Shown here one piece after another: positions 1 to 64,000 of a stretch of 64,000 bases of DNA; position 1 is the first letter of the stretch; every line of letters begins with the position of its first letter. The stretch comes from Promethearchaeota archaeon (GTDB lineage Archaea > Asgardarchaeota > Lokiarchaeia > Sigynarchaeales > SOKP01). The notes beneath the pieces are model-generated. The model did not search any database and was not told the DNA's origin. It worked only from the letters and a program-made list of their open reading frames with translations. The stretch is from positions 1 through 64,000 of the forward strand of contig JAHLWT010000274.1 in the NCBI GenBank assembly GCA_019057775.1. The letters run 5' to 3'. The position numbers and the translations under genes are program-made.

Positions 1-512
1 AAAGGGAACGTGAGCTGGGTTTAGACCGACGTGAGTCAGGTCGGATTCTATCTACTGGGCTTGTAGGTTGACTGAGGGTAAGGGAAAATCAGTACGAGAG
101 GAACATTTTGCCGGCGCCTCTAGTGTACCGGTTATCTGACAAGGTATTGCCGGGCAGCCACGCGCTAACGGATAAGTGCTGAAAGCATCTAAGCACGAAG
201 CCGGACCCGAAAATAGTCAGCCAATCTCGTGTAATTAGGGTTATATGATATTTTGGATATTTATGTTGATGGGGTTGATAAGGCGAACCTGTGAATGCGC
301 CGAATGTCAATCTGAACCTATCCACGTGTAAAAGTGTTGGATATAAGGCATCATAATATGAATGTGTGGAACGCTGTGTAACGAGATCAGGGCGCGGTGA
401 CGCGAACTGAGTATGCGAGACGAGTGCTCCCGTAAAAGACGGGCTTGGTGAGATAGGGGTGTACGTAGGGAGCTTTAGGGCGACCTATTCAGCCCGCTAT
501 TCTCAACCGCAC
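1..512 (+). rRNA. 23S ribosomal RNA, 3' end (partial, runs off left edge)
   Basis: The opening bases match domain VI of LSU rRNA. The sarcin-ricin loop core AGTACGAGAGGAAC is at about 92-105, and the conserved GCTGAAAGCATCTAAGC stretch follows near 178-195. The archaeal 3'-terminal domain signature (gataggggtgtacg ... cagcccgctat) is at 454-500. About 410 bases separate the sarcin-ricin loop from the end, against about 240 in E. coli; the extra bases lie between about 220 and 440, the place of helix 98 / expansion segment ES39. The exact 3' end is a guess to within about 15 bases. No 5S rRNA or tRNA follows; 513-750 looks like trailer and the leader of the next gene. Confidence 0.93.
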
Positions 513-750
513 GAGTGTGTGGTGTTGAAAGAGGAGTACAAGGTTCAGGCTTAGCGTCTGAGGGTTGTATGAAGGGAATGTGGTAAGGTCAAGTATGATT
601 AGAGATGGTGTGAGAAGGTTTGAGAGGGAGTTTGTTCATGAGCAGAGATTTTTTTTCTTATTTTTCTATCTTTATAATAAATCGAGATGGCTAAACTTAT
701 TTATACATGAATGTATTATTGAACTTAAAATTGAAAATAAGGATGGAATT

Positions 751-1545
751 ATGGATGTTAAAGAGAATTTTATGAAATGGGATAATCCTGGTATCGCTTT
801 AATAACAGGTGCTTCCTCGGGAATTGGGGCAGAATTTACCCGTCAGTTAGCGGAGCAAGGTTTTGATCTGATCTTGGTAGCGAGAAGAAGGGATAGGTTA
901 GAAACAATTAGTCAAAAATTAAGCAAATTATATCATATTAAGGCAGAAATATTAATTGCTGATTTATCAAAACTAAAAGATATAGAAAAAGTAACTTCAA
1001 AAATTTTAGATACAGATGATATTGACGTTCTTATAAACAATGCAGGGTATGGGATAATAACACCTTTCCTAGATAGAGAAAATATACAAAATGCTGATAT
1101 GATAAACGTCCATTATACAAGTCCTGTAATGTTTTGTCATTCTGCTATACAAGGGATGAAAAAAAGAAACCGGGGAGTTATTATTAATAATGCTTCAATG
1201 TCAGTAATAACTAGGACGAATGTTATGTATTCTTCTACTAAAGCCGCACTTACTATCTTTTCTGAAATATTAAAATCAGAAGTAAGAGGTAGAGGGATCT
1301 ACATTCAAGCTTTATGTCCTGGTTTCACTTACTCTGAATTCCACGATACAGATTCCATGAGTGGTTTTAGTCGTGAAAAGCATTCTAAAGTTCCATGGAT
1401 GAGTGCTGAAGAAGTGGTTACGCTCTCACTAAAAGCTATTAATAACCGAGATGTGATATTTATACCTGGAGAGGAAAATAGAGAAATAGTAAAAGGAATT
1501 CGAAAAACTACTTTAAAAAAGTACCTAAATTGTAAAAAATTTTAA
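751..1545 (+). CDS. Short-chain dehydrogenase/reductase (SDR family)
   Basis: NAD(P)-dependent oxidoreductase of the classical SDR type, 264 residues, cytosolic. Visible motifs are the cofactor loop TGASSGIG (about residues 19-26), NNAG near residue 98, and the catalytic YSSTK near residue 163 preceded by a serine-rich strand. The frame stays open back to 565, but that stretch reads as rRNA trailer. The ATG at 751 has GGATG a few bases upstream and starts just before the Rossmann fold, so I chose it. Substrate cannot be told from sequence. It is the first gene after the rRNA and stands alone. Confidence 0.88.
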   Translation: MDVKENFMKWDNPGIALITGASSGIGAEFTRQLAEQGFDLILVARRRDRLETISQKLSKLYHIKAEILIADLSKLKDIEKVTSKILDTDDIDVLINNAGYGIITPFLDRENIQNADMINVHYTSPVMFCHSAIQGMKKRNRGVIINNASMSVITRTNVMYSSTKAALTIFSEILKSEVRGRGIYIQALCPGFTYSEFHDTDSMSGFSREKHSKVPWMSAEEVVTLSLKAINNRDVIFIPGEENREIVKGIRKTTLKKYLNCKKF

Positions 1546-1641
1546 ATCCCTTTTTCTTTTCAGTTTATATTCAATATCAACGGTTATTTATTTTTAATTT
1601 CTTCTCACACTTCATCAGTTATTAATTTAAACTATATTAAA

Positions 1642-2073
1642 TTAAAAAAAGAGTCTTAGAATACCGAGAATTATCGTAACTATAACTACAAGAAGTGTTG
1701 TTCTACCTAACTACTTATGGAACAATCTAAATGTGCGAATTTTCTTAACTGATTTATTTTTTTGTTTCGCAGCCCAGAAGATAGATTGACCAATAATGGG
1801 AGTAATACTCAAGAGACCTATAGAAATTAAACCAAAAATCGAATGAATGCTATTAATATGATTATTAAAGTTTTCACCCACCATCCTAATTCCTAATCCC
1901 AATCCAGCTAGACATGAAAAAACACCAAAGATTGCTATAAATTTATGTTTTACAATCCATTTCTTTATTTTTTTCTTCTTTCTTGCGATAATCATTGCTG
2001 AACTAACCAGAATAAGCCCAATCAGCATTAGCGCAGCATGAATTGGCCAGTCTCTAAGAGTGTCTATCAACAT
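1642..2073 (-). pseudogene. Cytochrome b561-like membrane protein interrupted by an in-frame amber codon
   Basis: Small integral membrane protein with four predicted hydrophobic segments and the histidine pattern of b561-type haem proteins (PIHAALM near the start, KHKFIAIFG, SIHSIFGL, FRLFHK). Reading stops at TAG (1711-1713) after 120 residues, but the same frame continues past it with LGRTTLLVVIVTIILGIL and ends at TAA (1642-1644). Family members usually read HKWLGR here, so the amber sits where a Trp (TGG) is expected. This could be a point mutation, a sequencing error, or stop-codon readthrough. The first 120 residues alone would lack the last helix. TAG is used as an ordinary stop by other genes in the window. 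Confidence 0.6.
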
Positions 2074-2132
2074 TCTTTATCATTTAAGTATTAAATCTCT
2101 CTATTCCAGTTTTAGTTTAAAGATTTTAAAGC

Positions 2133-3335
2133 TTAACTTATTAATTCCTTTATGGCATGATAAATCCTGTTAAGACCTTCTTCCAAAATTGATCGAGGGC
2201 ATGCGATGTTTATTCGTTGAAAACCTTCACCTCCCTGTCCAAATTTATATCCTCCATCTAAAACCACTTTAGCTTTTTCAAGTAAAAAAGTCTCTAATTG
2301 ATGGTCTTCTATATCTAATTCTTTAAAATCAAGCCAAACTAGATAAGTTCCTTCAGGTTCGATAATCTTAATCTGTGGGAGCTTATTTTTTATAAATGCT
2401 TTGAGAAATTCTAAGTTTTCCTTAAGATATAAGATAAGCGTTTCTAACCAATCATCACATTTCTCGAATGCTGCTTGCTGTGCCACAATAGATAGAACAT
2501 TAGGAAGGTATCCAAGTTCTTCTGGGATGAAGACGCTTTCAAGCGAATTATTAAAAGTTTGACGGATTTTTTGGTTTGGGATAATAATGTTGGAGAGCTG
2601 AAGACCCGGGAGGTTAAAAGTCTTACTAGCTGATGTACAAGTAATCGAATTTTGAGCATAATTATTACTTATTGAAGCAAAACTAGTGTGTTTATATCCG
2701 GGATAGACTAAATCACAATGTATCTCATCTGCAATAACTATAATCTCATTATTTAAACATATATCCCCTAACTGTGTCAATTCTTCTTTAGTCCATAATC
2801 TTCCAACAGGATTATGAGGATTACATAGAATTAGAAGTTTTGTCCTTGAGTCTTTAACAATTTGCTCGAGATTCTCAAAATCCATTTGATAACGGCCATT
2901 TATTAGTTTTAAGGGATTTAAAAGGATCTGACGCCCATTTGTTTTAATAGCCCCAAAAAAAGGGTAATACACAGGGTTTTGAACAATTACTTTATCGCCA
3001 GGATTGCTAAACCCTTGGATAGCTAAGTTAATCGCAAGGATTACTCCTGGTGTAAAGATTAACCATTCTTTTTTTATGTTCCAATTGTAATAACGTTTAA
3101 ACCATTTAATTAAAGCATCATAATAAGTTGATGGATAATAAGTGTAGCCAAAAATCCCGTGTTCTGCACGTTTAACGATAGCGTCTATAATAGGCTGGGG
3201 TGCACGAAAATCCATATCAGCCACCCATAATGGTAAAGTATCTTTTTCATAAAAATCCCATTTAAATGATTGCGTTCCAGAACGATCAATAATCCTATCA
3301 AAAGAATAATTTTTTTCAAACACATTTTCTAACAA
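2133..3335 (-). CDS. PatB/MalY-type PLP-dependent C-S lyase (cystathionine beta-lyase family)
   Basis: Fold-type I aminotransferase-like enzyme of 400 residues. The N-terminal block FDRIIDRSGTQSFKWD ... LPLWVADMDF ... GIFGYTY is diagnostic of the PatB/MalY subgroup, which cleaves C-S bonds of cystathionine or cysteine-type substrates. The PLP lysine lies in TSASKTFNLPGL, and LCNPHNPVGR and IADEIHCDL are the phosphate- and pyridine-binding motifs. It converges on nothing close; the next gene diverges from it. An aminotransferase role cannot be excluded. Confidence 0.9.
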   Translation of the reverse strand: MLENVFEKNYSFDRIIDRSGTQSFKWDFYEKDTLPLWVADMDFRAPQPIIDAIVKRAEHGIFGYTYYPSTYYDALIKWFKRYYNWNIKKEWLIFTPGVILAINLAIQGFSNPGDKVIVQNPVYYPFFGAIKTNGRQILLNPLKLINGRYQMDFENLEQIVKDSRTKLLILCNPHNPVGRLWTKEELTQLGDICLNNEIIVIADEIHCDLVYPGYKHTSFASISNNYAQNSITCTSASKTFNLPGLQLSNIIIPNQKIRQTFNNSLESVFIPEELGYLPNVLSIVAQQAAFEKCDDWLETLILYLKENLEFLKAFIKNKLPQIKIIEPEGTYLVWLDFKELDIEDHQLETFLLEKAKVVLDGGYKFGQGGEGFQRINIACPRSILEEGLNRIYHAIKELIS

Positions 3336-3527
3336 TATTAAATGGTTTTAAAAATATTTGAAAAAATTAAATTGATAATAATAATCTAGATAAATATAGC
3401 TCTAAAGGTAATTTATCAAATATTTTTTCACATCAGAATTTTTATTCTATTTAAAAGTTCTTAAATACCTTTAATAAAGGATTTATCGTTTAATGAATAG
3501 GAACTTTAATTACACATATAATTTATT

Positions 3528-4460
3528 ATGGATTATACAATATTAGGACGTACAGGGCTTAAAGTTAGTAAAATGGGCGTAGGTTGTGGAGGTCCAAGCA
3601 GAATAGGACGAAGTTCAGGAAAAACTTTTGAAGAATCTATTTCTTTAATCGAGTATGCTTTAAAATCTGGTATCAATTTCATTGATACGGCAGAAGTATA
3701 TAAAACTGAGAAGATTGTTGGTAAAGCAATAAAAAGTTTTAAACGGGAGAGTCTTGTAATTTCAACAAAAAAATCAACATGGAGAAATATCCAACCGAGT
3801 AATGTAAAAAAAAGCATTGAGAGAAGTCTTCAGAATCTAGGTACAGAATATATCGACATATATCATCTTCACGGAGTAATTTTACAAGATTATGAATATC
3901 TCAAATCGGAAATTGCACCTATACTCTTAGAAATGAAAGATCAAGGTAAAATTCGTTTTATAGGAATTACCGAACGCTTCAATTCCGATCCACAACATTC
4001 TATGCTACAACGAGCATTAGAGGATGATATCTGGGATGTAATGATGGTAGGATTCAATATATTGAATCAATCTGCTCGAAATCGTGTTTTAACAAAAGCG
4101 ATAGAAAAGGAAATTGGCATTTTAGTTATGTTCGCTGTACGACTAGCATTGAGTAAGCCTAAACGGCTTAAAGAATGTATAGATGAGTTAATTGAAAAAA
4201 AGGAAATTGATCCTTCGGAGATTGAAAATACCAATCCTCTAGGTTTTCTTCTACACAAGAGAGGTGCAGTTAGCTTAGTGGATGCAGCTTATCGATTTTG
4301 TCATTCTGAACCAGGGACACATGTGATCCTTTCTGGTACAGGAAATATGGATCATTTAATGGCAAATATAAGTTCATTTCTGCGATCTCCTCTTCCACAT
4401 GATGATTTAATAAGACTTAAAAAGATTTTTAAGTTGGTTGATTCTATAACTGGACAATAA
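3528..4460 (+). CDS. Aldo/keto reductase
   Basis: NADPH-dependent AKR of 310 residues with a TIM-barrel pattern. MDYTILGRTGLKVSKMGVG is the typical N terminus; IDTAEVY carries the catalytic Asp and Tyr, STKKS the Lys and YHLHG the His. The C-terminal cofactor region VILSGTGN is also present. Single gene, divergent from the C-S lyase, with an AT-rich promoter region between them. Substrate unknown. Confidence 0.88.
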   Translation: MDYTILGRTGLKVSKMGVGCGGPSRIGRSSGKTFEESISLIEYALKSGINFIDTAEVYKTEKIVGKAIKSFKRESLVISTKKSTWRNIQPSNVKKSIERSLQNLGTEYIDIYHLHGVILQDYEYLKSEIAPILLEMKDQGKIRFIGITERFNSDPQHSMLQRALEDDIWDVMMVGFNILNQSARNRVLTKAIEKEIGILVMFAVRLALSKPKRLKECIDELIEKKEIDPSEIENTNPLGFLLHKRGAVSLVDAAYRFCHSEPGTHVILSGTGNMDHLMANISSFLRSPLPHDDLIRLKKIFKLVDSITGQ

Positions 4461-4597
4461 AAACATTCAATCAAAAATAAAAGGTTAGACTTCTTGTTAT
4501 TGGCTACGTACGGTTAATTATTTAATATTTATATTGTTGCTAAAATTGATTATATAAAAGGACTTATAAAACTAAAAATTGATCAAACAGAATAGAA

Positions 4598-5761
4598 ATG
4601 ACACATAAACTTTACTGGGAAACCCCCTATGCAAAAGAGTTCAATGCGAAGGTAGTCTCCATTCAAGATGAAGGAATAATTCTTGATCAAACGCTATTTT
4701 ATCCATATGGAGGCAATCAATTAAGTGATCATGGCATAATCAGAATAAATGATATTGAATTTGAAATTAATAATGTGATGAAAGAAGACAATGAAATTAC
4801 CCATTCTCTCCCATCTGAGTTTCACAAAAAAATTAAGGTAGGAGATAAAGTATTAGGCAAAATTGATTGGAATCGTAGATATGGTTTAATGAAATCTCAT
4901 ACGTCACAGCATATTTTCTCAGCAGTAATTAAAAATAGATATGATATCGATACAGTTAGAGCGACTCTTAATTTTGAAGAAGTGTTAATATCCTTTTCTA
5001 AAGCATTAAATTACGAGCAAATTAGATCAGCCTTAGACGAAATTAACGAAATCTGTTCTACTAACAATTTAGTTATTAATGGAAAAATCATATCTAACGT
5101 AGAAATTGAACAATATAAAGATTTAATTAGAGGAAACATTCCTTTTGAAAACCAAATTCGAATAATTGAAATAAAAAATCTAGATTTGGTATGTTGTGGT
5201 GGGACACATGTTGAAAACTCAACTGAAATTGGTATTATATTAATTTACGATATTAAAAAGGGTAAAGAATTGAAGTATTACATCGGAAATAGAGCATTAA
5301 GCATGTTAACAACTCTTAATATAGATTTAATTGAAATGGGTAATTCATTAAATACTACTATTAACAAGATTAGAGAAAGAAATATGAAAAGTGAGGATTT
5401 AATTTTAAATATCCGAGAGAAAAACAAAACGCTTGAAATAAAAATTCTGGAATTAACAGCTCGAAATTCAATTGAAACAATAAATGATATATTGATATTT
5501 TCTATAGATTATAATATTGATTACAAGATAATATCAAAAAATTTACATTTATTTCCTTCGAATACGTTCGTAATTATAAGGATCGCTCCAAAAAAATATA
5601 GATTTATCTCAAAACATCACAATCTTAATTCTAATAACATAATGCAAAGTTTTCTAAAAAAATATGGCGGAAAGGGAGGTGGTAATCCTAATTCTGCTCA
5701 AGGTTCTTTTGAAACGGAGCCTAGAGATTTAATATCTGATCTAAAAGAATTTTTAGAATAG
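4598..5761 (+). CDS. alaX: Alanyl-tRNA editing protein AlaX (long form)
   Basis: Free-standing editing domain that deacylates mischarged Ser/Gly-tRNA(Ala). It has YPYGGNQLSDHG, the zinc site HTSQH (about residue 102) and CCGGTHV (about residue 202). At 387 residues it is the long form: a coiled middle and a C-terminal DHHA1-like end with GGKGGGNPNSAQG, as in the C-Ala domain of AlaRS. It stops 15 bases before the end of the convergent GH4 gene. Confidence 0.92.
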   Translation: MTHKLYWETPYAKEFNAKVVSIQDEGIILDQTLFYPYGGNQLSDHGIIRINDIEFEINNVMKEDNEITHSLPSEFHKKIKVGDKVLGKIDWNRRYGLMKSHTSQHIFSAVIKNRYDIDTVRATLNFEEVLISFSKALNYEQIRSALDEINEICSTNNLVINGKIISNVEIEQYKDLIRGNIPFENQIRIIEIKNLDLVCCGGTHVENSTEIGIILIYDIKKGKELKYYIGNRALSMLTTLNIDLIEMGNSLNTTINKIRERNMKSEDLILNIREKNKTLEIKILELTARNSIETINDILIFSIDYNIDYKIISKNLHLFPSNTFVIIRIAPKKYRFISKHHNLNSNNIMQSFLKKYGGKGGGNPNSAQGSFETEPRDLISDLKEFLE

Positions 5762-5775
5762 ATTTAGGTTAGATG

Positions 5776-7101
5776 TTATTTAAAACTAGGTAGATAATCC
5801 TTCTGAAGTTTTGTCATTTCATCAAATATTGCTTCTGCCATTTCAAAATTACCACAATTTACATCAAGGGCTATACTCGCTAATGCTAGGTCTTTAGATT
5901 CTTTTAAAATTGCTTCAACACAAATATCTTGTATTGACGCTTCTATACGGAGCAGGGCAGCAACACTTTTAGGAATCTTGCCTAGCTTTATTCCTTTTAT
6001 TCCATTCTTATTAACAATCCCTGAACATTCAATCACCAAATCTTGCGGTAGGTTTTCAATAATACCATCATTTGGAATATTCACAGCAGTTTCATAAGAG
6101 TTTTTATCCTCACAAATAGCCTCAATTATCGGAATTGCCCTCTCTCCAGAAGGATTTTTCATGAATAATCCCTTCCGAGGATAAGTTCCTTTTTTCAATC
6201 TCCTATAATATTTTGTTAGGCGTGCATTTCCTCCTTTATTGACTTGTTCCATTCTAGTTATCCAATCTATTATATCTTGGATTTTTGTATATTGAGATCC
6301 CATTTGTAAATATTCACAGAGATGATTATCACCTACATAAGGAAAACAACCACATCTTTTATACACTTCAAAGGTTAGATCGGCATAATGAAATCGATCC
6401 CATTTATCCTCAAAATATTCTAAACATTTCAAATTAAATTCTGGCATAAGATTTTCTCCAGACTTTAAATCCTTTAAATTCATTATAAAAGCAAAATGAT
6501 TTAAACCTCCTGTAGTAATTTGGATATCCTTTAGGTCTCTATTTAACATTTTTGATAAATGATGGGCTGTTAGTAAGCCTATTTGATGACAAAGTCCCAT
6601 GAATTTTAAATTGGGGACAGTTCTCTTAATTGCAAGGCAGATTCTAGACATTGGATTAGAATAATTGATAAAAAAAGCCTTAGGGCATATTTTTTCAACA
6701 TCTTTAGCAATATTAACTATTTCTGGAATCTGTCTCGCACTATGGAAAAACCCACCTGAACCACCATTTTCTGCCATCATCTCAGTAGAACCTGATTTTC
6801 TAGGTATTTTATTATCTTGCCATCTTAATTCAAATCTATCTCCCTTTTCAATTGAGCAAATTATGAAATCAGCATTTTTAATAGCATCTGCTCTATTAGT
6901 TGTACATTCAATCTCAAATTTGTTTCCAAGTTTTTTATTATCTTCTAATATGATTTCATAGACCATTTCTAATTTCTCTTGATTTATATCATGAAGCACA
7001 ACTGTGGAACCCGACATTATAGAGCTTAGATTAAGATCCATTAAAGTAGCAGGTCCAAATGAAGCACTTCCTGCTCCTATTAAAACAATTCGTTTGTTCA
7101 T
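5776..7101 (-). CDS. Glycoside hydrolase family 4 (alpha-galactosidase/6-phospho-glucosidase-like)
   Basis: NAD- and metal-dependent glycosidase of 441 residues. It begins with a Rossmann GAGSASFGP loop, then shows NYSNPM (about residue 147), CHQIG (about 170, the metal-binding Cys) and GGLNHF (about 195, metal His). GH4 enzymes work by oxidation and elimination at C3/C2. The Asp/Asn pattern resembles the MelA/AglA/LplD side more than the phospho-glucosidase side, but I cannot assign the sugar. No transporter or sugar kinase is adjacent. Confidence 0.9.
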   Translation of the reverse strand: MNKRIVLIGAGSASFGPATLMDLNLSSIMSGSTVVLHDINQEKLEMVYEIILEDNKKLGNKFEIECTTNRADAIKNADFIICSIEKGDRFELRWQDNKIPRKSGSTEMMAENGGSGGFFHSARQIPEIVNIAKDVEKICPKAFFINYSNPMSRICLAIKRTVPNLKFMGLCHQIGLLTAHHLSKMLNRDLKDIQITTGGLNHFAFIMNLKDLKSGENLMPEFNLKCLEYFEDKWDRFHYADLTFEVYKRCGCFPYVGDNHLCEYLQMGSQYTKIQDIIDWITRMEQVNKGGNARLTKYYRRLKKGTYPRKGLFMKNPSGERAIPIIEAICEDKNSYETAVNIPNDGIIENLPQDLVIECSGIVNKNGIKGIKLGKIPKSVAALLRIEASIQDICVEAILKESKDLALASIALDVNCGNFEMAEAIFDEMTKLQKDYLPSFK

Positions 7102-7245
7102 TCTTCATCACACATTTAATATAGAGGTTTAATATATTATTTAAAAAACGAGACTTTGATAAAAAATTTAATTAAATAAACTAGGATACCATCTTTTATG
7201 TAAAAGTTTATCGGAGTAAATTTCTTCACTAATTAAAAGTAAGAA

Positions 7246-7557
7246 TTAAACATCCAGTCGTTTTAAATTTGAAATCATCAAGGATTTTATCATCTTTAGA
7301 TATCGAGATTTATGTGAACTCTTATATTCGACTCTTTTTAACTCAGAATTCATATTAGCCAATCGTTCTCGTAATTTTTTTTTAGTATTAGCATCAAAAA
7401 GATATTTAAATTCTAGCATTGATTCAAAATGACCACATAAAGAACATATCTGAGTTTTGGTGTCTAAATGACTTAGTTTGGGCAGAGTAAGAGCTATACG
7501 ATCACAAAAAGGGCAAAAATTAATACCTTTCATTATTAATTCATGATTTTCTGTCAT
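7246..7557 (-). CDS. Small Zn-finger-like protein, unknown
   Basis: 103 residues. A four-cysteine pattern CPFC-x20-CSLC at residues 15-40 suggests a zinc ribbon. The rest is Lys/Arg/Leu rich and probably helical. Not recognised as a known family. Upstream and downstream are short AT-rich gaps. Confidence 0.55.
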   Translation of the reverse strand: MTENHELIMKGINFCPFCDRIALTLPKLSHLDTKTQICSLCGHFESMLEFKYLFDANTKKKLRERLANMNSELKRVEYKSSHKSRYLKMIKSLMISNLKRLDV

Positions 7558-7717
7558 GGTTCTTTAAATATAATTTATTTATTAAAAATCACTGAGAGAA
7601 ATGAATTATTAAACTATAATAATATCGTAAGAATACTAATTATTGTAATAATTAACATTATTCTTGGAGATATTATTAAGAAATAGGATACAGAAAGATC
7701 TTTACTATTTTTTTAAA

Positions 7718-8323
7718 TTAAATATTAACTCCAAGCTTCCGTAATTCAAAACGCAAATCCGTACCAGGAAAGTATAAGATTGTTTCCATATTCAATTTTT
7801 TTGCATACAATAAAAATGTCTTGATATCATCAATGAAAACACATTCCATAGGGTTCAATTGGTATTTATCTAATAATAAATGGTAAATTTCAGCTTCGGG
7901 TTTAATAACGTTAACTTTACAGGAGATAATCCTACCATTAAAATATGAAAAGAATTCATATTGTTTAGTAACAAATTCGAATGCTTCCTTAATGAAATTT
8001 GATAAAATGTAAATTTCATAGTCTTTTGATTTTAAATCTTGCAATATTTTTACATTTTCATTGATTGGAGTTAACATTTCCATCCAATGCTTAAAAAAAA
8101 CTCTAATAAACTCATTTTCATTTGGAAATCTCTTGATGAATTCATTTTTAGCTATATCTATAGAGATTGTTCCACGATCTAAGTTTAACCATACTTTACT
8201 TCTGATTACTTTAGAAATAAAATCGTGAATATAATCCTCATCGTCAGAATATCTATGCAAAAATTTTTCTGGTTGAAATTCTAAAAGAACATTTCCTAAA
8301 TCGAAGATTATATTTTTTATCAT
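7718..8323 (-). CDS. HAD-superfamily hydrolase
   Basis: 201-residue haloacid-dehalogenase-like phosphatase. Motif I is FDLGNVLLEF right at the start (nucleophile Asp), motif II the ILSNF Ser/Asn, the motif III Lys lies in KVNVIKPEAEIY, and motif IV is FIDDIKTF. The cap is a small helical C1 type. The frame is open to 8356, but ATG at 8323 begins two residues before motif I, as in most members. Substrate unknown; relatives include YihX-like sugar phosphatases. Confidence 0.85.
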   Translation of the reverse strand: MIKNIIFDLGNVLLEFQPEKFLHRYSDDEDYIHDFISKVIRSKVWLNLDRGTISIDIAKNEFIKRFPNENEFIRVFFKHWMEMLTPINENVKILQDLKSKDYEIYILSNFIKEAFEFVTKQYEFFSYFNGRIISCKVNVIKPEAEIYHLLLDKYQLNPMECVFIDDIKTFLLYAKKLNMETILYFPGTDLRFELRKLGVNI

Positions 8324-8410
8324 AGCTTTAATTTCCCTTTCACTTTGAAGTGTCAAAAGCTACAAACTGATTATTTTATAAAACTTTAATACTTTTTGAG
8401 ATTCTAAAAG

Positions 8411-8530
8411 CTATTGATATTGTTTTTCATTGATTTCATTATTGTCATCTTCATGAGGTAAAAAATGAATATGTTCTTGATATATTAAAAATTTTTGTTT
8501 AGATCTGTCAAATTGATTAATTTCAGGCAT
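8411..8530 (-). CDS. Short acidic ORF (39 residues), unknown
   Basis: A short open frame follows the stop of the 8543-9280 gene by 12 bases, with AAAGGA just upstream of its ATG. The product is charged and polar (many Asp, Glu, Asn, Gln, His) with no membrane segment. Position and ribosome-binding site suggest a second gene of that operon; nothing else supports it. Confidence 0.4.
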   Translation of the reverse strand: MPEINQFDRSKQKFLIYQEHIHFLPHEDDNNEINEKQYQ

Positions 8531-8542
8531 CATTCCTTTGAA

Positions 8543-9280
8543 TCATGAAATAAATTTATTTTTCTGTAAAATCCAAGTGTCGATTGTAAAATTCTGAGTA
8601 AAATTTTTCTCATTATTGAAGTCTGAATGAATAGTTGATTTAGGGATCCAGATTTCAGAATTGTTATCAAATTGAATGAGGAGTGCTTTTTCAGTTTCGC
8701 CTTTTATAACACCATTTATACTCTTTTTCTTTCCATTATTATCATTTCTCTCAGAATTTATGTTAATTTTATGGTTATGGTTTTTTCTACTAGGCATATC
8801 TACATTTCTTAATATTATCTCTTCTTGCATAATGGTATTATTTGAGATTGATGAGTCATGCTTATTAAAGCTTTGATTAATTGTAGAAAATTCTATTTTT
8901 TCTTTTAAAATATGTTGCATTAACATTTCCAAAACCTTAAACTGAGAGTAATCCAGTATTTTTGAATAAGCTCCAACATGGATCCATAACTTTCCATTTT
9001 CTCCCTCTTCCCATTTGAATGCAATCTGAGTTTTTTGGTCCTTATAAGTATGAAAGCTAGACCAAAATTGAACGTCTTTTTTAAGCACTCGAATAATCCA
9101 TACCATCTCTTCTATAGAAAATTTAATTACTTTTCCTTCACCATTACTAGGTTTTTCCCATGTACCATTTTCCTTACTTTTAATGAGTCTAAAGAAAATA
9201 AAAGGCTCGTTTTTTGACGAACTTTGTACAATTAGTCCTACCTTTTGCCCAAAAAAACTATAATTATGGGTATCTGTCAT
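8543..9280 (-). CDS. Hypothetical protein with two domains, possible single-strand nucleic-acid binder
   Basis: 245 residues in three parts. Residues 1-120 form a compact domain rich in aromatic residues (FFRLIKSKENGTWEKPS, VQFWSSFHTYK, LWIHVGAYSK) reminiscent of PUR-alpha/Whirly-like ssDNA-binding folds. Residues 125-190 are polar and low complexity. The last 55 form a small beta domain with an IQFDNNSEIWIPKSTI strand pair. Function is inference from composition only. I do not recognise a named family. Confidence 0.6.
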   Translation of the reverse strand: MTDTHNYSFFGQKVGLIVQSSSKNEPFIFFRLIKSKENGTWEKPSNGEGKVIKFSIEEMVWIIRVLKKDVQFWSSFHTYKDQKTQIAFKWEEGENGKLWIHVGAYSKILDYSQFKVLEMLMQHILKEKIEFSTINQSFNKHDSSISNNTIMQEEIILRNVDMPSRKNHNHKININSERNDNNGKKKSINGVIKGETEKALLIQFDNNSEIWIPKSTIHSDFNNEKNFTQNFTIDTWILQKNKFIS

Positions 9281-9422
9281 AATGAAACTAATTATTCGAT
9301 CTTTTTAAAGAAAAACAGTGTTCAAAATTACTATTTTTGTCGAAAATAATTTGATAAAATATTAAATTATCGTACTTGAGTTTTTATAAATTCTTTTATT
9401 TTTTTTAATATTTTTATGTGTT

Positions 9423-10250
9423 ATGGGATTAGAACAAAAAAAATCTGAAGAGGATGTAGTTAATCTCACTACGAAACCTAATACCATTAAATCCTTGAAA
9501 CAGGATTTTAAAGCACTCGGTATAAAAAATGGATCAATAATTATAATGCATAGTTCGTTGAGTGAAATCGGGTGGACTATTGGTGGGCCAGTAGCAGTTA
9601 TAAAAGCTTTAATGGAAGTCATTACTTCAAAAGGAATATTAGTTATGCCAACATTTTCAAGTGATAATACAGCTCCATCTAAATGGGAAAACCCTCCAGT
9701 CCCTAAAAGTTGGTGGGATTTAATTCGAAAAGAAATGCCTGCTTATCATAATCAGATAACTCCTCCTCGAAATATGGGAATCATTGTAGATACTTTTAGA
9801 AAATGGCCTTATGTGATTCGTAGTAACCATCCTGTATCATCTTTTGCAGCTTGGGGGAAACAGGCAGAGTTAATTACAAAAGAACATCATTTAATAGCCG
9901 ATCTAGGCGAAGACTCTCCATTAGCTCGAATTTATGACCTAGATGGACAAATCTTATTAGTAGGAGTTAATCACGAAAATAATTCCTCTCTTCACCTTGC
10001 CGAATATAGAAGCAATTATCCAAATAAGCAATATGGGTTAAACGGATCGGCGATGTTAATAAATAACGAAAGGAAATGGGTAGAATGGAAAGAATTGGAT
10101 CTCAATACTGATGATTTTGAACAATTAGGTAAAGATTTTGAGTCAAGTATCAATTATATTACTGGTCAAGTTGGTTTAGCTGAAGCAAGGTTATTATCAC
10201 AACGAAAAATGGTGGATTTTGCAATAGAATGGTTTAAAGAAAACCGTTAA
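9423..10250 (+). CDS. AAC(3)-family N-acetyltransferase
   Basis: 275 residues of the aminoglycoside 3-N-acetyltransferase (YokD/FrbF) fold. Motifs are IMHSSLSEIGWTIGGP, LVMPTFSS, the HPVSSFAAWG block with the conserved His, GEDSPLARIYDLDGQILLVGV, and SLHLAEYR. Family members acetylate amines of antibiotics or metabolites with acetyl-CoA; in archaea the substrate is usually unknown and a resistance role should not be assumed. Confidence 0.87.
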   Translation: MGLEQKKSEEDVVNLTTKPNTIKSLKQDFKALGIKNGSIIIMHSSLSEIGWTIGGPVAVIKALMEVITSKGILVMPTFSSDNTAPSKWENPPVPKSWWDLIRKEMPAYHNQITPPRNMGIIVDTFRKWPYVIRSNHPVSSFAAWGKQAELITKEHHLIADLGEDSPLARIYDLDGQILLVGVNHENNSSLHLAEYRSNYPNKQYGLNGSAMLINNERKWVEWKELDLNTDDFEQLGKDFESSINYITGQVGLAEARLLSQRKMVDFAIEWFKENR

Positions 10251-10335
10251 TTCTTCTTTAAATATTAAAGTAAAAAAATTGTTTTTAACGTTAAAAAAGC
10301 TTTTGGATTATTAATGGAAAATATAACACAATAAG

Positions 10336-11373
10336 CTACACTTTAACAATCCATCCAAATTCGTCATCAATTTCTAGACGTTGAATTCCTATTAACAAAT
10401 TGTACAACTTTCTTGTGATTTCTCCTGGTTCTCCATTTTTAAATACTCTCTTCTGGTTTTCTAATGAAACTGAAGCGATTGGAGTAATAACTGCTGCGGT
10501 ACCAGTACAAAATGCTTCAGAACAAGAGTCATCAAATAATTCTTTATAAGATATCTCTCTCTCTTCAATTTCCATTCCTAATTTTTTCTCAGATAAGAAT
10601 AAAACCGATTCTCTGGTTATTCCTTCTAAAATTGTCCCTGTTTTTCTAGGAGTTATAACTTTATTATTTATAACTCCAAAAAAGTTTGCTGTGCCTACTT
10701 CTTCAATGTATTCCATATGGACAGCATCTAGGTATAAAATTTGAGCAAATCCTCTTGCCTTTGTCTCTTTTACTGGTAGCATTGTTCCTGCATAATTACA
10801 AAGTGTTTTAGCTGAACCTGTACCCCCTGGAGCAGCTCTGGTATATTTTTTTGATATTTCTAAATTAATCCCTTTAAATCCTTCCGGAAAATAAGGTCCT
10901 ACAGGAACAGTAAAAATTATTAATTTAAATTCATTTGCTGTAGCGACCCCTAGAATTGGTCCATAACCAAATAATATAGGACGAATATATAAAGCCCCTC
11001 CACTATCATATGGGGGAATGTATTCTTCATTAGCTTTAACAACATTTCTTATGGCATCCATGAATTTATCTAAGTCATACTCCGGCATCAACATCCTTTT
11101 AGCACTAGAATTAAATCTTTTCCCATTTTCTTCAGGACGAAATAATGAAATCTCTCCATTTTTTCCCCTTAAAGCTTTCATTCCTTCGAAAATTCCTTGT
11201 CCATAATTTAATACACAAGATGCTGGTGAAATTTCAAAATTTCCAAAGGGTACCAATTTACCTTCATCCCATTTTCCATCTATATGATTAGCTACAAACA
11301 TAGTTCTAGTTTCAATAAAATTGAAACCTAATGAATAAAAATCAATATTTTTTGGATCCACCATAAACCTCAA
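10336..11373 (-). CDS. ilvE: Branched-chain amino acid aminotransferase
   Basis: Class IV PLP aminotransferase (345 residues) that interconverts Val/Leu/Ile and their 2-oxo acids. It has the N-terminal LNYGQGIFEGMKA motif, RPEENGKRF, the PLP lysine in GSAKTLCNYAG, and the GITRESVL and CTGTAAVITPI phosphate-binding motifs. A start at the second Met (four residues in) is equally likely. It shares a divergent promoter region with panB; 2-oxoisovalerate, the product of valine transamination, is the PanB substrate, so the pairing makes metabolic sense. Confidence 0.93.
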   Translation of the reverse strand: MRFMVDPKNIDFYSLGFNFIETRTMFVANHIDGKWDEGKLVPFGNFEISPASCVLNYGQGIFEGMKALRGKNGEISLFRPEENGKRFNSSAKRMLMPEYDLDKFMDAIRNVVKANEEYIPPYDSGGALYIRPILFGYGPILGVATANEFKLIIFTVPVGPYFPEGFKGINLEISKKYTRAAPGGTGSAKTLCNYAGTMLPVKETKARGFAQILYLDAVHMEYIEEVGTANFFGVINNKVITPRKTGTILEGITRESVLFLSEKKLGMEIEEREISYKELFDDSCSEAFCTGTAAVITPIASVSLENQKRVFKNGEPGEITRKLYNLLIGIQRLEIDDEFGWIVKV

Positions 11374-11592
11374 TTTCTTTTATTAAGCTAGTAGGATTAT
11401 TATATGAAGCTATTATTAAAAAGTATTAGTAATAAATAATTATCATGACCAAATTAGGGCTTACAACATATTATTTTATAATTAATTCGAGTATTAATTA
11501 TTCATATTAGAAAAAAATAATAACACTTAGAGTCATCATCCACTAAATGAAATTTACATAAAATTTTTCATAACTAATAGTTTATTTGAATT

Positions 11593-12477
11593 ATGTCTTT
11601 ACAAAAAGTTACTATAAAGGATATAATTGAAAAGAAAAAAAAGGGTGAAAAGATTGTATCCATAACATCCTATGATTATTCATTTGCAAAATTAGTCGAT
11701 GGCAGTGGAATTGATCTTGTTCTTGTTGGAGATTCACTTTCGATGGTAATGCTTGGATATAGTAATACTTTATCGGTAACTATGGATGAGATGATTCATC
11801 ATACAAAAGCAGTTAGTCGTGGAGTATCGAATGCGTTAATTGTAGGGGATATGCCTTTCCTATCATATAAAATTGATATCAAAGAAGCAGTAAGAAACGC
11901 AGGAAGATTTATCCAAGAGGGTGGTGCCGAAGCTGTTAAAGTTGAGGGAGGAACAGAAATGTGTCCTACTATAAAAGCCATAATCGAAGCAGATATACAG
12001 GTTATGGGTCATATAGGCCTCACTCCACAAGCTATTTATAAATTCGGAGGTTTTTTAGTTCAAGGTAAGACAATTGAAGCAGCTAAGAAATTGATACTGG
12101 ATGCAAAAAATCTTGAAGAAATTGGAGTTTTTTCGATTGTATTAGAGAGCATCCCTTGGCAAATAGCAAAATTAATAACAAAAAGCGTTAATATTCCAAC
12201 AATTGGTATTGGTGCTGGACGTTATTGTGATGGTCAAATACTAGTAATACATGATATGTTAGGTATTTTTACAGATATAAAACCCAAATTTATTAAATAC
12301 TTTGGAAAAATTGGAGAATCTATTAGCCGTGCTTTGGAAGAATATAGGAATGAAGTTACAAATGGACTTTATCCTGACAAAGAGCATTCATATGAATTTC
12401 CTCAAGATGAATTAGAAGAAATTAACCAATGGTTTGAAAAAGTTGATAATAATGAAGAAGACCGTAAACTAGATTAG
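11593..12477 (+). CDS. panB: Ketopantoate hydroxymethyltransferase
   Basis: PanB, 294 residues, transfers a hydroxymethyl group to 2-oxoisovalerate, the first step toward pantothenate and CoA. Seen are [24 protein letters not shown] (metal-binding Asp), [21 protein letters not shown], and the catalytic Glu in VLESIPW, followed by PTIGIGAG. The C-terminal tail is about 20 residues longer and acidic. Divergent from ilvE. Confidence 0.95.
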
Positions 12478-12724
12478 AAGCCTTATTTTTTGCTTATAAA
12501 ATATTAAGATTTCTTTGTAAAATTATCACTAAGACTCTCTATTTTTTTTTACCTTGAGAATTTATATTACAACAATATCTTCCTTCGTTATTAGTATAAG
12601 AACAGAATATCGTTTTATAAACAAAATTATAAATTTGTATTTATAGTTATAATATATTAGAGACTGAAGAAATTAGAAAATATCTCGATATATTTCAATA
12701 TAAACTATAAAGTGATGACATGTA

Positions 12725-14371
12725 ATGGCTGAAGAATATGATTATCTCTTCAAATCGATTGTTGTAGGAGATGGAGGAGTAGGTAAAACTGCTTTAACAC
12801 TACGCTTTAGTAAAGGATTCTTCACAGAAGACTATAAAATGACTATTGGGGTGGATTTCCACGTGAAAACGATCACAATCGACGCTCTTGAAGGACAAAT
12901 ACGAGCAAAACTCCAAATTTGGGATACTGGAGGTCAAGAGCGTTTCAGCTCGATAAGACCTATGTATTATAGAGGATCCTTGGGAGCATTATTAATCTTT
13001 GACCTTACAAATTCTGCAAGTTTTGAACATTTACCTCAATGGATTGAAGAGGTAAGAGCAAACATAAAAAATGAGATTCCTCTACTTTTAGTGGGAAATA
13101 AAAGTGATTTAATTGATCAAAGAGCTGTATCTTTAGAAGAAATCAATAGCTTCACTGGTACTTTTAATCTTTATTATATGGAAACTTCAGCCAAAACGGG
13201 GGAAGGTGTCGGAGACTGTTTTTATATTTTAGCTTGCTTGATGATTGGTTCTGGAGTTCCCGATCAACTCGTTTCTAGTGGAATTGTGTTTACTCCAGGA
13301 GATATTCCTCTAACCGCTTCACAATCATTAGAAAACGTTTCTCCTCAAATTGAACCTGAATTTGATTATGCTGCTCCACCTGTTCCAGAACCTGGTACAA
13401 ATAAATTACCTGAATCAATTTCTACATTTGAACCTGAACCTGATTATGCTGCTCCACCTGTTCCAGAACCAGCCTCTACAGAATTATCTGAATCAATTTC
13501 TACATATGAACCTGAATATGAACCAGAAATACCAATTCCAGAACAAAAAATAGAAGAACCTATAGGACAACCAGCAGAGTTCATATTTAAAACTCCAGAA
13601 GAAATTCTAGCTAATAACACATCAGAAGCAAGTACTACTCCCAATATAGAGCCAACCCTAGAAGATCCCTACAAACCAAGAGCGGTCCCATTTACTTCAA
13701 ATATCCCAATTCCTGCTCCTGCTCCAAAAGACTTTCAACCTCCTCAAGAAGTAAAGCCGATAGAAACATCACAACCGAAAACAACCCCTTTCCTTTTTCA
13801 TCAGGATTCATTCTCTTCACAAGCAAATGTTCCTTTTGAAGAACCTGCCCAAATTCATTCTAAAAAAGACAAGAAGAAGAAAGAAAAACAGAAAAAAAAG
13901 GATGAAAAAGAGAAAAAGCTCCAAGAAGAGAAGGAAAAACAAGAAAAGCTAATAGAAGATATGAAGAAGATCAAAAAAGAGAAGAAAGAAAAATCTAAAA
14001 AGGAAAAAGTAGAAAAAGTGGAAAAAATCTTTCCTAAAACTACTCTACCATCACAATTAGGGCCAGAAAAAGATAGTTCTACTACTCCTTCACTATTTCA
14101 GGCTTTATCACAAAAAACTGATGAGCCTGAAAAAAAGGTTATTGCTTCCTTTGTGCCATTTTCAGAAAAAGAAGAAAACAAATCTCAAGAATCAAGCAAA
14201 TTAAGAATAATTCCAAATATTGGGGATTCTGAGACAACTCCTAACACTTTTACTCCTATCCAAAATAATTCTTCGACGCAAGCTGGTATGGAAACAATTA
14301 CATGCAAAAAATGTGGATCGATATGCTCGAGTGATTATCTATATTGTAATAAGTGTGGATCGAAATTATAA
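12725..14371 (+). CDS. Rab-like small GTPase with long repeat tail and C-terminal zinc ribbon
   Basis: 548 residues. Residues 1-185 are a complete Ras/Rab-type G domain: GDGGVGKT (15-22), switch I TIGVDF, WDTGGQERF, NKSD and TSAKTG. The switch II reads DTGGQ, where Rabs have DTAGQ. The rest is a long disordered tail: Pro/Glu-rich 26-residue repeats (about 211-262), a Pro-rich stretch, a Lys/Glu-rich segment likely to be a charged single helix (about 378-440), then CKKCG-x10-CNKCG at the extreme C terminus. There is no prenylation Cys box; the zinc ribbon takes that place. Such GTPases are hallmark Asgard genes; this tail is inferred to tether or recruit partners. Confidence 0.9.
   Translation: MAEEYDYLFKSIVVGDGGVGKTALTLRFSKGFFTEDYKMTIGVDFHVKTITIDALEGQIRAKLQIWDTGGQERFSSIRPMYYRGSLGALLIFDLTNSASFEHLPQWIEEVRANIKNEIPLLLVGNKSDLIDQRAVSLEEINSFTGTFNLYYMETSAKTGEGVGDCFYILACLMIGSGVPDQLVSSGIVFTPGDIPLTASQSLENVSPQIEPEFDYAAPPVPEPGTNKLPESISTFEPEPDYAAPPVPEPASTELSESISTYEPEYEPEIPIPEQKIEEPIGQPAEFIFKTPEEILANNTSEASTTPNIEPTLEDPYKPRAVPFTSNIPIPAPAPKDFQPPQEVKPIETSQPKTTPFLFHQDSFSSQANVPFEEPAQIHSKKDKKKKEKQKKKDEKEKKLQEEKEKQEKLIEDMKKIKKEKKEKSKKEKVEKVEKIFPKTTLPSQLGPEKDSSTTPSLFQALSQKTDEPEKKVIASFVPFSEKEENKSQESSKLRIIPNIGDSETTPNTFTPIQNNSSTQAGMETITCKKCGSICSSDYLYCNKCGSKL
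13355..13516 (+). repeat. 78-bp tandem coding repeat in the GTPase tail
   Basis: Two full 78-bp units start at 13355 and 13433, and a third, partial one starts at 13511. Each encodes 26 residues built on DYAAPPVPEP and a Ser/Glu-rich half. The core around gctgctccacctgttccag is identical between units, so the expansion is recent. Confidence 0.85.
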
Positions 14372-14418
14372 TTTCACTCTTTATTAATTTCTTATTATAA
14401 ACCAAATCGAACATTATA

Positions 14419-15195
14419 TTAAAGAGGTTTTCCACAAATTGGGCAAATACTCCACATTTTTTTAATCTTTGAATTGCAATGTGTACAAATTTTGAGTTCT
14501 GGATCAATTCTAGTTTGGGGTTTACCGAAAATTGTTATGTTCTCAGAAGTTTTTTCTTGAGATAATTCCCTTGATGGAACTTTAATATCTTCTAATATAA
14601 TCCTTGAAGAATCCTCGATCATATCTCGAGTGACATAAGTTTTCGGACTTAGCGATTCTTTAGGGATTTTACTATATTGTTGTGGTTGAATTGGTTTTTT
14701 TTTTATATTTTCTTTTATTATATGATCTTCTACTTTTGTAGGTTTTATAGCAGTTTCACTGATAGGTATTCCAACTTTATAGTAATAATATTTACTATCA
14801 TTATTCTCAATTATTTTTTCTCCATCCTCTAAATAAACTTCTATATAATATATTATAACTGATCCTACTGGAATTTCCGCTATTTCTGATAAATAGAAAT
14901 CTGTTTTAGAGGCCATCTCCATTTGATACCATGATTTTCCCTGATCGGCACTAAAAATTAAATTTATTTTATGAATTGCTTTATTAAAATCATCTTCAGT
15001 GATTTTTACGATAATTTTAATCAATTTTTTCTGGGCTTCTTTAGAAGAAGTTGCTTCTATTTCTTTATCATCCCAAGCTACACCACATTTTGGGCAGTTA
15101 GTAAACCAATTTGGGTATTCAAAACCACACTTAAAACAGGTTTTAGTGAAGTACCGAGCTGTTTTTATTCCAATATTTTTTTTATCTTTCCCCAT
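14419..15195 (-). CDS. Protein with zinc ribbons at both ends, unknown
   Basis: 258 residues. A zinc ribbon CFKCG-x11-CPKCG lies near the N terminus (about 17-36) and a second, CTHC-x10-CPICG, at the very C terminus. Between them residues 55-145 form a beta-rich, Ig/FN3-like domain (KINLIFSADQGKSWYQMEM ... VIIYYIEVYLEDGEKI), then a Lys/Pro/Ser-rich linker. It lies tail to tail with the zinc-ribbon GTPase, 47 bases apart; whether the products interact is unknown. Confidence 0.7.
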   Translation of the reverse strand: MGKDKKNIGIKTARYFTKTCFKCGFEYPNWFTNCPKCGVAWDDKEIEATSSKEAQKKLIKIIVKITEDDFNKAIHKINLIFSADQGKSWYQMEMASKTDFYLSEIAEIPVGSVIIYYIEVYLEDGEKIIENNDSKYYYYKVGIPISETAIKPTKVEDHIIKENIKKKPIQPQQYSKIPKESLSPKTYVTRDMIEDSSRIILEDIKVPSRELSQEKTSENITIFGKPQTRIDPELKICTHCNSKIKKMWSICPICGKPL

Positions 15196-15393
15196 ATTAT
15201 TAAATCCGAAAATTTGAAATAAAAGTCCCTAAAAATATATTTCTAAATATTAAATAATAATCTGCCTTAAATATATTTTTTCACTATCTACAACATTTAG
15301 AAACGTTATCTTAGCTACCCTCAAATTTGGATTGATAAGAACCTAAAATAAGTAAGAAAATTTAATCAATATATTCAATTTCTCTAAAATTGT

Positions 15394-15708
15394 TTAAAAT
15401 CGATTAGAATCTCTTTCTGCAAATTTATTAATTGTATTAATTAGTTCTTTCCCTAAATCTATTTTATAATGATTCGCAATACAAATTATGGAAAAAAGAA
15501 GGTCTGCCAACTCTTCACCAAGCTTAGTATTTTTTCTCTCAGATTTTTTAGGTTTATATCCCTCTAATGAGTTTACTTCCTTTGCGACTTCACCTAATTC
15601 TTCCATAATAGCACATATCATGGATAATGGGGGCCAATACCCTCCATGCTCAACGATCCAATTATTTACAAGCTTCTGAATTTCAACTAGCGAATTCTCT
15701 ATTTTCAT
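15394..15708 (-). CDS. MazG-like nucleotide pyrophosphohydrolase
   Basis: 104-residue all-alpha NTP pyrophosphatase. It has the metal-binding EELGEVAKEV and EELADLLFSII helices (ExxE ... ExxD). Short MazG/YpjD-type proteins hydrolyse non-canonical or surplus NTPs. The frame opens at 15792 inside the end of nrdD, but ATG 15708 fits the family N terminus. It follows nrdD by 47 bases on the same strand, so a nucleotide-pool operon is likely. Confidence 0.87.
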   Translation of the reverse strand: MKIENSLVEIQKLVNNWIVEHGGYWPPLSMICAIMEELGEVAKEVNSLEGYKPKKSERKNTKLGEELADLLFSIICIANHYKIDLGKELINTINKFAERDSNRF

Positions 15709-15755
15709 CAAAAAGCCATTTATTTCAAATATTTTGTATAAATAATAATTTAAAG

Positions 15756-17891
15756 TTAATAAAAAAGATTTTCTCGCTTTCGAGCTTCCCATTCCGCTCT
15801 TTTCCCTGGATTATATCTATTTACTTCACTATAGTATCCAGTTACTCTTGAATATACTTTTACATCCTGAGAAAAACATTGAGGGCATGTGAATTGACTC
15901 CCCCTGAACATTTTTATACATTGTGGACAGTAGATAAAATCAGAAGTGTATGCGAAATACGCTGTATTTGTATTTAGGCAGATATTCTTTGTTAACTCCC
16001 ATAACCCCTGGATATCAGGTTTTTGTTCACCAAGCCAGATATGAGTAATAACACCACCATTCACGATTGGATGGAAATCTCCTTGTTTCTTAATCCTCTC
16101 TGATAATGGAATATTTGCATCATATCTAAGATGGTCTGAATTTGTGTAGTAAGCAGATTTACCATTTGATTGAACAATAGCCTTCTTGGGAAAATGTTTT
16201 AAATCTAATTTAGCAAGACGATTTGCGGTTGATTCTGAAGGTTGTTCCCACAGAGAGTAATATTTATTATCTCTTTTTGTCATAGTATTACACTTGACAA
16301 CTAGATAATTCAGTATGCGTTTACCAAAATTATAAGCAGTATTATCTTCGTGCAATTCATATCCAGTTATACTTTTTACAGCTTCATTTAATCCGGTAAA
16401 TCCTATAGAGAGATTCTGATTTCTTAAATTAAAAATAGCTTTACCATTTATTTTACCACTACATAGAGGTAAATGCCCCGTTTTTAATCTTTTCTCTATT
16501 AAAGACCACTTCTTACGCAATATTCTTGCAGAAAGCTCTATTTTCTCATCTAATACTTTAAAATAATCTCCTTCATTATTAGAGATATATGCATACCGAG
16601 GAAGATTCAAACTAACACTTTGTAGTGAACCAATAGTAACATAATTCTCCCAAATATTGGCGACTTTCCTTTTTTCAGGATCTAAAATACATTGTTCAAT
16701 TATTTGATTTCCACTTAAAAATTTTCTACAGCATTGACTATGAATCTCATCTGGCATCCACTCTGGGCACATATTGAGAAAATAAGGTGTTCCCATAGTG
16801 GCAACTTCTTCCATTACTTTAAGATAAGATGGTTCAAATTCTCGTAACCATTCTTCTTTAATTTTAATTTCATGTTTTGGGAATGCAAATAATTTCCCGT
16901 TGTGATCTCCCTGAATATAAACGTCAGTAAGAGCATCAAAAAGTTTAAGACATTCATTTTTATAATCTCCATAAGTTCCAATGAATTTTCCATGAGGTCC
17001 AATAGCAGGAATATTTAATAACCCCTCTGGAACTGTCGGAGTACATGATATTGAAGTAAATGGTACTTGTCCTCCTCTCGCTGCAAAAATTTGATTAGTT
17101 TCAAAAATTAAACACTGCATAGACTGTTCAATCTCTTTATCAGAAATACCCCGCGCATAAGGAGCTAAAAAAGTATTTATATAATCATAACCTTGACCTC
17201 CACTAAACTCGCCTTGAATAATCCCAAGCCATTTAGCTAGGTGAGTAACAGCTACACGTAGACTTCCTGCAGGTCCTGATTTACTACAATGTGCCCAACT
17301 CTCAACAGGTGGTAAACCATGTTCAAGAATCATTCTAGGATCCCATTCCTGACAAAAGGGTCTTAAATCGAAGTATCTAAGCATATGTATGTGAATATCA
17401 CCATATAGATGAGCTTGTGCTTCTTCAGAATCAAGAATTCTTAAAAGCGCATATTCATCTGATATTCTATTCGCAGCCCAATGATGAATACTCTCAGGAT
17501 TCATATCTTGATTCGAATTTTCATTTACTCCATATTCCAGAATAGCCTCATAATCCATTAATGGCATTCCTATTCTGGTATAAATTTTACGTTCTTCTTC
17601 ATAGTGTTGTTCCGATAAAATTGAACATACTATTTCCCTAATATGTGGACCTGATAGAAATTTAATACCAGAAGAAATTATTCTCCTAACAACTAATTCT
17701 GTTATAATATCAGCAGATTTTTGATCTAAACCAGTCTCTATTATAAGGCTTTGTTCAACTTTAGTAGGATCAAAGGATACAACATCACCTTCAGTCCTGA
17801 AAACGCGAGGCAATAATTTTGTAACATAATCACGTTTAAGAGGTTTAACTTCTTTATTTTTTAACGTTTCTAATTCTGGGACCAAAACCAA
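15756..17891 (-). CDS. nrdD: Anaerobic ribonucleoside-triphosphate reductase (class III) with ATP-cone
   Basis: 711 residues; makes dNTPs under anoxia using a glycyl radical. Residues 15-110 are an ATP-cone allosteric domain (VVSFDPTKVEQSL). The catalytic barrel follows, with HWDPRMILEHG-type and AVTHLAKWLG blocks. The C terminus has two CPQC zinc pairs and the glycyl-radical motif RVTGYY. The radical-activating NrdG is not adjacent; the radical SAM genes at 53.9 and 57 kb do not look like it. Confidence 0.94.
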   Translation of the reverse strand: MVLVPELETLKNKEVKPLKRDYVTKLLPRVFRTEGDVVSFDPTKVEQSLIIETGLDQKSADIITELVVRRIISSGIKFLSGPHIREIVCSILSEQHYEEERKIYTRIGMPLMDYEAILEYGVNENSNQDMNPESIHHWAANRISDEYALLRILDSEEAQAHLYGDIHIHMLRYFDLRPFCQEWDPRMILEHGLPPVESWAHCSKSGPAGSLRVAVTHLAKWLGIIQGEFSGGQGYDYINTFLAPYARGISDKEIEQSMQCLIFETNQIFAARGGQVPFTSISCTPTVPEGLLNIPAIGPHGKFIGTYGDYKNECLKLFDALTDVYIQGDHNGKLFAFPKHEIKIKEEWLREFEPSYLKVMEEVATMGTPYFLNMCPEWMPDEIHSQCCRKFLSGNQIIEQCILDPEKRKVANIWENYVTIGSLQSVSLNLPRYAYISNNEGDYFKVLDEKIELSARILRKKWSLIEKRLKTGHLPLCSGKINGKAIFNLRNQNLSIGFTGLNEAVKSITGYELHEDNTAYNFGKRILNYLVVKCNTMTKRDNKYYSLWEQPSESTANRLAKLDLKHFPKKAIVQSNGKSAYYTNSDHLRYDANIPLSERIKKQGDFHPIVNGGVITHIWLGEQKPDIQGLWELTKNICLNTNTAYFAYTSDFIYCPQCIKMFRGSQFTCPQCFSQDVKVYSRVTGYYSEVNRYNPGKRAEWEARKRENLFY

Positions 17892-18308
17892 TCTTAACCA
17901 TCTTTTTTTTAATTATATCTGTTTGTTTATAATAGGACGATATAGAATATTATTTTCCACTAAATTGATTTGTCGGTAATATGAATTGAATTTAGTGTTT
18001 TATTAATTGTTTATTATCGTTAATATTTTACCTCTTTTGATATAAAAATTTATTTGTTTCTATAATTTAAACTTATTTTATTAACTCTTTGCTCGAAATT
18101 TAGATGGCTGGCTATTAAAATCATAAGCAAATTATTAATTATACAGAGACTTTTCAATTTCTAATTTAATTATTCTCTAAAACCTAAGCTTTAATAAATT
18201 TTGTCGAAGACTTAGTCTCAGGTTATAAAGTCAAACCTTTATAGGAATTAGTATTTAATATTTATAAATAAAAAATTATGCAAAATCATTATCTAAGCTC
18301 AATCTACC
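17892..18308. other. Intergenic, AT-rich, no gene seen
   Basis: 417 bases between divergent nrdD and the cupin gene. Very AT-rich, with several TATA-like stretches (for example near 18250) that could serve either gene. No tRNA, ORF with a ribosome-binding site, or clear repeat was found. Confidence 0.6.
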
Positions 18309-18638
18309 ATGACTAAATCCTCTATTAATAGAAATGATGTTCAATCAGTAAATCAATTAAAAGGAGTATATCGAAAAACATTAATATATAACGATTCGGT
18401 AATGTTATGTCATTTTATCCTTGAGAAAGATGCTGAAATCCCATTACATAGTCATATAGAACACCAGGTAGGGTATATAATTAAAGGACAAATTAAATTT
18501 ATTACTGAAGGCAATGAATTTATAGTTGTAGAAGGTGGTAGTTACGTATTTAATTCAAATGAAAAACATGGGGCTCTAATATTAGAAAATGCCGAAGTAA
18601 TTGATGTCTTTTCTCCCTCAAGGGAAGATTATAAATAG
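18309..18638 (+). CDS. Cupin domain protein
   Basis: 109 residues folding as a single small beta barrel. Cupin motif 1 is HSHIEHQVGYIIKG (two His and Glu/Gln metal ligands) and motif 2 GGSYVFNSNEKHG. Single-domain cupins bind metals or small ligands; no specific reaction can be given. Confidence 0.85.
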   Translation: MTKSSINRNDVQSVNQLKGVYRKTLIYNDSVMLCHFILEKDAEIPLHSHIEHQVGYIIKGQIKFITEGNEFIVVEGGSYVFNSNEKHGALILENAEVIDVFSPSREDYK

Positions 18639-18684
18639 GAATTTAATGGCTAATATAACATTAAACGGTTGGTAATAGATTACT

Positions 18685-19038
18685 TTACCATTGATAAACA
18701 GCCAGAGCAAAAATAGTAAACATACAGAATAGGAATTCTCCTAGCAACCAGTCGAGGAAAAATTCTTTCTTCTTATCTCTATTGTTTTTAAGCTTAGTTG
18801 CTAACCCGAAACTAACAGCAGAATTAATCCCAGTAAAAATGATAAAGGTGAAAATACTAACAGACATTTCTAATTCAATAATATTTAATATGTTACCTAG
18901 CAGTACCCAACCAGTCATAAAACCCAGTAAGCCTAATAAAAATATCCAACCAGAAAATTGAATTATTTTTTCAAATTTAATATCTAATTCGGAAGTAATT
19001 GGCAAATGTTCTGTTCGTGTTTTCTTGAATTTTGACAT
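18685..19038 (-). CDS. Small membrane protein, unknown
   Basis: 117 residues with three hydrophobic stretches (about 30-52, 60-80 and 95-115) after a basic N terminus. No recognised family. It precedes the NAC gene on the opposite side of an 87-base gap, same strand. Confidence 0.6.
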   Translation of the reverse strand: MSKFKKTRTEHLPITSELDIKFEKIIQFSGWIFLLGLLGFMTGWVLLGNILNIIELEMSVSIFTFIIFTGINSAVSFGLATKLKNNRDKKKEFFLDWLLGEFLFCMFTIFALAVYQW

Positions 19039-19125
19039 ATTAAATTACTATAAATGCTGTTTCGTAATTAAAAATTTCATAATTCTTAATCTTTATTGTT
19101 CAAGAAAGACTAATCCAAATATAGT

Positions 19126-19605
19126 CTAGGATCTTTCCTTTATGGATAAAATTGCTTTAGCAATATCTCCATTGCATTCTTTTAATACTGATTCTGCTTC
19201 CTCTATATCCACATTTGTTTGACTAGCTACCAACATAATATCGTTTTCAGTTATTGTTGGTTTTATAATAGATTCTTCTAAGGTAGGTAAATCTTCAATC
19301 ATCTCTTTATTTTCATTTGATATACTTTCCGGAGATACCTCTTCTGCATGCCCAATTACCTGATATATTTCTTGACCTGCTTGCTTCATCATTACAACTT
19401 CGGGGTCTTCGATAACTAATGTTTTTTCTGACCCTTCAATTATGACTCTGGTTGCATCGATTTGATCCATGTCAATTCCTTGTTGAGACATTCTTCTACG
19501 CATTTGTCTTGATCCAAACTGTTGACCATCTCGTTTCTTTACTGGTTGTGTGCGTTTAGGCTTACTTTTCATTTTATTCTGCATTTCTTTTGGTAACTTT
19601 ACCAA
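19126..19605 (-). CDS. nac: Nascent polypeptide-associated complex protein
   Basis: Archaeal NAC, 159 residues, a homodimeric ribosome-associated chaperone. A basic ribosome-binding N terminus (MKSKPKRTQPVKKR, RQMRRRMSQQG) is followed by the NAC domain (ATRVIIEGSEKTLVIEDPEVVMM ...). The C-terminal 45 residues form a UBA domain (VASQTNVDIEEAESVLKEC). It is the third gene in the leftward run PAN, PUA protein, NAC. Confidence 0.95.
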   Translation of the reverse strand: MVKLPKEMQNKMKSKPKRTQPVKKRDGQQFGSRQMRRRMSQQGIDMDQIDATRVIIEGSEKTLVIEDPEVVMMKQAGQEIYQVIGHAEEVSPESISNENKEMIEDLPTLEESIIKPTITENDIMLVASQTNVDIEEAESVLKECNGDIAKAILSIKERS

Positions 19606-19659
19606 TTTTTTCCCCTTCTTTTATAATTAAATATATTAAAATATATCCAAAAAGGAACT

Positions 19660-20151
19660 TTAAATTTTCGATTTATATATACCTTTTCTAACATCTACAG
19701 CAACACCACTTGAAAAAGATTTTACAAAATGTATAGGAATTTTTAATTTCCCAATAGCTAATAATTCATCATCTTGATTGACTATAATTACTTCATCTAA
19801 TGGTCTTAACTCATTATCATAGTCAATAATATGTTTACAAAAAACATTTCTCCCTCTTTTTATGAATTCCGATATTTCGTTTAAAACAATAATTCTTAAT
19901 TTTGGAGGTGAAATTTTCTCAATTACTTTCTTAGCTGAATATAAACTTAAAGTAAATAGACCATTTTTTGGTCTCAATACAAGGATTAAATTATTGTTTT
20001 CATAAATATACCTAATTTTTTTTGTTTTTAAAGACCTTTCAAGGTGAATATTCTTTATATCATCAAAAAGAATATCAGTCACATCTATTCCAAATTGATA
20101 ATCTGATATCGCCCGTATTTGTCTGAGGCCTAAAAGTAATTTGAGGTTCAT
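19660..20151 (-). CDS. PUA-domain RNA-binding protein
   Basis: 163 residues. The C-terminal 75 (PPKLRIIVLNEISEFIKRGRNVFCKHI ... ELLAIGKLKI ... GVAVDVRKGIY) match a PUA domain, as in archaeosine TGT and Cbf5. The N-terminal half resembles the pre-PUA domain of those proteins. It lies 54 bases upstream of nac, a pairing seen in many archaea. An RNA-modification or ribosome role is likely but not proven. Confidence 0.8.
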   Translation of the reverse strand: MNLKLLLGLRQIRAISDYQFGIDVTDILFDDIKNIHLERSLKTKKIRYIYENNNLILVLRPKNGLFTLSLYSAKKVIEKISPPKLRIIVLNEISEFIKRGRNVFCKHIIDYDNELRPLDEVIIVNQDDELLAIGKLKIPIHFVKSFSSGVAVDVRKGIYKSKI

Positions 20152-20224
20152 ACTTGCTTGTATTTTTAATAAGTCTATTAATTAAATTAAGAAAAGAAAA
20201 CAGTATATATATAGATTATAAAAA

Positions 20225-21433
20225 CTATGAGTAAAGTCTAGATTCAGCCCATTTATCTTTAACCTTATTCATAACTTTATCAATAGCATCTAAAAAGTCT
20301 TTGTTAATAATATTATCAGCTTCTTTTCTAATGGCGAACATACCGGCTTCTGTACATATTGCTTTTATATCTGCACCAGTTGCTCCTTCTGTTAATTTGA
20401 CCATTCTTTTAAATTCAATATTTTCTTCAGTCCTTAATGATCTTGTATGAATTTTTAAAATGGCTTCTCTTGCTTGTTCATCGGGAATGGGAAAATCAAT
20501 CATTCGATCAAATCTTCCAGGTCTTAATAATGCCGGGTCTAAAATGTCGATTCTATTTGTGGCACCAATAATCTTAACATCACCTCTTTCTTCAAAACCA
20601 TCTAATTCACTTAATAATTGCATCAGAGTCCTTTGTACTTCTCTATCTCCAGATGTAGCAATTTTTAATCTTTGAGATCCAATAGCGTCTAACTCATCAA
20701 TAAATAATATTGTGGGGGCTTTCTGTCTAGCTAAATTGAATATCTCTCTAACTAATCGAGCTCCTTCTCCTATAAATTTCTGAACTAATTCAGATCCAAT
20801 TATTCTAATAAAAGTAGCTTCTGTTTCATGAGCAACAGCTTTTGCTAATAGAGTTTTTCCAGTTCCTGGAGGACCGTATAATAAAACTCCGTTAGGAGGG
20901 TCGATTCCAATTCTTTCAAAAACTTCCGGTTTCTTTAGAGGTAATTCTACAGTTTCCCTAACTTCCTGTATTTGGTCTTCCAAACCTCCAACATCTGCGA
21001 ATGAAATATCTGGAATTGAATCAATTACTTCCATCCCTTTAACAAAAGGATCCAATTTTGTTGGTAAAACTTCCATGATTGCGAAAGTTCTCTGATTTAA
21101 AGCGACTCTCATACCTGGAGTTAGTTTTTCATTCTTCACTTTCCTACTAGTATTAACCACAAAACTAGGGCCAGTTGAACTTTTTACAATTGCTCTCCCT
21201 TTCTCATCTAAAAAATCAATTATAGTAGCAGATACTAATGGAGGTTCTCTTAATCTATCAATTTCATTTCTTAAACTATGTAATTCTTGTTCTAATCTTA
21301 AACGCTCTGCATCTAAAAGCTGTTTTTCTGTCTCTAAGTTTCTAAGTCTTTTTTCTAGATGACGTGTATAAGTAATTAAATATTCTCCATCTTTTGTTTC
21401 TTCTTTTTTCCTTTTATCTTTCGTCGTAGTCAA
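20225..21433 (-). CDS. pan: Proteasome-activating nucleotidase (AAA+ ATPase)
   Basis: 402-residue PAN, the hexameric unfoldase of the archaeal 20S proteasome. It shows an N-terminal coiled coil (20-65), an OB domain, Walker A GPPGTGKT, Walker [11 protein letters not shown], and the second region of homology with arginine fingers ([12 protein letters not shown]). It ends RLYS, a fitting HbYX docking motif (Leu-Tyr-Ser). No proteasome subunit gene is in the window. Confidence 0.96.
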
Positions 21434-21678
21434 GAAGAATATACCCCTTCAATTCTTACTTTAATTTAAAATTTTAAGAAAATGCTTTATTTTAATAATA
21501 AACATTTAATCTTTTAAATTTAAGGTTACATCTATAACATTACGTAAAAATCTTGATTTCTAAAAAATTTCTTGGTTATATTTTATAATGCTATAAAAAC
21601 CATAAATTATAAGAATTTTTATTCAAAATCTATATTTAAGAAACTGTTCTTTCATTAATACATATTTATTTCAAACTT

Positions 21679-22212
21679 ATGCCAAAACCAGGATATAACG
21701 AACTTGATAAAGAATGTCCTATATGTGGAAGTATTATTTGGGGTAAGGGGCAAAGAGTTTTAATAGAAGGGGCTAAAATTACTGTTTGTCACAATTGTGC
21801 CCTACATGGAACTAAAATGCCTGAACCTTCTACGGGTAAAACTAGTAGAAAGAACCACACCCCGTATAAAATTAATTCCCCCCAGAGAAGAATCTATACA
21901 AATAACATTAAAGATAATATAGAAATCGTTCCTGATTTCGCAAAGAAAATAAGAACTGCAAGAGATTCGCTTGGAATTAATCAAGATCAATTTGCACAAA
22001 AATTAAATGAAAAACCCTCGTTATTGCGTAGAATTGAATCGGGAAAAGCTAAGCCCACACTAAAACTTGCTAAAAAGATAGAAGAAGTATATAATATAAA
22101 ATTATTGCAGAAAGGGGATTCAATTGACGCTAATATTCAAGGTAGTAAATACATGAAGAAAACATCAGGAACTTCCCTTGGAGATATTGCATTTATTAAA
22201 AAAAAAAAATAA
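21679..22212 (+). CDS. mbf1: Multiprotein bridging factor 1
   Basis: Archaeal MBF1, 177 residues. An N-terminal zinc ribbon (CPICG ... VCHNC) containing the conserved RVLIEGAKITV is followed by a basic linker and a helix-turn-helix domain (RDSLGINQDQFAQKLNEKP ... RRIESGKAKPTLKLAKKIE). Family members link transcription factors to TBP and also act at the ribosome. Divergent from pan. Confidence 0.94.
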   Translation: MPKPGYNELDKECPICGSIIWGKGQRVLIEGAKITVCHNCALHGTKMPEPSTGKTSRKNHTPYKINSPQRRIYTNNIKDNIEIVPDFAKKIRTARDSLGINQDQFAQKLNEKPSLLRRIESGKAKPTLKLAKKIEEVYNIKLLQKGDSIDANIQGSKYMKKTSGTSLGDIAFIKKKK

Positions 22213-22238
22213 CCGTTATCCTTTTCCTCTTTAATTAA

Positions 22239-24281
22239 TTAAAAATTAATTTTTGATACTTTAACTAAGGCAGAATTATATGCTCCTGAAAGACCCAACT
22301 CTTCTGGCTTTTCAGATATAAATAAGTTGGCATTTGAATATCCCTCTAATGATGATGATAATCCTGAATATATTAGCGCTGTACCAGATTTTAAAGAAGC
22401 CGATTCCATTACCTTATATTCACCTGAACCATAATTATTCGAAACAATCACCCTGTCCCCAGTTGTTAAGTTCAAGTTGTTTGTGTCTTTTAAAGGCAAA
22501 AAAATGTAATCAAAATCTGTTATAAATTTTGGATGCAATTGTTTTAGTTGAGAATGTAAAAAATGAGGATGAGCTGGAGTAAGTAACAAGAATTCATTTT
22601 TATTTCTTTCGAACCTTTGAGTTAATACTTTACTCCCAAATTTAAAATGTGGTCCTAATGTTCTGATTTGGTTGTTCTCTGAAGGAAATTCTAAATTCTC
22701 AAAAGGAACAAAATTTCTATTAAAAGGTATATAATATCCGTTATCCTTAAGTTCCTTTTGAATAATTTGAGGTAACATATTTAAACAGTAATTTAAAATC
22801 TCTTCTTCTTTTTCTTGAAACAGAGTGAGGTTACCGTATCCAATCTTAATGGCTAACTTCTGAAAGAACTCATAATTAGACATACAGTATTGATATGAAC
22901 ACGGTCCTCCTATATTTATCGATAAACTAGGAATGTAATATGAAGATATAAGATCATGGGATTCCAAGTCAAATTTTACTGGAATAACAATATCAGCATA
23001 TTTGGTTGTTTCGTTCAAAAACATATCTAAAACAATTACAAATAAATCTTTTCTGAACAATGCTTCTCTTAACTGGTTTTGATTAGGTAAAGAACTTGCA
23101 GGATTAAAGTTGTATATAAAAAGAAGTTGATAATTCCCTGATAATAATTCACTGCCTAAATTTATCAGTGGAATCTCATTTATCTTTTCATATTCATTTA
23201 TCTTAGTGATATAATTCTGAAGAGGTTGAATTAAAGGGTTTAAAAAATCACTCTGAGAATAAATTATTCCTGTTCCTGGTTTTCCTATGTTTCCTAGCAT
23301 TATTTGTATTAAAGCAATGGATCTAACCATTCTTCCTCCAAAGAAATCTTTTTGAATACCATATCCAATATTAAAAATAGTGTGATGTTTGAATTCTATT
23401 AGTAAATCTACGAAATCATGAAAAATTTGATGCTTAACTCCAGTTTGTTCCAATAATTTTATCCTATTAATATTTTTAACTTCTTGAAAAATAGATTCGT
23501 AGGAATCGACATGATTTCTTAAAAAATTATCATCATAAGCATTGTGGATAACTATTTCGTTTAATATCAATTTTACTAATAAATGCTCAGTACTGGGATA
23601 TATATGCAAGAATTTATGAGCTTTCTCAGCGATTCTAGTACGTCGTGAATCAATTACTACCAGTTTAGTTCCGTTTCTTAATGCATGCTTGACAAAATTA
23701 TATGCATGAATATTACTTTCAGATAAATTACTCCCCCAGATCACAATTAAATTAGTTTCCTTAGCATCTAATTGAAAAGGGTTTGTTATTGAATATGTTC
23801 CAAATAAATCAGCTAATCCGGTACAACCTCCCTCATTACAAATCCCTTCCCTTGTAATTGTAGCCATAATATTCCCAAAAAATCGTAATGGAGCATATCT
23901 TGAAATTAACCCCGAATTCCCCGCATAAAAGGCTGCTATAATTGAATTTGAATTCTTTTTCTCTAAAATAGTTAAAACTTTTTCACTAATGATGTCAAAT
24001 GCGACTTTAAAAGAAATTGGTTTAAAATTATTTTTGGATTTCAGACCATCCCGCATTAAAGGCTCTTTCAATCGATCCTGATGATATAATAAATTTTCTC
24101 TTTTTTTATACTTTGGACAGAAGAATCCTTGTGTAAAAGGGTGATCCTTAAGAGGATTGGCAGAAACAAATTTATATTCTGGAGCTTTATCATCCCATAC
24201 TCCTCTAAACACACAAGATCCATAGCAATCTTTCGAACATGTACCGTATCGTATTTTACCTATTGCATTATTTACTTTCAT
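22239..24281 (-). CDS. Molybdopterin (Mo/W) oxidoreductase, formate dehydrogenase/DMSO-reductase family
   Basis: 680 residues. The N terminus carries a [4Fe-4S] site, CSKDCYGSC with a fourth Cys in FFCPKY. Pterin-binding blocks follow (FYAGNSGLISRYAP, EGICNEGGCTG, IVIWGSNLSESNIHAYNF, VIDSRRTRIAEKA), and the C-terminal MoCo domain has LLTPAHPHFLHSQ and LNLTTGDRVIVSNNYG. No Fe-S electron-transfer subunit, membrane anchor or Tat signal is seen, so it is probably a soluble single-subunit enzyme. The usual Cys/SeCys active site is replaced by a GGCTG context; the substrate is unknown. Confidence 0.88.
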   Translation of the reverse strand: MKVNNAIGKIRYGTCSKDCYGSCVFRGVWDDKAPEYKFVSANPLKDHPFTQGFFCPKYKKRENLLYHQDRLKEPLMRDGLKSKNNFKPISFKVAFDIISEKVLTILEKKNSNSIIAAFYAGNSGLISRYAPLRFFGNIMATITREGICNEGGCTGLADLFGTYSITNPFQLDAKETNLIVIWGSNLSESNIHAYNFVKHALRNGTKLVVIDSRRTRIAEKAHKFLHIYPSTEHLLVKLILNEIVIHNAYDDNFLRNHVDSYESIFQEVKNINRIKLLEQTGVKHQIFHDFVDLLIEFKHHTIFNIGYGIQKDFFGGRMVRSIALIQIMLGNIGKPGTGIIYSQSDFLNPLIQPLQNYITKINEYEKINEIPLINLGSELLSGNYQLLFIYNFNPASSLPNQNQLREALFRKDLFVIVLDMFLNETTKYADIVIPVKFDLESHDLISSYYIPSLSINIGGPCSYQYCMSNYEFFQKLAIKIGYGNLTLFQEKEEEILNYCLNMLPQIIQKELKDNGYYIPFNRNFVPFENLEFPSENNQIRTLGPHFKFGSKVLTQRFERNKNEFLLLTPAHPHFLHSQLKQLHPKFITDFDYIFLPLKDTNNLNLTTGDRVIVSNNYGSGEYKVMESASLKSGTALIYSGLSSSLEGYSNANLFISEKPEELGLSGAYNSALVKVSKINF

Positions 24282-24398
24282 AATAGTTAAAAATTTGTTT
24301 AAATTATGTCATATCTATGTTGTAAGGATCAAGTTAGATAGGTAAAAATTTAACCTAGCAACGTATACAATTAATTTAAGTCAAAAAATATGACTAAT

Positions 24399-24977
24399 TC
24401 ATTGAATTATCGAAGGATTTATATTCTGGTTTATTGCTATCTTATTCTTTAAGAACCCAATAATTGCTTGGTTATCTTGTGCCTCTAATGGACTAGCACA
24501 ATCAGGGCATCTAAAGTTCCGCTCGAAAGCTTCATCAAAATTATATTTAATGCTAGACTTTTGACATGTTTTACATATAAAAAAATAATTGTTTTCTTCA
24601 AATTGTAACCTATCTCTTAATTTGCTTTCAATTAATTTCTTTTTTTCAATGAATATTTCTTCAAATAAGTCGAACGCATGCCACCAGTAATAGATAAACC
24701 ATCCAGTAGATTTATCACGAATGCGCCTAAACTGAGCTAGTTTTTCAGAATATAATTTATAAAGAGTCTTCCTTACAGTATTTAATTTTAAAATTTCCTT
24801 ATCATCAGGTTCGAAATCGATGTCCGTGTCCTTAACGTACTCTCTTATTTTTTCAGTTATATCTTCATCAGTGATATCCATAGATTTTGAGTTTAAAAGT
24901 TCCATTCCGACATAAATTGCTACATCCCCCCCAATAATATATAGAAAAGACTTTAAAAAGGGATTTAATTCTTTAAT
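24399..24977 (-). CDS. tfe: Transcription factor E, alpha subunit; apparent AUU start
   Basis: TFE stabilises the open complex with TBP, TFB and RNA polymerase. The winged helix (LKLNTVRKTLYKLYSEKLAQFRRIRD) and WFIYYWW are diagnostic; a zinc ribbon follows (CKTC ... CPDC). The first ATG (24905) begins in the middle of a conserved segment: the frame upstream reads FLKSFLYIIGGDVAIYVG, which fits the family, and no ATG, GTG or TTG occurs before the TAA at 24978-24980. Directly after that stop is ATT (24975-24977), preceded by GAGGTT with 7 bases between. I therefore place the start at the ATT. A fallback is 24905. Confidence 0.85.
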   Translation of the reverse strand: MKELNPFLKSFLYIIGGDVAIYVGMELLNSKSMDITDEDITEKIREYVKDTDIDFEPDDKEILKLNTVRKTLYKLYSEKLAQFRRIRDKSTGWFIYYWWHAFDLFEEIFIEKKKLIESKLRDRLQFEENNYFFICKTCQKSSIKYNFDEAFERNFRCPDCASPLEAQDNQAIIGFLKNKIAINQNINPSIIQ

Positions 24978-24985
24978 TTAAATTA

Positions 24986-24990
24986 ACCTC
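24986..24990 (-). promoter_or_regulatory. Ribosome-binding site of tfe, placing the start at AUU
   Basis: GAGGT on the minus strand, followed by TAATTTAA and then ATT AAA GAA in the TFE frame. Spacing suits initiation at the ATT and is too long for the ATG at 24905. Confidence 0.5.
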
Positions 24991-25077
24991 ATAAACATTT
25001 AGATTGAACTTGATTGGATAAATCTTTTATAAAATTTAATTTTTACTAGAAAGGTTAAAAAAAAACTTCACTTCCAA

Positions 25078-25887
25078 TTATACAACAATTGAGTATTGTT
25101 TTTCGATAATTTCACCATCTATATCAATGGAACGGAAGATTTTACCTTTTCTAACAGCCCTTATTCTAAGTTCTCTAGAATCTTTAATATTTTTAGGAAG
25201 TTCTATATCTGTTATTTTATAGTTGTTAAAAATTGTAATCGATTTCCATTTTTCCGGTATATTTTGTTTAAAATCAGGTAAAGCTAATGTTAAAATATTA
25301 CTCTGATTTACATCAGTATTATTAATATACCCAGTGCAAAATTGAATTCGTTTATTGACAACATCTTCATCAATTTTCTTTTTAGAAGGTTGAGGTATCT
25401 TCCTTTTCGTAATTACTTTACAGGTGGGGTTAATGTTAAATGATATTAAAAAATAACTAGTTTCTCGAAATGCTTCAACACAATCCAACAATATAGTTTT
25501 ATTAATATTATCTAAAATTTCTGCTTTATAATTTTTCGTTTGTCCAGTTGACCTCTTTAAATGCCAATTAAAACCTAACGATGTTATTATTTCATTTACG
25601 TCAGAACCACTAATTAATCGTCCTTTAATCTCAAAGTTTTCCTTTGGATTTGAAATGTTATTTGACATTATTTCAAGAATCAAATCTTCATATTCATGAC
25701 TTCCTTTAAGTGTTATTTTAGCCTTAGTTTTAGAAATTTTCAAAGCTGGTCCTATAAAATCGCCTTTAGAATACCTATAAAAGTGACGATGAACACTAAT
25801 ATGATTTTTTGCTGGATCTTTAAATATAGGGGTTTGAATAATTTTACTTAAGAAATGCATTGTTACTTTCGGTAAATTTTCATACAA
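25078..25887 (-). CDS. Hypothetical protein, unknown
   Basis: 269 residues, no membrane segment. It looks like two similar-sized alpha/beta halves: residues 1-140 with an HISVHRHFYRYSKGDFIGP motif, and 140-269 beta-rich with KSITIFNNYKITDIELP. Not recognised. A start at Met10 is possible. Located between tfe and two small membrane genes. Confidence 0.6.
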   Translation of the reverse strand: MYENLPKVTMHFLSKIIQTPIFKDPAKNHISVHRHFYRYSKGDFIGPALKISKTKAKITLKGSHEYEDLILEIMSNNISNPKENFEIKGRLISGSDVNEIITSLGFNWHLKRSTGQTKNYKAEILDNINKTILLDCVEAFRETSYFLISFNINPTCKVITKRKIPQPSKKKIDEDVVNKRIQFCTGYINNTDVNQSNILTLALPDFKQNIPEKWKSITIFNNYKITDIELPKNIKDSRELRIRAVRKGKIFRSIDIDGEIIEKQYSIVV

Positions 25888-26018
25888 AATAAATTATGTT
25901 CTATTTATTTAATATCAAAAGATTACAAATATAAAATTTTTTCTTAATAAAAAAAAACTTAAAAAAAAATAAAACATATCTAAAAATACGGATTAAAAAA
26001 AAATCAAATCATAATATT

Positions 26019-26219
26019 ATGGCTAGTTTACCATCCTTATCTATTTGGATTTTCGGTTGGATATTTCTTTTCATAGGATTAATTTCTTTAATAGTATTAA
26101 TTATTTATTCTAAATATGGAAGAGAAGTGTCAGTACGCCTTTCCGTAATTAGTATTATAATTACTTCAATTTTCTTAGGATTTGCATTTCATTTTTTGTT
26201 ATTATCTTGGGGTTTGTAG
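26019..26219 (+). CDS. Small two-helix membrane protein
   Basis: 66 residues, almost entirely two hydrophobic helices (about 8-30 and 40-62) joined by a short basic loop (SKYGREVSVR). Function unknown. Confidence 0.55.
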   Translation: MASLPSLSIWIFGWIFLFIGLISLIVLIIYSKYGREVSVRLSVISIIITSIFLGFAFHFLLLSWGL

Positions 26220-26368
26220 ATGAGTATTTTTTTTGACATCACGTGATTGAGGTCGTGAATTTTAAATCTTTTGCATTTATAATTTGTTTTGTCAAGGTTT
26301 AAAAAAGAAGAAGAGTTGTATTTTTATTAAAAATTCTATAATTAAAAAGTATTGAAAAAAACTAAAAT

Positions 26369-26821
26369 TTGGAAATTATTATGCTGTTTCAAAATGCTGA
26401 GCCTTTGATTTTTATTTTATGGTTAATATTAGCAACAGTACTAGTGGCTTTAATAATTTATATCGTGGTTCTTCTACTAGAGTCTAAAACTAGAGCGTCA
26501 GATAAAAAATTCATGATTATTTTATTAGCTTTTATTGTGGTACTACTCCTACCAGTAGTTTTAAATGTGCTAGGAAGCGTGTTGGGCGCTATTGGAGACG
26601 CTTTAGCCGAAATTAGGAATGCAATAGATGGAGGAGGATCAAATTTTCTAGTAATGTTAGTTCCTGTTGTAGGATTCCTCATTCTTCTAGTACTTGTGAA
26701 ATTCTTAATTGATATTCCTTGGGATAAATCAGTTTGGGTTTCTTTACTTATACTATTCCTACTATATATCATGTACAGTTTGATTCCTGAATTGTACACA
26801 TTCTTAGGAGTAGGCTTTTAG
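26369..26821 (+). CDS. Membrane protein with four helices
   Basis: 150 residues with four hydrophobic segments (about 12-35, 45-70, 92-112, 118-145). A short basic loop follows helix 1 and a Gly-rich loop (AIDGGGSN) precedes helix 3. A start at Met5 is possible. Not recognised; converges with rpoB. Confidence 0.6.
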   Translation: MEIIMLFQNAEPLIFILWLILATVLVALIIYIVVLLLESKTRASDKKFMIILLAFIVVLLLPVVLNVLGSVLGAIGDALAEIRNAIDGGGSNFLVMLVPVVGFLILLVLVKFLIDIPWDKSVWVSLLILFLLYIMYSLIPELYTFLGVGF

Positions 26822-26939
26822 AATATGTGAAAATTTATAATTTTCTACTTTTTTTTCTTTTCAATTATTTAGATGGAACTCTTATCAGATTCCGTTATTA
26901 AACCCAAAAAATAAATATTTTATATATATTTCCTAAATA

Positions 26940-29900
26940 TCAGATTTTTTCTTTGAGTTTTAGTCTTGGAGCTAGACCTAATGACATCATTTCTTGCAAT
27001 AACAATTTAAAAGCGTAGGAACAAACAACCTTAGAGATAATCGTTCCTTCCCCACATACAGGACAATATCTCTTATCTCTATTTCGATCATATACAGCTA
27101 AAAGCCCACATTTTTCGCAAACTAAAATCACTGTTCGATCTGATTCATCTAAAAGTCGTTCTTTAAGTAATAAAGCAGATCCGTGACCCACTAAACAATC
27201 CCTTTCCATTTCTCCGAATCTCAAACCACCCTCACGAGCACGACCTTCTGTAGGTTGTCTAGTTAAAATCTGAACTGGTCCTCTTGCTCTTGCATGAAGT
27301 TTATCAGCAACTAAATGATATAACTTTTGATAATAAATTGGTGCACAATAAATTCCCGCTTCATACTTCTCTCCTGTGATTCCATTATACATAACCTCCC
27401 TTCCGTTGAATTCAAATCCCGCTTGTACCAATTGCTCTTGAAGTTTTGTTATATCTGTCCATTCAAATGCTGTTGCATCTCCTAATTTTCCCGTTGTACA
27501 CGCAATCTTTCCGCTTATACCTTCGAAAAGTTGTCCCAAGGTCATTCTTGAAGGCATAGCATGCGGATTTACGATAATATCTGGAATGACTCCAGAGGAA
27601 GTAAATGGCATGTCAGCTTGATCAACAACTAGACCTAATACTCCTTTTTGACCGTGTCGAGAGGAAAATTTATCTCCTAATTCCGGAATTCTTAAATCTC
27701 TTACTTTAATTTTAACTAATTTATTGCCATCGACAGTTTCTGATATAATCACTGTATCAACAATTCCTTTTTCATTATGACGCATATTTTTTGAAGTTTC
27801 ACGCCGGTTCGGTTGCATTAATTCAAATTCTTCATAGGATTTGATAAATCTAGGTGGAGAAGTTCTTCCTATTAATACATCTCCCCCATCTACTTGCGTT
27901 TCTGGCTCAATTATACCATCTACTTCAGATAATAATCTGTAAGATTCAGCAGATTTGAATCCTCTTACACCTCGTTCAGGTATTTCAAATTTATCTACCT
28001 CTCCTCCTGGATATTTTCTTTCTTCTGCGTCATAAGTTCTAAAGAAATGACTACGCGCAAGACCTCTTTCAATCGAGGCTTTATTTATAATAATTGCATC
28101 TTCTATGTTGAATCCTTCAAAGCTCATCATCCCAATAATAAAATTCTGTCCCGCTGGTCTTTTATTTATCCCAATTATCTCCATAGGACTTGTTTTTACC
28201 AAAGGTTGTTGTGGATAATGAAGTGTATGCCCCCGAGTATCAAGCCTTAAATGCATATTCGCAGCAAATAAACCTAATGCTTGTTTAACCATCCCTGCTT
28301 CATATGTATTCCTAGGAGATTGATTATGTTCGGGGAATGGAATTATTGATGCACAAATCCCCAGAATTGCAGCAGGGGATGTTTCTAAATGAGTATGTTC
28401 TGCTTCAATATCTTCTTCAAACATTGCTATATATGCATTTTCTTCTTCCTCAGCATCTAAGTATTCAATAACACCTTTATTGATTAAATCTGACCAAATA
28501 AATTTACCTTGTTTTAATTTCTCAATATCTTCTTTGGTGACTAAAATATTTTTATTCTTTAAAATAAATAATGGTCTAGTTGCTCTTCCAGCGTCACAGT
28601 TGATTTGTATTTCTTTCGAATCATGATAATATCCAATGTTGACATGCTGTCCAATTTCTCCCTTCCTACGTTTTTCTCTGAGTTGACGAATAAAAGGATT
28701 ATGTTGTTGGTGTATTCCAACTAATTTTCCATTTAAAAAGACTTTAACTTTATCTCCTTTCACATTTTTTACTTCATTTATAGGTATTACTCCTAAGTCT
28801 ATTAAGATATTCTCAATTATTTTTTCGTCAGTACCAACTGAAATTATCGATGCTAACCCAAGATTCTTAACTAATCCACAATTTGGACCCTCAGGGGTTT
28901 CAGCAGGACATATTTTACCCCATTGTGTAGGGTGTAAATCTCTGGCTTCAAAATGTGGTTGACTTCGGCTTAATGGAGATATAACTCTTCTTAGATGGCT
29001 TAATGTTCCAACATGATTCGTTCTATTTAGAAGTTGACTTACACCAGCTTTTCCCCCAACCCAATTACCCGTAGCCAATGCATGTCGAATTCTTTCAGTT
29101 ATTACATCTGCTCTAACAGCAGTTTTTATATTCGGTGCTCTTCCTCGAACTGCAGTTCTTTCCAATTGGTATTTAATATCTTTTACAAGGTTTAAAAAAG
29201 CAACTCTAAACAATGAAGTAAATAATTCACCAGCTAGTTTCAATCGTTTATTGGCATAATGATCCTTATCATCTGATTCTCTCAATCCCAGGGCAAGTTC
29301 CATTACTTTTTGTGCCATTTGTCCTAAATAATAAGCTTTTTTAATTCGATCCTCCTCATCATTACCTATATGAGGTAAAAGGTATCTATCTAAAACTTGA
29401 AGCGCCCTCCTAATACGATAATCTTTTGTTTGTCCTATTGCTACTCTCTTTCCAATATAATCAAGTGCGTTTTGTTGGGATTTTTCAGGATCCTTTAATA
29501 CTTGAATCTCAGAAGCAACATCAATTACTGGGATTAACTCTTTCTGGATTTCATCATTTTCAGATATAGCTTCAAATATTTCTCTATCCGAATGTAACCC
29601 TAAAGCCCTCATAAGAATAGCTAAAGGAATTTTTCCTGGGACTGAAGGAAAAGAAACTCTTAAATTTCCATCTTTTTTTCTCTCAATAGTAACTGGAGCT
29701 CTAAATCCGCTTCTAGTTGAAAAAACTTTTGCTTGATGTGTTGCACTTGAACTTCTACTTGCTTCTTCTGCTAATATTCTATTAGGTGCAAGATCCTCTT
29801 GTGTAACTAAAACACGTTCAGTACCATTAATTATAAAATATCCTCCTGGATCGAGGGGGTCTTCACCTCGATTTATTAACTCAGGTTCAGATAATTTCTC

Positions 29901-30317
29901 TAACGGACATCGACAGCTTTTTAACATTATAGGGATCTTTCCAATATAGATATTAAGAGTCTCTTCAGCTTCCTCTCTCTGTGTTCGTTCATCAATAGTA
30001 ATTGGGGTCATTTCCAGAATAATATCAGCAGCATAACTTAACTCTCTAATTCTAGCCTCAATAGGAGTAATCTCCATAGTAGCGCCATCAGCTTCTCTTA
30101 CTTTTGGGACACCCACCTTTATTTTGCCAAATTTAATTTTAAATCCAGGTATATCAGGAACGACCTCTCCAGATTCATCAACAATTATTTGCATTTCATA
30201 TTCAATAAAATTGTTATAGGAATCCAAATGTTGACGAACTAAGCCCTTTTCATCAAATAAACTTTTTAAAATAATCCACTTATTTTTATTAGATAATTTT
30301 TCAGAACTCAAAATCAT
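26940..30317 (-). CDS. rpoB: DNA-directed RNA polymerase subunit B (undivided)
   Basis: 1125-residue Rpb2 homologue carrying both B'' and B' regions in one chain. Seen are the GGYFIINGTERVLVTQEDLAPN lobe motif, the AETPEGPNCGLVKNL fork region, GFNIEDAIIIN, SSRHGQKGVLG hybrid-binding motif and the C-terminal clamp with zinc site CEKCG ... CPVCG. It follows rpoH by 43 bases. The A' and A'' genes that usually follow are absent here: the next genes converge. Confidence 0.97.
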   Translation of the reverse strand: MILSSEKLSNKNKWIILKSLFDEKGLVRQHLDSYNNFIEYEMQIIVDESGEVVPDIPGFKIKFGKIKVGVPKVREADGATMEITPIEARIRELSYAADIILEMTPITIDERTQREEAEETLNIYIGKIPIMLKSCRCPLEKLSEPELINRGEDPLDPGGYFIINGTERVLVTQEDLAPNRILAEEASRSSSATHQAKVFSTRSGFRAPVTIERKKDGNLRVSFPSVPGKIPLAILMRALGLHSDREIFEAISENDEIQKELIPVIDVASEIQVLKDPEKSQQNALDYIGKRVAIGQTKDYRIRRALQVLDRYLLPHIGNDEEDRIKKAYYLGQMAQKVMELALGLRESDDKDHYANKRLKLAGELFTSLFRVAFLNLVKDIKYQLERTAVRGRAPNIKTAVRADVITERIRHALATGNWVGGKAGVSQLLNRTNHVGTLSHLRRVISPLSRSQPHFEARDLHPTQWGKICPAETPEGPNCGLVKNLGLASIISVGTDEKIIENILIDLGVIPINEVKNVKGDKVKVFLNGKLVGIHQQHNPFIRQLREKRRKGEIGQHVNIGYYHDSKEIQINCDAGRATRPLFILKNKNILVTKEDIEKLKQGKFIWSDLINKGVIEYLDAEEEENAYIAMFEEDIEAEHTHLETSPAAILGICASIIPFPEHNQSPRNTYEAGMVKQALGLFAANMHLRLDTRGHTLHYPQQPLVKTSPMEIIGINKRPAGQNFIIGMMSFEGFNIEDAIIINKASIERGLARSHFFRTYDAEERKYPGGEVDKFEIPERGVRGFKSAESYRLLSEVDGIIEPETQVDGGDVLIGRTSPPRFIKSYEEFELMQPNRRETSKNMRHNEKGIVDTVIISETVDGNKLVKIKVRDLRIPELGDKFSSRHGQKGVLGLVVDQADMPFTSSGVIPDIIVNPHAMPSRMTLGQLFEGISGKIACTTGKLGDATAFEWTDITKLQEQLVQAGFEFNGREVMYNGITGEKYEAGIYCAPIYYQKLYHLVADKLHARARGPVQILTRQPTEGRAREGGLRFGEMERDCLVGHGSALLLKERLLDESDRTVILVCEKCGLLAVYDRNRDKRYCPVCGEGTIISKVVCSYAFKLLLQEMMSLGLAPRLKLKEKI

Positions 30318-30360
30318 TAAACCTTGCTAAATTTAATTATAAAATGTAAAGAATTTGAAA

Positions 30361-30618
30361 TTACACTTTTTCCTTTTTAACATAACGATAATAATTTACC
30401 TTTTTAACAGTTGTATTGGAATCCCTGATAATTTTGATGATATCCCCTTCTTTTGCTCCAATAGCGATTGCGACCGGATCTTTTTCAAATACCTGAGGTA
30501 AATCATTAACTTCTATATTATATTTATCTAAAAGTTGTTGTGATTCATCTTTAGTCAATAGAACATGTTTAGGTACGAATTTATGGAGTAAAACATCGAT
30601 TTGTTTCTTCTTTGTCAA
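30361..30618 (-). CDS. rpoH: DNA-directed RNA polymerase subunit H
   Basis: 85 residues matching the C-terminal domain of eukaryotic Rpb5. LHKFVPKHVLLTKDESQQLLDKYNI and the DPVAIAIGAKEGDIIKI core are diagnostic. Immediately upstream of rpoB in a leftward operon. Confidence 0.96.
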   Translation of the reverse strand: MTKKKQIDVLLHKFVPKHVLLTKDESQQLLDKYNIEVNDLPQVFEKDPVAIAIGAKEGDIIKIIRDSNTTVKKVNYYRYVKKEKV

Positions 30619-30724
30619 GGAAAAATCTTCTCTTTTTGCAAATTATAAAATAAGAAATCATTCTTTTCTAAAAAATTTTATCATTATACTTTACTAATTT
30701 TGATTGAGGATTAAATAAAATCTC

Positions 30725-31357
30725 TTAATTTTCAAAGCATTTAAAAACCCAATAGCCGCTCCTTTTACATATAATTTCAATTTTTTCATCTTGAAAAGTA
30801 TTTTTAAAATAGTTTAGAATGAACAATGCACCCATTTTCTTCTTTATCACAAATTGGAGTACTCCATTAGGCTTTAAATAGCTTGGAATGTGAGAAATGA
30901 GTTCTAAAAAGCTCTTTCTTCCTTGTCGTAAGGGAGGATTAATATATATTCCATCGAACTTCAGATCTGTATTCTCAATTGGTTCAAAATAACTTCCATA
31001 AAAAGTTTTTGTTTTTCCTGTTCTATTTGGTATATTTATATTAATATTTTCTCTAGTACACCAAATTGCTCGTTTGTTAATATCAATTAAATAAACAGTA
31101 CTCTGTGGTGAATTATAAGCTAGTACAATCCCTATGGGACCATATCCGCATCCTAAATCTAATAATGTTGTTGATCCTGACGGAATAAACATATGCTCAA
31201 TAAAAACCTTAGTGCCTAAATCTATCTTTTTAAAAGAGAAAACTCCAGTAATAGTTTTAAATATAAAAAGATGTCTTCTGAGACTTTCGGATATAGTATA
31301 AATTTTAACATTTACATCGGGTAACCGACTATAGTAATGGTTTTTATTATCCTTCAT
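30725..31357 (-). CDS. RsmC-like class I methyltransferase
   Basis: 210 residues. SAM-binding motif I is LLDLGCGYGPIG and motif IV INPPLRQGRKS (NPP-type, exocyclic amine methylation of guanine), typical of the RsmC/MTS domain; rRNA or tRNA is the likely target. ATG 31357 is chosen; 31369 is also open and would start 5 bases after the cbf5 stop. Cotranscription with cbf5 is likely. Confidence 0.85.
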   Translation of the reverse strand: MKDNKNHYYSRLPDVNVKIYTISESLRRHLFIFKTITGVFSFKKIDLGTKVFIEHMFIPSGSTTLLDLGCGYGPIGIVLAYNSPQSTVYLIDINKRAIWCTRENININIPNRTGKTKTFYGSYFEPIENTDLKFDGIYINPPLRQGRKSFLELISHIPSYLKPNGVLQFVIKKKMGALFILNYFKNTFQDEKIEIICKRSGYWVFKCFEN

Positions 31358-31374
31358 AACAAAAAACATATTTT

Positions 31375-32385
31375 CTATATTACGCCTTTCTTATCATCCC
31401 AACGGGGATATATTCCTCTTTCCATAAAGATCTTATTTGTTTTTATTAAAATTCCTGATTTTGCTTTAAAAATGTGCATCGCATCCTTCAAGGCAGTACC
31501 AAAACCAATTAATTCTTTTTTTAAAGTCATTAGCGCTACAAATGTGTTTGTCTTTATCCTCGCGTCAATATAACATACTCCAGCAGAAGCTAAATCTGCT
31601 CCGTGACATAAAGCATCTACTGCCGTATCCCTAACATAGATCTTCGGAACGTGGGAAACCATCTTCTCCATAGGATGTATAATCTTTTTTAAATAATAAT
31701 CTTCTCCTTCAATTTGGTAGAGGGAATAGGAATCCTTTAGATTTTGAAGTGTTATCAAATTCTCCTCTTTAAAATTCCCAACTCTGGTTCTCCTTAGTTC
31801 TAGCATATGACCTCCAGAACAAAGAGCTTCTCCAATATCAAAACAAAGCTTTCTAATATATGTCCCAGATTCACAACCTACTCGAAACAACACATGATTA
31901 TTATTAACTTCGATAACTTCACTATAATAAATTTCCCTAATTCTTAACTTTCTTACAACCGAAGATTTCAAAGGAGGTCTTTGATAAATCCTCCCTGTAA
32001 ATAACTTGAATATTTTTTCGATTTTTTTCTTTTCTTCGGGTTTATGTAAATACAACACACCAACATATTCTTTCCCTGCACTTAGAAGTGCTGATAATAC
32101 TCTCGTTGCTTTTCCAAGAGCACATGGTAAAACCCCAGTAACCTTTGGATCCAACGTACCCCCATGACCAGAATTTGAAATCCCTAAAATTTTTCTAACC
32201 CATGAAACTACTTCATGGCTAGTAGGGCCACTTAGTTTATCTAAATTTATAACACCATACTGAAGAAGTGAATCAATACTTCTGTTTTCTGGCTTACATC
32301 CATATTTTGGGTTAGATTCATCTTGAGATTTAACTAAAAGTTGCTCAGATTCGTCAGATGGCAATTGAGATGTGAAATTTCCCAT
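31375..32385 (-). CDS. truB: Pseudouridine synthase Cbf5 (archaeal TruB, H/ACA RNP catalytic subunit)
   Basis: 336 residues. The catalytic domain has GHGGTLDPKVTGVLP with the catalytic Asp, CESGTYIRKLCFDIG, and LRRTRVGNF. The C-terminal 85 residues form a PUA domain (GADLASAGV). Guided by H/ACA RNAs with Nop10, Gar1 and L7Ae, it modifies rRNA; it can also make Psi55 in tRNA. Confidence 0.95.
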   Translation of the reverse strand: MGNFTSQLPSDESEQLLVKSQDESNPKYGCKPENRSIDSLLQYGVINLDKLSGPTSHEVVSWVRKILGISNSGHGGTLDPKVTGVLPCALGKATRVLSALLSAGKEYVGVLYLHKPEEKKKIEKIFKLFTGRIYQRPPLKSSVVRKLRIREIYYSEVIEVNNNHVLFRVGCESGTYIRKLCFDIGEALCSGGHMLELRRTRVGNFKEENLITLQNLKDSYSLYQIEGEDYYLKKIIHPMEKMVSHVPKIYVRDTAVDALCHGADLASAGVCYIDARIKTNTFVALMTLKKELIGFGTALKDAMHIFKAKSGILIKTNKIFMERGIYPRWDDKKGVI

Positions 32386-32497
32386 ATAAAATAGAACAGA
32401 TTGATTAATTATGTATTTATAAATTTAAGGATCTCATAAACTTTTCTTAAAACACTATTCAGGTGAAAAAAACTGGTTTTTATTTGTAGAAAAATAA

Positions 32498-32601
32498 CGG
32501 GCTATAGGGGAATTGAACCCCTGACCTTTCTTTTTAAGGAAGAAATTACCTTAAATGTCAGGTTAAAAGCCTGCTGCGCTACCTGCCTGCGCCAATAGCC
32601 C
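32498..32601 (-). tRNA. tRNA-Lys(TTT) with a ~30-nt intron after the anticodon stem
   Basis: The acceptor GGGCTAT pairs with ATAGCCC. The D stem is GCGC/GCGC, and the anticodon stem-loop GCAGG-CTTTTAA-CCTG has anticodon TTT (32565-32567). The T arm AGGGG-TTCAATT-CCCCT is complete. The gene is 104 nt where about 74 are expected. The surplus lies 3' of the anticodon stem, around the variable loop, and contains a 7-bp hairpin (TTTAAGG/CCTTAAA, 32533-32555). The usual 37/38 site does not work because CCTG directly follows the loop. Exact splice sites are not resolved. CCA is not encoded. Confidence 0.85.
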
Positions 32602-32726
32602 ATAAAATAACATACTTTTAAATCAATCTTAAATGCATAGAAATAAATCAATTATAATATAAAAATTTTACTCAATCGAGATTATCTTCTTAAATTTTTA
32701 TAATTTTTACAAGTAAATACTGAAAA

Positions 32727-33752
32727 TTAATCTGGTTTACTGAAATGCTCAAACCCATGACCAGATAATTTATTAACTTCCCCATCTTTTAATATAAATA
32801 TTCCTTTATCTGAGATTACCTGTCCAATTTTAATAACTTTACCACCCTTAGCTCGAATTACTTTTCGGGCTTTATTATAATCTTCCAGATCTATAACAAA
32901 TAAATGAATAAATTCCTCTCCTCCATTGAGTACTACATCTTCTAAAGAAATGTTAAATTCATTTGCATATTGAAATGCCTCTGAATCGATTAACTCTTCA
33001 TTAAAAAAGATTTTAAATCCCAGATTTGGATTTGTTATCATTAAATCTAGCAGAGATTTCGAAAGACCATCTGAAGAATCTATGCTTGAAACTGAAATCT
33101 TTCTTTCAGATAATATAAATGCTTCTATTCCAGAAATTTCTGGTTCTAATACACTTTTAATTGATCTTTTATACTTTTTAAAATCCTCGAGATTATCCTT
33201 TTTATTAAGCAGAATGTCAAATCCTACTCCTGTCAACCCAAATTTGTTATTGGCAATTAAAATGTCTCCGGGTTTAATCCCTTTTCTATATATAATCTCC
33301 GATGGTTTTTTAAAGCCAAAGACAGTTGGATTTATGATTAATTCTTTTGTTTTATTAATATCTCCGCCGATATAATCAAGATTAAACTTCATACAACAAT
33401 CAATAATCCCTGTTATTAGCTCAATGAAATCTACTTCTCTTAACAATTTTGGCAATCCTAAAGAAATTATTATCCCTTTTGGCTTAACACCCTTTACAAT
33501 TAAATCACTTACATTCATTATAACAGATTTTCTTCCAATTTGATAAGCACTCATCTGTGGGGGGGCATCTGTAGAAGAAACTAACATATCTGAATTTAAA
33601 ACAAGATGATGCTCTAAACTTTCTTCTTTGAGATTATAAAAAAAAGAGTCATCATTTAACAAAACTTTACCAGTTTTTTTTAAAATTAATTCTTCAATAA
33701 GTTTTATAAGTCTTGTTTCACCAATATTTCCAATCTGAGAATTACTATTCAT
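32727..33752 (-). CDS. thiL: Thiamine-monophosphate kinase
   Basis: 341 residues of the PurM/ThiL ATP-binding fold; phosphorylates TMP to TPP. Seen are NSDMLVSSTDAPPQMSAYQIGRK (metal-binding Asp), NVSDLIVKGVKPKG, YIGGDINKTKELIINPTVFG, and SSIDSSDGLSKSL. It is flanked by two tRNA genes. Confidence 0.9.
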   Translation of the reverse strand: MNSNSQIGNIGETRLIKLIEELILKKTGKVLLNDDSFFYNLKEESLEHHLVLNSDMLVSSTDAPPQMSAYQIGRKSVIMNVSDLIVKGVKPKGIIISLGLPKLLREVDFIELITGIIDCCMKFNLDYIGGDINKTKELIINPTVFGFKKPSEIIYRKGIKPGDILIANNKFGLTGVGFDILLNKKDNLEDFKKYKRSIKSVLEPEISGIEAFILSERKISVSSIDSSDGLSKSLLDLMITNPNLGFKIFFNEELIDSEAFQYANEFNISLEDVVLNGGEEFIHLFVIDLEDYNKARKVIRAKGGKVIKIGQVISDKGIFILKDGEVNKLSGHGFEHFSKPD

Positions 33753-33819
33753 TAAATAAAATTTAAAATTTTGTGATAATTATAGTTTATGAATTAATTT
33801 GTTTAATGAAAAATATCAT

Positions 33820-33952
33820 GCCTCTGTGGCTTAGTGGTATTAGAAAAAGCTAAAAGCTTTCTTTGCTAAAAGCAGTAGATTCGTAATCTGCGTGTCGGGG
33901 GTTCGATTTGTAATCGGAATTTCCCCATTTCAAGAAAATCCCCCCAGAGGCT
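33820..33952 (+). tRNA. tRNA-Thr(CGT) with two non-canonical introns
   Basis: The acceptor GCCTCTG pairs with CAGAGGC. Anticodon stem GTAGA/TCTGC with loop TTCGTAA gives anticodon CGT (33882-33884). The gene is 133 nt, about 59 too long. One insertion (about 28 nt) lies in the D arm, where GCTAAAAGC occurs twice. The other splits the T loop: GGGGGTTCGA (to 33906) and ATCCCCC (from 33938) join to a perfect T arm once 31 nt are removed. No insertion is at the canonical 37/38 site. Confidence 0.85.
33907..33937 (+). other. T-loop intron of tRNA-Thr
   Basis: 31 nt. Its ends can form a bulge-helix-bulge: T stem GGGGG/CCCCC, a 3-nt bulge AAT, helix TTC/GAA, a 3-nt bulge GAT, then TTG/CAA. This is the substrate shape of the archaeal splicing endonuclease, with a central helix of three rather than four base pairs. 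Confidence 0.65.
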
Positions 33953-33956
33953 CTAT

Positions 33957-34970
33957 TTATACCTCTTTGGCAACGACGTAACGCTTTATCATTTGTAAAG
34001 CGAGCATGTTAAAAGCATCGTTTACATTTTCTCCAGTCTTAGCTGAAGCTTCAAAATATGATAAATTCAACTTTTTAGCAAGGTTTTCTCCCTCTTCCTT
34101 AGTTACCTGTCGATCTTCCACTAAATCAACTTTATTTCCAACCAAGATTAAGGATATATTTTTAGATGCACTCAATATCTCTTTAAACCATTTTTCAATA
34201 CTATTAAAAGTATCTTTCCTGGTAACATCGAAAACCAAGATTCCTGCTTCTGAGTTGGATAAATATATTTGCCTTACACGTTGAAATTGTGCCTGGCCTG
34301 CTAAATCCCATATGACGAATCGAACTTTTGATTCCAAACCTTCAAAATCGCATTCTTTTTTCATTATAGAAGTACCAATAGTTGATTTATAATCAGTTTG
34401 AAATAAATCATCTACAAATCGATGCACCATACTTGTTTTTCCAACTCCACCTTCACCTCCTAAGATTAATTTATATGCGTATTCCCCTGATTGGATTTTT
34501 ATTATCTGAAGTTTATCTACTTTTCTTTCAATATTTTGACCAGTGTTACTATTAATTAACTTTGGAATTACAGGGCTGACAGTTCTTCCATCAAAAATAC
34601 GAGCAATCTTCTCTGCGGCTAAGTATGCATAGGGGAAGACTGGATCAACCATTGCTATCGCCTTTAATACCGTTACAAAAATCGCTTCAGGACCTGCTTC
34701 ACAAAATATAAACCGATGATCTTCAGTATCAAACGTTCCTGTTCCAAAAGAACCTGAACTAAATTCTTCTGTTATTCTAGTTAAAACAGGCTCGACTAAA
34801 GCACTAACACCACCAATAACGTCTTCTTCTACTTCTGTCTCTGAAGAGCCTTTTAGGGCTGACATGACCAAACCTTCTCTGTTTACAATTAGAGCAGCAA
34901 TTAAATTTTCTCCAATCCCTTGTTTATACCAATCAAGTAAAGCTTCCAATTTTTTTCGATCAACAGACAT
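33957..34970 (-). CDS. Roadblock/LC7 domain fused to a Ras/Rab-like small GTPase
   Basis: 337 residues. Residues 1-125 are a Roadblock/LC7 domain (LEALLDWYKQGIGENLIAALIVNREGLVMSA ... ALVEPVLTRI ... IFVTVLKAIAMVDP). After a 35-residue linker comes a complete G domain: GGEGGVGKTSMV, switch I TIGTS, WDLAGQAQF, NKVD, SASAKTGEN-type G5 (ASAKTG). No lipidation motif at the C terminus (VVAKEV). Roadblock proteins are GTPase partners and GAP subunits (MglB, Ragulator), so a regulator fused in cis to its GTPase is a plausible reading. It ends 4 bases from tRNA-Thr, tail to tail. Confidence 0.92.
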   Translation of the reverse strand: MSVDRKKLEALLDWYKQGIGENLIAALIVNREGLVMSALKGSSETEVEEDVIGGVSALVEPVLTRITEEFSSGSFGTGTFDTEDHRFIFCEAGPEAIFVTVLKAIAMVDPVFPYAYLAAEKIARIFDGRTVSPVIPKLINSNTGQNIERKVDKLQIIKIQSGEYAYKLILGGEGGVGKTSMVHRFVDDLFQTDYKSTIGTSIMKKECDFEGLESKVRFVIWDLAGQAQFQRVRQIYLSNSEAGILVFDVTRKDTFNSIEKWFKEILSASKNISLILVGNKVDLVEDRQVTKEEGENLAKKLNLSYFEASAKTGENVNDAFNMLALQMIKRYVVAKEV

Positions 34971-35127
34971 GAACTTTAAAACCTTAAAAGTTTGTTTTTA
35001 ATTGCAATATAAAAAAATAAAATCTATTATTTTTTATAATAAGTTTCTCTTAAAAATTTATAGAAAACGATAAATTCTAAAAAAATATTTCAATATCAAT
35101 TTAACAATTTTAACAAAAAAAAATTTT

Positions 35128-35270
35128 GCAGGAGTTGCCAAGCCTGGTCTACGGCGCTAGAATATAATGCTTTGAGCATTAATGGCGTAACTGAGGTTCT
35201 AGTGACAAAGGTCTTCTTCGTTGGGCTTACCATGCAGGCCGAATCGTGGGTTCGAATCCCACCTCCTGCA
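35128..35270 (+). tRNA. tRNA-Leu(GAG) with two introns
   Basis: Class II tRNA. The acceptor GCAGGAG pairs with CTCCTGC, D stem GCC/GGC, and T arm GTGGG-TTCGAAT-CCCAC. Anticodon stem halves CTAGA and TCTAG are separated by 36 nt; the 3' end of that stretch, CTGAGGT, is a proper loop with anticodon GAG (35193-35195), so about 29 nt are inserted at the 31/32 junction. The gene is 143 nt against about 86 for Leu, so roughly another 28 nt must be inserted in the variable arm (35203-35245). Confidence 0.82.
35162..35190 (+). other. Intron at the 5' edge of the tRNA-Leu anticodon loop
   Basis: 29 nt containing a hairpin with a 7-bp stem (TAATGCT/AGCATTA) and a 3-nt loop. Removal restores a seven-base anticodon loop CTGAGGT on the CTAGA/TCTAG stem. 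A shift of one base either way fits equally. Confidence 0.6.
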
Positions 35271-35477
35271 TCAATTGTCTCCTTATTTTGATTTAATAAG
35301 ATATCACAACATAATTTTAGAAAATAGTATTTTAAGATAGGTTTTAATCTCTATTATCATCAAAAATTCAAAACCCATACATTCGGTAAAGGATACTTCT
35401 GATAAATGTTCACCTGAAATTTTAAATGGTAGTTTAAATATTTTCATTCAAGCTTTAAGAAGTATAGTATAAAGAAT

Positions 35478-38400
35478 TTAGAAGAAATCAGAAAGCTTAT
35501 GCTGCTTTATCCTGGGATTATTTGTTAGACTTTCAACATATTCTTCTATTAATTCCATACGCTGTTTAGTATAATAATCCAAACTAAATTCTTTGACAAG
35601 TTTTAACGCCCGAGGAATATATTTTTCTATACCACCACGATTTACAGTAAGAATAACATTGTTTCCACATTTAGGACATTTTCCACTATTCGATATTGGA
35701 GGCCGTCTAAATTTTTCATTACATTTAACACATCGAAAACCCTGCACACTGAATTTCCTTAGGTTCCCTAATATATCAGGATTAAAATGAGTTGATAATA
35801 GTTTTTCAGCTACTAGCTTTGCTTTTACTGGCTTAATAAGTTTAGCGAGATATAACTGCGCTTCAATTTTATCATCAATAGTCTCATATAATTTATAAGC
35901 TGTGGTGGTAGGACCCTCGTTAATATCATCAGTTGGAATATTATAACCAAAATGCTCGTATTGTTCAGATGTTCCTAAACGGTTTTTAACAAGTCCCATA
36001 ACCTTTTCTATGTCAGAAGGTGATGAATACCTTTCAGTTGCTTTATAAAATTCTAAAGGATATTGAAATAATGTATCAATATTGTGGGCTTCCCCATCAA
36101 TTTCATTGGGATCAATTTTTGTACCGATTACTAAAGTGGCATCCATTCTACCACCTATTCTACTGGGAAGATAATGTCTGGAAAAATTTAATAAAGGATC
36201 TAAAAGCAACATTATTCCATCTTCGTCACCATCACAATTCCGTCTTTTTGAAGCATGCCAGTAAGGGTGTGCATATATAGATCTAGCAGGAGTAAAACCA
36301 ATAATCCTACCAATTATTCCGGCACTAGTATGAGGAGCTAAACCTACCACTAAATGGCCTATAAGTTCTTCCTTGGTCGTTATATTATAATATCGTTCTA
36401 ATTTGTAAAATAACTCTAATTCATCATCCAAGAAATTCGCTACTTTCACAAAATAATCACCACAATCATTAGAAAGAACAATATCTTGAACTTTTAACTC
36501 TAATATTTGATTCTCATTTACGAGAGATTCTTCGTTGATACCTTCAGAATAACCGAGTTCTCTTAGTGTTTTTATAGAAGTACCGATCTCCTTCGGTTTA
36601 AAATGTGTTAACGGTATATCAGTTGCATCATATCTAATTTCAGCAGTCTTATATACTAAAACATTATTTTTGGCTCTCAAAATTCCTTTTTCAATAGGTT
36701 CTGGAACTTTATATTCATTTGTCAAACCGATTATACCTTTTATTTTCTTTGGTAATTGGAGATTCAATGATTTTAAAACTGAATTAACATGTTGCTTAAT
36801 ATTAAATTTTGCTTCAGCAGACGTTCTCAGTAATCCTTGGCATTTAGAACATCGTTCTTCAAAAGGTTGATATAAACAATTACACCTTGGGCATATCTTC
36901 TGAATTTTAGTTGTAGATCCACAAAAATTACACTTATTGAAGATAGTAACTCTTTTACATTTAGTACATACTTTTCTACACACGTCAATTTTGATTTTAC
37001 CTGCTTCTACCACGTTTTCTTTACTTATAAACTCTACTGACTTTCTTCCTTTTTGTTTAAATTCATTTTCACTTTGCTTTTTTAATTGGTGTTCCATTGC
37101 TTTTTCTAATAACCTTGAATTTCCAACTACATCACTTAAAGGGAATAAGGTATGGATTCCTTTCATACTTTTTCTCTCTGATTTTTCTGGGCGCCCCATA
37201 CGTGATCCCATAAAATAGGGTGCCTTATTTTTGATTTTAAGAGAAGATAATTTATAAAAATAAGTAAAAACATCATTTTCTGCTTCAAAGGTTATTGTGT
37301 TCTTATTTTCTAACTTAAAAATTGTTCTATAAATAATACTCTTTTCTTTACTAAATATTATTTTGTTATCCTCGATTTTATGGAGCACAAATGCCTTCTC
37401 CAAAATTTTTTTAATTCCTTTTTCATACATTAAGGTAATTCTTCCTTCAGCTTCAGAGTAGTTTTTAATAAAAAAATTACTAAGCAGATCCAACTCTTCT
37501 GTTGTAATATTACCCCAATAATCTAAATATGCAGGATGCAGAGGAATATTAAACTTTTTAGAAAGTATTAAAGCCTCTTCAGCAGAGGGGATATTCTCAA
37601 AAGGATTTTTAATATAGCTTTCTATTTTTTCATCCGTAATATCCATTTTCTTAATAGATTGTTCTAATTCCAAAGCCCACCATTCTTCTACATATCCAGA
37701 AGGCACTAATTTATGGTTATTTTCATTGAATTCACCAAAACCAAAAAGTATATCACCAATAAACAAAATTTTCTTAATCCTATTAAAGATTTGTTTTGCC
37801 TTCTTAATGCTTGATACTTTAATCACATTACCATTTTTCAATTTTACAATTGGAGGTTCGATATAATTTACTGGACAGATGCATGTACTTTTTCCCGGGC
37901 GTTCAATTCTTAGCTGAGTACCAATTGCAACAAATCCATCTAAAATAACCATTGTTGCTGGGTGCAATCCCCCTGCTGCTAATCCAGTATTTCGAGATCT
38001 CCCGTATCTTATTCTATGACCTCCTACCTCCGACGGATGGCTGAATACAGAGCGTCCAGCAATGATATCTGCTACATATTTTGAATTAGGGGGGATCTTA
38101 ATCTCCCGTTTTTGTTGGTTAATCTCTTTTTTTTCTTTCTTACTCTGTTTCTGACTAATTTTTTTCAATTCTACTAGCCAATCCCATCCTTCTACTTTCA
38201 TAGCCTTGGCAATCTTAAGTAATTTTGGTGCTTTTAGTAGAATTCCATCATTTAAAACAAGACACGCTCCTCCTCTTATTTTGTTTGTTTCTATCCGCGG
38301 TAGATCTCTAAAAGCTGAAACTTCTTCATTTTCAGTGGAATCTCCATTAATTTCAACAGGTAAATGCTTTACAGCAAATCTTATTTCCTGGTTTGAAGAT

Positions 38401-38999
38401 GGATATTGTAAATGAACTAATCTGTCATATAATTTGACTTCTTCAACATACCTGCCAGTTTCTCCTTCAGTAGCTTCATATTTTGGAATATTCGACTTCA
38501 CTCTAACATAATCCGCAATCAACACACAAAGCGCTGCAGTAGTACCTCCTGCTGCTCTAATTGGTCCCGCAAAATATAAAGATAAATATTTTTTACCTGA
38601 TTGGTCTTCTCTGATTAGGATCTTAGATATCCCCTCAAGAGGAGCACTTACAACTCCCATTGTTTTTATTGCTAATCCAACTCTGATTGCTCTTTCAACT
38701 CTTTTTTCTAATGATTCAATGCTACCAATTTTCTTATCTAAAATATCAGAAACTACTCTAAAAACAAGTTCATCTTCAGTCAATCCTTTCAATTTTAAAT
38801 CCCGTATAACGGCCGCAACTCCCTTTGGACCTACGAGTTTTTCTACCCTACCAGCTAAGTCTTTAGCTTGAGGGGATTCTACAAATAGTTCTGGATCAAA
38901 TCCTCTTTCCCTTGCTTTTTCTGCAAGACTATAACACTGGTCTACTTGCATTTGAATGCCTTTAAAATATTGTTTCATCCTATTACTTATATTTGACAT
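35478..38999 (-). CDS. polC: DNA polymerase D large subunit DP2
   Basis: 1173-residue catalytic subunit of the archaeal replicative polymerase PolD. Early blocks include FAGPIRAAGGTTAALCVLIADYVR and ATEGETGRYVEEV; the catalytic site is RRNCDGDEDGIMLLLD. Two zinc modules are visible (CTKC ... CNFC ... CPRC ... CSKC at about 690-745, and CVKC ... CPKC near 1090). The C terminus QHKLSDFF is a PCNA-interacting box. No intein interrupts it. Divergent from the small-subunit gene. Confidence 0.97.
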   Translation of the reverse strand: MSNISNRMKQYFKGIQMQVDQCYSLAEKARERGFDPELFVESPQAKDLAGRVEKLVGPKGVAAVIRDLKLKGLTEDELVFRVVSDILDKKIGSIESLEKRVERAIRVGLAIKTMGVVSAPLEGISKILIREDQSGKKYLSLYFAGPIRAAGGTTAALCVLIADYVRVKSNIPKYEATEGETGRYVEEVKLYDRLVHLQYPSSNQEIRFAVKHLPVEINGDSTENEEVSAFRDLPRIETNKIRGGACLVLNDGILLKAPKLLKIAKAMKVEGWDWLVELKKISQKQSKKEKKEINQQKREIKIPPNSKYVADIIAGRSVFSHPSEVGGHRIRYGRSRNTGLAAGGLHPATMVILDGFVAIGTQLRIERPGKSTCICPVNYIEPPIVKLKNGNVIKVSSIKKAKQIFNRIKKILFIGDILFGFGEFNENNHKLVPSGYVEEWWALELEQSIKKMDITDEKIESYIKNPFENIPSAEEALILSKKFNIPLHPAYLDYWGNITTEELDLLSNFFIKNYSEAEGRITLMYEKGIKKILEKAFVLHKIEDNKIIFSKEKSIIYRTIFKLENKNTITFEAENDVFTYFYKLSSLKIKNKAPYFMGSRMGRPEKSERKSMKGIHTLFPLSDVVGNSRLLEKAMEHQLKKQSENEFKQKGRKSVEFISKENVVEAGKIKIDVCRKVCTKCKRVTIFNKCNFCGSTTKIQKICPRCNCLYQPFEERCSKCQGLLRTSAEAKFNIKQHVNSVLKSLNLQLPKKIKGIIGLTNEYKVPEPIEKGILRAKNNVLVYKTAEIRYDATDIPLTHFKPKEIGTSIKTLRELGYSEGINEESLVNENQILELKVQDIVLSNDCGDYFVKVANFLDDELELFYKLERYYNITTKEELIGHLVVGLAPHTSAGIIGRIIGFTPARSIYAHPYWHASKRRNCDGDEDGIMLLLDPLLNFSRHYLPSRIGGRMDATLVIGTKIDPNEIDGEAHNIDTLFQYPLEFYKATERYSSPSDIEKVMGLVKNRLGTSEQYEHFGYNIPTDDINEGPTTTAYKLYETIDDKIEAQLYLAKLIKPVKAKLVAEKLLSTHFNPDILGNLRKFSVQGFRCVKCNEKFRRPPISNSGKCPKCGNNVILTVNRGGIEKYIPRALKLVKEFSLDYYTKQRMELIEEYVESLTNNPRIKQHKLSDFF

Positions 39000-39238
39000 A
39001 AATTATCATAATTTGAAGATTTATAGAAATCGATTAAGTGTAACATAAGTATATTATACTTATTTTCACATTTTAATTAAAATCATTTATTAATGAGCTA
39101 TTTCAAATATAAATTTAAAGAGGAGGGCAATTTTCTATAGTCTTATATTATAAAAGCAATTTTGTTTTCACTTTAATAATAAATGATTTAATTTTATGGG
39201 CTTATAATAATAATAATTCTTCTTGAGACTGTAGAAAA

Positions 39239-41032
39239 TTGAAAGGTGATAATTTTGATAAAAAGGAAGTCCTTATATATGAATTTATAAACTCAGGTAT
39301 AAATATAACTCCTCCAACTTTAAGTTTTATTTCCACTTTGGATGAACCATTAATTAAAGTCAAAACTATCATAAAAGAAGTTAGTTTCCTTCCGAGTTTT
39401 AAAGGACATCTAACTTTAAATGTTTTAAAACAAATTTCAAATAAAGAGATTAATAAGGCATTACAACGAGCATTATTAAGAGAAGAAGATTGTCAATCTT
39501 CCCAAGAAGGAGATAATAAAAAGCCTATAAATACAACTATATTAAATTCTTCAAATATAAAGGAATCTGAAGCGAAAAAAAAGATAAAACCAAAACTTAC
39601 AACTAACTTACAACTAATAAAGAGATCTTCGATTTCTCAAGAAAAACCTTTAATAATTGATTCGACTAGCAGTGGATCACTAATTAATAAATCAGTAAAA
39701 CGAGTTAAAAAAATTAATTTCGAGAGTTCAAAGACTACATTAGCTTTTATCCCAGAAGCAAAAGAATATGAGGTATCATTTGAAATTTTAAAAGATCCAA
39801 CTGGTAAGATCTATACTAGTGGAAGCTATACAGATTTTTATGATTTAACATTAGACAAATTTAATAGACTTCGAAATTTAATGAAAAAAAGACCAGAAGT
39901 ATTATCGGCAAACAATATTAACAATATTTTAAGATTAACTAATAAAGTAGAAATATCCGTAATTGGAATTGTAAAAGAGAATCGTAAAACAAAAAAGGGA
40001 AATATTTTATTAATTTTAGAAGATGTCACTGGTTTAATAAACATTTTATTTCGAAGAGACTCTGAAAATCAAGATAATATTAAAATAGTTGAGACTACTC
40101 TCAATGATCAAGTGGTTTATGTAGAAGGAGTATACAACCCGGGGGAAAGAGGTAATAATGGAATTGTATATGGAAGTTATATATCAAAAATAGACATTCC
40201 AAGAGATTATGAACCCAATAAATCTCAAGATCCACTCTCCCTTGCATTGATTTCTGATACCCACATAGGGAGCAAAGAATTTGTAGAAAAATTGTGGTAC
40301 AGATTTATTGATCTCCTAAATGGGAAAATTGGAAATAAAAAACAAAGAGATTTAGCAGGAAAAATTAAATATGTAATAATAAATGGTGATTTAGTAGATG
40401 GAATAGGGATTTACCCAAGTCAGAAAAATGATCTTATTTTTTCTGATATATATAACCAATTTAAAGAAGCGACAAGACTACTCTCTAAAATACCCGATTA
40501 TATTAAAATAATATATAGTTCAGGAAATCATGAGCCTGTTAGAACAGCGATACCTAGACCTGCAGTTCCTAAAAAATATTCAGAAGAAATTAGAAATCTT
40601 GGTGTAAGTTGCGTAGGAAATCCTGCAATTGTCAAAACTCATAATGTAAATACATTAATTTATCATGGTGATAGCATCCTTGATATGAATATGCTGATAC
40701 CCGGCTTAGAAAATAATAAACCTGCAGAAGCCATGAAAGAATTATTAAAATGTAGGCATTTAGCGCCTGTATATGGAAAAAAAACACAAATTGCTCCAAC
40801 CAATAAAGATTGGCTTGTAATAGATAAAATTCCAGATATTTTTCACACAGGACATATTCATATTAATGAAATGGATTATTATAATAATATAGCATTAGTA
40901 AATTCAGGATGTTTTCAAAATCAAACAGATTTTATGAAATCTTTGGGTATACAACCCACACCAGGTATTTTATCAATAATTGATTTGGATACATTGAAAG
41001 GAACACAATTAGACTTAAAAACTAGTGTTTAA
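39239..41032 (+). CDS. polB: DNA polymerase D small subunit DP1 (Mre11-like exonuclease)
   Basis: 597 residues, starting at TTG. The N-terminal part is charged and variable. An OB fold follows (about 235-310), then a calcineurin-like phosphoesterase with SDTHIGS, INGDLVDGIG, SSGNHEPVR, YHGDS and HTGHIHINEM; all metal-binding residues needed for the 3'-5' exonuclease are present. Forms PolD with DP2. Confidence 0.95.
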   Translation: MKGDNFDKKEVLIYEFINSGINITPPTLSFISTLDEPLIKVKTIIKEVSFLPSFKGHLTLNVLKQISNKEINKALQRALLREEDCQSSQEGDNKKPINTTILNSSNIKESEAKKKIKPKLTTNLQLIKRSSISQEKPLIIDSTSSGSLINKSVKRVKKINFESSKTTLAFIPEAKEYEVSFEILKDPTGKIYTSGSYTDFYDLTLDKFNRLRNLMKKRPEVLSANNINNILRLTNKVEISVIGIVKENRKTKKGNILLILEDVTGLINILFRRDSENQDNIKIVETTLNDQVVYVEGVYNPGERGNNGIVYGSYISKIDIPRDYEPNKSQDPLSLALISDTHIGSKEFVEKLWYRFIDLLNGKIGNKKQRDLAGKIKYVIINGDLVDGIGIYPSQKNDLIFSDIYNQFKEATRLLSKIPDYIKIIYSSGNHEPVRTAIPRPAVPKKYSEEIRNLGVSCVGNPAIVKTHNVNTLIYHGDSILDMNMLIPGLENNKPAEAMKELLKCRHLAPVYGKKTQIAPTNKDWLVIDKIPDIFHTGHIHINEMDYYNNIALVNSGCFQNQTDFMKSLGIQPTPGILSIIDLDTLKGTQLDLKTSV

Positions 41033-41047
41033 TTAATTCAACTAAAT

Positions 41048-41767
41048 TTGGAGAAAAATAAAGTAGTTATTATGAATTTCACAATTCCTCGCAATAATAT
41101 CTTGGATATGTTATGTTATATTTGGAAAATATTAGACCTTCCCTATATTTCATATAATGATTTGCTTTATAAAATTTCATTTCAATTATATATTTTCTCA
41201 CCAGAGAAAGCAGTAGATTTTGTCAAAAGTTGTATAGAAAATAATTTCCTTGTAGAAACTGATTATCACGTCCTAAAATTGTCAAATAACTATAAAAAAA
41301 AACTTGATGAGTGGCATTTTCAAAGAAGAAGTGAAATTATTGAAAAAATCAATTTCATTGATAAGATTTCAAACCGACATTATAAAAATGAAAATAATGA
41401 TTCATATGACTACAAACTCTTATTAAAAGTATTCACTGATAAAGGGACTATTAATAGAGCAGTAACAGTTCCTAATTCTAATATTAAATTAATAGAATTT
41501 AGTACTGATAAAGGAATAATTAAATCAGAAGTTAAGGGATCAGAAGGAAAACTGTACATAATTGAAATTGATATAAACAAGAAGTTCCTCCTGCACAATT
41601 GTCACGATTTTGAATCAAGAAGAGCACATCAAAAAAAATTCTGTAAACACATCCTAAAATTATTCCTCCTTTTAATAAATAAAAAAATTCCTTCTGCTGA
41701 ATTTTTTCTAAATGATTTAGCGGAGAATATAGATAAATGGAATTTTAGTTCTAAACCAATTTCTTAA
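41048..41767 (+). CDS. Hypothetical protein with a SWIM-like cysteine/histidine motif
   Basis: 239 residues, 15 bases after the DP1 gene, so probably cotranscribed. The C-terminal third (LYIIEIDINKKFLLHNCHDF ... FCKHILKLFLLL) has the C-x-D/C ... C-x-H pattern of SWIM zinc fingers, with the second Cys replaced. The N-terminal half is helical and may be a winged helix. Start may be TTG 41048 or ATG 41072. Its 3' end overlaps that of cdc6 by 17 bases. Confidence 0.65.
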   Translation: MEKNKVVIMNFTIPRNNILDMLCYIWKILDLPYISYNDLLYKISFQLYIFSPEKAVDFVKSCIENNFLVETDYHVLKLSNNYKKKLDEWHFQRRSEIIEKINFIDKISNRHYKNENNDSYDYKLLLKVFTDKGTINRAVTVPNSNIKLIEFSTDKGIIKSEVKGSEGKLYIIEIDINKKFLLHNCHDFESRRAHQKKFCKHILKLFLLLINKKIPSAEFFLNDLAENIDKWNFSSKPIS

Positions 41768-43058
41768 AAATATTATTTTTTAATTTAACCTTATCCTCCT
41801 GAAGTAGGAAAGGTTTGTAATGTAAAATACTGTTGATTTTTTCTATCTTTGATAACCCTCTCTCTATAAGTTCCATTCCAATATCTAATTTAATTATCTT
41901 TGTTCTTCCGTAATGTCCCATTGATTTAATATACGCCGATATTATGCCTGCTTGTGCTAAAACATTAATATAATCGCTAATTCTCCTTTTAGTCAACTCT
42001 CTTACTCCCGGGATTAATCCTCTAATCTCAGAATGGACATCATAAATATCCCCAGAGATTATTACATGATCGGGACTAAATTTTGAAAGCAAAAATATCG
42101 AAGCTAAAACTAATTGTGCATGAAGTGGCATCCCTTGTATATATTCCATAACATGATCATTTTCTAAATGTAATTGAGCTTTTTCAACGTGTTTTAAAGT
42201 AATATATTTATTCTGGGCTCTTTCTGCTAATTCACCCGCCTTTCTTAGAAGTTGAAGGGCTTTTCGAGCATCTCCATGCTCTTTAGCTGCGAAAGCAGCA
42301 CATAGTGGAATGACATCTTCTTTTAAAACACCATCTTGAAATGCTATAATAGCTCTTTCACTTAAAATATCTCTTAGTTCCCTAGCATTATAAGAAGGAA
42401 ATACAATATGTTCTTCTCCCAAGCTTGATAATATTCGTGGATCTAAATTCTCTCTAAATTTTAATCTATTTGATATACCAATTAGACTTGTTTTACAAAT
42501 ATCTAAATTTTCATTTAATCTCGTTAAGTCATAAAGGATTTCATTACCTCCTTTCTTCTCTACGATTATATCGATTTCATCCATAACTAAAAAGCATATT
42601 GAATTTCCTACTCTAGAATCTAATAATCCAAGTAACTTCTTGAATATTATATCTTTAGGAAGACCTGTTGGTGGAATCTTCTCTCTTCTCGAAATTGTAT
42701 TATAAATATGAGCTAAAATACGATATGGTGTTGATACGACATTGCAATTAATATAAATCCACCAGAGTTTAATTTCTGAGCTTTGTTGTGCTAACTTCTG
42801 ACTTACATATCTAATGGTTGCTGTTTTACCTGTTCCTGTCATCCCATAACATAAAAAACTAGGGGGTGAATCTCCCAGTAATGCACATGCGGTTTTTTCA
42901 GCAATATCTTTTATTTGTGTATCTCGATGTGGTAGTTCTTCAGGAATGAATAGTGTCTCTAGTGCATCTCGGTAATTAAAAATTCTTGGTCCCTTGAGAT
43001 AATTCTTATAAAACATATCAATATTAAATTGGTAATTATCTTCATTACTTTTCAACAA
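41751..43058 (-). CDS. cdc6: Origin recognition/Cdc6-type replication initiator
   Basis: 435 residues of the archaeal Orc1/Cdc6 family. Walker A is GMTGTGKTAT, Walker B LVMDEID, sensor 1 IGISNRLKF, and sensor 2 with GDARKALQLLRKAGELAE. A C-terminal winged helix (GVRELTKRRISDYINVLAQAGII) binds origin DNA. Located beside both PolD genes. Confidence 0.95.
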   Translation of the reverse strand: MLKSNEDNYQFNIDMFYKNYLKGPRIFNYRDALETLFIPEELPHRDTQIKDIAEKTACALLGDSPPSFLCYGMTGTGKTATIRYVSQKLAQQSSEIKLWWIYINCNVVSTPYRILAHIYNTISRREKIPPTGLPKDIIFKKLLGLLDSRVGNSICFLVMDEIDIIVEKKGGNEILYDLTRLNENLDICKTSLIGISNRLKFRENLDPRILSSLGEEHIVFPSYNARELRDILSERAIIAFQDGVLKEDVIPLCAAFAAKEHGDARKALQLLRKAGELAERAQNKYITLKHVEKAQLHLENDHVMEYIQGMPLHAQLVLASIFLLSKFSPDHVIISGDIYDVHSEIRGLIPGVRELTKRRISDYINVLAQAGIISAYIKSMGHYGRTKIIKLDIGMELIERGLSKIEKINSILHYKPFLLQEDKVKLKNNIFKKLV

Positions 43059-43388
43059 TTATAACACCATAACTTAGTTAAAGCCATTATCAATTTGCAC
43101 TCGAAATTTAGGTTACTATTTAATATTTCAACTGTATATTTAAAATTAATTATTAATCTCCAATTTAAATAGAAAGATGTTAAAGCCTTAATAACTAATT
43201 TTGACTAATATTTTTAACGATTTACAATAAAATTGATATAAATTTTAAAGTTTTATATTTAAGAAAGAATATTTGATAAGATCTAATTAATAAATCCTCT
43301 TTATGAAAAAAGTTTAATTAAATTATATATTTGCTTTATTATTTAATTTCAAAAAGAAAAATCGTATATAGCAAGAAAGTATATCAAA
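43059..43388. other. Intergenic AT-rich region upstream of cdc6; possible origin site
   Basis: 330 bases with no ORF. Such intergenic regions beside orc1/cdc6 often hold the replication origin, and this one is very AT-rich. I looked for origin-recognition-box repeats with a G-run and an inverted mate and did not see them, so the origin assignment is only positional. Confidence 0.3.
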
Positions 43389-44159
43389 TTGCCCGAAAAT
43401 AATAAACTAACTGAAAAAGAGAGAAAACAAAAAAAGATTGCTTTAATTTTAGCAATAACTTTTGTTTTATTGATTTTAATTAATTTCCTAGTAATATCAA
43501 TTATTTTCACATGGGCTGATTGGGTCTCTCTGTTAATTTTTACCCTTTTATTTATTGTTCCTGCTTATATATCAAATGCTTCGATGGTATTTACTGGTGG
43601 AGGTAAACCTATTGATGGCGGAAGAAACTTCCGAGATGGAAGGAGGATTCTCGGTGATCATAAAACTTGGAATGGATTAAAGGGACCCTTATACATTGGA
43701 ATTCCAATCTCTCTTCTTTTATTTCTCCTTTTTAACGTATTATGGTTACCGATTAGAGAAATTGTTTTAGAATCATTAGCTCAAGGGCAATATATTCTCT
43801 ACAGTAATGTCGAAGTATTTAAGTATTATTTTATAGGTGGAGAATTTCCCATAAATTTTATTATATTGATAATTCGCATTATATTGGCTTCCTATGGTGC
43901 CGTTATCGGAGACTTGATTGGATCTTTTTTAAAAAGGAGAGTTAATATTGGAAGTGGAGCACCTTTTTGGATAATTGATCAATTAGATTTCGCACTATGT
44001 GCATTATTATTTGTATCTATCCCTAGTTTTTTCTTTCCCACATACTTTTTACTCCCTGATCTTTTCATTATTATTTTCCTATTAATATTAACTCCTGCTG
44101 TTAGTATTATTGCTAATACAATAGCTTACATAACAGGTTTGAAAGATGTTCCTTGGTAA
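43389..44159 (+). CDS. carS: CDP-archaeol synthase
   Basis: 256-residue membrane enzyme that activates unsaturated archaetidic acid with CTP, for ether-lipid head-group attachment. The conserved loop GGGKPIDGGRNFRDGRRILGDHKTW is present in order (shown here by its parts GGGKPIDGG and DGRRILGDHKTW). Five or more hydrophobic helices are visible, and IGDLIGSFLKRR and DQLDFALC complete the family pattern. Starts at TTG. Confidence 0.95.
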   Translation: MPENNKLTEKERKQKKIALILAITFVLLILINFLVISIIFTWADWVSLLIFTLLFIVPAYISNASMVFTGGGKPIDGGRNFRDGRRILGDHKTWNGLKGPLYIGIPISLLLFLLFNVLWLPIREIVLESLAQGQYILYSNVEVFKYYFIGGEFPINFIILIIRIILASYGAVIGDLIGSFLKRRVNIGSGAPFWIIDQLDFALCALLFVSIPSFFFPTYFLLPDLFIIIFLLILTPAVSIIANTIAYITGLKDVPW

Positions 44160-44168
44160 CATTGAACA

Positions 44169-44663
44169 TCACTTAATATTTTTACACTTTATTAATAATG
44201 GTGTATTATTATGATCAAATTTAATATAATTTTCAAATAAATAATTGACAGCTTTAATATAATCGCCATTTCTTCCTATAGCAATACCACGGTCTTCAGT
44301 AATAAAAAAATAAAGAGAAATTTCTTTCTGACGAGATGTAGCATCAATTTGAATATTATGGACGTAAACATCTGGAAATAAACTAAACAGTAAATTAATG
44401 AGAATCCTTTCAGCTCTTATAATTAAGACTTTTTTACCTCTTAAATCCTTTCTAATAGAAGAAATATATCCTGTAGTACTAAAATAACATTCACTATTCA
44501 CAAAGAAAAAAATGAATTGGTCAATAGTTATAACAAATTCAGGAAATATTCCATTAGTTTTATTACAAAAATAATTTAATAATTTGAGTTCAAAATTTGA
44601 GAATTTTTTGATAAATGATAACATCTGATATAAAATCAAATCATCCGCAATAGTATAGAACAT
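44169..44663 (-). CDS. nusA: NusA-like KH-domain transcription factor
   Basis: 164 residues aligning along the archaeal NusA plan: two KH domains without the bacterial N-terminal domain. KH2 is intact (FITEDRGIAIGRNGDYIKAVNYLF, with the GxxG loop). KH1 has lost its GxxG: the position reads YFSTTGYISSI. It also carries a 25-residue N-terminal extension. Archaeal nusA usually sits with rpoA2 and rpsL; here it is alone between carS and archease. Confidence 0.8.
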   Translation of the reverse strand: MFYTIADDLILYQMLSFIKKFSNFELKLLNYFCNKTNGIFPEFVITIDQFIFFFVNSECYFSTTGYISSIRKDLRGKKVLIIRAERILINLLFSLFPDVYVHNIQIDATSRQKEISLYFFITEDRGIAIGRNGDYIKAVNYLFENYIKFDHNNTPLLIKCKNIK

Positions 44664-44784
44664 TACTCTAATGTTTTTTAAAATGTTTTTAAACCACTAA
44701 GAAATTTACAAAATGCTAAAAAATTTTATAAATAAATAATATATATCTAATTGAAAAGAAATCACTATTAAAAGTAAACTTAAG

Positions 44785-45222
44785 ATGAAAGAAGTAGGTT
44801 TTAGGTTTTTAGAACATACTGCCGACGTCCAGATTGAAAGTTGGGGGCCCACCTTAGAAGAAGCATTCTCACAAACAGCCTTAAGCTTAATGGCAACAAT
44901 AACTCCAAATATAAATATAATATCTCCCACTATACAAAAAATTATGGAAATTGAAGCAGAAGATAAAGAAAGTCTATTATTTGATTTCCTGTCTGAATTT
45001 CTTTACATTTTCGATGTGGAAGACTTAGTTTTCAGTGAAATATCAGTAGAAACAATCACGAAAAAACAGGAAAAATATTATTTAAAAGCGATTCTTAAAG
45101 GAGAAGTGTTTAATAAAAATATACATGAAATAGGAACTGAAGTTAAGGCTATAACTTACTCTTTCATGGAAATTAACGAAAATAAAGAAAATGTTAATAT
45201 AAAAGTGGTTTTTGACATATAA
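44785..45222 (+). CDS. Archease (RtcB activator)
   Basis: 145 residues. The N terminus FRFLEHTADVQIESWGPTLEEAF is diagnostic, with the metal-binding Asp/His; AEDKESLLFDFLSEFLYIFDVE follows. Archease promotes guanylylation and turnover of RtcB, whose gene converges on it 6 bases away. Confidence 0.95.
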   Translation: MKEVGFRFLEHTADVQIESWGPTLEEAFSQTALSLMATITPNINIISPTIQKIMEIEAEDKESLLFDFLSEFLYIFDVEDLVFSEISVETITKKQEKYYLKAILKGEVFNKNIHEIGTEVKAITYSFMEINENKENVNIKVVFDI

Positions 45223-45228
45223 AAAAAA

Positions 45229-46701
45229 TTAGCCTTTAACCACTCCAACAGGGACTAATCTTACAATCTTCTCAACAATCTCAAGATCATGGCTTACTTG
45301 AACAACTTGGTCAATATCTTTATATGCTCCAGGCGCTTCTTCAGCTATAATTTTCATAGATGCTGCTTTTACTAAAATTCCTCTGTTTCCTAGATCCTCT
45401 TTTACTTTAGTACCCCAATATCGTTTTGTGGCTTTGGTTCTTGACATAACTCTACCAGCTCCATGTGCCGCTGACCCAAATGAAAGCTCCATAGCCTTTG
45501 GTTTACCAACACAGAGGTAAGAGGCGGAACCCATTGTACCAGGTATAAGTACTGGTTGACCGATATTTTTATAATCTTGGGGGAGTGCCTGATGCCCCGG
45601 GGGAAATGCCCTAGTTGCTCCCTTTCGATGCACATTCAATTTTAATTTCTTGCCATCAATTTCATGTTCCTCGATTTTTAAAATATTATGACAAACCCCA
45701 TATATTAAATGTAAATCTAGATTATCTACATCTCTTTTAAAAGTATTTTGAAATGACTCTCTTAACCAATAGGTTATTAATTGACGATTAGTGAAACCAA
45801 AATTAGCAGCACAAGCCATTTGTTTTAAATAATTCTGAGCTTCTGGGGTGTCAGCAGGTACACATGCTAACTCGCGATCTGGAACATTTATCTGATACTT
45901 TTTCATTGCCTGTTCGATATTTCGTAATGAATCAGTGCATACTTGATGTCCTAAAGCTCTACTCCCCGTATGAATCATAACACAAACCTGGTTTGTATCA
46001 AATATTCCAACTTTTCTTGCGATTTCTTTATTATAGATTTTATTGACATGCTGAATTTCAATAAAATGATTACCACTTCCTAAAGAACCAAGTTGTTTAA
46101 TTCCTCGCTGTTTAGCTTTTTGAGAAACTAAGGCTGCATCCGCATTATTTAAACAACCATTCTCCTCTAAGTGTTTTATATCCTCTTCGAGAGCATAACC
46201 ATTTTCAAGAGCCCAGTTAACACCATTATTTAAAACTTTATCTAAATCCGCATAGCTAAGACTTAACTTACCTTTTGAGCCTAATCCTGAAGGAATATTA
46301 TTAAATATTGAATTCATTAGATCTGGAAGAGCTTTTTTAATATCTTTATGAAACAAATTAGTTCTCAGTAACCTTACACCACAATTAATATCATATCCAA
46401 CTCCTCCTGGTGAAATCATACCTGATTGGGCATCTGTTCCAGCAACACCTCCAATACAAAATCCGTATCCTTGGTGAGCATCAGAAAGGACAATCGCATG
46501 TTTTTGAATTCCTGGTAAACAAGCTACATTACAAATCTGATCCAAAGTACGATCTGCTTTTATTTTTTCCAAAATATACTCATTAGCGTAAATTTTGACA
46601 GGAACTCTCATCTCAAATTTTTCAATATTACCTCGAATACGAGCCATCAAGGTTTTCGGTGGAATTTCATAAATATTATCTGCTACCTTATTTACATTCA
46701 T
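45229..46701 (-). CDS. rtcB: RNA-splicing ligase RtcB
   Basis: 490 residues; joins tRNA exons with 2',3'-cyclic phosphate and 5'-OH ends using GTP and Mn. Motifs include SDAHQGYGFCIGG, GGVGYDINCGVRL with the metal-binding Cys, GSLGSGNHFIE, HTGSRALG, and AAHGAGRVMSR containing the guanylylated His. ATG 46701 matches the family N terminus; the open frame up to 46767 is leader. The leader and first 16-17 codons occur a second time at 47.9 kb. Confidence 0.95.
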   Translation of the reverse strand: MNVNKVADNIYEIPPKTLMARIRGNIEKFEMRVPVKIYANEYILEKIKADRTLDQICNVACLPGIQKHAIVLSDAHQGYGFCIGGVAGTDAQSGMISPGGVGYDINCGVRLLRTNLFHKDIKKALPDLMNSIFNNIPSGLGSKGKLSLSYADLDKVLNNGVNWALENGYALEEDIKHLEENGCLNNADAALVSQKAKQRGIKQLGSLGSGNHFIEIQHVNKIYNKEIARKVGIFDTNQVCVMIHTGSRALGHQVCTDSLRNIEQAMKKYQINVPDRELACVPADTPEAQNYLKQMACAANFGFTNRQLITYWLRESFQNTFKRDVDNLDLHLIYGVCHNILKIEEHEIDGKKLKLNVHRKGATRAFPPGHQALPQDYKNIGQPVLIPGTMGSASYLCVGKPKAMELSFGSAAHGAGRVMSRTKATKRYWGTKVKEDLGNRGILVKAASMKIIAEEAPGAYKDIDQVVQVSHDLEIVEKIVRLVPVGVVKG

Positions 46702-46748
46702 CTTATCTTCATAAATAAAACAATTATCAAAAATATTTTCATTTATTT
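46652..46748 (-). repeat. 97-bp direct repeat, copy 1 (rtcB leader and 5' codons)
   Basis: Covers from 47 bases upstream of the rtcB ATG to about codon 17. Identical over all 97 bases to 47928-48024. Confidence 0.95.
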
Positions 46749-46829
46749 TATTATTGCTCGAAAACAATTAGCTTCTATCAAATGCTAAAGCAATTTGAAA
46801 AATGATATCTACCTGTTATTCAAGAAAAT

Positions 46830-47882
46830 TTAATCAATAGAATCCAAACGCCTTGTCTCAGGAATCTCAAGAATAAAATCGGCCCCAAAAGCCAAGGCGG
46901 GTGTTAATGCTCCTTTTGGCTTTATTTCAAATATCTTTTCAACACATCGCACCCCTGCTACTGCTGTGAACCGATAAGACTCCATCGTTTCAAGCCAACC
47001 CTCTGTTTGCACACCCGCATCATTACTTGCTGAAGCCCATATATAACATCGAAAAGTTTGCCGCTTAAATTCATCAGGCCCATGAATATTTTCTTCAATC
47101 CATCTTTCAACCTTCTTCTTTGACTCTTCACTTTCTAACATATCTTTTGCTGAGCTTCCAGTAGATTCAAGTAAATTGGGAAATTTTTTCGGCAAAGGAA
47201 AGTAAGTAGTAATATTTGGAATGCCAGTTGTTCGATAAGCAGTAGATAAATCACCCCAAGTAACTGGTCGTACTATACGTTCCTTATCAGAAAAATGTAT
47301 TTTTCGCTTTATTTCGTTCTCAAGGCGTATAAGTCTCCCATTTCTTCTAACTAATTGTCCTATATCATAATGTTCTAACATAGTTTTTAGTGTTCCAGGA
47401 CTAGGGTTACTCATAGCTGTTATCCCAAGATCCAAAGAAGTAGGTTTTTCAATTTTCTCACTAACATATCTTGCTAAGCAATCAGTAGGAACAACATCGA
47501 ATCCTACTCCTGATATGATTGCAATTTCTTTATCTTTTGCTTGTTTATCGAATTTAAAATTTTGTTCAAAAACAGGAACTTCACCTGTAATATCAACATA
47601 ATTAGTGCCAGTCTTCAAGCAAGCTTTAACCATAGGAGCACTTGTATATTTAAAAGGACCAGCAGAATGAAAGACCAAATCATACTCTTCAATAGTTTTT
47701 GCTAAAATATCTTCATTATTCAAATCCAATATAATATAATCCAATTCTAAATTTTCTGCAAATGGGATAAGTTTCTCTGCAGAACGTCCTGCTAATACAG
47801 GGTAATGATCACGCTTTTTTGCTTCTTGAGCGATTAACCTCCCTGTGTAGCCATAAGCCCCATATAACATCCACGATTTCAT
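46830..47882 (-). CDS. Saccharopine dehydrogenase-like oxidoreductase
   Basis: 350 residues. Rossmann N terminus MLYGAYGYTGRLIAQEA, then AGRSAEKL, FHSAGPFKYTSAPMVKACL and YVDITGEVPVFE, ISGVGFDVVPTDCLA: the pattern of trans-acting enoyl-reductase/saccharopine dehydrogenase-like proteins. Substrate not known. Its ATG overlaps the TGA of the rtcB-derived leader ORF (ATGA), so its translation is probably coupled to that ORF. Confidence 0.87.
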   Translation of the reverse strand: MKSWMLYGAYGYTGRLIAQEAKKRDHYPVLAGRSAEKLIPFAENLELDYIILDLNNEDILAKTIEEYDLVFHSAGPFKYTSAPMVKACLKTGTNYVDITGEVPVFEQNFKFDKQAKDKEIAIISGVGFDVVPTDCLARYVSEKIEKPTSLDLGITAMSNPSPGTLKTMLEHYDIGQLVRRNGRLIRLENEIKRKIHFSDKERIVRPVTWGDLSTAYRTTGIPNITTYFPLPKKFPNLLESTGSSAKDMLESEESKKKVERWIEENIHGPDEFKRQTFRCYIWASASNDAGVQTEGWLETMESYRFTAVAGVRCVEKIFEIKPKGALTPALAFGADFILEIPETRRLDSID

Positions 47883-47977
47883 TTTTCCCTAAATTTCTCA
47901 ATTTTACTTCGAATTCGAACCTTCAATGTTTTCGGTGGAATTTCATAAATATTATCTGCTACCTTATTTACATTCAT
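47879..47977 (-). CDS. 32-residue leader ORF derived from the rtcB 5' end
   Basis: Its ATG and first 16-17 codons are an exact copy of rtcB (MNVNKVADNIYEIPPKTL); the next codons diverge (VRIRSKIEKFREK versus the ARIRGNIEKFEMR of rtcB) and it stops at TGA overlapping the ATG of the next gene. The frame is open further upstream to 48154, but the copied ATG is the likely start. It may be a gene fragment kept as an expression leader. Confidence 0.6.
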   Translation of the reverse strand: MNVNKVADNIYEIPPKTLKVRIRSKIEKFREK

Positions 47978-48024
47978 CTTATCTTCATAAATAAAACAAT
48001 TATCAAAAATATTTTCATTTATTT
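47928..48024 (-). repeat. 97-bp direct repeat, copy 2
   Basis: Identical to 46652-46748, same orientation. On the coding side similarity continues at about 24 of 31 bases, on the upstream side it ends sharply at 48024. Confidence 0.95.
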
Positions 48025-48258
48025 GTAACGTACTTACCGAAATAATAGAATCTTTTAAATGGAAATTATATTTAAGAAAATCTTTAAGATGAAAAATCTC
48101 ATTTTCTTCAAATATTAGCTTTTTCATATGCTTAATTATGCAATTGAAATCCAAATGAAGAATTTACAGATAACAAATTTAATTCTGAAAAACTCTTTAA
48201 ATTTAAATAATCAACCGAATTCCAGAATTAAGAATAGAGTTTAAAAAAGGAAGTAGGC

Positions 48259-48984
48259 TTACAATATTTCAATAAACGAGAGGAGCTCTAACTTGTCCAA
48301 ACTATTTATTATTTTCTGAATCTCTTTCTCGGGTCGACCACTCTCCTCAGCAATCTCAGAAACCGTATGAAACCCATCCGCTAAGTGAGCAATTTTGTAT
48401 TCTTGTTTGTTCATGAACCCCTGCATGATTACCTGCTTAGGAAGGCGCTTGGCAGTCCATTCCGGCTTCTTGTTCGTCGCAACTCGGAGATCCTCCTCAG
48501 ATAACACCAGACCCTTCTTTGCAATCTTTTTCTGGGATTTTAGAAAGTCTTTCTTGAATATCTTTAATATAGGAAGCTTTAGCTGGATCTCTGCCAGTTT
48601 GCCGCCATCTAAGACATCGTCAATAATCTTCTCAAAATCTCGAAAAATCCGCACATCTCCTGACCAATCCGCAATTGTCTCACCGAATTTATCGACGAAT
48701 TTGTCTATTATTTCGGTCAGGGCTCCATGAGTAATCTTCGCATCATCATTCTTGTCAGCCGCAGCTGTGATTAATACTCCCTCCTTAAAGACCAACAACA
48801 GGTAAAAAATCTGCATGTCAATAACCTTGAGTTCACCGGAACCCTTCGAGAACTCAACCGAAAAGTCTTTAAGGGCTGTGAGAAAACCACTCACTAAATC
48901 CTGATTGAATTCTATACTCCCATACTTCCTATGTATTAGACAGATGCCCGTATTTTGGTGTATGAGGTACACATTATGTAACAA
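48259..48984 (-). CDS. Longin-like domain protein with C-terminal winged helix
   Basis: 241 residues. The first 120 have the longin/profilin-like strand-helix pattern (VYLIHQNTGICLIHRKYG ... LVSGFLTALKDFSVEF ... FYLLLVFKEGVLITAAAD ... TEIIDKFVDKFG), as in SNARE and adaptor subunits and many Asgard proteins. A charged linker leads to a C-terminal winged helix (AHLADGFHTVSEIAEESGRPEKEI). GC content is about 45-50 percent, well above its neighbours. Role unknown; longin domains commonly bind small GTPases. Confidence 0.75.
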   Translation of the reverse strand: MLHNVYLIHQNTGICLIHRKYGSIEFNQDLVSGFLTALKDFSVEFSKGSGELKVIDMQIFYLLLVFKEGVLITAAADKNDDAKITHGALTEIIDKFVDKFGETIADWSGDVRIFRDFEKIIDDVLDGGKLAEIQLKLPILKIFKKDFLKSQKKIAKKGLVLSEEDLRVATNKKPEWTAKRLPKQVIMQGFMNKQEYKIAHLADGFHTVSEIAEESGRPEKEIQKIINSLDKLELLSFIEIL

Positions 48985-49180
48985 TTGTCCTTTTCCACCT
49001 CTTAATTTTATAAACTCAATATAATAATTTATTTATCTTAATTATAATTAAAGTAAAACTCCAAATATTTAAAATGAAGCTTTTTAGAATTTAGTCGTAA
49101 TATTTATTATTAAATCTCTAACCGCTCTTTTTTCACCCAACATTCTGTTACCATCATAAATATTGGAGAATGGAATTTTG

Positions 49181-49206
49181 TTATTTGACTTCTTTAAGTC
49201 AAATAA
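49181..49206 (-). terminator. Perfect hairpin after the GH2 gene
   Basis: TTATTTGACTT and its exact complement around a 4-base loop, 16 bases past the stop of the leftward GH2 gene. It could end or protect that transcript; archaea do not generally need hairpins for termination, so a regulatory site is also possible. Confidence 0.45.
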
Positions 49207-49222
49207 TTGTAATTCATAAATA

Positions 49223-51802
49223 TTAATTTATAAGATCATAGAGTGAATTTAATTTGACAGAATCTATAATTTTATTATAAGAAAGATTCTGATCTAAGAT
49301 CTTGATAACATTTAATGTAATCAAACGAGTTTCTCCAGGCTCCAGAGAGATAAAGTTGTCAGATGCTATGAAATCTATAGCATCTGATTCAATAAACACA
49401 TATAATGCCATATTTTTTGTACTTATATTTAATTCAATACTGATCTGGTTATTATTTCCCTTATAAATTTCTTTTGAATTAATAGATAATTCTGGATCTG
49501 CTAAAAAAAAGTATTTTGGCGCTTCAAACAGATGAAATCCGTGAAAAATTATTTTCTCTTGTTTATTCTTATCTTTTAACTTGAATAATGTGATATTATT
49601 TTGTTTTTGAGTTTTATTCTTATTGATAAGATTAGTGTCACTAGAATCAACCTTAAAGGAAATACATGAGCTTATTTTGAAATTTTTCTCTCCATTCATG
49701 AGCATTGTACCTTCAGAGTTAAGAATCTTCCATTCAAGCTTCAATTCTTGTGGCTCTTTTAAATCGTTTGTAACCCAAAATTCGATTTTATCATCTTCTT
49801 CTCTTATACTGACGAAGAGAGGTTGGTAAAATCGTTTAGCAAAATAATGAAGGGCTTTCCATCGCCCAAAATAATCAACAGAGGACCAACTCGCTACTGG
49901 CCAACAGTCATTTAATTGCCAGTAAAGTGTTCCCATACAATGATTCTCATTTCGATTTTGGCGCCAATGGGCTACACCATATTCAATGGCTTCAGCTTGT
50001 GTAATTTGGGATAAAATAACTTGATGTTCGAATTTTTGAGGTATTGAAAATCTCTTTTCCATATAATCCATGATCTTTTTATTCCCCGCTGAATTTTTCT
50101 GATGATTTTCCATAATAGGCGAATAAAAATCAAATTGATTCCGGGTACAAAACTCACTGAGTGTTTTACTTGAGGGAAAAGATTCAAAACCAAATTCAGA
50201 CATGAACCGAGAGTTAAATTCTCGATAAGCAGTGAAAGGTTTACCTCCGTGCCACACCGACCAAAAATGAGAATCTCCAAAATCTGGTGAATTTGAGTCG
50301 GTTTTTCCTAATTTCTTTCCAACGAAACCGTTGGATGGTGAGCTTGGCCAATAAGGGTGAACTAGGTCATATTTTTTAATCAAATGAGGAATAATTTGTT
50401 CAAAAATCTCGTTGTATCTACTCTCAAATTTAGATTTAATATCTTTATTCTTAAATCTGGGATTTTTATCTAATAAATAATTCCATAGCCATTCAATCTC
50501 ATTATTCCCACACCATAAAGCTAAACTTGGATGAGATCTCAATCTTTTTATATTTTGGATTACTTCCTCCTTAATATTTTCAATAAATTCATCGTAAAAA
50601 TGATACAATGCACAAGCGAATGGAAAATCTTGCCATACTAGCAATCCTAATTCATCACATAGATCATAAAAGAGATCATCCTCATATATTCCTCCACCCC
50701 AAACCCGTATCATGTTCATGTTTGCCATTTTAGCATAATTTAAATTCATCGAATATAACCCTAATCTTTTACCTCTTGGTATAAAGCTATCAATTGGAAT
50801 CCAATTTGCTCCCTTAGCAAAAATAGGGATTCCATTTAATTGAAAGAAAAAACTTTCTCCCCACTTATCGAATTCTCTTACTAAATGTATATCTCTTAAA
50901 CCAATCTTTTGGACTACTGAATCTATGATATCATCTTTTAAGATTGAGGTCTCAACCAGATAGAGATTGGGAACTCCAAGGTCATGCGTCCACCATAAAA
51001 GAGGATTTTCAACATCAATTTCTAATATCTCATTTTTGTTATTTAAAAGAACCTCCTTTAAAATGTAATCATTATCAGGTGTGGTTACCTTCACTGCGAG
51101 TTTATAAAATAATTTTGAAAGATCCTGTATCTCTGAGGTTAGTTCAACTTTTATAAATAATTTGACTGAAAAAAACTCTTTACTATAATTGAATACTGAA
51201 TACGGATAAACGGATGTAATTTTTATATCATCATATCCAACTATCTCAACAGATTTCCAAATTCCACTATCGGGTAATTTTGGTCCCCAATCCCAGCCAA
51301 AACTGTATTGAGCTTTCCTTAGATATGGAACTCCTGGAATAGCAGCATAACCTGTGTTTAAGTTAATGTCTCGTTTTTCCGCTTCTTCTTGTGCTTTCTT
51401 GGTCGGACTCTTGAATTTAATTATCAATTTATTGCCTGTATTCTGAAGCTTTGATTTAATATCAAACTCGTACCTGATAAACATATTTTCTGTAAGGCCA
51501 AGAATTTCGTCATTTAAATATATTTTAGTATGGGTATCCAATCCATAAAATTGTAAAATTATATTTTTATGATTTAAAAAACCATCTTCAATATCAAATT
51601 CTTTTTCATATACCCAATCTGAATCGTAAATCCAATTCATTTCATGTTCATTAACACCATAAAAAGGATCTTCAATAACTTCATTCTCCAACAAAGATTC
51701 AAAAATAGTACCAGGAACTATAGCAGGAATTTCAATTGGCTTTTCAGAATTATTTAATCTCCAAATTCCATCTAAAGAAATAGTCTCAACCTTTACAGTA
51801 AT
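49223..51802 (-). CDS. GH2 glycosidase, beta-mannosidase type; apparent AUU start
   Basis: Retaining exo-glycosidase. Seen are WDWGPKLPDSG, RVWGGGIYEDDLFYDLCDELGLLVWQDFPFACA in parts, the acid/base WCGNNE and nucleophile region FMSEFGFESFPS. No signal peptide. The first conventional start (TTG 51694) cuts into the fold: the upstream frame reads ISLDGIWRLNNSEKP ... PAIVPGTIFESLL, the expected N terminus. No ATG, GTG or TTG precedes this back to a stop. ATT at 51800-51802 lies 7 bases after GAGGT and gives 859 residues, a normal family length. Confidence 0.85.
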   Translation of the reverse strand: MTVKVETISLDGIWRLNNSEKPIEIPAIVPGTIFESLLENEVIEDPFYGVNEHEMNWIYDSDWVYEKEFDIEDGFLNHKNIILQFYGLDTHTKIYLNDEILGLTENMFIRYEFDIKSKLQNTGNKLIIKFKSPTKKAQEEAEKRDINLNTGYAAIPGVPYLRKAQYSFGWDWGPKLPDSGIWKSVEIVGYDDIKITSVYPYSVFNYSKEFFSVKLFIKVELTSEIQDLSKLFYKLAVKVTTPDNDYILKEVLLNNKNEILEIDVENPLLWWTHDLGVPNLYLVETSILKDDIIDSVVQKIGLRDIHLVREFDKWGESFFFQLNGIPIFAKGANWIPIDSFIPRGKRLGLYSMNLNYAKMANMNMIRVWGGGIYEDDLFYDLCDELGLLVWQDFPFACALYHFYDEFIENIKEEVIQNIKRLRSHPSLALWCGNNEIEWLWNYLLDKNPRFKNKDIKSKFESRYNEIFEQIIPHLIKKYDLVHPYWPSSPSNGFVGKKLGKTDSNSPDFGDSHFWSVWHGGKPFTAYREFNSRFMSEFGFESFPSSKTLSEFCTRNQFDFYSPIMENHQKNSAGNKKIMDYMEKRFSIPQKFEHQVILSQITQAEAIEYGVAHWRQNRNENHCMGTLYWQLNDCWPVASWSSVDYFGRWKALHYFAKRFYQPLFVSIREEDDKIEFWVTNDLKEPQELKLEWKILNSEGTMLMNGEKNFKISSCISFKVDSSDTNLINKNKTQKQNNITLFKLKDKNKQEKIIFHGFHLFEAPKYFFLADPELSINSKEIYKGNNNQISIELNISTKNMALYVFIESDAIDFIASDNFISLEPGETRLITLNVIKILDQNLSYNKIIDSVKLNSLYDLIN

Positions 51803-51809
51803 ATCAATA

Positions 51810-51814
51810 ACCTC
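51810..51814 (-). promoter_or_regulatory. Ribosome-binding site placing the GH2 start at AUU
   Basis: GAGGT on the minus strand, 7 bases before ATT ACT GTA in the GH2 frame. Confidence 0.55.
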
Positions 51815-51984
51815 AAGGAACTTTAATACTAATTAGTTAATTTTAGTTAAAAATGAAATAACTCTTAAATAAGTTTCATAAATAAAAAAATGAATCGAAG
51901 GAGGGCTACGAATCAATAAATCTTAAAAAAGTTGATATTAAGTAATATATTAGTTGAATCAGAGATAATTTAAGTGAAGTAAAA

Positions 51985-52299
51985 ATGAAATTTTATATCT
52001 TCTTTGTTACCGTTCCTAATATTGAAGAAGGAAAAAGGATCGCAAAAATATTGGTAGAAAATAAGCTCGCAGCATGTGTAAATATTATTCAAAAAATATT
52101 TTCGATTTATTGGTGGAAAGGAAAAATAGAAGAAGATGAAGAACACTTATTACTCATAAAAACTACTGATGAAAAGAAGGAATTATTAATTAAAGAAATT
52201 ATTAAAGTTCATCCCTATGATACTCCGGAATGCATTGGATTCAAAATCGATAGAGGCTCTGAAAAATATTTGAATTGGATTAAAAAAAATGTTGGTTAG
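51985..52299 (+). CDS. cutA: CutA1-type divalent-ion tolerance protein
   Basis: 104-residue trimeric ferredoxin-like protein. FFVTVPNIEEGKRIAKILVENKLAACVNI and HPYDTPECIGFKI are the two family signatures. Despite the name its function is unsettled. Confidence 0.95.
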   Translation: MKFYIFFVTVPNIEEGKRIAKILVENKLAACVNIIQKIFSIYWWKGKIEEDEEHLLLIKTTDEKKELLIKEIIKVHPYDTPECIGFKIDRGSEKYLNWIKKNVG

Positions 52300-52325
52300 G
52301 AATTACAATATCATATATTTAAATC

Positions 52326-53159
52326 ATGTTAAATGGCACATTTCGAATAGATTGGGTTTTCATTGATAGTGTTATCATTATTTTATTATTTCTCCTATTG
52401 TTTAGTGTGCGTATTTTCAAGAATACTCATCGTTGGCGCTCATCTTATTCTAATGAAGCCTTGAAGCGTTTACCATTTCCACAGTTGCTTGATAATGTAA
52501 AGAACCAATCATTTACGATTAAGAAATGTTTTTTAACAAGAAATAATTCAATAGAAAAAGAAAATGTTAAACCTGTAATCCTTATTCTTAGATCATATTA
52601 TAAAAGAAAATTACTTACAATACTAACAGAAGGCTTAAGCAGTTATGGTTTCAATGTTATTACACTTAGAATCAAAATGAATAAATCTTCCCTTAAAGGC
52701 AAATCCGATGAAATCATTACAGATCTTTTGAATACATCAATTTCATCCATCCTACTAAATTTCTTAAAAACAAAATTAATAATTAATCCAGAATATCTCA
52801 TATTAACTCATTCTAAATTCAAATTTTCTTTTAATTCATTATTATTAAATGAGAAGAACATTGGAATTCTTTCAATTAATCCAAAAGTTACTGAAAGAAA
52901 TATAAGAAGCTTTTTTGATTCCAACCCCAATTTTCATCATAATGATCACTTATTTACGATTTTCAGCAGAAAATCGATTTTTTCATTCAAAAATAAAAAC
53001 CTGAAGCGTTTTAAAAAAGCATTTACCAATTCAAAATTAGATACTGAGCAACTTAACACGTTTGATAGAGCTAAAAACTCATTTAAATACCATGAAACAC
53101 TTATATTAGGAATAATTATTGATATACTACAAAATAAATTAATGAATCCAAATACTTAG
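52326..53159 (+). CDS. Membrane-anchored protein, degenerate alpha/beta-hydrolase-like
   Basis: 277 residues. An N-terminal transmembrane helix (about 10-27) is followed by a basic stretch, so the bulk is probably cytosolic. The order of strands (PVILILRSYYKRKLLTILTEGLSSYGFNVITLRI, then EYLILTHSKFKFSFNSLLL) recalls an alpha/beta hydrolase whose GxSxG elbow has become THSKF; no catalytic triad is visible. Probably not an active esterase. Confidence 0.5.
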   Translation: MLNGTFRIDWVFIDSVIIILLFLLLFSVRIFKNTHRWRSSYSNEALKRLPFPQLLDNVKNQSFTIKKCFLTRNNSIEKENVKPVILILRSYYKRKLLTILTEGLSSYGFNVITLRIKMNKSSLKGKSDEIITDLLNTSISSILLNFLKTKLIINPEYLILTHSKFKFSFNSLLLNEKNIGILSINPKVTERNIRSFFDSNPNFHHNDHLFTIFSRKSIFSFKNKNLKRFKKAFTNSKLDTEQLNTFDRAKNSFKYHETLILGIIIDILQNKLMNPNT

Positions 53160-53168
53160 AGTTAATTC

Positions 53169-53876
53169 ATGAAGCATAGTATTGTTTTGAGAGAGCACAT
53201 TGAAAATATAGTTTACAATGAAAGCGACTGGCAGCTCTTAGAAGAAAAACGGAAGAGTGCAATTAAATTACTAGAAATTTTTGTTAAAGAAGGCTTTAAT
53301 CCGTTCGTTCATGGGAGTATAGCTCGTGGTGATGTACATGAAATGAGTGATATTGATATTATTTTTCTGCAAGAAATCCCTCCCTATCAAATAGAAATTA
53401 TTTTGAATAAGAATGGTTATAACTATTATTTTAAAGAAATTATAATGGCAACTCCTTCAGATTCAATAAAGTTATATATTCATCTTAGTGAATTAGAAAG
53501 TATTGCAATCCCTCTAACTAAATTGGATGCAAGTGTAACAGAATTCTATACTTTTGGTGGAAAAATTAATTACAATCAAATAAACTCAGGAATAAGGGTT
53601 GCGGGGATTGATAAAAGATTAGTATTAATTAAACCAACTTTGGAAGGTCATGAGGAAATATCAATTATCAATAATGAAGGAATGGTTGCTAAAGTTGTAG
53701 GAATTAGTATTAATACAGTAAATGAAAGGAAAAAAGTGCTCTTAAGAAGAGAAAAACATGGGAGAACTGGAGTATTTTTAAAAAGAGAAATTCAAATGAA
53801 TGAAACTACTGAAGAGGTATTAAAAAAATTAGCGAATCGAAAATCTATAGTGAGAAAAAAACTATTTAAAAGATGA
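53169..53876 (+). CDS. Archaeal nucleotidyltransferase-domain protein
   Basis: 235 residues. Polymerase-beta-type motif HGSIARGDVHEMSDIDIIF gives the Gly-Ser and the Asp-x-Asp metal site. A conserved GGKINYNQINSGIRVAGIDKRLVLIKPTLEGHEE block and a basic C terminus suggest an RNA or protein substrate. Its stop overlaps the radical SAM gene by 4 bases (ATGA), so the two are translationally coupled. Confidence 0.82.
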   Translation: MKHSIVLREHIENIVYNESDWQLLEEKRKSAIKLLEIFVKEGFNPFVHGSIARGDVHEMSDIDIIFLQEIPPYQIEIILNKNGYNYYFKEIIMATPSDSIKLYIHLSELESIAIPLTKLDASVTEFYTFGGKINYNQINSGIRVAGIDKRLVLIKPTLEGHEEISIINNEGMVAKVVGISINTVNERKKVLLRREKHGRTGVFLKREIQMNETTEEVLKKLANRKSIVRKKLFKR

Positions 53877-55039
53877 AAAAATTCGAAATTCTTGAATCAG
53901 AAGAAAAAACAAGTTATATAAGGGGAAGAGGTATTCCAAAAGGATGTAAATATTGTCTAAAAGGCACAAAAGCGGTACTTTTTTTAAATGGAATATGTCA
54001 AAACCCAGATCATTGTTCATGGTATTGTCCAATATCAGAGAAACGGAAAGGAAAAGGGATCACATTTGCCAATGAGATAGAGATCTCTACAAATTCAGAA
54101 TTACTGGATGAAATCAATAAAATTAATGCGAAAGGAATGAGTATTACTGGAGGAGAACCTCTATCTGAACTAAATTTTGAGAAAACTATTAGTTACATTA
54201 GATATATTAAAAATAAAAAAGGCAATAGATTTCATATACATCTCTACACTAATGGAATTAGTTTTAATGAAAAAATTGCTGAAAAATTAGCTAAGGAACG
54301 ATTAGATGAAATTAGATTTCACCCCCCGAAGGAAAAATGGACAAATGTTGAATTAGCTTTAAATAGAGGAATGAGTGTTGGTGCTGAAGTTCCAGTTATT
54401 CCAGAGAGCAACTATATACAAAATTTAAAGGAACTAATATTTTATATAGATAGTATTGGAGCAGATTTTATCAATCTAAATGAATTTGAATACTGTTTTC
54501 CAAATAGTCAATCTTTAAAAAACCGTGGATTTTATTTGAAAAATGGCTCAATTGCTTCGGTTCTTAAAAGTCGCGAATCTGCATTGTCTTTAATAAATGA
54601 AATAGGCCCAAAAGTGTCTATAAAAATTCAATTTTGCTCCATAAAGGCTAAAGATTATTATCAGTTAAGAAATAGATATATTCGGAGAGCAAAAAAAATA
54701 AAACTACCATTCGAAGTAGTAAACGAAGATGGTTTGCTAATTTTTGCACAAATTGAAGGGGAAATAAAAGCACTCAAAAGTTTCTACAATTTTCTTTTAA
54801 TCCAATTAAAAATTAATGAAGAATTAGTAAAATTTGACAAGAATAATATAAAATTACCGTTTTATATCGCAATCAATGAACACTTTTTGACTTTATTAGA
54901 AAATCATAAAATAAAAGGATATATTGTTGAAATGACGCCTTTTCGTATTCCCAAATATCAACAGGTGACAGAAAAAACCCCTATAAAACTATTTAAAAAA
55001 GAATTTGGGTTTAATGAAAATAGAAGAAGTAAATCATAA
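53873..55039 (+). CDS. Radical SAM protein
   Basis: 388 residues. The [4Fe-4S] motif is an expanded CQNPDHCSWYCPIS, preceded by another pair CKYC. MSITGGEPL is the SAM-binding GGE motif, and HLYTNG follows. The C-terminal third is not recognised. Not an NrdG or a PFL-activase by its motif spacing. Middle gene of a nucleotidyltransferase, radical SAM, GNAT operon with overlapping ends. Confidence 0.85.
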   Translation: MKKFEILESEEKTSYIRGRGIPKGCKYCLKGTKAVLFLNGICQNPDHCSWYCPISEKRKGKGITFANEIEISTNSELLDEINKINAKGMSITGGEPLSELNFEKTISYIRYIKNKKGNRFHIHLYTNGISFNEKIAEKLAKERLDEIRFHPPKEKWTNVELALNRGMSVGAEVPVIPESNYIQNLKELIFYIDSIGADFINLNEFEYCFPNSQSLKNRGFYLKNGSIASVLKSRESALSLINEIGPKVSIKIQFCSIKAKDYYQLRNRYIRRAKKIKLPFEVVNEDGLLIFAQIEGEIKALKSFYNFLLIQLKINEELVKFDKNNIKLPFYIAINEHFLTLLENHKIKGYIVEMTPFRIPKYQQVTEKTPIKLFKKEFGFNENRRSKS

Positions 55040-55472
55040 AGATTTAAAAAAGATTGTATCACTGGAGCGAGGAATGTTCAATGTAAATGCATTTTCTACA
55101 GATTTAATTAGAAAATTAATCGAAAAAAATTTATGCTTTTTGAAACTAGAATTAGGTAAAATTAAAAAAGATATAATTGGATTCATAATAGTTATAAAAG
55201 ATAGGGAAGATAGGGTAAATATCATTAATTTTTTAATCAAATCAGAGTTTCAAAATAGAGGATATGGTTCCTTTCTATTAAAAAAAACAATAGCAGAAAT
55301 AAAAAAACTAAAAGAAATTCAAAAAATAACACTTAACGTCCAAGAGAATAATTCTATTGCCATAAAATTGTATGAAAAATTTAATTTTAAAAAAAATCCT
55401 AAAATACTAGAAAATTATTATCAATCCAGTGAAAACGCGTATTTAATGGAACTAAATATTGATTCTGTATAA
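55014..55472 (+). CDS. GNAT acetyltransferase
   Basis: 152 residues. The acetyl-CoA loop is QNRGYGSFLLKK (R/Q-x-x-G-x-G), and NNSIAIKLYEKFNFKK is the RimI-like C-terminal motif. Starts inside the radical SAM gene (26-base overlap). Likely modifies a protein N terminus or a small molecule. Confidence 0.85.
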   Translation: MKIEEVNHKDLKKIVSLERGMFNVNAFSTDLIRKLIEKNLCFLKLELGKIKKDIIGFIIVIKDREDRVNIINFLIKSEFQNRGYGSFLLKKTIAEIKKLKEIQKITLNVQENNSIAIKLYEKFNFKKNPKILENYYQSSENAYLMELNIDSV

Positions 55473-55565
55473 ACTAAAACTTATAAATAAATTCTATTAT
55501 AATATCTGTAAAAATCAATTTAAATTATTTTAAACGAATTAAAAATTAGAAGTGTTGATTGAAAA

Positions 55566-55718
55566 ATGGCTCCAGCCGATAAAGAAATGCAAGAAGAAAT
55601 TAAGAAAGGAGTAACTCTCTCGAAAGTTGATGAGGCAGATTTAAAAGCAAGAGAAGACGAGAAAAAGAAACGTATGGAAGAACTAGAAAAAGTTAAAGAA
55701 GCTTTAGGAGAAAAGTAA
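55566..55718 (+). CDS. 50-residue WH2/beta-thymosin-like peptide
   Basis: A short ORF of 50 codons, highly charged and helical. Residues 7-24 (EMQEEIKKGVTLSKVDE) fit the actin-binding WH2 consensus LLxxIxxGxxLxxV: Met/Glu helix, I-K-K-G, then L-S-K-V. The remainder is a Lys/Glu helix. Beta-thymosins are the same size (about 43 residues) with one such motif. The match is to a short motif, so chance is a real alternative. It has its own AT-rich upstream region and stands between the GNAT gene and pelota. Confidence 0.6.
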   Translation: MAPADKEMQEEIKKGVTLSKVDEADLKAREDEKKKRMEELEKVKEALGEK

Positions 55719-55881
55719 TAATCCTGATGCTTTTAATCTTTTAATCAAGTAAATTCTTATCTTTTCTTATCTATTTTATTTTTATTTAAAATTTTGTCAA
55801 TAGCTAATTAAATTAATCTTAATTCTAACTAGAAATTAATGTTATTTAGGCAGAATAATTTATAGGAGTGAGTTTTAAGAT

Positions 55882-56955
55882 TTGAAAATTCTAAATTTTG
55901 ACTTAAAACACAGTAAAATTACGGTAAAAACCGAGAATCTTAATGACTTATGGACTCTTTATAATGTTATTAATGAGGGTGATAAAGTTACTTCGCTTAC
56001 AAAGAGAAGAGTAATTATAAAAGAAGGAACCAAGGGTGAACGTAAGCTAATGAAACTAAAATTGGGAGTAGAAAATGTGTCCTTCCATGAATTTTCAAAT
56101 CGATTAAGAATAAAAGGAAAAATTTTGGAAGGCCCTGATGATTACGTAAGTTTCGGGACTTATCACACCTTTAATATTGAACTTTCCAATAAAGTAACGA
56201 TTAATAAAGAAAAATGGTTAAATCATGAAATTCGACGATTAAAAGGCACATCAAAATTTGAGTCAAATTTTATCATTCTTATGATTGCAATTGAAACAGG
56301 ATTAGCAACTTTAGCACTTATTACTAATTTCAGTCATAAGAGAATTGCCACAATCAAAAAAAATATTCCCGGAAAAAGGTATAAACAAGGATATCGCAAC
56401 AAAGCCTTAACTGAATTTTATGAAGATATCAGAAATGTACTAGAAGAGAACCTTAAAAATGTGAAAGTTAATTTAATTATACTATGTGGGCCAGGGAATG
56501 CAAAGGATCAATTTTTAAATAGCATAAAAGATAAAGCTAATCTTGATTACATTAACAAAATAGAGACATACCATGCAAGCTCAGGGACTGAGAGCGCGAT
56601 TAGGGAAACTCTCAAATCTAAAAAATTAGCACGATTAAAAGGTAATGTAAAAATTTTACAAGAAACTGAGAAAATTGAGATGGTTATGACTCAATTCGCT
56701 GAAGATGCTGATCTTATTGTTATTGGCATTGATGAAGTTTCTAAAGCAGCAAACCAGGGGGCAGTAAAAACTTTATTACTAGCAGATACTCTAATTAGAG
56801 GAACTTCAAAGGAACATAAGTTAAAAATTGAAGAAATTATAACAAATGTAGAAAAATCCGGAGGAGAAATCGACATAATGAGCACCGAAAATATAACTGG
56901 AGAGCATCTGGTAAATTTAGGTTCAATAGTTGGCATATTACGTTATAAATTCTGA
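55882..56955 (+). CDS. pelA: Pelota/Dom34 ribosome rescue factor
   Basis: 357 residues, an eRF1 paralogue without the GGQ motif. The Sm-like N-terminal domain (LNDLWTLYNVINEGDKVTSLTKRRV) is diagnostic, followed by the central (ILCGPGNAKDQFLNSI) and C-terminal (DLIVIGIDEVSKAANQGAVKTLLLADTLIR) eRF1 domains. With aEF1A/ABCE1 it splits stalled ribosomes. Starts at TTG after GGAGTGAG. Confidence 0.95.
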   Translation: MKILNFDLKHSKITVKTENLNDLWTLYNVINEGDKVTSLTKRRVIIKEGTKGERKLMKLKLGVENVSFHEFSNRLRIKGKILEGPDDYVSFGTYHTFNIELSNKVTINKEKWLNHEIRRLKGTSKFESNFIILMIAIETGLATLALITNFSHKRIATIKKNIPGKRYKQGYRNKALTEFYEDIRNVLEENLKNVKVNLIILCGPGNAKDQFLNSIKDKANLDYINKIETYHASSGTESAIRETLKSKKLARLKGNVKILQETEKIEMVMTQFAEDADLIVIGIDEVSKAANQGAVKTLLLADTLIRGTSKEHKLKIEEIITNVEKSGGEIDIMSTENITGEHLVNLGSIVGILRYKF

Positions 56956-56967
56956 GAAAAAAAGAAA

Positions 56968-57999
56968 ATGACTGAATTGATTTATGTTAATAAAGAATCA
57001 GAAATTCCTTTAAATGGTGTTGATTTTATTGGCATAATTGACAGAAGCACCAATGTTATTGAACTAAAACCTTTAACCCTATGCAATTTAAAATGTAAAT
57101 ACTGTTTTGTGAGTGCAGGTGATTATGAAACTAATTTCATGGTTGATAGTAATTATTTACTTGAAAAAGTGAAAGACCTTATCAAAGTTAAAGGAAATTA
57201 CAAAATTGAAATCCATTTAGCTCCTTATGGAGAGATGTTACTCTATCCGTCGTTATTAGAATTAATTGCTAAACTTTGGGAAATAGAAGGTATTGAAATT
57301 ATTTCGATGCAAACTAACGGGTTATTATTAAATAAAAAAGTTGTTAAACAGTTAGAAACTGTTAAGTTGACAAGAATAAATATCAGTCTAAATACTTTAA
57401 ATGAAGAAAAAGCTAACTCATTATGTAATTGTAAAAACTATAATGTTCAAAATTTAATGGATAACATAATACTTTTATTAAACTCAAAAATAAATGTTCT
57501 AATTGCACCTGTTTGGTTTCCAGGAGAAAATGATCAGGACATTGAAGAAATAATTAAATTTGTTCTTAATTTAAGAGATAGAGGATATTCTAATAATAAA
57601 CTTCAACTAGGAATTCAGAAATACTTAATCTATAAAACAGGGAGAAGATTAAAAAAAATTCGACCAAAAAGCTGGGGATATTTTTATAAACAATTATCTT
57701 CCTTGGAAAAAAAATATGATATAAAATTAAAGCTCGGACCGATGGATTTTGGTATTCATCCCCGTAAAGGTGCTGAATCCTTAAATCTAAAAAAAAATGA
57801 TACTCTTAAATTGAATGTCGTCTCTAAGGGACGATGGAAAAGGGAATACATTGGCAAAATAAGGGATGACTTCGGTATAAAAATATTGTTGAATAAACCA
57901 ATTATTCAAGCGGAAAATTTGATAGGAAAAAAAATTCAAATAGAGATCATAAAAGCTAATTACCGTGACAATATTTTAACAGCATATTTTTCAATATAA
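56968..57999 (+). CDS. Radical SAM protein with C-terminal TRAM/OB-like domain
   Basis: 343 residues. The [4Fe-4S] motif is CNLKCKYC, with HLAPYGEMLLYP at the SAM-binding strand and MQTNG next. The last 60 residues (RWKREYIGKIRDDFGIKILLNKPI ... NLIGKKIQIEII) look like a TRAM/OB RNA-binding domain, so a tRNA or rRNA target is likely. 12 bases after pelota and probably cotranscribed. Confidence 0.85.
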   Translation: MTELIYVNKESEIPLNGVDFIGIIDRSTNVIELKPLTLCNLKCKYCFVSAGDYETNFMVDSNYLLEKVKDLIKVKGNYKIEIHLAPYGEMLLYPSLLELIAKLWEIEGIEIISMQTNGLLLNKKVVKQLETVKLTRINISLNTLNEEKANSLCNCKNYNVQNLMDNIILLLNSKINVLIAPVWFPGENDQDIEEIIKFVLNLRDRGYSNNKLQLGIQKYLIYKTGRRLKKIRPKSWGYFYKQLSSLEKKYDIKLKLGPMDFGIHPRKGAESLNLKKNDTLKLNVVSKGRWKREYIGKIRDDFGIKILLNKPIIQAENLIGKKIQIEIIKANYRDNILTAYFSI

Positions 58000-58092
58000 A
58001 CTTAAATAGAAAAAATATTATATAAATCAAAATAAGTAAGTCATATCAGATTATATCAAAGTATTTTAGAAATTAGGAGAGAATAACATAAA

Positions 58093-58716
58093 ATGAGTCC
58101 AATTATAACACATGAAGATGAATTAGAACTTGCTAAAATGGAGAAGGAGTTAGTCTCTCAATTTAAAAAATTAGCTAAAGCTCAAAGTGCTTTAATAAGT
58201 TCTCAAAAAAAATATGCGGAAAATGTCTCGAAGACTAACATCATTCGTGAAATGGTAAATCGAACTTTTAGAGATGTACTAAAACAAATGCAAACTCTTG
58301 TCAGAGAACGGAGATCCAATATAAAAGATGAAGAAGTGAAATTATTTCATGAAATAATTCAAAAAAATGACGCATATGTTAAAGCTAATAATAAATATCT
58401 TAATGCAATCAAAGATCTTGCAGTTAAAAAAGAATATCTAGTTGAAAAAAAGGAAGAGTTTATCTCTGCGTTAAGTGATGTTGCTGATAGAAGATCTGTT
58501 GTAATAAAAAAAGCATTAAATGTTGAAAAAGCCAAAAATAAATTAATCGATGGGGATAAATTAAATATTCTTGACCAACAGCTAAATGATGTTCAGCGAG
58601 ACTTTGATAGAACGCGAGATATATTACTCAAAAAAGTGCATCAATTTAATGAAGTAAGAAACGAAATAAACGCATTATGGATAAAATTAAAAGATACCAT
58701 AGATGAATTAAGCTAA
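58093..58716 (+). CDS. Long coiled-coil protein, unknown
   Basis: 207 residues, almost entirely amphipathic helix in three long stretches (about 8-75, 78-140, 145-205). Length, lack of membrane segments and basic patches recall BAR/F-BAR-type helical bundles, but this is shape only. Good ribosome-binding site (AGGAGAG). Directly upstream of the polyproline protein. Confidence 0.65.
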   Translation: MSPIITHEDELELAKMEKELVSQFKKLAKAQSALISSQKKYAENVSKTNIIREMVNRTFRDVLKQMQTLVRERRSNIKDEEVKLFHEIIQKNDAYVKANNKYLNAIKDLAVKKEYLVEKKEEFISALSDVADRRSVVIKKALNVEKAKNKLIDGDKLNILDQQLNDVQRDFDRTRDILLKKVHQFNEVRNEINALWIKLKDTIDELS

Positions 58717-58792
58717 TTAAATTACATCTTCTTCTTCTATGTTTTTTTAAAAAAAACCATCAATGTTCAAACTTAAATTTATTAAACAAAAA

Positions 58793-58804
58793 TTATATAA
58801 TATT
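58793..58804 (+). promoter_or_regulatory. TATA-like element upstream of the polyproline gene
   Basis: TTATATAATATT lies about 30 bases before a transcript start that would yield a short leader carrying the AGGTG site. If this is the promoter, the ATG at 58763 lies upstream of the mRNA. Confidence 0.35.
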
Positions 58805-58837
58805 CATAGCAATTATTATTGTATAATTCTTAAAGAA

Positions 58838-58842
58838 AGGTG
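58838..58842 (+). promoter_or_regulatory. Ribosome-binding site placing the polyproline protein start at AUC
   Basis: AGGTG, 7 bases before ATC GCT GAA GAA at 58850. No ATG, GTG or TTG in frame lies at a suitable distance. Confidence 0.5.
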
Positions 58843-58849
58843 TTCAAAA

Positions 58850-59275
58850 ATCGCTGAAGAATTCGCATCCTTTTTGGATCAGACCCGTAAAGCTCCAATG
58901 GAAGAAAAATTAAACGCCTTTGGAGATATCGTTGAAAAAATAATGCAGATTATCCTTAAGATTCCAGATCTGGTAGATATTAGCTTACAAGATGTCAATT
59001 CGAAGGTTTCTAATTTGCAAAATCAATTAAATGCTATGAATGGTGATATCACGGCACTTAAATCACGACCAGCTGCTGCTGCTGGTGCTCCAGCAGCCCC
59101 ACGTGCGCCTGGAGGGGCACCTGGAAGTCCGCCACCCCCACCACCTGGAGGGGCACCTGGAAGTCCGCCACCCCCCGGAGGTCCCAAACCTGCTCGTCCA
59201 GCACAACCAGTATCTCTGAGAGGTGCAATTATGGGCGAGCTTAAGAGTCTATTCGCAAAGCGCCGTACTAATTAA
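58850..59275 (+). CDS. Polyproline coiled-coil protein, candidate actin/profilin-pathway factor; apparent AUC start
   Basis: 141 residues: an N-terminal helical segment (AEEFASFLDQTRKAPMEEKL ...), a short coiled coil (VNSKVSNLQNQLNAMNGDI), an Ala/Gly/Pro region with PPPPPPGG and PPPPGG runs, and a basic terminal helix (LRGAIMGELKSLFAKRR). The architecture resembles the WASH-complex subunit CCDC53 and VASP/WASP-type proline regions that bind profilin. The frame also opens at ATG 58763, but those 29 residues look like translated AT-rich leader. Homology to any eukaryotic protein is not shown. Confidence 0.65.
   Translation: MAEEFASFLDQTRKAPMEEKLNAFGDIVEKIMQIILKIPDLVDISLQDVNSKVSNLQNQLNAMNGDITALKSRPAAAAGAPAAPRAPGGAPGSPPPPPPGGAPGSPPPPGGPKPARPAQPVSLRGAIMGELKSLFAKRRTN
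59108..59175 (+). repeat. 36-bp period repeat coding for the polyproline runs
   Basis: Two identical 32-bp copies begin at 59108 and 59144. They are far more GC-rich than the surroundings and encode GGAPGSPPPP units. Confidence 0.85.
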
Positions 59276-59508
59276 CCCCTTTCTGATTTTAAGGGTTGTA
59301 TTACTCCCAAAAAACACCAAAGTTAAAATTCTTTTTTTAAAATTAATTATATAAATTTAGGTTATTTCTAAACAATGCAATTTATTGATTTATTTAGAAA
59401 ATCTTTAATTTATAATTAAAACAATGATTATGAAAGAGGATTAGGGTAATTGAAAATTAGAAAAATCAAAATAATAATATCATTCCTAATCTATTAAACG
59501 TTTTATTG

Positions 59509-60087
59509 TTAAAATTCAAGAAATCCAGGATCGTCAAAAATATCTTCTATTTTTCGCTCTTTCTTTATTTTGGAATCATGTTCTGAGAATAAAGACTCTT
59601 CATCAGTGCGAACTCCATGTTCCAATTCTTCTGTATCAAGTCTTAGAATCGTATCTTTTTCAAGTCTTTTATATTCTTCAGATTTCATTTTCCAATTATT
59701 TATTTCATCCATATCTATGGTTTCTTCGTCTAATAATATAGCGGCTTTAACTTTACAAAGATCTGATAAGATTGAATAAGATAAAGCAATATCTCCCAAT
59801 GCATTTTCTTCTTTTAATTTATTAATACGTTTTTCTAATCTCTGAAGTTCTTGATCCGCATAATATATATCTATAAAATCTCCAAAAGCATCGACGGGCT
59901 CAGATATAGAATTAACTAATACTTCCTTTGTTATTCCACAATTTCCACATTTTACTGTGGCAAAAGCTCCTTTCTTTTTGATATCTGTGACCTTAACGCT
60001 TTTCTCTCCACAGTCGGGGCAAGTAAATATTTTCGGTACTCGCTTAACTCTTTTCGGTGATACTTGTTTACGTTTTCTCCTTCCCAT
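59509..60087 (-). CDS. elf1: Elf1-like transcription elongation factor with C-terminal extension
   Basis: 192 residues. The first 80 match Elf1/ELOF1: MGRRKRKQ basic start, zinc ribbon CPDCG ... CGNCG, and the EPVDAFGDFIDIYY helix. The eukaryotic protein ends there; this one has another 105 residues, helical and acidic, with a pattern (LQRLEKRINKLKEENALGDIALSYSILSDL) suggesting a helical bundle. Elf1 binds the elongating polymerase near downstream DNA. ATG 60087 chosen over 60096. Confidence 0.85.
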   Translation of the reverse strand: MGRRKRKQVSPKRVKRVPKIFTCPDCGEKSVKVTDIKKKGAFATVKCGNCGITKEVLVNSISEPVDAFGDFIDIYYADQELQRLEKRINKLKEENALGDIALSYSILSDLCKVKAAILLDEETIDMDEINNWKMKSEEYKRLEKDTILRLDTEELEHGVRTDEESLFSEHDSKIKKERKIEDIFDDPGFLEF

Positions 60088-60203
60088 AGATACCACTCAT
60101 TTAATTTAATAGTCTATTAACATTTAGAATAAGAAAAGGAAAACTAAAATATTTTTGCTTTTGTGTTAAAATAATAAAGGGAATTTGGTAAAATTTTTTA
60201 GGG

Positions 60204-61379
60204 ATGGTTAATTATGTTAAATACTCTTTTTTACTGAAAAGGTTTCGCAATCATAATAATATGGAGTGGATTTTAGGTATGGAGCATAAAACTTTAACAT
60301 TGGAACATGATAAAAACCTAATCAATAAAATTCTTGACGATGTTAATGCAAGATATATCGTACTTTTCTTGTACGTTGTTAGAAATGATTTATTTAAAGA
60401 TTTAAACGATAAAACGCTAATTGAATCCTATGAAAAAGTACTAGTATTAGACGACGTGTATAAAAGCAATATCACAGATTTCTGGGATAAAGAGTTTTAT
60501 GATGTCTACATAGATTTAGGTTTAATAAAAAATATTCGAAGTTTACGGGAGTTTGACCAAAAAGCAGACGATTTTATACTTAGGTTAGGAGAAGAAACTG
60601 TGACGATTGAGAAGGATATAATATCTATGCCTGATGATTCACTTTATCTCATGATTACTAAGAAGTTTAAATCTCTCACTAGAAGAAATTTCAACTTAGC
60701 TCTTACCAGACTAAAGGGAGTTAGATGTGAGTTTAGTAATCTTGTACATTCCTTAATTTATGAAATTGGAGAGCATGATTATGTATTATCAGATGATATT
60801 TATTATATTTTAGATCAATATGGCAATATTTACCAATCAATTAAAATTGAAGTAACAATTGAAGGATTTCATCAGAGATTACATGAAATTAAAGAAAAAA
60901 TTGAGAAATTTACTAATGTATTCGAACCGACACTAAATACTAAATCCGTAATTAAAAAAATTAAAACTGCGTTAGAAGAGAATAAAGATGTTGTTCAATA
61001 TCTCAAAGATGAGAAAGTGGAGCTATCTGATAAATTTAAATTTAATATGATTGATATAAGTGGAGAGCTCTTTAAAGAATGGAAATCAAAATTAGATTCA
61101 TTGTTAAAATTAAGATTCCAAACGGATCAAATTGACATGAAATTAATAACTCTTAAGAAATTTTATACCGGTAAAGATAAGAAATATAGCTATTTAGAAT
61201 TTATAGAAAAAGTTTCATTTAATGAAGATGAGATTGTAGATAAAATTCAAGGATCATTACTAGATTTTAGAGAAGACTTGGTTAATATCAATGAAGCAAT
61301 TTCGAATTTCACCTTGAAGGAAATAAAATTATTAAATTTGGATTATGAAAGATTAATACTATTAGGGAATGATGAATAA
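60204..61379 (+). CDS. Hypothetical helical protein, unknown
   Basis: 391 residues, rich in Lys, Glu, Asp, Leu, Ile, with long amphipathic helices from about 205 onward. No membrane segment and no motif I recognise. The start is uncertain; Met20 or Met26 are alternatives. Divergent from elf1. Confidence 0.6.
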   Translation: MVNYVKYSFLLKRFRNHNNMEWILGMEHKTLTLEHDKNLINKILDDVNARYIVLFLYVVRNDLFKDLNDKTLIESYEKVLVLDDVYKSNITDFWDKEFYDVYIDLGLIKNIRSLREFDQKADDFILRLGEETVTIEKDIISMPDDSLYLMITKKFKSLTRRNFNLALTRLKGVRCEFSNLVHSLIYEIGEHDYVLSDDIYYILDQYGNIYQSIKIEVTIEGFHQRLHEIKEKIEKFTNVFEPTLNTKSVIKKIKTALEENKDVVQYLKDEKVELSDKFKFNMIDISGELFKEWKSKLDSLLKLRFQTDQIDMKLITLKKFYTGKDKKYSYLEFIEKVSFNEDEIVDKIQGSLLDFREDLVNINEAISNFTLKEIKLLNLDYERLILLGNDE

Positions 61380-62220
61380 ATTTGAAATGTCCTGCTTGTA
61401 TGGTTGAGATGAAAAAGATTACAGAAATGATCAGATCTCTGATTTTTGCCATAAAATCTTGTTATTAAAATAAAACAGGAATAAGATGTAAAGCAATAAA
61501 AAAATGAAAAAATATTTTATTTGATTAATGGGCATTCATAATAGGATTATGGTCCTCCACCACTACCATGATATCCCAATACAATGGTAGCTAGAGGTAA
61601 AAAGGAAGCGAAGCCAACCAAAACAAATAAAAGAACCTTATATAATTTAATTAATTTCATACTACTAACCTTGTTATTAAATGAAATGAATTTCCAGTGT
61701 TTATACTGGTGTTATTATTTCTAAATTATTCTATTTAAACAGAAAGAATTTTTTATGAATCTAAAGTCAGGTAAAAATAATAATAAAGTCCTTATGTAGA
61801 TTTCCACTAAAGGAATTAGATTTAGCTTTAAAAATCTTCATGTTTTTTAAAAATATTTTTTTTTACTTCTCATAAAAAAGTATTTCAATCAAAACAAAAG
61901 AGCTATTATCATAAATTTATAGCAAATTTCGAAGATTATAATATTATCTTAATTCTCCAAAGCTTTTTTTTTGGTATGATTAAAAAAAGTAATCTCTTAC
62001 ATCTCTGTCAATTTATTTAACTTTCTATTTTTCAGGAGTCGAATAATTTAATAGCTACTCTTTTATCTTTTCTATATTTTTGGTTTAATGTGTTCAAATT
62101 TTTAAACAGTTTGCAGTTAACTCGCAGGATAAAGGTGTTTTAAGCTCCTATGAAAAAGTTTAAAAGACAGAATGCTACATATTAGATTCAAGATAAAAAT
62201 TATATATTAAATCGATAAAT
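61380..62220. other. Mostly non-coding AT-rich stretch
   Basis: About 840 bases. It holds a 28-codon ORF right after the previous stop (TTG 61382) beginning MKCPACMVEMKK, like the first half of a zinc ribbon, and the small leftward ORF listed separately. The rest shows only AT runs; no tRNA, repeat array or structured RNA was seen. Confidence 0.5.
61547..61660 (-). CDS. 37-residue membrane or secreted peptide
   Basis: Basic N terminus (MKLIKLYK), a 20-residue hydrophobic helix, then a GYHGSGGGP tail. AAGG lies 9 bases before the ATG. Could be a single-helix membrane peptide or a signal peptide with a short secreted end. Only sequence features support it. Confidence 0.4.
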   Translation of the reverse strand: MKLIKLYKVLLFVLVGFASFLPLATIVLGYHGSGGGP

Positions 62221-64000
62221 TTGGTTAACTCTCCTAATTTAGATAAGTTGAGAAAATTATCTAGCATTGATGATCCTATTAAGATCCATCAAATTTTCAT
62301 TTATCTAATGAATGAGTTAAAAGCTTATTTAAATTTAGATGTAGTCAATAAAAAAGTAAAAATATATGTTGTTGATGATATAAATGAGAACAGAGATTCA
62401 GATACAAGATTATCTAGTTACGGAGTAAATAGATATTTAGAAGGGGATACTTATCATATTAATCTTTTTAAGAATTACAGAAATTACTTCCCTTTTTTAT
62501 TACTTCAAAGCGCTTATCTTGTTTTTATACCGAATAATCTAAAAGAGACCAAACTCATTGAATTTGCTATTAACCAAATTGTTGAAATTGATTTACAAGA
62601 ATTCAACGCTATTATAGAATGGAAGTTGTTTATAAGAGAAAAATATGTAAATTACAATTTTCTATCAAATCAATCAGATAAATTTCGATTTGACAAATTT
62701 CTTGAATTACAAGACAAAAAATCTTCGGAAAGTCCAAAACAATTCTTTTTTGAATACATCAGACGAAATCCTAATCTAAATTTCGATGATAATCTACAAT
62801 TTCTCCTTGATAAAATATATGATGAGTTTATGTTCAAATCTTCAAATGATTTACAGAGTAATGAAATTACAGAGACTTTAAGGATTTTAACCAAAATTTT
62901 CTATAGAATAAAAAATTGTGATACTTTGGAGGGCTTCTGTAATTATTTTAATACTTTTAAAAAACAGGGGATAATCCAAACCGATTTAAGTTTACGGAGA
63001 TTTAGAAAAAACCTTCGATGGATAAACAAATATAGTTACATAACCCCAACATATTATTATGATTGGAAAGCAATGGACATAGCTATGGTGTTCTGCTATC
63101 TTAAATTCAATCCACTATTAGAAAAAGCTAAAATCGACAAAATAATTAACCAATTGCCATTCCTAATTATGCCAAAACTTTCGATAACTAACTTTGCAGT
63201 AGAATTATCAGCATTTTTTGTTATTCCAAAGGTCTATTTAAAAGATTTGATTTACCTGCTCGAAAAGATGGAAGAATTTGGATATGTTATTAACAAATAT
63301 TGTTCTTTAGCAAAGAAGTATGTCTTTTCACTAAATTTAAATTATTTTAGAGAATTTTTTAAAAATGGGCAAATAATTAATCCTAATAATAAAAACTACT
63401 CAAAAGATTTTGAACTCGAATTTGCACTAAATTATAATAAAGAATTTTGTAGAGCAAATCTTTCGGTCCTTGATTTTTTAATTTTAGATAGAATTAGATT
63501 CTTTTCCTATCTTGGATTACACTTTTCAAGAACAAAAGAAATTTCAACTGTAATAAAATCCGATTTTTCTAACTTTTTAATAAGTCAAAATAGCTTAATA
63601 AAAGAATTGGAAAATAGCTTAAAAATTTTTATTGATTCTCCTGAACTCCAAAAGGATTTCCTAAGATTTTTAGAAAGAAATCAAAACTATGGATTTTTCT
63701 ATATCAAAGATGAGTTAGAAAAATGGGTATTTTATTTACAAATTATTGAAAAGGAATCCAAAGATTCTAGCAAAATTAATAATTTTGAACAATTTAAAGA
63801 ATTTATTGAGAAAGAGAACATACTACAATTAATTGAAGAAAGTAAGATATTTGAAAACATAAATTCAAATTCTTATGCTTTTAAAATTCTCTTCCTGAAT
63901 TATTTAAATTCAAGTGAAAAATACGAAAAAGAAGCTGAAAAACTCCGAGTTTTTTACCAATTTCTAAAATTATGCTCTAATTTAAAAATTTTTAATATAA
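62221..64000 (+). CDS. Large hypothetical protein, partial (runs off right edge)
   Basis: An uninterrupted frame of 593 codons from TTG 62221 to the window end. Rich in Asn, Lys, Phe, Leu, Ile and Glu, all-alpha in appearance, no membrane helices. Motifs such as WKAMDIAMVFCYLKFNPLL and LLEKMEEFGYVINKY are not ones I know. ATG 62308 is an alternative start. Confidence 0.65.
   Translation, partial: MVNSPNLDKLRKLSSIDDPIKIHQIFIYLMNELKAYLNLDVVNKKVKIYVVDDINENRDSDTRLSSYGVNRYLEGDTYHINLFKNYRNYFPFLLLQSAYLVFIPNNLKETKLIEFAINQIVEIDLQEFNAIIEWKLFIREKYVNYNFLSNQSDKFRFDKFLELQDKKSSESPKQFFFEYIRRNPNLNFDDNLQFLLDKIYDEFMFKSSNDLQSNEITETLRILTKIFYRIKNCDTLEGFCNYFNTFKKQGIIQTDLSLRRFRKNLRWINKYSYITPTYYYDWKAMDIAMVFCYLKFNPLLEKAKIDKIINQLPFLIMPKLSITNFAVELSAFFVIPKVYLKDLIYLLEKMEEFGYVINKYCSLAKKYVFSLNLNYFREFFKNGQIINPNNKNYSKDFELEFALNYNKEFCRANLSVLDFLILDRIRFFSYLGLHFSRTKEISTVIKSDFSNFLISQNSLIKELENSLKIFIDSPELQKDFLRFLERNQNYGFFYIKDELEKWVFYLQIIEKESKDSSKINNFEQFKEFIEKENILQLIEESKIFENINSNSYAFKILFLNYLNSSEKYEKEAEKLRVFYQFLKLCSNLKIFNI

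What the first reader, a model, noticed from the sequence alone, without database searches (positions are those of the whole stretch)
58838..59275. Third non-standard start: AUC for the polyproline protein
AGGTG, 7 bases, then ATC GCT GAA GAA: exactly where ATG would be expected. Together with tfe and the GH2 gene this makes three cases in 64 kb with the same ribosome-binding-site geometry, which suggests that AUU/AUC are real start codons in this lineage rather than isolated errors. All three are missed or truncated by standard gene calling.
Basis: partly seen in the sequence, partly recalled or inferred. Interest (0 to 1): 0.7.

Follow-up and report, generated by a model that had tools for sequence, protein, structure and literature searches.

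The report
AUU/AUC/AUA start codons in Lokiarchaea
In this Asgard archaeon a proline-rich protein very probably starts at the unusual codon AUC, and comparison with relatives suggests that AUU, AUC and AUA are real, conserved start codons in its group, used even by the gene for the factor that proofreads start codons, much as bacteria do with theirs.

Summary
In detail: AGGTG, 7 bases, ATC at 58850. Orthologs have ATG (56), ATA (6) or, in the window, ATC (1) at this site, of 63 loci read. The in-frame upstream ATG lies just before a conserved promoter-like element. Five close database proteins also read Ile there, so a read error is unlikely. The companion cases hold: tfe has AUU/AUC/AUA in 29 of 60 loci, and GH2 has AUU with no standard codon in reach. 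Six more families show AUH in at least one member, some ambiguously.

The strongest support lies outside the window. In the surrounding order the gene of aIF1, the start-codon fidelity factor, has no ATG/GTG/TTG in 32 of 49 usable loci; the candidate is a conserved AUU, AUC or AUA. Over the Asgards it is 46 of 131, some with CUG. aIF1A and aIF6 nearly always have standard starts.

Feedback control of aIF1, as in bacterial infC, is inferred only. Bulk tests for Shine-Dalgarno enrichment at AUH codons were negative, so such starts are a minority. No protein data were available.

The parts
58772..58786 (+). conserved promoter-like element CTTAAATTTATTAAA upstream of the polyproline gene
   Evidence: found with up to 2 mismatches in 43 of 62 ortholog loci with enough upstream sequence, ending 62-82 nt (median 72; window 66) before the AEEF codon; 1.4% in shuffled upstreams
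58763..58765 (+). in-frame upstream ATG taken by plain ORF listing; judged not to be the start
   Evidence: it lies just upstream of the promoter-like element; in 39 of 43 loci with that element an in-frame stop separates the element from the protein (open in the window, L020, L023, L033)
58838..58842 (+). Shine-Dalgarno sequence AGGTG
   Evidence: duplex with GAUCACCUCCU -9.1 kcal/mol; GGATCACCTC at the 16S end seen in 44 of 79 relatives, the last bases of the tail assumed
58850..58852 (+). AUC start codon of the polyproline protein
   Evidence: homologous to ATG in 56 and ATA in 6 of 63 loci read; Ile at the same place in P0002-P0006
58850..59275 (+). polyproline protein, 141 codons: conserved N-terminal region, Pro/Gly-rich linker, conserved LRGAIMGELKSLFAKR near the end
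   Evidence: 194 homologs at E <= 0.001; no confident Pfam family
24975..24977 (-). AUU start codon of tfe (transcription factor E alpha)
   Evidence: in-frame TAA directly upstream; AUH at this site in 29 of 60 loci
24986..24990 (-). Shine-Dalgarno sequence GAGGT of tfe
24399..24977 (-). tfe coding region
   Evidence: TFIIE_alpha match; matches in 70 of 79 genomes
51800..51802 (-). AUU start codon of the glycoside hydrolase family 2 gene
   Evidence: the site reads ATA, ATA, ATC, ATG, ATA in the five loci most alike in the first 80 residues (L066, L070, L067, L065, L068)
51810..51814 (-). Shine-Dalgarno sequence GAGGT of the GH2 gene
49223..51802 (-). GH2-type glycoside hydrolase coding region
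   Evidence: Pfam, matches in relatives

Best explanation
The polyproline protein is translated from the AUC at 58850. The 30S subunit is anchored by AGGTG pairing with the 3' end of 16S rRNA, and the normal initiator tRNA (CAU) reads AUC with a mismatch at the third position only. This is one case of a minor but conserved practice in this order of Asgard archaea (Lokiarchaeia relatives): AUU, AUC and AUA serve as start codons of some genes (roughly a few percent, a loose estimate), mostly behind a good Shine-Dalgarno sequence. Shown by comparison: the site, its homology with AUG, its conservation, and, in tfe and aIF1, the start of coding constraint. Inferred: decoding by third-position mismatch; and that aIF1, which normally counts against such codons, limits its own synthesis by having one, so that genes such as tfe, GH2 and this one respond to the level of aIF1.
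For: Start site ATG 56, ATA 6, ATC 1 of 63 loci, AUH with stronger SD; five close proteins also read Ile there; G028 has ATA with an in-frame TGA three codons upstream. tfe: AUH in 29 of 60 loci, 22 of the 29 with no ATG/GTG/TTG between in-frame stop and site. GH2: AUH or AUG at one site in six sequences. Six more families with AUH in at least one member. aIF1: 46 of 131 usable Asgard loci without any standard start, 32 of 49 in the order, the candidate always ATT/ATC/ATA/CTG. Codon-position entropy changes at the AUH: aIF1 .95/.93/.81 before.35/.14/.86 after (27 of 50 order loci that fit the motif rule); tfe 1.14/1.32/1.19 before.37/.26/.96 after (20 of 23 loci given). Controls: aIF1A has a standard start at its conserved N-terminus in 25 of 26 parsed loci and aIF6 in 27 of 28. 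Initiator tRNA with CAT in 25 of 79 genomes; canonical 16S end in 44 of 79.
Against: No peptide, ribosome-profiling or reporter data. A bulk test over 684 N-terminal regions found no excess of SD upstream of AUH codons (17 of 979 against 132 of 6170 for other codons), and none that is significant in the 61 regions without a standard start (16 of 104 against 65 of 610, p = 0.11; at the stricter threshold 7 of 104 against 27 of 610, p = 0.21). Four of the six ATA loci of the polyproline family have an in-frame ATG three codons upstream inside the SD-like run. Seven of 29 AUH tfe loci have an in-frame ATG five codons upstream overlapping the SD. In the GH2 relatives with AUH, GTG or TTG codons overlap the SD or an ATG stands next to the site, and in 19 of the other 25 GH2 loci a standard codon stands one codon downstream; only the window's GH2 is free of such codons. 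Five aIF1 loci without standard start have weak SD pairing (about -3.5 to -3.9). DNA of P0002-P0006 was not available.
Confidence: 0.83

Rival explanations
1. The protein starts at the in-frame ATG at 58763 and carries a 29-residue N-terminal extension in this clade.
For: The frame is open from 58763, and the six close proteins P0001-P0006 share the extension with few amino-acid changes.
Against: Part of the shared stretch is the DNA element CTTAAATTTATTAAA, which also lies upstream of orthologs that start at ATG about 72 nt further on, and there is cut off from the protein by in-frame stops in 39 of 43 loci. If it is a TATA-type element (inference), the transcript starts downstream of 58763.
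Confidence: 0.08
2. Sequencing or assembly error: the real sequence is ATG.
For: A single base separates ATC from ATG.
Against: Ile is encoded at the same place in five other database proteins, one of them nearly identical and from another source (P0004); orthologs in other genomes have ATA; tfe and aIF1 show AUH in many genomes.
Confidence: 0.01
3. AUH starts are tolerated neutrally where a good Shine-Dalgarno sequence makes up for the weak codon; there is no regulation and the aIF1 case is chance.
For: AUG, AUA, AUC and AUU replacing one another in GH2 and polyproline orthologs looks like drift; a published analysis reports stronger SD with weaker start codons generally (PMC5622118, passages).
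Against: aIF1 has a start other than AUG (AUH, CUG, GUG or UUG) in 89 of 131 loci by my labels, while aIF1A and aIF6 nearly always have standard starts in the order; tfe has AUH in distant members of the order.
Confidence: 0.4
4. The protein starts at a downstream standard codon (TTG in FASF-L, or ATG in APMEEK).
For: These are the next standard codons.
Against: I see no Shine-Dalgarno sequence before them (by eye), and residues of AEEFASF that would be lost (A, E, F, F) are invariant in the alignment of 30.
Confidence: 0.03

Closest known systems
infC (IF3) of bacteria, ATT/ATC start with translational autoregulation
   Same: the gene of the start-codon fidelity factor itself begins with a conserved non-canonical codon of the AUH type (aIF1 here; infC as described in PMC5472188, passages)
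   Different: aIF1 belongs to the SUI1 family; IF3 is a different protein family (recalled). Autoregulation is tested for infC, not for aIF1.
Streptomyces sigR, GTC start repressed by IF3 (PMC5472188, passages)
   Same: an ordinary gene with a non-canonical start that is mis-annotated to a nearby standard codon, like tfe, GH2 and the polyproline gene here
   Different: GUC, not AUH; bacterial; regulation shown there, only proposed here
eIF1 of eukaryotes, autoregulated through an AUG in poor context (stated in PMC6237735, passage)
   Same: homologous factor (SUI1 family) that would limit its own synthesis through a weak start site
   Different: eukaryotes use the context of an AUG; here the codon itself is not AUG and follows an SD
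Rare AUU/AUC/AUA/CUG starts allowed in NCBI code table 11; AUA/AUU/AUC starts of mammalian mitochondria (both recalled)
   Same: the same codons
   Different: here recurrent and conserved by gene across an archaeal order; a published survey counted 1 AUG-to-AUU switch among 61,358 ancestral AUG starts (PMC5622118, passage)

Membership tests
functional AUH start codon (polyproline, tfe, GH2) | occupies the homologous start site of orthologs that use standard codons | tested here: met
   polyproline and tfe clearly; GH2 for one close relative with ATG, while in 19 of 25 more distant loci the standard codon is one codon downstream
functional AUH start codon (polyproline, tfe, GH2) | no usable standard start in frame | tested here: met
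   met for the window's tfe and GH2 and for 22 of 29 AUH tfe loci; for the window's polyproline gene an in-frame ATG exists but lies before the promoter-like element
functional AUH start codon (polyproline, tfe, GH2) | Shine-Dalgarno sequence at normal spacing | tested here: met
   7, 8 and 7 nt in the window
functional AUH start codon (polyproline, tfe, GH2) | coding constraint begins at the codon | tested here: met
functional AUH start codon (polyproline, tfe, GH2) | general SD enrichment upstream of AUH codons | tested here: not met
   17 of 979 against 132 of 6170; 16 of 104 against 65 of 610 in regions without standard start, p = 0.11
functional AUH start codon (polyproline, tfe, GH2) | N-terminal peptide or initiating ribosome at the codon | not testable with these tools
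   no proteomic or profiling data
infC-type autoregulatory non-canonical start (aIF1) | gene of a start-codon fidelity factor has a conserved non-canonical start | tested here: met
   32 of 49 usable loci of the order and 46 of 131 Asgard loci without any standard start
infC-type autoregulatory non-canonical start (aIF1) | the factor disfavours initiation at that codon | not testable with these tools
   a paper states that Sulfolobus aIF1 favours discrimination against non-canonical starts (PMC6237735, introduction passage); not tested for Asgard aIF1
infC-type autoregulatory non-canonical start (aIF1) | changing the codon to AUG abolishes feedback | not testable with these tools
   needs an experiment

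The most novel reading that the evidence does not exclude
Asgard archaea control aIF1 by feedback through its own AUU/AUA/CUG start codon, an archaeal counterpart of bacterial infC reached with a different protein family, and genes with AUH starts such as tfe, GH2 and this polyproline protein form a set whose translation rises when aIF1 falls, linking start-codon stringency to transcription through TFE.
Probability: 0.4. Interest if true: 0.93.

Novelty: new variant of a known kind. Interest (0 to 1): 0.82.

Why it matters
If right, start codons of the AUH type are a conserved feature in archaea close to eukaryotes, and the fidelity factor aIF1 uses one itself, as IF3 does in bacteria while eIF1 uses a poorly placed AUG. 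That would be a third route to the same feedback and would make its evolution testable across the three domains. In practice such starts are often misplaced in databases: 52 of the 120 listed relatives of aIF1 lack its C..C..P motif, though some of these are cut by contig ends.

Tried and rejected
Altered initiator tRNA: the pattern GGGCTNATAACCC was searched in 79 genomes (33 matched, 25 of them with CAT). Of the 30 loci fetched 23 carry CAT, most with initiator-like flanks, and the 7 others show no tRNA-like flanks by eye and no ARAGORN hit; ARAGORN also missed most of the true initiators, so its silence is weak evidence. No sign of a change. Altered anti-SD: 44 of 79 genomes match TGCGGNTGGATCACCTC; no sign of a change. 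Loss of aIF1: a SUI1 match in 66 of 79 genomes; rejected.

Automatic start picking by score chose internal Met or Ile codons in several genes and its output was cut; not used for counts beyond the statement about the window. The rule 'no standard start before the conserved core' flagged 61 of 684 regions, many of them false (core set too early, for example RpoH with its TTG a few codons on); only families looked at on DNA are cited. Group 58801 was dropped (conserved in another frame) and group 55286 too (rnhB insert, see noticed). Bulk SD tests were negative. A first attempt at the tfe periodicity failed on ragged ends and was redone. A first motif parse of aIF6 failed for all 30 loci and was redone by position. 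Pfam search of the polyproline family gave only weak matches. Paper searches aimed at AUH starts in archaea or Asgards, or autoregulation of aIF1 (one library without preprints), listed no paper whose title or shown abstract reports it; apart from passages of the cited papers they were not read.

Full report
What is there. The sequence at 58838-58852 reads AGGTG, TTCAAAA, ATC, followed by GCT GAA GAA and an open frame to 59275. ARAGORN finds no tRNA gene in the window. Genes identified include a Ras-family GTPase, RNA polymerase subunits and DNA polymerase D. Named relatives of the protein are mostly Lokiarchaeota or Promethearchaeota, some labelled Thorarchaeota. No whole genome is held for the window.

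The start site. A search of 5.8 billion proteins gave 194 relatives, 120 listed. Most of the 30 aligned begin MCAEEF or MAEEF; the window's protein and its five closest relatives (P0002-P0006) were instead called from an ATG 29 codons further up and read CSKIAEEF. DNA of orthologs was obtained from the order (71 of 79 genomes matched). Of 65 loci given (window included) 63 could be read: ATG 56, ATA 6, ATC 1, the last being the window (L012 had too little upstream sequence and L145 gave no hit; G039 is in twice). G027 and G028 have ATA behind GGTGAT, and in G028 an in-frame TGA stands three codons upstream. In four further ATA loci (L121-L124) an in-frame ATG three codons upstream sits inside the run GGGGATGAT or its like, so these are ambiguous. 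AUH starts pair better with the anti-SD than ATG starts do (median -9.6 against -3.2 kcal/mol; 7 and 56 rows). The rows are related and stand for about three changes.

Why the upstream ATG is probably not the start. The element CTTAAATTTATTAAA lies upstream of 43 of 62 orthologs within two mismatches (1.4% in shuffles), ending 62-82 nt before the AEEF codon, 66 in the window. In 39 of the 43 an in-frame stop lies between it and the protein; the frame is open through it in the window, L020, L023 and L033. It looks like a TATA-type promoter element (inference), and the ATG at 58763 is just upstream of it. The apparent conservation of the N-terminal extension in P0001-P0006 is at least in part conservation of this element. 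The DNA of P0002-P0006 could not be had, so the extension could not be tested by codon changes.

The companion cases. In tfe a TAA stands directly before the ATT. Across 60 loci (window included; G041, G069 and G070 give two each) the site is ATG 25, ATT 23, TTG 5, ATC 3, ATA 3, GTG 1. In 22 of the 29 AUH loci no standard codon lies between the in-frame stop and the site; in 7 an ATG five codons up overlaps the SD. SD pairing is better at AUH than at ATG sites (median -5.9 against -3.9, 29 and 25 rows). AUH occurs in near relatives and in the distant G012-G016 group. At the GH2 site the window has ATT, G042, G046 and G039 ATA, G032 ATC and G034 ATG. In these relatives other standard codons are near: GTG or TTG overlapping the SD, or an ATG directly before the ATA in G046. 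In 19 of the other 25 loci the codon one place downstream is ATG, GTG or TTG (my count). The window's GH2 has no standard codon before the conserved region, so it is the clean case.

How common. About 1.18 Mb from eleven contigs (window included) gave 219 ortholog groups, 102 with three or more members. Six more groups looked at on DNA show AUH in at least one member: ATA against ATG in 75567 (one of three members, with an in-frame TGA three codons up), 128431 (one of eight) and 150375 (one of two); ATT in all three members of 71304; ATT and ATA in two of three of 70068; ATT in seven of seven of 98393, but there six also have an in-frame GTG in the SD region that could itself be the start. Among 50 window genes with orthologs I know of three (output partly cut). 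So 'a few percent' is a loose estimate. A bulk test gives no SD excess at AUH codons: 17 of 979 against 132 of 6170 other codons, while ATG (33 of 477) and TTG (22 of 228) are enriched. In the 61 regions without standard start the excess is not significant at either threshold (p = 0.11 and 0.21).

The fidelity factor. aIF1 (SUI1, PF01253) was found in 66 of 79 genomes of the order and 199 of 227 of the phylum. Of 140 loci fetched (50 from the order; 90 others, taken mostly by score, not at random) 131 could be used. In 46 no ATG/GTG/TTG lies between the in-frame stop and the Cys motif. The candidates there are ATT 28, ATA 11, CTG 6, ATC 1, in 42 of 46 the only such codon within 14 codons. In the order this holds for 32 of 49. 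Nine more are probable: in eight the standard codon lies in or beside the SD, and in L254 (G006) a TTG stands three codons after an ATA that is better spaced. Five of the 46 (L251, L284, L287, L288, L291) have weak SD pairing. The commonest form is AGGTTGTGA(T/A)AA followed by ATT AAA GAC GAC. My labels for all 131 are AUG 42, AUH 40, probable AUH 10, GUG 28, CUG 6, UUG 5. On a tree of the 76 longer sequences (few columns, many forks open) at least 4 changes between standard and non-standard are needed. Codon periodicity starts at the ATT (27 of the 50 order loci, picked by a protein motif), and likewise in tfe (20 of 23 loci). Of the 120 listed database relatives, 15 have Met six residues before the Cys motif, and 52 lack the C..C..P motif, some of these cut by contig ends. 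Of the 23 proteins I read, P0121-P0125 and P0149, all from NCBI, begin MKDDD or MKDDE, which is the AUU position.

Controls. In the same order aIF1A has a standard start at the conserved N-terminus in 25 of 26 parsed loci by eye (30 given, 4 not parsed; L391 is unclear, with GTG and TTG codons only near the N-terminus), and aIF6 in 27 of 28 parsed (30 given); the exception, L427 of G015, has ATT CTG. Initiator tRNA arms with CAT were seen in 25 of 79 genomes, among them G033 and G042, near relatives of the window. The 16S end is canonical in 44 of 79. So the decoding is most simply a third-position mismatch with normal initiator tRNA, helped by SD pairing; chemical modification of the anticodon cannot be seen here.

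Mechanism and novelty. In bacteria infC begins with ATT or ATC and IF3 limits its own synthesis, and sigR with GTC is repressed by IF3 (PMC5472188, passages). Sulfolobus aIF1 is said to favour discrimination against non-canonical starts, and eIF1 autoregulates through a poorly placed AUG (PMC6237735, passages). [quoted passage not shown] A survey of close genome groups found one AUG-to-AUU switch among 61,358 AUG starts (PMC5622118, passage). The listings show no paper whose title or abstract start reports AUH starts in Asgards or a non-AUG aIF1 start. The AUH starts are well supported by comparison; feedback control of aIF1 is an inference by analogy. Neutral tolerance remains a serious rival.

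Noticed in passing
G034 76513+, G043 61135+, G044 92737+, G036 91992+, G032 55260+, G035 57836- (positions in the joined stretches): rnhB (RNase HII): the motif IDEAGR|G(P/S)V is interrupted between R and G by a 30-nt insert with an in-frame stop and, in several, an inverted repeat, in all 6 contigs where the DNA motif was found; perhaps a small archaeal intron or a bypass element.
   Followed up: partly
aIF1 loci outside the order: L360, L367, L368, L370, L376, L327: aIF1 has CTG behind an SD as the only candidate start; in four of the first five an in-frame TGA stands two codons upstream, and other genomes with the same CPNCGLP context have GTG at the same place.
   Followed up: partly
P0121-P0127 and others, database entries: aIF1 of these archaea is named 'stress response translation initiation inhibitor YciH' in NCBI entries.
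   Followed up: no
window 55882, 15756-17891, 30361-30618, 41751-43058: Several window genes with TTG starts (NrdD, RpoH, Cdc6 and another) keep TTG in all five compared relatives, mostly with SD pairing, while many ATG genes have none and look leaderless (automatic choice of site).
   Followed up: no
L200, L203, L204, L209, L211-L214, L216, L218, L219: Initiator tRNA genes in many of these genomes look interrupted downstream of the anticodon arm, apparently by introns, and ARAGORN reports none where it was run.
   Followed up: no
G041:C1 2711922-2712242 and 3089497-3090060: A second tfe copy or fragment in one genome, also with AUU behind GAGGC.
   Followed up: no
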